IMG/VR virus record: IMGVR_UViG_3300002514_000210
Span: 1,128 to 21,346 of that record
Direction: 5' to 3' (one strand)
DNA length: 20,219 nucleotides
Origin: a virus
Shown: piece by piece, positions 1 to 20,219 of the stretch
Position numbering within the stretch: the first letter of the stretch is position 1
How the letters are laid out: the number at the start of each line of letters is the position of its first letter
Made by a program: the position numbers and the translations under genes
The notes under the pieces: generated by a model
What the model saw: only the letters and a program-made list of their open reading frames with translations
Told to the model about the DNA's origin: nothing
Databases searched by the model: none

Positions 1-66
1 ATGACAGAAACGGCAATGGGAGTGCAGAGTAAAATTCCTTATCCTGTGCCCATTGCAATGGGGTAA
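1..66 (+). CDS. 3' end of an unidentified upstream gene (partial)
   Basis: The frame is open from base 1 and ends with TAA at 64-66, giving 21 visible residues that end in KIPYPVPIAMG. An ATG happens to sit at base 1, but the frame is open at the window edge, so this is most likely the C-terminus of a longer gene rather than a 21-residue peptide. It lies 6 bases before the neck-protein gene, so it is probably a virion or neck gene of the same operon. In T4-like phages a gp13-type neck gene often precedes gp14, but nothing in this fragment identifies it. Confidence 0.45.
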   Translation: MTETAMGVQSKIPYPVPIAMG

Positions 67-72
67 TAAAAA

Positions 73-561
73 ATGGCAAGCAATAAATGGACACAGCCTA
101 ATCAACCGCCTCCCCCAATGTTTGTTGGCAAAAAAGAACGAGATCTCGTTAAACAAGTCAACGACGAGCTTATTGAAAGAGTCATAGGTCAACAAGTATT
201 ATATTACCCTATAAGCTTAGAACACACCAACTTTCATTCTTTATATGGAGAGGCAATAGAAAAAACATTTTTGGCCCCAATTAGGGTTTATGCCTTGATT
301 GTTTGGAGAGGTCATACCACTGAAACAACAAGCATGGGAATTGATAGGAAATCTTCCATTGTCGTACATTTTCACAAAAGGCGGCTAACTGAAGATCAAG
401 ATTTGTTTGTTAGAGAAGGGGATTTTATTTTATACGGCGACACGCATTATGAAATAACCACTTTAAATGAACCAAGACAATTATTCGGCCAAACTGGCCA
501 TAAAATGGAAATAGAAGCGACTTGCATTAAATCCAGAAGAGGGCTCTTTGATGCCAAGTAA
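73..561 (+). CDS. gp14: gp14-like neck / head-tail connector protein
   Basis: This 162-residue protein probably belongs to the neck (head-completion) complex that seals the filled capsid and docks the tail. What I see is a proline-rich N-terminus, then an E-R-D-L-V helix start, an IGQQVLYYP segment, a GEA..KTF stretch and an FH.R.L...D segment. A REGDFILYGDTHYEI segment and a C-terminal GH.ME..ATC.K.RRG follow. This order (LV helix, G-x-x-V-x-Y-x-P, GE, R, EGD.I, YEI, final C.k.R) resembles the gp14 neck family of T4-like phages, although the protein is shorter than T4 gp14 (256 aa). It is followed, with an 11-base overlap, by a gp15-like gene, matching the T4 order 14-15. The family call is by pattern, not by alignment; another small connector protein is the alternative. 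Confidence 0.55.
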   Translation: MASNKWTQPNQPPPPMFVGKKERDLVKQVNDELIERVIGQQVLYYPISLEHTNFHSLYGEAIEKTFLAPIRVYALIVWRGHTTETTSMGIDRKSSIVVHFHKRRLTEDQDLFVREGDFILYGDTHYEITTLNEPRQLFGQTGHKMEIEATCIKSRRGLFDAK

Positions 562-1405
562 AGAATATCCTATAGTCCCATCGACTTTAGAGTCAATTGA
601 CACATCTCTTTTTAAACATATTGATGGTTTAGACCTAAGAACGACAACAAATAAAGGCCGAAAAAAGGTTCCAATTATTTGGACCTCGGCCGAAAGAACA
701 TATCAGATTAAAAATAACAAAGATATAAGAGACGGTACCGGCACATTGATACTTCCCTTAATCACAATTGAACGCACCTCAGTTGTTAAAGATGCAAATA
801 GAAAAGGTGTTTTTTGGGGAAACATCGATAGAAACAAACGAGGCGCTTCCATATCTATAACACGAAGAATAAACCAAGATAAAACATCTAATTTTGCTAA
901 TGCAGACTCTCTTAGACAAGAAAAACAACTTAATTTTCCAAGAGATAACAAAAAAGTCGTCTATCAGACAATATCAATTCCAATGCCAGTTTACGTTGAA
1001 GCGATGTATACAATAACATTGCGCACGGAGTATCAACAACAAATGAACGAACTAGTAACACCATTCGCGACAAAAACTGGCGCCATTAATTATTTTGCCG
1101 TAAGAAACGATGGTCATCTTTATGAGGGCTTCATTCAGGGCAATTTTGCTTTAAGTAATAATTTGGCCGTCATGGGCGAAGAAGAAAGAAAATATGAAAC
1201 AAAAATAGATATAAAGATTTTAGGCTACTTGTTAGGCGAAGATGAAAATCAAGAAACACCAAAAATGGTTATAACTGAAAACCCTGTTGAAGTAAAAATA
1301 CCCAGAGAACAAATCATATTTGGAGACATTCAAGAACACTTGACTGAACAGCAACGGAAATATACCGTAGAGCGTTTAGAAAATTTTCCAAATAAAATAG
1401 AATAA
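551..1405 (+). CDS. gp15: gp15-like tail terminator / sheath-stabilising protein
   Basis: This protein of about 284 residues probably caps the top of the tail and joins it to the neck, as gp15 does in T4. I chose the ATG at 551, which overlaps the previous gene by 11 bases and has AGAGGG-like bases upstream; a TTG at 548 is an alternative. Visible family-like features are a VPIIWTSAER segment, then a GTLILPLITIERTS strand with a following NRKG. Next are a MPVYVEAMYTITLRTEYQQQ helix entry and a VTPFATKTGAINYF segment. In gp15 proteins the same layout is read as 'VPL.Y', 'I.LP...FE', 'Y.....' and 'QIveqI.PfF.P'. Its position between the neck gene and the sheath gene fits. T4 gp15 is 272 aa, close to this length. 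The C-terminal 60 residues are charged and not recognised. Confidence 0.6.
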   Translation: MPSKEYPIVPSTLESIDTSLFKHIDGLDLRTTTNKGRKKVPIIWTSAERTYQIKNNKDIRDGTGTLILPLITIERTSVVKDANRKGVFWGNIDRNKRGASISITRRINQDKTSNFANADSLRQEKQLNFPRDNKKVVYQTISIPMPVYVEAMYTITLRTEYQQQMNELVTPFATKTGAINYFAVRNDGHLYEGFIQGNFALSNNLAVMGEEERKYETKIDIKILGYLLGEDENQETPKMVITENPVEVKIPREQIIFGDIQEHLTEQQRKYTVERLENFPNKIE

Positions 1406-1525
1406 TAGTTTGAAGTCATGACAAATCTTATTTTGCATAAAAGTAATGGACTTTGCAATTTCTCATTACTATTTATAGAAGAAAATAGTTTATTTTTATC
1501 ATAAGCCAAAAGGAGACTCAACAGG
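1406..1525 (+). promoter_or_regulatory. Spacer before the sheath gene with candidate late-promoter motif and strong RBS
   Basis: This 120-base AT-rich spacer contains ACTATTTATAG at 1468-1478, a motif that recurs in the other long spacers of the structural block. The same stretch can pair (ACTATTT 1468-1474 with AAATAGT 1483-1489). A strong Shine-Dalgarno, AAAGGAG at 1509-1515, lies 10 bases before the sheath ATG and fits the high expression expected of a sheath. There is no convincing sigma70 -35/-10 pair. Promoter function is inference. Confidence 0.35.
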
Positions 1526-4500
1526 ATGTCAGTTAAAAAATTTAGATTTGTTTCGCCCGGAATTTTTATTAATGAAATTGACCAGTCACAATTAGAAAGT
1601 TTGCCAGCAAGAATGGGGCCAGTTATTATTGGCCGATCAGAAAGAGGACCAGGATTTAGACCTACAACTGTTAGTTCGTTTGCTGAATTTGTAGAAACAT
1701 TTGGTAACCCGATTCCTGGTGGAGAAGTTGATGATGTTTGGAGAAAAGGCAACTATAATGGACCTACTTATGCTGCATATGCAGCCCAGGCTTATTTAAA
1801 ACATAGCAACCCTGTAACCTTTATTCGCTTATTGGGCTCCCACCATGATGCACACGATGGCTGGAGTAACGATTCAATTGGACTGCATGGCATCGCCGGG
1901 TATCGAACCAAAAATCTAGTTGGTTCACAAGGCGGAGCTTATGGCTTATTTGTTATGCCCTCTGCTTCCTTGGGTACTGGCAGTACTGCCACTATAACAG
2001 TTGCCGGTACGCTGGATGACAATATGACCGTCACAATTATTGATAGTAAGGGCCTTAGCAAAGCATATATTGCTACCGACAGCAATGACCTCAATGTAGA
2101 TCCGCCAAAATTCGGACGCGGCGGATCCACCGCCAACATAGTCGACGCTTTACAGGCCGCCATCGAATGTGCAAATGGCCACAATGGATCTATTATTTGC
2201 CAACAAGATAGTGCTGGAGCAATATTAACTTTGAGTCAAAAAGCTAGAGGTTCTGATGGGGATACTACAATTACATTGAGCACTTCCACCAATATAACTA
2301 AAACTAACTTTACCGGTGGCACCAAGGACTCACAAATCGAATCTTCGGGTTCTCTTGCTGCGGTTTGGTACATAAACGAAGGGTACATGTTCCTTTCAGG
2401 TGCCCTTAGAGGCACAGAAACAGGTAGCGCACCTGCACCTGTAATTGTTTCCGGAAGCTCAGTTTTGATAGGAAATACTGACAACCTTACATGGAAAGCC
2501 GTTATTAAAGATACTTCCCACAATACTGTTGTGGAAACTGCTTTTAGTTTTGATCCTGATTCTGATAGTCATATTCGAAAAGCTTTTAACACTAACCCAC
2601 AACTGGTCAACACTAATATTTATTCCCAAGGTACAACAAGCTATTGGCTGGGTCAAACTTTTGAAAGATCAGTACAGGATCTCTTAGTGAACAACACAAC
2701 ATCTAATTCATGTTGGGGTTTGTTGGTTCAATTAGCTTCCGGTTCAACTGAGTATGCTAAACAAACAAAAGAACATATGCCTTCTGAAACTGGCTGGATT
2801 GTCTCTCAAGACACATCTGCAGATCCCGCAGGATTTGATCTTCTTGACCAACAAAGAACCAAAAGGTTATTTAAGTTTGTATCTTTAGATGCCGGTTCAG
2901 AATGGAACCAAAATAACCTTAAAATATCAATCGAAGATATCCGTCCGGCCAAAAACGAAAAAACTTGGTCAACATTTACTGTTACTATTCGATCCATTGA
3001 TGACACGGATAAAAATCAAAAGATCCTTGAAAAATATACAAATTGTAACTTAAATGCGTCTTCTCCAAATTATATTGCTCGCAAAATTGGAGATAAACAA
3101 ACCAGTTATGATAAGGCCAAAAAGCTTTTGAAAGTTGGCGGAAATTATGAAAATCAATCTCGTTATGTTCGTGTAAAAACAAACGAAGGGGTATATTCTA
3201 AAGATCTTCTTCCTTTTGGATGTTATGGGCCTCCAAGATATAGAAAATTTACATTTACTAGCGGTTCGAGCGGCGCGCCTCAAACAAACCCAGCGTCAAC
3301 ATCTCCTGCCACTGATTTGCAATATACTTTTATTACAGCAGGTTCCAGCATGGATTCTGAAGCTACAGGAAGCAGAAGCTCTGCAAATGAGGCACTTCCT
3401 GTCCATCTTAGTGGTCCGGACGTGGCTTCTGGAGAAATATGGACTGGTTACGATAATACCGTTGGTGTTAAGTTAACTGCTTCTATGGAGTTTGCCGCCC
3501 TTGCTCTGAGAGACTTAGGCACTGATGGTGGCTTTATTGATCAAAGTAAAGCATATTGGGGAGTTGATGTGTCTCGAAAAGGAGCAAATGATGTTCGGTA
3601 TGATACCGGAGTTGTCGACTATCTTAAAACACTTCCCGATCAAACTACTGCAGATACAATTGATTTCCATTTAACATCTAAGAATGCTGAATGCCAATTT
3701 CTTTTCACTTTAGATGATCTTAGAGAAGACACAGATACAGTCGTGCAGTATGTAAGTGGAAGCAGAAAGGATTCTCCAAATAATTCTGCAGAAACATTAA
3801 AATCAATTACTGCAAAAAGTGGAAGTAATTTCTTATTGACGGCTTCTTCAATGGGTCACGATAAATTTACTACAGTATTATATGGTGGATTCGATGGCTT
3901 TGACATAAAAGAAAAAGAACCATTTAATAATACTCGCGCCCTTTCTGTTAGTACAGAAAAAGGTAGTTATGCATATTTTTCAGCAACCAAAGCTATTGAA
4001 ATTATTAAAGACGCCGAGCGCGTTGAATGTAATTTATTGGCTATGCCAGGGATTATTAATCAAAATTTAACTGCTAGATTGGTTCGAGAAGCTGAAACAC
4101 GTGCAGATACTTTAGCTATTATCGATATTGAAAATGATTTTACTCCTACCGGTGAAAATAACAATACTGATATGGAGAATCAAGGTGATGTAGATATCGC
4201 GGTAAGGGCAATGAAGGATCGTGCAATAGATTCAAGTTATGGCGCTGCATATTATCCATGGGTGCAAATTAAAGATACGCGGAATAATCGTATTTTATGG
4301 GCCCCTCCATCTGTAGTTGCTTTAGGTGCTATGGCCTACAGCGATGAGGTTAGAGATGTTTGGTTTGCTCCAGCTGGGTTCTCTCGTGGTGGCCTAACAG
4401 CCACAGGAGCAGGAGGAGTGCCAGTTGTTGGAGTTAATCAACAATTAACGTCAAAACAAAGAGATAAGCTTTATGAAGTCCATATTAATCCAATTGCATC

Positions 4501-4882
4501 ATTTCCTGCTGAAGGCATCGTTATCTTTGGTCAAAAGACTTTACAACTAACGCCATCAGCTCTAGACCGGATTAATGTTAGACGTTTGCTAATTTTCCTG
4601 AAAAAAGAAATTTCTAGGATTGCATCGACAACATTGTTTGAACCAAACCTTGAAGTAACTTGGTCTTCGTTTACAGCACAGGCAGATGCCTTGCTAGGTA
4701 GCGTTAAAGCTAGGTTGGGATTAGCAGACTATAAATTAGTTTTAAATGAGTCTACTACGACCCCAGAACTGATTGATAGAAATATTATGTATGCAAAAGT
4801 ATTCTTGAAACCGGCTAGAGCCATTGAATTTATTGCTTTAGACTTTATTATTACAAGATCTGGTGCATCATTTGAAGATTAA
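1526..4882 (+). CDS. gp18: Contractile tail sheath protein (gp18-like), enlarged
   Basis: This 1118-residue protein forms the contractile outer tube of the tail. The N-terminus has the typical sheath opening (VSPGIFINEID, then RMGPVIIGRSERGPG, then an SFAEFVETFG segment). The C-terminal 350 residues are the conserved core, with YGGFDGFDI near residue 790, a Pro-rich WAPPSVVALG segment and an AP.G..RG motif. The late segment FPAEGIVIFGQKTLQ is followed by INVRRLL..L and a closing domain with TSxxE-like strands. T4 gp18 is 659 aa, so this one is about 460 residues longer. The extra material lies in the middle, including a beta-rich insert at residues ~152-266 and further Ser/Thr/Gly-rich domains up to about residue 640. 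The start is fixed by a strong AAAGGAG. It is followed by the tube gene, as in T4 (18-19). Confidence 0.93.
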   Translation: MSVKKFRFVSPGIFINEIDQSQLESLPARMGPVIIGRSERGPGFRPTTVSSFAEFVETFGNPIPGGEVDDVWRKGNYNGPTYAAYAAQAYLKHSNPVTFIRLLGSHHDAHDGWSNDSIGLHGIAGYRTKNLVGSQGGAYGLFVMPSASLGTGSTATITVAGTLDDNMTVTIIDSKGLSKAYIATDSNDLNVDPPKFGRGGSTANIVDALQAAIECANGHNGSIICQQDSAGAILTLSQKARGSDGDTTITLSTSTNITKTNFTGGTKDSQIESSGSLAAVWYINEGYMFLSGALRGTETGSAPAPVIVSGSSVLIGNTDNLTWKAVIKDTSHNTVVETAFSFDPDSDSHIRKAFNTNPQLVNTNIYSQGTTSYWLGQTFERSVQDLLVNNTTSNSCWGLLVQLASGSTEYAKQTKEHMPSETGWIVSQDTSADPAGFDLLDQQRTKRLFKFVSLDAGSEWNQNNLKISIEDIRPAKNEKTWSTFTVTIRSIDDTDKNQKILEKYTNCNLNASSPNYIARKIGDKQTSYDKAKKLLKVGGNYENQSRYVRVKTNEGVYSKDLLPFGCYGPPRYRKFTFTSGSSGAPQTNPASTSPATDLQYTFITAGSSMDSEATGSRSSANEALPVHLSGPDVASGEIWTGYDNTVGVKLTASMEFAALALRDLGTDGGFIDQSKAYWGVDVSRKGANDVRYDTGVVDYLKTLPDQTTADTIDFHLTSKNAECQFLFTLDDLREDTDTVVQYVSGSRKDSPNNSAETLKSITAKSGSNFLLTASSMGHDKFTTVLYGGFDGFDIKEKEPFNNTRALSVSTEKGSYAYFSATKAIEIIKDAERVECNLLAMPGIINQNLTARLVREAETRADTLAIIDIENDFTPTGENNNTDMENQGDVDIAVRAMKDRAIDSSYGAAYYPWVQIKDTRNNRILWAPPSVVALGAMAYSDEVRDVWFAPAGFSRGGLTATGAGGVPVVGVNQQLTSKQRDKLYEVHINPIASFPAEGIVIFGQKTLQLTPSALDRINVRRLLIFLKKEISRIASTTLFEPNLEVTWSSFTAQADALLGSVKARLGLADYKLVLNESTTTPELIDRNIMYAKVFLKPARAIEFIALDFIITRSGASFED
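1979..2323 (+). other. Beta-rich inserted domain within the sheath protein
   Basis: Residues ~152-266 of the sheath begin with a TATITVAGT strand and a DDNMTVTIIDSKG strand. A helix-like ANIVDALQAAIECANGH follows, then an AILTLSQKARGSDGDTTIT stretch and a terminal TKTNFTGGT. This 'ITV...G.T.TI.DS.G...A..L..AI......LT....GS.G...I......T...FTGG' layout looks like a small Ig-like or beta-sandwich decoration domain seen inside many environmental phage structural proteins. T4 gp18 has no segment like this that I recognise. The boundaries are approximate and the role (surface decoration, host or glycan contact) is inference. Confidence 0.5.
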
Positions 4883-4952
4883 GATAACAAAAAAAAATAT
4901 TAGTACTATTTACTAATAGAACACGCAAGATTATGCGAGGAGAATTAATATA
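4883..4952 (+). promoter_or_regulatory. Sheath-tube spacer: perfect 8-bp hairpin, late-motif variant and RBS
   Basis: A run of nine A's (4889-4897) is followed by a perfect 8-bp AT-rich stem: TATTAGTA at 4898-4905, loop CTATT, TACTAATA at 4911-4918. The stem overlaps ACTATTTACTA (4905-4915), a variant of the motif seen before the sheath and other genes. The hairpin is too AT-rich and lacks a following U-tract, so it is a poor terminator. It could be a processing or mRNA-stability element between two highly expressed genes. GAGGAGA at 4937-4943 is the Shine-Dalgarno for the tube gene. Confidence 0.4.
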
Positions 4953-5534
4953 ATGGGTTTCTGGAATGACAGAGAAAAATTCGACACTAAGCGAGCTTAT
5001 AGATGGATTGCCATCATTAATCGGATTGAACCTTATGCAATTAAATCTGTTTCAAAACCAAGCTTTTCTATATCAGAAACTTCGCATAGATTTCTTAACC
5101 ACACGTATTATTATCCAGGCAGAGTAGAGTGGAATACAGTAGATGTTGTTTTGGTCGATCCCCTTAGCCCAGATGGGACAAAAACGATTTTGCACTTAAT
5201 AGAACAGGCAGGTTATGATCCTAATATTGGCGTCAACACAAAGTTGAAAACAATGTCAAAGTCTTCAGCTGTTAATGCTTTGGCTAATTTTAAAATTAAA
5301 CAACTTGACGCCAGTGGAGCTTCTGTTGAAGTATGGGACTTGGTACATCCATGGATTAAAGATGTTAAGTTTAGCGATTTATCATATGACAGTGATGATC
5401 TTATGAACATAAATTTGACTATTCGATTTGACTGGGCAGAAGTCTGGACTAAGAATGATCCTTGGCCCTTGCTTAATGGGACGGTACCAGGAAATGCCAA
5501 CTTCCCGTCAAGCAAATCACAACTTGGACCATAA
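4953..5534 (+). CDS. gp19: Tail tube protein (gp19-like)
   Basis: This 193-residue protein is the subunit of the inner tail tube through which DNA passes. Family features in order are RAYRWIAIINRIEPYAIKSV, the strand SKPSFSISE and then FLNHTYYYPGRVEWNTVDV. The segment VVLVDPLSPDGT, an IEQAGYDP helix, a QLDASGASVEVWDL strand pair and FSDLSYDSDDLMNINLTIRFDWAE follow. The KPSFSI...YYYPG..EW sequence followed by VDP is diagnostic of gp19-type tubes in T4-like phages, and T4 gp19 (163 aa) is of similar size. It directly follows the sheath gene, as expected, and has a strong GAGGAGA ribosome-binding site. The last 25 residues are a Pro/Asn-rich tail. Confidence 0.9.
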   Translation: MGFWNDREKFDTKRAYRWIAIINRIEPYAIKSVSKPSFSISETSHRFLNHTYYYPGRVEWNTVDVVLVDPLSPDGTKTILHLIEQAGYDPNIGVNTKLKTMSKSSAVNALANFKIKQLDASGASVEVWDLVHPWIKDVKFSDLSYDSDDLMNINLTIRFDWAEVWTKNDPWPLLNGTVPGNANFPSSKSQLGP

Positions 5535-5606
5535 TAGTTTTTTAAACACTATGGATAAAATAGTTCGTGTAAATTATTAAAAAAATTATATTTATAGAGG
5601 TGATAA
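5535..5606 (+). promoter_or_regulatory. Spacer before the gp26-like gene with TATTTATAG motif and RBS
   Basis: This 72-base AT-rich spacer contains TTATATTTATAG at 5586-5597, another copy of the recurring AT motif. It runs into an excellent Shine-Dalgarno (GAGGTGAT, 5597-5604). Because the motif is only about 18 bases from the ATG at 5607, it could be a promoter only if the leader is very short. A short inverted repeat, ACTAT...ATAGT, surrounds GGATAAA at about 5549-5565. Confidence 0.25.
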
Positions 5607-6452
5607 ATGAGAAATAATGAAGAACGCTTTGGGGCTGTTGCCCAAGTTGATTCTGCGCCTTCTCTTATTGAAACAACAAGAGACAATTCGAATGCTTTAA
5701 ATTTTGTAGCCCCAACAGATTTTGTGGAGCTTCCATCTAAAGGTCAATTTTACCCTGAAGACCATCCTTTGCACAATAAAGAACATCTTGAAATAAGACA
5801 AATGACAGCAAAAGACGAAGACATTTTAACATCTAGATCTTTATTAAAAAAGGGCGTTGCAATTGAGAGGTTACTTGAAAACCTCATTGTTGATAAAACA
5901 ATAAACATTGCCGAGCTTCTTGTAGGCGATAAAAATGCAATAATGATAAGAGCAAGAATATCCGCTTATGGGGATCTATATGAAACTAAAATTCAATGTC
6001 CTTATTGTACTAGTCTTAATAGCCACGAATTTAACTTGGAAGATATTAAACCAAAAGAATTTAAAAAAAGTTTAGCCACTTCAACTAAAAATGGTGCTTT
6101 TACAATTGAACTGCCGACATCCAAAGTCAAAGTCGAAGTTCGATTTTTAACTGGCGAAGACGAAGCTAGACTTTTGGCCGTTTCTGAAAAGAAAAAACAA
6201 CATAATCTATTAGACAATTCAGTCACTGATCAAATGAAATCTTTCATTGTTTCTGTTAATAACGTTACAGACCGTGGAGAAGTATATTCTTTCGTAGATA
6301 ATATGTTAGCTAAAGATTCACGATACCTTAGAAATACATATATAGACTTAGTGCCAAACATTGAGTTGACTCAAAATTTTAAATGCCAAAGTTGTTCCAC
6401 AGAAATGGACATGGAGGTGCCGTTTACGACGGACTTTTTTTGGCCTAAGTGA
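5607..6452 (+). CDS. gp26: gp26-like baseplate hub protein with two CxxC pairs
   Basis: This 281-residue protein belongs to the T4 gp26-type baseplate family (the 'T4_baseplate' family of T4-like phages). The hallmark block is ELPSKGQFYPEDHPLHNK (residues 41-58), followed by the helix MTAKDEDILTSRSLLKKGVA and the helix ENLIVDK. LLVGDKNAIMIRARISAYGDLY follows, and the protein ends with the conserved VPFTTDFFWPK. Two cysteine pairs, C131/C134 (CPYC) and C260/C263 (CQSC), could form a zinc ribbon; T4 gp26 is shorter (208 aa), so this may be an extra feature. An excellent GAGGTGAT site fixes the start. A small gp51-like ORF follows 7 bases later, matching hub-assembly gene order in T4-like phages. 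Confidence 0.8.
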   Translation: MRNNEERFGAVAQVDSAPSLIETTRDNSNALNFVAPTDFVELPSKGQFYPEDHPLHNKEHLEIRQMTAKDEDILTSRSLLKKGVAIERLLENLIVDKTINIAELLVGDKNAIMIRARISAYGDLYETKIQCPYCTSLNSHEFNLEDIKPKEFKKSLATSTKNGAFTIELPTSKVKVEVRFLTGEDEARLLAVSEKKKQHNLLDNSVTDQMKSFIVSVNNVTDRGEVYSFVDNMLAKDSRYLRNTYIDLVPNIELTQNFKCQSCSTEMDMEVPFTTDFFWPK

Positions 6453-6459
6453 TAAATAC

Positions 6460-6627
6460 ATGGAATCAGTGTATGAACAATTCTTTTTATTAAAATATTA
6501 TGGCGGCTGGGGCTTCATGGAAGCTTATAATTTACCAATTGGGTTAAGAAATTGGTTCACAAAAAGATTAATAAAACAATTTGAAAAAGAAAGAGAAGAT
6601 TACGAAAAATCTCAAAAGAACAAATAA
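6460..6627 (+). CDS. Small gp51-like hub assembly protein (55 aa)
   Basis: This 55-residue ORF starts at ATG 6460, 7 bases after the gp26-like stop, and ends at TAA 6625-6627. The protein has a FLLKYYGGWGFMEAYNLP opening, an LPIGLRNWF motif and a basic/acidic helix to the end (LIKQFEKEREDYEKSQKNK). The pattern '..LKYYGG.SF.EAY.LP..LR.WF..R' is what I associate with the short gp51-type hub assembly factors that follow gp26 genes in T4-like environmental phages. The ribosome-binding site is weak (AAGTGAT overlapping the upstream stop), so translational coupling is likely. The ORF's frame is also open upstream, through the end of the gp26-like gene, back to base 6370. Confidence 0.65.
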   Translation: MESVYEQFFLLKYYGGWGFMEAYNLPIGLRNWFTKRLIKQFEKEREDYEKSQKNK

Positions 6628-6701
6628 AGCTCCCCCACGAATTATCTATTTATTATTTTAAAAAATCTAACTATTTATATTAGCACAGGGAGAACTATGC
6701 A
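6628..6701 (+). promoter_or_regulatory. Spacer with two CTATTTAT motifs 25 bases apart
   Basis: This 74-base AT-rich spacer holds CTATTTATTA (6646-6655) and CTATTTATAT (6671-6680), two copies of the motif found before the sheath, tube and gp26 genes. The Shine-Dalgarno CAGGGAGA (6686-6693) lies 8 bases before the ATG at 6702. A CTCCC at 6630-6634 could pair with the GGGAG of this site, but only over 5 bp with a 53-base loop. An ATG at 6697 stops at once (TGA at 6703) and is not a start. Confidence 0.35.
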
Positions 6702-7136
6702 ATGATAAGACCACCAGAAATTAATTTTTATAAATTAAAGAGCAACCAGCTACAAGAAAGTTTTTTGGCAATGTTTGGAGAAACACTTAAAGTTGTTTTA
6801 AAAAGAATGTTTGGCAAAATTCCATCACCAGATGAATATACAAAGATGGTTGCAGAAGCTGAAGAAAATGAGTTAACACCAGAAGACAAACAACAGCCTG
6901 GTGTGCATAGAGATATGTTACAAAAAGAACCAACTGAAAAATTTGAATTAATTGTTTCTGGAACAGATGAAGAAATTCTTTCTCTTGTTAATTGTCTTAA
7001 AGCAGAACATCAATACATGGACAAATATTTGCAACTTGGCATGGATGATGACAACACAAGAGAAGCAAAATATCTCCTTAGTGATGCTGTTGAAAATTTT
7101 GAAAGAGCAACCGGCCTTTTGTGGCCCTTCGTATAA
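6702..7136 (+). CDS. Unidentified 144-residue protein preceding the tape measure
   Basis: I do not recognise this protein. It is mostly helical and acidic in the middle: an N-terminal hydrophobic/basic helix (QESFLAMFGETLKVVLKRMFGK), a Glu-rich region around residues 50-80 and a C-terminal helix pair ending ATGLLWPFV. There is no signal peptide or membrane span. It sits between the hub-assembly genes and the tape measure gene, where phages often place tail-assembly chaperones that bind the tape measure. The location and the acidic helical composition suggest such a role, but this is inference. The CAGGGAGA site fixes the start, and it is followed after 19 bases by the tape measure gene. Confidence 0.75.
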   Translation: MIRPPEINFYKLKSNQLQESFLAMFGETLKVVLKRMFGKIPSPDEYTKMVAEAEENELTPEDKQQPGVHRDMLQKEPTEKFELIVSGTDEEILSLVNCLKAEHQYMDKYLQLGMDDDNTREAKYLLSDAVENFERATGLLWPFV

Positions 7137-7155
7137 TTTAAGGAATATAAAATAA

Positions 7156-9687
7156 ATGGCCAAAGGCGACAGTTTTGATCCCACACAATTAGCAGAATAT
7201 GCTGCGGTAATGCAGAATATTCAAGCTATTTTAGAAGATATTATAAATAAAGATCAAGCACTTCAATTAACTCAAGCACAGAAAACAGACCGAGTTCGGG
7301 AAGAGCTAGCCGCCTTTCAGAGCCTTGTAGAATTAAAGTTTAAAGAAGCGCAAGCTTCTGGCCAGGCTCTTGACAATGAAGAAAAAAGAAATTTACTTTT
7401 ACAACAGTATAGAGTCGGCCTTCAAGATCAATTAGCCAAGCTTACAACAGGGCATTATCAAAATCAACAAGCACTGAGAGAATCAGAAGCAGAGTTGCAA
7501 AGAGTCAACGATCAACTGGCCAAACTTAGCACTTCTGCGGCAAATTATCAAGCACAGCTTGGCGTACTTACAAGAAAAGAAGTTTCTGTTAGGCAAGAAA
7601 TTTTAAGGCTTCAATCTCAACAAATAGAACTGAAAGACGTTGATCGACAAAAATCAATAAATAATATTACTGCAGAGATGCAGTATGCTGATGCAAAAGT
7701 AAAGTCTTCTGAAGCAGCGCAAAGCGCTATGACAATGCTTTTTGGCTTGGATAATAAATGGCGCCAAACTTTAGCTGGCTCTATGGCAGAAACTGCAGCT
7801 GCAGCAGTAAGAGCGCGCGGCATGGTTAATGGTTTGATGGAATCGGTGTCTAATTTAGCTAGTACATTGTCGAATGTCGCTTCATTTGGTAATGTACTTG
7901 GCTCAACCTTAATGAAAGTCCAAGAAACCACCATCACAATGATAACTCAAATTGATCGTGCTGACGTTGGTTTAAGAAGTGCAACTGGAGCTTCAAAGCA
8001 ATTTGCTTCAGGTTTATCCGCTGCGTTCGAAGACAGAGAAATAAAAGCCATGGCAGCATCTTACGATGAATTGCAAGCAGCACAAAGCGCATTATATTCC
8101 ATTGCACGTGCGTATTCAGGCTTGCTTCCATCTCAAAGGATAGAAATGGATCGCGCTGCTATAGCAGCAAAACGTTTTGGTATATCTTTTGATGACTCCG
8201 CCACCATCATGGACAAATCAATGCGAGTATTTGGTATTACTGGTCCATCGATGTTGGATAGTCTTTATCGATCAGCAGTTGCCATTGGCGAAACACCAGT
8301 TCGTATGACTCAAAACTTTATTCAAGCAATAGATATTATGGCTCAATACTCTGTACCAAGAGCAACGCAAGTTTTACAAGGCCTGTCAGCAATTGCTAAA
8401 ACAACAGGCATTGAAATGAACACATTGACTAGCATTGCATTACGTTTTGATACATTTGAAGATGCAGCATCTAATGTCGCAAAATTAAATGCAATTTTAG
8501 GTGGTGCATATTTTAATTCAGTTCAAATGTTGAATGCCACCGAAAGCGAAAGATTACATTTGTTACGTGCAGGCCTAGATGCAACAAATAGAAGTTGGGA
8601 ATCTTTGGGCAGATGGGAGAGAAAAGCTGTAGCTGCAGCTGCAGGTTTCAAAGACATGAATATAGCTGCAGCATTCTTCCAAGGCAACATGGCAAAAGTT
8701 GAAGAGCTAACAAAAGCACAAGAAAGACAAGCTGAAATGCAAGGCAGATTAATACAAATGGGCGGCAGTGTTGTTAATATATTTGATCAAATTAAACGCG
8801 TTTTCCAAGATGCAGGTTTTTATGCTAAAGATCTTATTGGTATTATTCGCGATCTGGTAGGTCTAATGAAAGATCTTGGTTTGCGAGGGATGGTTACTGC
8901 AGGATTAATAGTTGGTTTTGTAAACTCTATTTCATCGGCTGTAGTACAAACACGACTTTTAGCTGCAGCATCTGGTGGCGCAGCCACAGCTTTAGGAACT
9001 CTTGGAACTTCTTTAATAGGCATGGCGCCATTATTATTGGCTACTGGAGCCGCCTGGCTTTATTTTTCTAGCAAACTGAGAGAAGAAAAATCACCAGCAG
9101 CGTTTCATTTGCCCTCAATTGCCGCTCAAGGTTTAGGGGCGATGGGAGAAAATGCAAGAAAAGCAGCACCAGCAATTAGCACATTAGCAAATAGAATTAA
9201 TTCACTTAATGATCGACGGGTTGTTAGCTTAACAAGAGCTTTGGGCATGGCAAGTCAAATATCAGCACCTAATTTAAATTTTGGCCAAGTTACTGTTGGG
9301 GTTACGGAGTTAACTAGAGCAATCAACTCTTTAGATGAAAAGAAAGTTAATGCATTTTCTAATGCTATGGGGAGACTTGGCGCCACCATGAGGGCGATAC
9401 CAAAGGAAAATGTTGTAGCAGTAACACAATTAACCAAAGAATCGAGAATGGTTTCCGCCTTACCTGCGCTTGCCGCTGCACGAACTGGAGCCCAAGTTAA
9501 TGCTCAAGGATCTGCTGTGCGAGCAGCAAGAGCATCCGAAGCTCCTCCTGCAGGTGGTAGAACCGGTGGAATGGAAGGTGTACTAGTTACTGATAGTATT
9601 ACTGTGAATGTCGGCGGAACTTTATTGACACGAAAAATCAAGGATACCGTTCGCAGTACATTTGAACGACAGAGGAACGCAGGATAA
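7156..9687 (+). CDS. Tail tape measure protein
   Basis: This 843-residue protein most likely sets tail length and occupies the tube lumen before DNA ejection. It is almost entirely alpha-helical. Residues ~10-190 are Gln/Glu/Leu/Ala-rich coiled coil. Residues ~200-560 are an Ala/Met/Ser-rich helical region (MAETAAAAVRAR, AKTTGIEMNTLTS). Two hydrophobic stretches (about 578-596 and 608-638, ending PLLLATGAAWLYF) resemble the membrane-active segments of tape measures. The C-terminus is a VTDSITVNVGGTLLT strand pair with a basic helix (TRKIKDTVRSTFERQRN), a common tape-measure ending. T4 gp29 is 590 aa. At the usual ~0.15 nm per residue this length predicts a tail of roughly 125 nm. It abuts the next gene (TAA-ATG). 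Confidence 0.82.
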   Translation: MAKGDSFDPTQLAEYAAVMQNIQAILEDIINKDQALQLTQAQKTDRVREELAAFQSLVELKFKEAQASGQALDNEEKRNLLLQQYRVGLQDQLAKLTTGHYQNQQALRESEAELQRVNDQLAKLSTSAANYQAQLGVLTRKEVSVRQEILRLQSQQIELKDVDRQKSINNITAEMQYADAKVKSSEAAQSAMTMLFGLDNKWRQTLAGSMAETAAAAVRARGMVNGLMESVSNLASTLSNVASFGNVLGSTLMKVQETTITMITQIDRADVGLRSATGASKQFASGLSAAFEDREIKAMAASYDELQAAQSALYSIARAYSGLLPSQRIEMDRAAIAAKRFGISFDDSATIMDKSMRVFGITGPSMLDSLYRSAVAIGETPVRMTQNFIQAIDIMAQYSVPRATQVLQGLSAIAKTTGIEMNTLTSIALRFDTFEDAASNVAKLNAILGGAYFNSVQMLNATESERLHLLRAGLDATNRSWESLGRWERKAVAAAAGFKDMNIAAAFFQGNMAKVEELTKAQERQAEMQGRLIQMGGSVVNIFDQIKRVFQDAGFYAKDLIGIIRDLVGLMKDLGLRGMVTAGLIVGFVNSISSAVVQTRLLAAASGGAATALGTLGTSLIGMAPLLLATGAAWLYFSSKLREEKSPAAFHLPSIAAQGLGAMGENARKAAPAISTLANRINSLNDRRVVSLTRALGMASQISAPNLNFGQVTVGVTELTRAINSLDEKKVNAFSNAMGRLGATMRAIPKENVVAVTQLTKESRMVSALPALAAARTGAQVNAQGSAVRAARASEAPPAGGRTGGMEGVLVTDSITVNVGGTLLTRKIKDTVRSTFERQRNAG

Positions 9688-10488
9688 ATGTCATTTTTTG
9701 GCCCAAAAGAACAGAATCTTGACGCAACAGCATATGCTTATAAAAACAATTGGTCGATGTTAACTATATATAATTTATCGGCACATGGATATGAACCCCC
9801 AGCTATAAGCAATCCATGGATCGACTTTAAAGCATTTATTAAATCTTTTAAAGATAATTTTAATCCAGGCTGGCAAGAACAACAATACCCTAATCAATCT
9901 GTGCCAATAGCTCATCAATCAATGCCTAAAAGGACAATTCAAATTGAATGGACAGTTCCATCAACAAATGAAAAAGAAGCAATATTAAACTTGCGAAAAT
10001 GTTCATGGCTGGCTCAGAGCATGTACCCAACATTAAAACCAAGCGGAGCTAGCGGCAATTTTACTCCAAGGTCAACTTTTATAGGAATAAAATTTGCCAA
10101 CCTTATTCAAGGAAATGATGGCGGACTTTTACCAGGATATATTAGTAGTTTTTCTTATACTCCTAATTTTATAGAAGGTGTACATATTCTTAGCAAACGC
10201 AGGGCACCTAAATCAGAACGAAAATGGTTTACGCATTCAGGCAATCATCTTTTCCCAAATTTGGTTGATATTTCAATAGAGTTTAAACCAATACAAACAA
10301 GAGACTCATTTGGACTTGTGGAAGACATAGATCAGGACGTTGGTTGGAACAATTCATCTTGGCCATATGGTGTTAAAATTGATAAAAAATTGCATCCTGG
10401 GGGGTCAGATTCGGGAGGCGGGCCCGGCGATGTGGATCCTGACGACGGCGTGGCGATAGTCAATGGCGAAAGGGTGTTCGTCGGATGA
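9688..10488 (+). CDS. Baseplate tail-tube cap / initiator-like protein (gp48/gp54-like)
   Basis: This 266-residue protein probably joins the baseplate to the growing tail tube. The core is PWIDFKAFIKSFKDNFNPGW, then MPKRTIQIEWTVPSTNEKEA and LNLRKCSWLAQSMYP. It continues with STFIGIKFANLIQG, GLLPGYISSFSYTPNFIEGV and LFPNLVDISIEFKP. The order (IeW.vP, EA..NL.k...L....YP, f.gikFaNLI...G.LPGyi..f...p....G, LfP....is.eF.p) resembles the gp48/gp54 tube-like baseplate proteins of T4-like phages. Its place between the tape measure and a gp53-like gene fits. Residues 238-266 are an unusual Gly/Asp-rich tail encoded by GC-rich DNA. The gene starts directly after the tape measure stop; which of gp48 or gp54 it corresponds to cannot be decided. 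Confidence 0.6.
   Translation: MSFFGPKEQNLDATAYAYKNNWSMLTIYNLSAHGYEPPAISNPWIDFKAFIKSFKDNFNPGWQEQQYPNQSVPIAHQSMPKRTIQIEWTVPSTNEKEAILNLRKCSWLAQSMYPTLKPSGASGNFTPRSTFIGIKFANLIQGNDGGLLPGYISSFSYTPNFIEGVHILSKRRAPKSERKWFTHSGNHLFPNLVDISIEFKPIQTRDSFGLVEDIDQDVGWNNSSWPYGVKIDKKLHPGGSDSGGGPGDVDPDDGVAIVNGERVFVG
10395..10482 (+). other. GC-rich islet encoding a Gly/Asp/Pro-rich tail
   Basis: By my count bases 10401-10480 are about 65% G+C (52 of 80), in a region that is otherwise visibly AT-rich. It encodes the C-terminal linker-like stretch with GGSDSGGGPGDVDPDDG. It could be a recently acquired or hypervariable tail or, less likely, a sequence under different codon selection. Confidence 0.5.
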
Positions 10489-10823
10489 GATATAAAAAAA
10501 GAATACTTGCTTTCAATGCTAATGAATTATATTCTGAACATTTTATAAAAAGAGGAGTTGATTATATAGATCAATATACAACACCAATATTGGCTCATCC
10601 AACTCCTTCTCAGATTAAAAATCTGAACATTATACATCACTCATGGACTCATGGCGATAAATATTATAAACTAGCACATAGATATTACAAAAATTCTACA
10701 ATGTGGTGGGTACTTGCTTGGTTTAACAAAAAACCTACAGAATCACACATCAAAGTTGGTGAAATACTATATATCCCAACACCCTTAACCGAGGTGCTTA
10801 AAGCTTATGGACTATATTATTAG
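10485..10823 (+). CDS. gp53: gp53-like baseplate wedge protein with LysM-like domain
   Basis: This 112-residue protein overlaps the previous gene by 4 bases (ATGA). Its C-terminal half, residues ~50-98, is the LysM-like module of gp53 family baseplate wedge proteins. Visible elements are IIHHSWTHGDKYYKLAHRYY, the Trp-rich TMWWVLAWFNKKP, VGEILYIPTP and a final helix TEVLKAYGL. The segment from 'H.W..GD.yykLA..yy...t.WWvLa.fN.kp.e' to 'vG..lyiP.pl' is a characteristic gp53 pattern. T4 gp53 is 196 aa, so this is a shorter version: an N-terminal tail of about 50 residues plus the LysM-like part. The coupled start implies co-translation with the upstream baseplate gene. Confidence 0.78.
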   Translation: MRYKKRILAFNANELYSEHFIKRGVDYIDQYTTPILAHPTPSQIKNLNIIHHSWTHGDKYYKLAHRYYKNSTMWWVLAWFNKKPTESHIKVGEILYIPTPLTEVLKAYGLYY

Positions 10824-10836
10824 GAAAAATTAAGAC

Positions 10837-13800
10837 ATGTCTTCCGTAGAAATACATAGTGAGTTAAATGCAACAAATCGCGATAATTTAGCAGCGTATG
10901 ATAAGGGCCAAAGATACCGATTTCAAGAACAATGTTTTTTAAATTTTTGGAAAGCAGAAATATTCAAACAATTAAAAACATACAACCAAGATGGTTTTGT
11001 TGGCAGACGACGTCGCGAAGGCGCCGGCGGCCGCAGCAATCCATGGTCCGAAACGCCATCGTTGAATCAGATCAATGGAAAGCTGGTTGGCAGCAATGTG
11101 TACACTTATGAACATATAAATGTTATTGATGCCCACGAGCCAGCAAAAATGGTTTCTATGTTTAGCCAAAAAGATGGTGCAGATTTATTTTTTCGTTTAG
11201 ATTCGTCCATTTTATCTCAACTTAGACCGGTCGTTGAACTTTATAAAATCTTTCCCCAAATCGACACGGTCAACCAAACTGATGCGGAAGCAAAATCTCC
11301 AAATACCATAGCATATAAAGTACCAATGCCTTTAGGAGAAAACATTAAACCTGGCGACGAAAATGGAGGATCTGTTTATGAATGGCCGATGGCGACTATA
11401 GAAGAGCTATTTCATGAGCAGAATGTGCTTGGAAACGCCATGTTGACAGATTTATCTTTTAGGTTTGCTGGTAAAAATATTGCCCTTCTAAACACTGTAG
11501 AAGATGTATCTTTTACTTTGGCTTTTTCATCTTTTAATTTATTTAAGCACAAGTTCGAAACCACCGCTTTTGGAGGACCCGAAAATAAAACTGAAAAAGA
11601 ATTGACATGGAGTTATCAAGATTTAATTTCTTATTCAACAAAATATTTACAAAAAGAAGGACAAGCCGATGTCCCAATAGAGTCAGGTGTGATACAAAAT
11701 AGTCTTTCTTGCTACAAAACTGCAGAATCGTTTGTAGGCGGAGTAAAAGGGGATCCAATTGTATATGCAAAGCCCAATCAAGATCATTTTGAAATACAAA
11801 TGGTGGTTCGTTATGACCCAGATGATATTGACTGGGATATGGCTGCTTATGCCAACAACGAAAATACAGGTCGGTTAAAATTTAATGAAGAAGAACAAGA
11901 AGCGATTAGGTCTTTCTTAAGAAATTCTGCAGTGATTTTAAGACTTCAATTTGTTGCACATACAATACGATATAATTCAAAATCTAGCGGCGCCGACCCA
12001 GAATTGCTGATAGACTTTGAATACAAAGCTTTTATTGAAAGTAGCTTCAATAGCCCTGATTTAGATTTATTTAAATTACCACACAAAGAAGGCCGCGAAC
12101 TTATGAGTTGGGAAACGAAGTTATATCAAGCTAGAAAACTTTTAAAAGCAGTTCAAAGAGATAAGCTGACATTAAATGCTGTATTTGGAGCTAAAGGACA
12201 ATTGAATACAAATTTAAACAACCAGTATCAAAGTCTAAGGAATTCCTTAGATGCTGCCGCCGGCTCTAGCGAAGATGCCCTCCAATGGCTAATATGGAAT
12301 CCAGCTAGTCCGGGCGCCGGCCGAAAATCTTTAGCGTCTATGGTGGGCCTTATACCAATCGAGAAAGATTTAAAAACGTCTGAGCAAAAAGACGCAATTG
12401 ACCAAAGCGACCAACCCAAAAAACAGGTACGACCGTTTATGCGCACGGTACGCCGCGGCCTAAAATATGATCCTGAGAATTTAGAAACTGCATTAGGGTC
12501 TACAGGAAATGCTGATAAGGTTTTTACAGAGTTGATCAACAAAATAACTGCTTACATTAAAACACTTCGAAGAACATATATCCAAGAAAAATATCAAAAT
12601 CTTTTTGAAGCATTGTATGCACAAGAAAGGGTTTACTCTGTTCCAGTTGAAACAGAAGATATCGGCTGGAACACTAGTGACGAAAAAGAAGTTAAATCAG
12701 AAGGCGAAATGGCCGAACACCGACAAGGTAAGCTGGATAACAGCGCTGCTATTAAACTAAGCCCTGGAACAGTCAAAATTGTTAGAACTGATGACGGCCA
12801 AGAGCCTGGAGCAGCTGATCCACTGAAGCAAGTTGTAGATAAATTTGAAAATTTAAATATGAAAAAAATGGACACTAGCATGTCCCATCAAATGGATACT
12901 TTAGCGCAACAAATACAATCGGAACTTGGTGAACCTTCCTTTTCTGAACCGACTCATGATGGAGAGGGTGACGTAATTTATTTTACCAACTTGGGAGATA
13001 TAATAGACACTGCCATATCAATTGCATCTTTTCCGGATTATGGATTATATAAACGAAGAATTGGATTGCTTCTTGGGCCTCTACTAGAACAAGATAATTC
13101 TGGCACGCACGATGAACAAAGCTATGTATTTAATTTAGCTTGGGTACCAGTTTCTTTAAAAACCTTAATGGGATTTTTTGCCGTTAAAGTTATTGCAAGC
13201 GGAAAAGAACGATATTTGTTGAATGATTTTATCAAGGATTTAATTAAAGACTTAATTTTACCAGCATTGGGTTCTAGGTGCGAAGCGGATGCTCAAGAAG
13301 GTAACCACCAAGTTGGCACAGTAACATTTACTACTGAAATGCAAGACCGCGGTGCAAACGAATACATTCCACCATTTTTTCCACAACATAGCGGCACTGA
13401 TCCATTAGATTATCCCCGCGGCGGCGGAGCACATTATTTCGTGACTAGAAATCAAAAAGTATGGCAACCCCCTACCGAACAAGGTTCAAACAAGAATCAA
13501 CCCATTCCATGGGGGGATGGAAGCATAAAAAAACTTACAGAAGTTAGTCCCAACGCTCCTATTGAAAACCAATTTCATTATATGTTTATTTATATTAATA
13601 ATATTAGCCCAATAAATTTAAAACCTGAAAACGAAAAAGAAAATATACGCGCAGGTATATATTATCTACACCTTGGTCAAGTTCCTTCGATTGTTAAAGA
13701 GGCAACCTTCAGAAAAGAAAACATCCCTTATGTTAGAGAAGCCCGGGCCATGGGCCAGCTAACTAGAACAGGCGGGATAGCTTTAAGAGATGTTTATAGG

Positions 13801-14121
13801 TTCCAATGTAGTATGTATGGAAATAATATTTTTCAACCTGGAATGTTGTTTTTTGTCGATCCAACAAAAGATGGGTCTCCAAACTACGAAGACTGGAAAG
13901 AACTTGGCTTAGTTGGTTTTTATAGAACTGTAAGCGTTGATCATCTAATAAACGCAGGCATGAGTCCCGTCCATGAAACAAGGATAGACGCTGTATGGGA
14001 AACATTTGGAGAGTGCCCCGGCGGCGAAGGGCTAATTAACACTGAATTTCGAACCATATGGTTCCGAACCGAAGGTCACGAAAAGACCGCTGCCGGTACC
14101 AACATAAGGGCAGCAGTATAA
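10837..14121 (+). CDS. Large virion structural protein, probably baseplate-associated
   Basis: This 1094-residue protein starts at ATG 10837 with AGGA overlapping the upstream stop. I cannot assign it to a T4 gene with confidence. The N-terminus has FQEQCFLNFWKAEIFKQLK and an Arg/Gly/Pro-rich loop (GRRRREGAGGRSNPWSET, residues ~55-72). The middle is mixed alpha/beta with charged linkers. The last ~200 residues (INNISPINLKPENEKENIRA...) contain LRDVYRFQCSMYGNNIFQPG, MLFFVDP and LGLVGFYRTVSVDHLI, then AVWETFGECPGG. The end, with 'LrDVY...v.MYGN..F.PG...yvDP....LGL.GyY.v..vdh.i..g...T...A.we', resembles the C-terminal module of large baseplate hub-type proteins of environmental phages. Its position after gp53 supports a baseplate or hub role. 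Two GC-rich islets lie in it (11001-11060 and ~12250-12330). Confidence 0.8.
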   Translation: MSSVEIHSELNATNRDNLAAYDKGQRYRFQEQCFLNFWKAEIFKQLKTYNQDGFVGRRRREGAGGRSNPWSETPSLNQINGKLVGSNVYTYEHINVIDAHEPAKMVSMFSQKDGADLFFRLDSSILSQLRPVVELYKIFPQIDTVNQTDAEAKSPNTIAYKVPMPLGENIKPGDENGGSVYEWPMATIEELFHEQNVLGNAMLTDLSFRFAGKNIALLNTVEDVSFTLAFSSFNLFKHKFETTAFGGPENKTEKELTWSYQDLISYSTKYLQKEGQADVPIESGVIQNSLSCYKTAESFVGGVKGDPIVYAKPNQDHFEIQMVVRYDPDDIDWDMAAYANNENTGRLKFNEEEQEAIRSFLRNSAVILRLQFVAHTIRYNSKSSGADPELLIDFEYKAFIESSFNSPDLDLFKLPHKEGRELMSWETKLYQARKLLKAVQRDKLTLNAVFGAKGQLNTNLNNQYQSLRNSLDAAAGSSEDALQWLIWNPASPGAGRKSLASMVGLIPIEKDLKTSEQKDAIDQSDQPKKQVRPFMRTVRRGLKYDPENLETALGSTGNADKVFTELINKITAYIKTLRRTYIQEKYQNLFEALYAQERVYSVPVETEDIGWNTSDEKEVKSEGEMAEHRQGKLDNSAAIKLSPGTVKIVRTDDGQEPGAADPLKQVVDKFENLNMKKMDTSMSHQMDTLAQQIQSELGEPSFSEPTHDGEGDVIYFTNLGDIIDTAISIASFPDYGLYKRRIGLLLGPLLEQDNSGTHDEQSYVFNLAWVPVSLKTLMGFFAVKVIASGKERYLLNDFIKDLIKDLILPALGSRCEADAQEGNHQVGTVTFTTEMQDRGANEYIPPFFPQHSGTDPLDYPRGGGAHYFVTRNQKVWQPPTEQGSNKNQPIPWGDGSIKKLTEVSPNAPIENQFHYMFIYINNISPINLKPENEKENIRAGIYYLHLGQVPSIVKEATFRKENIPYVREARAMGQLTRTGGIALRDVYRFQCSMYGNNIFQPGMLFFVDPTKDGSPNYEDWKELGLVGFYRTVSVDHLINAGMSPVHETRIDAVWETFGECPGGEGLINTEFRTIWFRTEGHEKTAAGTNIRAAV
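11001..11060 (+). other. GC-rich islet encoding an Arg/Gly-rich loop
   Basis: About 68% G+C by my count (41 of 60), containing GCGCCGGCGGCCGC. It encodes the RRRREGAGGRSNPWS loop in the N-terminal part of the large structural protein, an apparent surface loop or linker. The islet stands out sharply from the surrounding sequence. Confidence 0.5.
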
Positions 14122-16100
14122 TGTCGTCGCCTAGTGACCTTTCCCCCAAAACTCCAAAAGGAAAAAATTCTACTCATAGCACTTTAGAGCTTTACAATGA
14201 AAAAAGCTTTTATTATGACAATGTTTATCCAGGCGGAGATTTGCCCTGGCTAGATAAGCCTTTTGATTTTATTAATGAAAATCCTCTTTATGGTAAAGTT
14301 AATTTAGATGGAGATTATATAATTCCTAAATATAAATTAATTGATGGAGAAACACAATATGAAAGAATAGTAGAAGTTAGCGTTGGAACATCTGGAGTAA
14401 GAGCTTTTGATTTTGTTGTGGAGGCATTTAATGATTTAAAAACAAACATAGAATCATTAGTAAAAACGTCCTGGCTAGCACCAGGAGGACCCATAGCTAA
14501 ATTTGAAGCAAAAAAAGGATTTGTTGACTTTGAAGTCATGAATAAACTACAAAAGGAAGTACATTATTATCTTTTTGTTTCTGAATTCTTATCAAAGCCT
14601 TCCACAATCAATAATAATTTTCCTTATAAAGAGCTTCTACATAATGCTTCTGATTTCACTAATTTTTTTCTTTTGTACCTTAAAAGTCACACAAAAACCA
14701 TGCCCTTCACAAAAGGCGGCATTATTAATTCTTTTTATATGGCACCAATGTCAACTGGCTTGTGTTTGGAAATTGATGATGCGTTATATGATGATGATAA
14801 TAAAAAACATACTTTTCTTAAAGATCCAAATTTTGATATTTATAGGATTGCGGCAAGAAGATATGGGTTCATGGTAGATAGAAATGTACCATGGCGCTTA
14901 GTTGCTGATGTACGATCATTAAAAATGAGAGAATATATGCGCCTTGCTTACGAAAGAAAGGCAATCCTCGAAGGGCGAGAAGCAGTTTTAGAAGCAAGGC
15001 GCGCCGAACTGCAACTGACACTCCCAGAGTTTCCTACACTGAATGACTTGTTTACACATGGCCCGGAGCCACAACCGGGTCCACAACCATCGCCCACTCC
15101 GGGAGAAACATGGGCGGATTATATCGGCGGCCCTTGGTTTAAAAAAGATTTTTCAAAGTATTCTTGGAGCAATGAAGCACTCAAAGAATTTGATGATCAA
15201 ACACAAAAACAATTACAAGATGTTATAAATTCAGTCTCAGAAAAAACAAAAGACTTTTGGGTTTTCAAAGATTTATATAACGCCAAAAATCCTTCGAAAG
15301 ATGTTGACGGAATTCAGATGTGCGCTGGAGAGTTTTTAAATAAAACTTGCACATCGCGAGTTTTTAAATTTGAGAAATTTTTTGAAGCTTATTATGATGT
15401 TCCTTACACAGACGAAGTAGAAGATATTAAAAAAACTTTTTATAAATTTTTTGTGAGCTATTATGTTCAAAATCCAATAGTGAAAAAAAGAGTTTTATGT
15501 TCGGCTGGTTCGGATTTGCAGACAAAAATGACTACTAAAGAAATTGAGCTTGAATTGATAAACGAAGAACAATACAATGTACTTTATACTGATTACTATT
15601 GGCTTAAAACATATTTTGATATTAAGTTAGCGGAGAATAATATAAGTTTTAAACCAATGTCGTATAATAAACATATAAAAAAAATAATAGATTTATCAAC
15701 TTTAAACTCTCATGACAAGGCTAATCTATCTGGGACAACTTCAAAAGATGCCAGCCACACACATCAATATCAAATAGATATCAATGGAAATGGATGGGCA
15801 CTGGAAACCACACACCCGCAAAATCCAAATATCAAACACAAACATCCAGTAATAAATTGGGTTATCCAGCCAGCACAAAGTAATTGTTATCCTATCTGCA
15901 AAGAAGGCGCCCCTCCACACGCCCACAAACTAAATCAAGATATTTTTCTTTCTCTTAAATATATTAATAAAATTGTGAGAAAAAAGATGAAAGGGCTAGA
16001 ACAAATATATGGAGACAAAGGAGAAAATAAAGAATTGGCGATTGGTCAAATGTTATTAGGAGCCCAAGAAAGTGAGATATTCTCTTATTATAAAAAATAG
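14121..16100 (+). CDS. Large virion structural protein with His-rich (HxH) region
   Basis: This 659-residue protein starts at ATG 14121, which overlaps the upstream stop by one base (TAATG) and follows AAGGG; an upstream in-frame ATG at 14058 is unlikely because it lies inside the preceding gene. A middle block reads FTKGGIINSFYMAPMSTGLC, EIDDALYDDDN, DPNFDIYRIAARRYGFMVD and NVPWRLVADVRS. This pattern resembles an unnamed virion protein of T4-like marine phages. A charged coiled coil (residues ~268-299) leads into a Pro-rich linker (GPEPQPGPQPSPTPGE). Residues ~545-602 hold repeated HxH motifs (SHTHQYQID, KHKHP, PPHAHK) with 'GNGW' between, suggesting a metal-binding or trimerisation module. 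It ends the late block; its role is unknown. Confidence 0.78.
   Translation: MSSPSDLSPKTPKGKNSTHSTLELYNEKSFYYDNVYPGGDLPWLDKPFDFINENPLYGKVNLDGDYIIPKYKLIDGETQYERIVEVSVGTSGVRAFDFVVEAFNDLKTNIESLVKTSWLAPGGPIAKFEAKKGFVDFEVMNKLQKEVHYYLFVSEFLSKPSTINNNFPYKELLHNASDFTNFFLLYLKSHTKTMPFTKGGIINSFYMAPMSTGLCLEIDDALYDDDNKKHTFLKDPNFDIYRIAARRYGFMVDRNVPWRLVADVRSLKMREYMRLAYERKAILEGREAVLEARRAELQLTLPEFPTLNDLFTHGPEPQPGPQPSPTPGETWADYIGGPWFKKDFSKYSWSNEALKEFDDQTQKQLQDVINSVSEKTKDFWVFKDLYNAKNPSKDVDGIQMCAGEFLNKTCTSRVFKFEKFFEAYYDVPYTDEVEDIKKTFYKFFVSYYVQNPIVKKRVLCSAGSDLQTKMTTKEIELELINEEQYNVLYTDYYWLKTYFDIKLAENNISFKPMSYNKHIKKIIDLSTLNSHDKANLSGTTSKDASHTHQYQIDINGNGWALETTHPQNPNIKHKHPVINWVIQPAQSNCYPICKEGAPPHAHKLNQDIFLSLKYINKIVRKKMKGLEQIYGDKGENKELAIGQMLLGAQESEIFSYYKK
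15061..15120 (+). other. GC-rich islet encoding a Pro-rich linker
   Basis: About 65% G+C by my count (39 of 60). It encodes the PEPQPGPQPSPTPGET linker between the coiled coil and the second half of the structural protein, and contains a CCGGAG...CCGGGT...CCGGGAG series. It is flanked on both sides by AT-rich sequence. Confidence 0.5.
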
Positions 16101-16101
16101 T

Positions 16102-16129
16102 TTGACTTTTCTGTAAAATATGTTATATT
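16102..16129 (+). promoter_or_regulatory. Sigma70-like promoter for the replication block (leaderless start)
   Basis: The -35 box TTGACT (16102-16107) and the -10 box TATATT (16124-16129) are separated by 16 bases, and an extended -10 (TGTTATATT, 16121-16129) supports it. CTGTAAAA at 16111-16118 lies in the spacer. The same element at the same offset occurs in the promoter of the ssDNA-binding protein. The predicted transcription start, about 7 bases after the -10, falls at or next to the ATG at 16137, so the mRNA would be leaderless. It marks the border between late and replication genes. Confidence 0.65.
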
Positions 16130-16136
16130 GTAAATA

Positions 16137-17327
16137 ATGCTTTTTCAAACATTTGATGACAAAGAGAACTGCAAAGCTGTGTACACAAAAAATAAATTAT
16201 ATTTTAATAAACCTCCCAAAGGTTTAAGCAAGACATGGTCATATTCAGAATTTTTAAGAGATAAAGATAATATTGCCTATGCACAAATTTTTTGTGGAGG
16301 AAAAACATTAGATGAAGTATGTCCGCCGCACCTTCAAAGCGAATGGGAGAAAGTTAAAAATAGACTGATTGCTTTTCAAAAAACATGCCAAGAGGTACAA
16401 TTAGATTTGAGCGAGCACTGTTTTTATGATATGCTACCCAGGTTCTTTCTAGAGGACCTAGCTCAAATTAAAAACAAAATATGTAATTTTGTTTTTTCAA
16501 ATTATGAAAAGCCTAAGAATTATGATTTTATGCTACAACTTGTTAAAGTGCTAACAGAAGTTAAAAATACAAAACTTAATCTTGATTATTCTATGTTAAA
16601 CAACCGGCTACATGAATTTAAAGTTAGAAATTTTGTAGCAAACGCTAAAAATAATTTACAATATATTAATTATAATTCTTTTAAAACAAAAACAGGAAGG
16701 CTAGCTACCAATTCGGGCTCATTCCCTATTTTAACCATGGATAAGAACTATAGAAAGATTTTGAAGCCAAATAATGACTGGTTTATAGAGTTTGATTTTA
16801 ATGCTGCTGAGTTACGAGTACTATTGAGCCTTCTAGAGAAAGAACAACCACAAGAGGACATGCATAAATGGAATGCAAAAAATATATATCGAGGATCAAC
16901 TACACGCGAAGAAGCCAAAAAAAGAATCTTTGCATGGCTTTACAACCCAGAATCAAAAGACTATCTTTCAAATGGAGCTTATGAGCGAGATTCTGTAGTT
17001 AAAAAGCACTACAATGGGAACCAAGTGACAACATTTTTTGGTAGGACAATTGAAGCTGATGAGCACCATGCATTAAATTATATAATACAATCAACTGCTG
17101 CGGATTTGTTTTTTAAGCAGATGATTAAAATTTGGGAGATGCTTGAGGGAAGAGAATCTAGAATAGCTTTTTGCATGCATGATTCACTTATTATAGATTA
17201 TTCTGAAAAAGATAGTGATATTTTGATAAAATTAAAAAAGACGTTTTCAGATACTAGTTTAGGCAATTTTATGGTTAATGTGCTCGTAGGCAAAGATTAT
17301 GGGGAAATGAAAAAGTTAAGTACTTAA
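16137..17327 (+). CDS. Compact family A DNA polymerase (no exonuclease domain seen)
   Basis: This 396-residue protein carries the polymerase core of DNA polymerase I (family A). In order I see TKTGRL (residues 184-189) and motif A FDFNAAELR, with D220 and E225 (= Klenow D705 and E710). An EDMH follows. Motif B is REEAKKRIFAWLY, with R257, K261, F265 and Y269 at exactly the spacing of Klenow R754, K758, F762 and Y766. QSTAADLF (Q318) and motif C MHDS (H348, D349; usually HDE) follow. Both metal-binding aspartates are present, so it should be active. I see no 3'-5' exonuclease motif; the first ~180 residues are unassigned (thumb?). Motif A-B and B-C distances are 37 and 88 residues, shorter than in Klenow (49 and 124). 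There is no Shine-Dalgarno, and an in-frame TAA at 16131 excludes an earlier start. Confidence 0.9.
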   Translation: MLFQTFDDKENCKAVYTKNKLYFNKPPKGLSKTWSYSEFLRDKDNIAYAQIFCGGKTLDEVCPPHLQSEWEKVKNRLIAFQKTCQEVQLDLSEHCFYDMLPRFFLEDLAQIKNKICNFVFSNYEKPKNYDFMLQLVKVLTEVKNTKLNLDYSMLNNRLHEFKVRNFVANAKNNLQYINYNSFKTKTGRLATNSGSFPILTMDKNYRKILKPNNDWFIEFDFNAAELRVLLSLLEKEQPQEDMHKWNAKNIYRGSTTREEAKKRIFAWLYNPESKDYLSNGAYERDSVVKKHYNGNQVTTFFGRTIEADEHHALNYIIQSTAADLFFKQMIKIWEMLEGRESRIAFCMHDSLIIDYSEKDSDILIKLKKTFSDTSLGNFMVNVLVGKDYGEMKKLST

Positions 17328-17328
17328 A

Positions 17329-18177
17329 ATGAATATAATTGGTTTAGGACAAGCAGGCTGTAGTATTGCTGAATATTTTAAAGAGTACTCGCAATATAAA
17401 GTTTTTAAGATAGATGTCGGGCTTAAGAAGTCCATTGATTCTTATACGCTAAAATATCAAAATAGTCCAGAAGATTATGAGAACAATTTTCCAAATTTGA
17501 AGTCAACATTTTTGAAAGAGGTAAAGGGTCAGACCTTGTTTATAACAAGTTGTGGTCTCATTTCAGGCGCCTCTTTGCGCCTCCTAGAACAAATAAAGGA
17601 CAATTGCAAAGTAAGCGCTCTTTATATTAAACCAGATCTTAATGATTTATCAAAAGAAAAAGCTCTTCAAGAAAATTTAATTTTTAATGTCCTCCAAGAA
17701 TATGCTCGTTCTGGTTTACTTGAAAGGGCTTACATTGTTGATAATGTAAAAGTATCTGAAATAGTTGGAGAAACTCCAGTGCGAGAATACTTTAATCAAA
17801 TAAACAAAATGATTTGTTCTACTATTCATATGATAAACGTTTTCGAAAACTCAAAAGCGGTAATAAGTACTTTATTTGAACCCACATTTACAGCCCGAAT
17901 ATCAACTTTTGGTCTAATGGATTACGAAACAGAAGAAGAAAATATGTTTTTTTCTCTTGACATCCCAAGAGAAAAGAGGTATTATTATGCCATTCCAGAA
18001 AAAGTTTTAAATTCAGATGGAACACTTATTAAAAAAATTAAAAAACAAGTTAAAAATGGTATTGAGCATGATAAAATGAGGAATGGTTATGCGGTATATT
18101 CTACAGACTATGAAACCCCATATGTGTATTGTGTATCAAATAGCACTCTTATTCAAAAAAATGAAAATAATGCTTGA
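17329..18177 (+). CDS. Putative tubulin/FtsZ-like protein, divergent
   Basis: This 282-residue protein begins one base after the polymerase stop, with no clear ribosome-binding site, so it is probably translationally coupled. Its pattern follows the FtsZ/tubulin GTPase domain. MNIIGLGQAGCSIAEYF (T1-loop-like GxGxxGxS) is followed by KVFKIDVG. At LFITSCGLISGASLRLLEQI (residues 70-89) the tubulin T4 loop GGGTGSG would lie but is degenerate. Then come ALYIKPDL (like FtsZ 'TKPF'), a helix LIFNVLQEYARSGLL, AYIVDNVKVSEIVG (like 'IVIPN..LL.I') and a long helix NQINKMICSTIHMINVF. ARISTFGLMDYE starts a C-terminal part. Such proteins polymerise and can position phage DNA (PhuZ, TubZ). GTP binding is doubtful because the GGGTGSG signature is missing. 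A non-polymerising Rossmann protein is the alternative. Confidence 0.88.
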   Translation: MNIIGLGQAGCSIAEYFKEYSQYKVFKIDVGLKKSIDSYTLKYQNSPEDYENNFPNLKSTFLKEVKGQTLFITSCGLISGASLRLLEQIKDNCKVSALYIKPDLNDLSKEKALQENLIFNVLQEYARSGLLERAYIVDNVKVSEIVGETPVREYFNQINKMICSTIHMINVFENSKAVISTLFEPTFTARISTFGLMDYETEEENMFFSLDIPREKRYYYAIPEKVLNSDGTLIKKIKKQVKNGIEHDKMRNGYAVYSTDYETPYVYCVSNSTLIQKNENNA

Positions 18178-18202
18178 CATACCTGTAAAAATGAAGTATT
18201 AT
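18171..18202 (+). promoter_or_regulatory. Strong sigma70-like promoter for the SSB gene
   Basis: A consensus -35 box TTGACA (18174-18179) and a -10 box TATTAT (18197-18202) are separated by exactly 17 bases. CTGTAAAA (18183-18190) lies in the spacer at the same distance from TTGAC as in the polymerase promoter. The -35 overlaps the last codons and TGA stop of the tubulin-like gene. The bases AATGCTTGACA also resemble a T4 middle-promoter MotA box (TGCTTTA-like); this is one alternative reading, and the good -35 favours host RNA polymerase. Confidence 0.75.
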
Positions 18203-18210
18203 AAAGACAG

Positions 18211-18234
18211 CAACATGAGAGAGTTATCATGTTG
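18211..18234 (+). promoter_or_regulatory. 5'-end stem-loop of the SSB mRNA
   Basis: A perfect 8-bp stem (CAACATGA 18211-18218 with TCATGTTG 18227-18234) encloses the loop GAGAGTTA. It can extend to AGC/GCT over one bulged G. The predicted start site is about 18209, so the stem lies at the very 5' end of the mRNA, where hairpins protect transcripts from decay. It leaves the AAGGAG site (18245-18250) free. I find no clear pseudoknot partner for the loop, so a T4 gene 32-type autoregulatory pseudoknot is not shown. Confidence 0.55.
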
Positions 18235-18263
18235 GCTTTAAAACAAGGAGAAAATATTTAATT

Positions 18264-19022
18264 ATGGAAATTGATATGAAAAGGATGCGTGACCGATTAA
18301 ACACGCTCAAAAATAAAAATGGAGCCAGCGGTTTTTGGCGCCCTCAAGATGGAGAACAAACCATTCGGATTGTTCCAACAGCAGATGGAGACCCTTTTAA
18401 GGATTACTGGTTTCACTACAATGTAGGAGATAACCCTGGCTTTTTGAGCCCTAAAAGAAATTTTGGAGATGATTGTCCTTTGGACTCTTTTGTTCGAAAC
18501 CTTTGGCAGGAAGGCACCGAAGACAGCAAGCGAATGGCTAAAAAGTTGTCAGCCCGACAACGATTTTTCGCCCCAGTGCTTGTACGAGGAGAAGAAGACC
18601 AAGGCGTACGCGTTTGGGGATTTGGAAAACAAGTATATGAAACGCTTTTGAATCTGGTATTAAACCCAGAATATGGCGACGTTACCGATCCTGAAACTGG
18701 CACTGATTTGACAATCACATATGGAAAGCCTGCTGGAGCTTCGTTTCCAGTAACAAATATCACTCCCCGGCGACGAAGTTCCCCGCTTTGTCCAGATGAC
18801 CCTGAAAAGTGTCGCGAACTTTTGGAAGGTATTCCAGATTTTGAAGAACTTTTTGCTGGAAGTCGCAAGACATTCGAAGAAGTTCAAGCGATGCTGGATG
18901 AATTTCTTCTAGGAGACAGCAATCCAGAAGAAGTGTCGTCAGAAACTACCAAGTATAGTGACAATAAAAGCAAGGATACGGGAAATACCGTTGATAAAGC
19001 TTTTGCTGATCTGCTAGGATAG
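18264..19022 (+). CDS. gp32: gp32-like single-stranded DNA-binding protein
   Basis: This 252-residue protein probably coats single-stranded DNA during replication and recombination. The N-terminus MKRMRDRLNTLKNKNG resembles the basic cooperativity arm. The core has FWRPQDGEQTIRIVPTADGD, DYWFHYNVG, SPKRNFGDDCP, AKKLSARQRFFAPVLVRGEE and VRVWGFGKQVYETLLNLVLN. GDVTDPETGTDLTITYGKP, an SFPVTNITPRRRS strand and a Glu/Asp-rich linker ending VDKAFADLLG complete it. This is the gp32 (T4 SSB) arrangement; T4 gp32 is 301 aa. The ATG at 18264 follows AAGGAG (18245-18250) at a longish 13-base spacing; ATG 18276 is the alternative. Of the T4 zinc ligands, only H51 and C71 seem kept. It is a one-gene unit between its promoter and a terminator. 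Confidence 0.88.
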   Translation: MEIDMKRMRDRLNTLKNKNGASGFWRPQDGEQTIRIVPTADGDPFKDYWFHYNVGDNPGFLSPKRNFGDDCPLDSFVRNLWQEGTEDSKRMAKKLSARQRFFAPVLVRGEEDQGVRVWGFGKQVYETLLNLVLNPEYGDVTDPETGTDLTITYGKPAGASFPVTNITPRRRSSPLCPDDPEKCRELLEGIPDFEELFAGSRKTFEEVQAMLDEFLLGDSNPEEVSSETTKYSDNKSKDTGNTVDKAFADLLG

Positions 19023-19035
19023 TTTATTTTGTTTT

Positions 19036-19071
19036 AAGCGGGAGAGAGATTAATCTCTCTCCCGCTTTTTT
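19036..19071 (+). terminator. Rho-independent terminator after the SSB gene
   Basis: A perfect palindrome with 16-base arms lies at 19036-19051 and 19052-19067, with GCGGGAGAGAGA on the left arm and TCTCTCTCCCGC on the right. Allowing a TTAA loop, the stem is about 14 bp and strongly G-C paired at its base. It is followed by six T's (19066-19071). It ends 17 bases before the uvsX ATG, so it should insulate or attenuate transcription into uvsX. Confidence 0.93.
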
Positions 19072-19088
19072 AATCGAAAAGGAACACA

Positions 19089-20198
19089 ATGGCAAAGACT
19101 AAAACAAAAAGAACCGGCAAAATTTCAATTGCTGATATGCGGAGCATCATCAATAAAAAAGCTGGCATGAATGTGGCACACAATCTTAAAGAAGACAGCC
19201 CAACTCTCGTCAAAGAGTGGATCCCAACTGGATCTCGCTGGCTTGATTCAATTGTTTGTCGGGGTAAGCTCGCAGGTATTCCTGTTGGAAAAATTGTAGA
19301 AATCGCTGGGCTAGAATCTACTGGTAAATCATATATGGCTGCTCAAGTTGCAGCAAACGCGCAGAAAATGGGCCTTGATGTAATTTACTTTGATTCTGAA
19401 TCAGCAATTGATCCAACTTTTCTTGAAAAAGCTGGATGCGATGTCGACAGTGTGCTTTATGTACAGGCTGCATCTGTTGAATTCGTGCTAGAAACGATTG
19501 AAGAACTATTAGGCACAAACGAGAATCGCATGCTCTTTATTTGGGACTCTCTAGCGTTAACACCAGCAGTTTCAGATATTGAAGGGGACTTTAATCCTCT
19601 TTCTTCAATGGCGGTTAAGGCGAGAATCCTTGCAAAGGGAATGTCAAAACTTACAGTTCCAATTGCAAACAGTCAATCAACATTCTTGGTATTAAACCAG
19701 CTTAAAACAAACATCACTAGGAGCCCCTCAGAGGCCCTTACAACGCCCTATATGACTCCTGGCGGTAAAGCTATGATTTATGCTTATTCGTTGCGTGTGT
19801 GGCTCACAGGACGCAAAGCAAAAGCTTCTTTTGTTTTAGATGACAAAGGGTTCAGGATCGGTTCAGAGGTGAAGGTTAAACTTGAAAAATCTCGCTTTGG
19901 GACACAAGGTCGACAATGCAATTTCAAGATTCTGTGGGGAGATGAAGTTGGTGTACAAGATGAAGAAAGCTGGCTTGATGCAATTAAAGGATCGAGTTCT
20001 TTAAAACAATCTGGAGCATGGTACGAACTTTGTTATGAAGATGGTACTTGTGAAAAGTTTCAAGGCTCTGGATGGACGGGCAAACTTCAAAGTGAAAAGT
20101 TTAAAACTCGTGTATTAGAAATCATGGATGAAGAAATTATTAGAAAGTTTGATGATCGAACAGGAGAAGCTAAAGATTTCTATGACGAAGAAGAATAA
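19089..20198 (+). CDS. uvsX: UvsX/RecA-type recombinase
   Basis: This 369-residue protein is the phage strand-exchange recombinase, probably acting with the adjacent SSB. Visible motifs are Walker A GLESTGKS (residues 74-81), YFDSESAID with E104 aligned to the catalytic E96 of RecA, and Walker B MLFIWDS (D153). VLNQLKTNITRS (N203, Q204) corresponds to the RecA L2 entry, and TPGGKAMIYAYSLRVWL to the following strand. The length lies between RecA (353 aa) and T4 UvsX (391 aa), and the sequence has an acidic C-terminal tail (ending FYDEEE) as in RecA and UvsX. AAAAGGA (19077-19083) is the ribosome-binding site. I see no promoter in the 17 bases after the terminator, so transcription is probably read-through. 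Confidence 0.93.
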   Translation: MAKTKTKRTGKISIADMRSIINKKAGMNVAHNLKEDSPTLVKEWIPTGSRWLDSIVCRGKLAGIPVGKIVEIAGLESTGKSYMAAQVAANAQKMGLDVIYFDSESAIDPTFLEKAGCDVDSVLYVQAASVEFVLETIEELLGTNENRMLFIWDSLALTPAVSDIEGDFNPLSSMAVKARILAKGMSKLTVPIANSQSTFLVLNQLKTNITRSPSEALTTPYMTPGGKAMIYAYSLRVWLTGRKAKASFVLDDKGFRIGSEVKVKLEKSRFGTQGRQCNFKILWGDEVGVQDEESWLDAIKGSSSLKQSGAWYELCYEDGTCEKFQGSGWTGKLQSEKFKTRVLEIMDEEIIRKFDDRTGEAKDFYDEEE

Positions 20199-20209
20199 AA
20201 AATAAATGC

Positions 20210-20219
20210 TTGTCGAGTA
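20210..20219 (+). promoter_or_regulatory. Possible truncated -35 region after uvsX
   Basis: The sequence AATGCTTGTC (20205-20214) after the uvsX stop resembles the AATGCTTGAC of the SSB promoter, giving a -35-like TTGTCG at 20210-20215. The window ends before a -10 could be seen. The following base (A, where C of CTGTAAAA stands in the other two) argues for caution. Confidence 0.25.

Follow-up and report, generated by a model that had tools for sequence, protein, structure and literature searches.

The window, that is the whole stretch of 20,219 nucleotides analysed here, is part of a 26-kb virus fragment in IMG/VR. It carries a gene, called tub below, whose product is a divergent member of the tubulin/FtsZ superfamily, as judged from predicted fold and profile comparison. 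The gene is a single-copy core gene of marine Far-T4-like phages. The best known phage tubulins are PhuZ of the phiKZ-like, nucleus-forming jumbo phages, and the TubZ partition system of plasmids and a phage. Tub is neither of these, nor is it FtsZ, since the features that define the three are absent or could not be established. It would represent another phage tubulin lineage, invisible to sequence searches, which a large group of uncultured phages of the ocean carries in its core gene set, inside the replication module. The features discussed are collected in Table 1.

Table 1. Features of the tub locus (positions in the window).
Feature	Coordinates	Strand	Evidence
Candidate promoter TTGACT-16-TATATT upstream of polA-tub	16102..16129	+	Promoter-like sequence
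polA, DNA polymerase family A, polymerase domain only, 396 aa; same operon as tub	16137..17327	+	PF00476, E 1.5e-17; phrog_17
tub, divergent minimal tubulin/FtsZ-fold protein (predicted), 282 aa	17329..18177	+	ORF; AF2 model; PDB fold search; FtsZ profile alignment
T1 loop and start of H1 (IGLGQAGCSI); G5, L6, G7 and G10 invariant	17338..17367	+	Conservation; aligned to FtsZ T1
T2 acidic residue D29, kept in 106/108 rows	17413..17415	+	Conservation
T4-loop position (TSCGLISGAS); family pattern G-x-[IV]-S in place of GGGTGSG	17545..17574	+	Conservation; motif count
T6 Asn N139, invariant; equivalent of the guanine-contacting Asn of FtsZ/tubulin	17743..17745	+	Conservation; collinear in hhalign
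Core helix H7, residues 151-173; N159 invariant, aromatic at 155	17779..17847	+	DSSP of model; conservation
T7/H8 position; no predicted helix, no catalytic acidic motif	17848..17898	+	DSSP in two models; motif count
Candidate promoter TTGACA-17-TATTAT, near-consensus, overlapping the last tub codons and reading into gp32	18174..18202	+	Promoter-like sequence
Covarying RNA hairpin in the gp32 leader; 8-bp stem 18211-18218/18227-18234, 8-nt loop	18211..18234	+	Covariation
gp32-like single-strand DNA-binding protein	18264..19022	+	PF08804, E 1.5e-14; phrog_1192
UvsX/RecA-like recombinase	19089..20198	+	PF00154, E 4.8e-35; phrog_97

Fold and superfamily membership

The initial annotation, made from the sequence alone, described a tubulin/FtsZ-like protein in an open reading frame of 282 residues, and this frame with its quoted motifs is present at that place and on that strand. 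It is a real gene and not a chance reading frame, because relatives are found in hundreds of viral contigs, the gene order is constant, and dN/dS is about 0.08-0.12 (five closely related tub pairs); the gene is under purifying selection.

An AlphaFold2 model of Tub, built on an alignment of 40 members, has a pLDDT of 94.2 and a pTM of 0.91. When the PDB was searched with this model using Foldseek, the top 50 matches were all FtsZ, TubZ or tubulin, aligned over nearly the full length with E-values down to 2e-12 and TMq up to 0.74. A second model, led by the protein of locus L068, which is 42% identical to the Tub protein P0001, reached a pLDDT of 92, and its top 50 PDB matches were FtsZ structures only (E down to 2e-13). 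The FtsZ matches of both models are 9-18% identical in sequence. The models display the two-domain fold of the superfamily, with a Rossmann-like GTP-binding domain, the core helix H7 and a second domain.

Profile-profile alignment with hhalign gave a probability of 90.0% for the tub family against a profile of eight FtsZ sequences, and 94.5% (P 7.5e-8) when eight PhuZ sequences were added to the eight FtsZ; the two alignments cover 155-157 columns. T1, T4, T6 and H7 all fall in register, and the alignment ends at H7. Against these profiles four control families (UvsX, SSB, polA and an upstream structural family) scored 0.1-3.2%. Against single FtsZ or PhuZ sequences the tub profile gave 0.1-80%, and the link to FtsZ is therefore carried by the profile and by no one sequence. 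That Tub has the fold of the tubulin/FtsZ superfamily is, in our judgement, nearly certain, and the model, the fold search and the profile alignment all bear out the original assignment; homology to FtsZ in sequence, beyond the fold, is suggested with moderate confidence.

The motif GLGQAGCSIA could also be read as a dinucleotide-binding loop, which would make Tub a plain NAD-type Rossmann protein. Of 40 members searched singly in Pfam, 10 do match TrkA_N weakly (best E 2e-4) and 3 match PF00091 (best E 0.0015), but TrkA aligns over only 28 columns with a probability of 2.2%, against 155 columns and 90% for the FtsZ profile, and the full-length fold matches in the top 50 for both models were FtsZ, TubZ and tubulin only. 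This reading was rejected as very improbable. The initial annotation had named a plain NAD-binding Rossmann or other unrelated fold, and a profile search empty of tubulin-family matches, as findings that would speak against it; the predicted fold is that of tubulin/FtsZ, and the FtsZ profile did align.

Searches with sequences gave a different picture from those with models. A single Tub sequence found no tubulin match in Pfam, PHROGs or the PDB sequences, the 40-member profile gave only chance matches to PDB sequences, and PF00091 scored above its gathering threshold in none of ten long contigs in a genome search. Annotation will leave tub "hypothetical", because there is no usable match in Pfam, PHROGs, GTDB genomes or cultured phages.

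Distribution and genomic context

Relatives of tub were gathered from IMG/VR in rounds, which yielded 5, then 139, and then at least 565 stretches. None were found in GTDB genome contigs, and none by tblastn of three members against cultured phages. T4-like tail genes occupy the left part of the window, where the sheath, tube and baseplate-hub proteins match Rhodothermus phage RM378, the only cultured Far-T4 phage, with E-values of 1e-34, 2e-17 and 3e-10. No homologue of Tub was found above chance in RM378 with the full profile (best E 0.17); a match at E 0.0045 obtained with a smaller profile was not upheld. Far-T4 phages are predicted to infect Bacteroidetes/Flavobacteriales (PMC7198788, PMC13037479). 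The words FtsZ and tubulin are absent from two papers on the Far-T4 group (PMC4360716, PMC13037479), and a search limited to one open library gave no paper joining "FtsZ" and "Far-T4".

The neighbours of tub are highly constant. A gp32/SSB gene lies downstream on the same strand in all of the 100 distinct tub genes with enough sequence, at a median distance of about 55 nt; five other tub genes reach the end of the contig, four within 135 nt and one within 424 nt. Loci were also fetched by their UvsX, a choice independent of tub, and all 57 that could be assessed carry tub in the order polA - tub - gp32/SSB - UvsX. This sample consisted of 74 loci whose UvsX is at least about 75% identical to that of the window; the 17 remaining contigs start close to the SSB gene. 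Each of 11 records, of which ten are long, has one copy of tub. Since the order is fixed, tub belongs to the replication module and not to polA alone.

The initial annotation had stressed a coupling of tub to the family A polymerase. In the window the polA stop codon TAA (17325-17327) and the tub ATG at 17329 are indeed one base apart, and among relatives the median gap is 8 nt, with several 4-nt overlaps and 59 of 89 gaps at or below 50 nt, but in some genomes the distance is up to 2.5 kb. Thus polA does lie upstream, but the partner of tub is the replication module of polA, gp32/SSB and UvsX, and gp32 is the constant neighbour, on the downstream side.

A few observations concern the surrounding genes. 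The window polA encodes only a polymerase domain. In RM378 one gene is annotated DNA polymerase and another "similar to DNA polymerase I", a split which hints that the exonuclease domain may likewise have its own gene here. Between 10837 and 16100 the window contains two long ORFs of 1094 and 659 aa with no Pfam match. The 659-aa ORF has no match in PHROGs either, and a relative of it is found directly upstream of polA in most relatives that reach that far. T4 gp59, encoded upstream of gene 32 in some T4-like phages, was sought and gave no match; the control was silent too. In locus L064 a short ORF (1951-2337) lies between tub and gp32. Its first 30 residues match the second domain of Tub and the rest is unrelated, so that it looks like the scar of a duplication or insertion.

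Nucleotide pocket, lost catalytic face and possible role

Conservation was assessed in an alignment of 108 rows, made up of 107 distinct members and the window copy. Eleven positions are invariant, namely G5, L6, G7, G10, L83, P102, Q123, R127, S128, N139 and N159, and the conserved positions fall in the T1 loop, the T2 acid, the end of S5, helix H5, the T6 Asn and the H7 Asn. The pair of asparagines expected to contact guanine, N139 in T6 and N159 in H7, is present in all 108 rows, and residue 155, four positions before N159, is aromatic in most of them. In this superfamily the T1-T4 loops contact the phosphates, T5 the ribose and T6 the guanine (see PMC8936486). GTP or GDP binding by Tub therefore appears likely, because most of the nucleotide pocket is conserved, and GTP binding may also be weak or lost, because T4, a phosphate-contacting loop, is degenerate in every member. 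The T4 signature [SAG]-G-G-T-G-[SAT]-G, which is found in 8 of 8 FtsZ sequences, occurs in 0 of the 107 distinct members and in 0 of 8 PhuZ.

The replacement of GGGTGSG had been pointed out from the start and holds throughout the family, but the more telling loss is that of T7 and helix H8, the catalytic, lower filament face. In FtsZ two catalytic aspartates of T7 act from the opposite face on the GTP of the neighbouring subunit (PMC8936486). The T7 motif N.D..[DE], present in 6 of 8 FtsZ, is found in 0 of the 108 rows. No helix is predicted at residues 174-190 of the first model or at the same place in the second, so in the models H8 is missing between H7 and S7, and the H9 position is a short strand and a turn in both; these two assignments are our own reading of the DSSP strings of the models. 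The pocket face of Tub is conserved and the catalytic lower face is not, which offers a clean natural test of a tubulin fold devoid of GTP hydrolysis.

The most likely role of Tub is to scaffold or place the replication machinery, as suggested by its strict genomic bond with polA, gp32 and UvsX. According to this model Tub would be made from the replication operon, in the window apparently by translational coupling to polA, and would bind a guanine nucleotide in its largely conserved pocket (T1, the T2 Asp, the T6 Asn and the H7 Asn). It would not display self-stimulated hydrolysis, since the catalytic aspartates of T7 and helix H8, which complete the GTPase site of the neighbouring subunit, are missing. 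The nucleotide-bound protein would then form a static (non-treadmilling) assembly or scaffold, and in this way keep the phage replication complex of polA, gp32 and UvsX in place, or bring it to its place, within the cell. PMC8936486 mentions the structure of an FtsZ filament with GTP in which the T7 loop is truncated and non-catalytic, which makes a static assembly of this kind possible. Tub would be PhuZ-like in purpose and not in dynamics, and would extend the cytoskeleton-like organisation of DNA replication to T4-like phages. Nucleotide binding, assembly and contact with the replisome are all steps that we infer, and the minimal tubulin/FtsZ identity and the static scaffold taken jointly are given a tentative confidence that falls somewhat short of even. 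The loss of the lower face, judged for H8 from predicted models and from a profile alignment that ends at H7, could prevent filaments altogether, and gene order alone is no proof of a role in replication, as phage modules also carry genes for host takeover.

Host takeover is what the main rival explanation invokes. Tub would then be an FtsZ mimic that caps or poisons the filaments of the host: its nucleotide-filled upper face docks on the T7 face of host FtsZ, while its own lower face, having no T7 or H8, refuses the next subunit, so that the filament stops and host division is blocked. The asymmetry between a kept pocket face and a lost T7/H8 face is what is expected of a one-sided cap, and Flavobacteriales, which account for 113 of 235 iPHoP predictions for Far-T4 relatives (PMC13037479), divide with FtsZ. 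However, tub is strictly linked to polA, gp32 and UvsX and not to host-takeover genes, and its likeness to FtsZ in the fold matches is very low, while a mimic of one partner might have kept more. Phage-encoded FtsZ inhibitors do occur in other phages, and a capping role for Tub is still considered unlikely. The broader claim that Tub, in a widespread group of marine phages, is either a constitutive and catalytically silent tubulin-fold part of the phage replication machine or such a one-sided cap, its upper face binding nucleotide and its catalytic lower face lost, is held with some reserve, and a little more cautiously than the joint claim above; no tubulin homologue with either role was found in the sources searched.

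The small size and the lost lower interface would also suit a non-polymerising nucleotide switch or sensor, a monomer that reports the level of guanine nucleotide or recruits polA or gp32 independently of filaments. Invariant or near-invariant motifs located off the pocket (Q123, R127 and S128 on H5, HMINVF on H7) could be partner sites for such a protein. Against this, a role of that kind is undocumented for the tubulin superfamily in the sources consulted, and we regard it as improbable, slightly more so than the cap.

It is useful to compare Tub with the known systems. The likeness to FtsZ, the cell-division GTPase of bacteria and archaea (PF00091), takes in the predicted fold along almost the entire protein, the T1 loop, the T2 Asp, the T6 Asn, helix H7 with its Asn and, in our own reading of the DSSP string, the order S8-H10-S9-S10 of the second domain. 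Unlike FtsZ, Tub has no GGGTG signature, no N-x-D-x-x-[DE] T7 motif and, in the models, no H8; it ends at 282 aa with no C-terminal tail, and is not linked to division genes. With PhuZ it shares membership of the tubulin superfamily, a phage genome and the absence of the exact T4 signature, and in phiKZ the phuZ gene is some 8 kb away from one that is annotated as DNA polymerase. PhuZ differs in that T7 and H8 are lost in Tub, that tub is coupled to polA, gp32 and UvsX, and that tub belongs to a T4-like lineage with records of up to 186 kb. Kinship with PhuZ alone (phiKZ gp39) was weak in hhalign, with a probability of 30.8% over 95 columns. The TubZ structures 4ei7, 2xkb and 2xka are among the top PDB fold matches, but Tub has neither the T7 motif nor the C-terminal extension. 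The best viral fold match is A0A6J5RW92 in BFVD, annotated "FtsZ Cell division GTPase" from an uncultured Caudovirales phage (TMq 0.79, E 4e-12), which differs in having 452 aa and only 15% identity.

A further possibility is a dynamic tubulin like PhuZ or TubZ: Tub would hydrolyse GTP by means of residues that stand in for the classical T7 aspartates, and its dynamic filaments would move or centre the DNA of the phage. The fold, the viral origin and the position beside DNA replication genes are as expected of a DNA-positioning system, and PhuZ itself manages with no exact GGGTG[S/T]G signature, but the T7 motif is absent, as are H8 and the tail in the models, and no TubR-like gene was identified beside tub. 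A TubRZC-type partition cassette was looked for and rejected, with no tubR-like gene or repeat array next to tub; the coding strand between polA, tub and gp32 contains no ORF of 60 aa or more, and between 15900 and 20219 there is no tubC-like repeat array, only dispersed two-copy AT-rich repeats. The dynamic role is accordingly judged quite unlikely, more so than either the cap or the switch.

The gp32 leader

The short region between tub and gp32 contains a conserved RNA hairpin. In an alignment of 46 sequences 98.1% of the cells in the stem pair, and there are 148 double changes against 45 in shuffles, while slid versions of the stem pair to at most 57%. The 8-nt loop is conserved, with GAGAGUUA, GAUAUUUG and GAGAUUUG types, and 3' of the hairpin there is a UUUAA-containing stretch followed by the Shine-Dalgarno sequence. 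The covariance model R1 matches the window at 18205-18266 (+) with 62.7 bits. In each of 11 records it found a single strong copy, and across 49 loci the strong matches are in the gp32 leader; a search of the window against Rfam gave no match. In T4 it is by way of a leader pseudoknot and UUAAA/UAAA repeats that gp32 represses its own mRNA (PMC535899). By analogy, the hairpin is probably the autogenous translational operator of gp32 in Far-T4 phages, a simple hairpin where T4 has a pseudoknot.

Promoter-like sites scoring at least 10/12 were found in the tub-gp32 gap of 45 of 130 relatives, as compared with 2 of 130 shuffled gaps, which suggests that in some genomes, but not in all, gp32 is probably transcribed from a promoter of its own. 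If the candidate at 18174-18202 is real, the hairpin would form the extreme 5' end of the gp32 mRNA.

In locus L203 a second, weaker hairpin copy (6376-6439, 31 bits) is found about 700 nt upstream of the one in the gp32 leader, after a small ORF that follows tub. Between gp32 and UvsX in the window (19036-19067) there is a perfect 16-nt inverted repeat followed by a T-run, resembling an intrinsic terminator.
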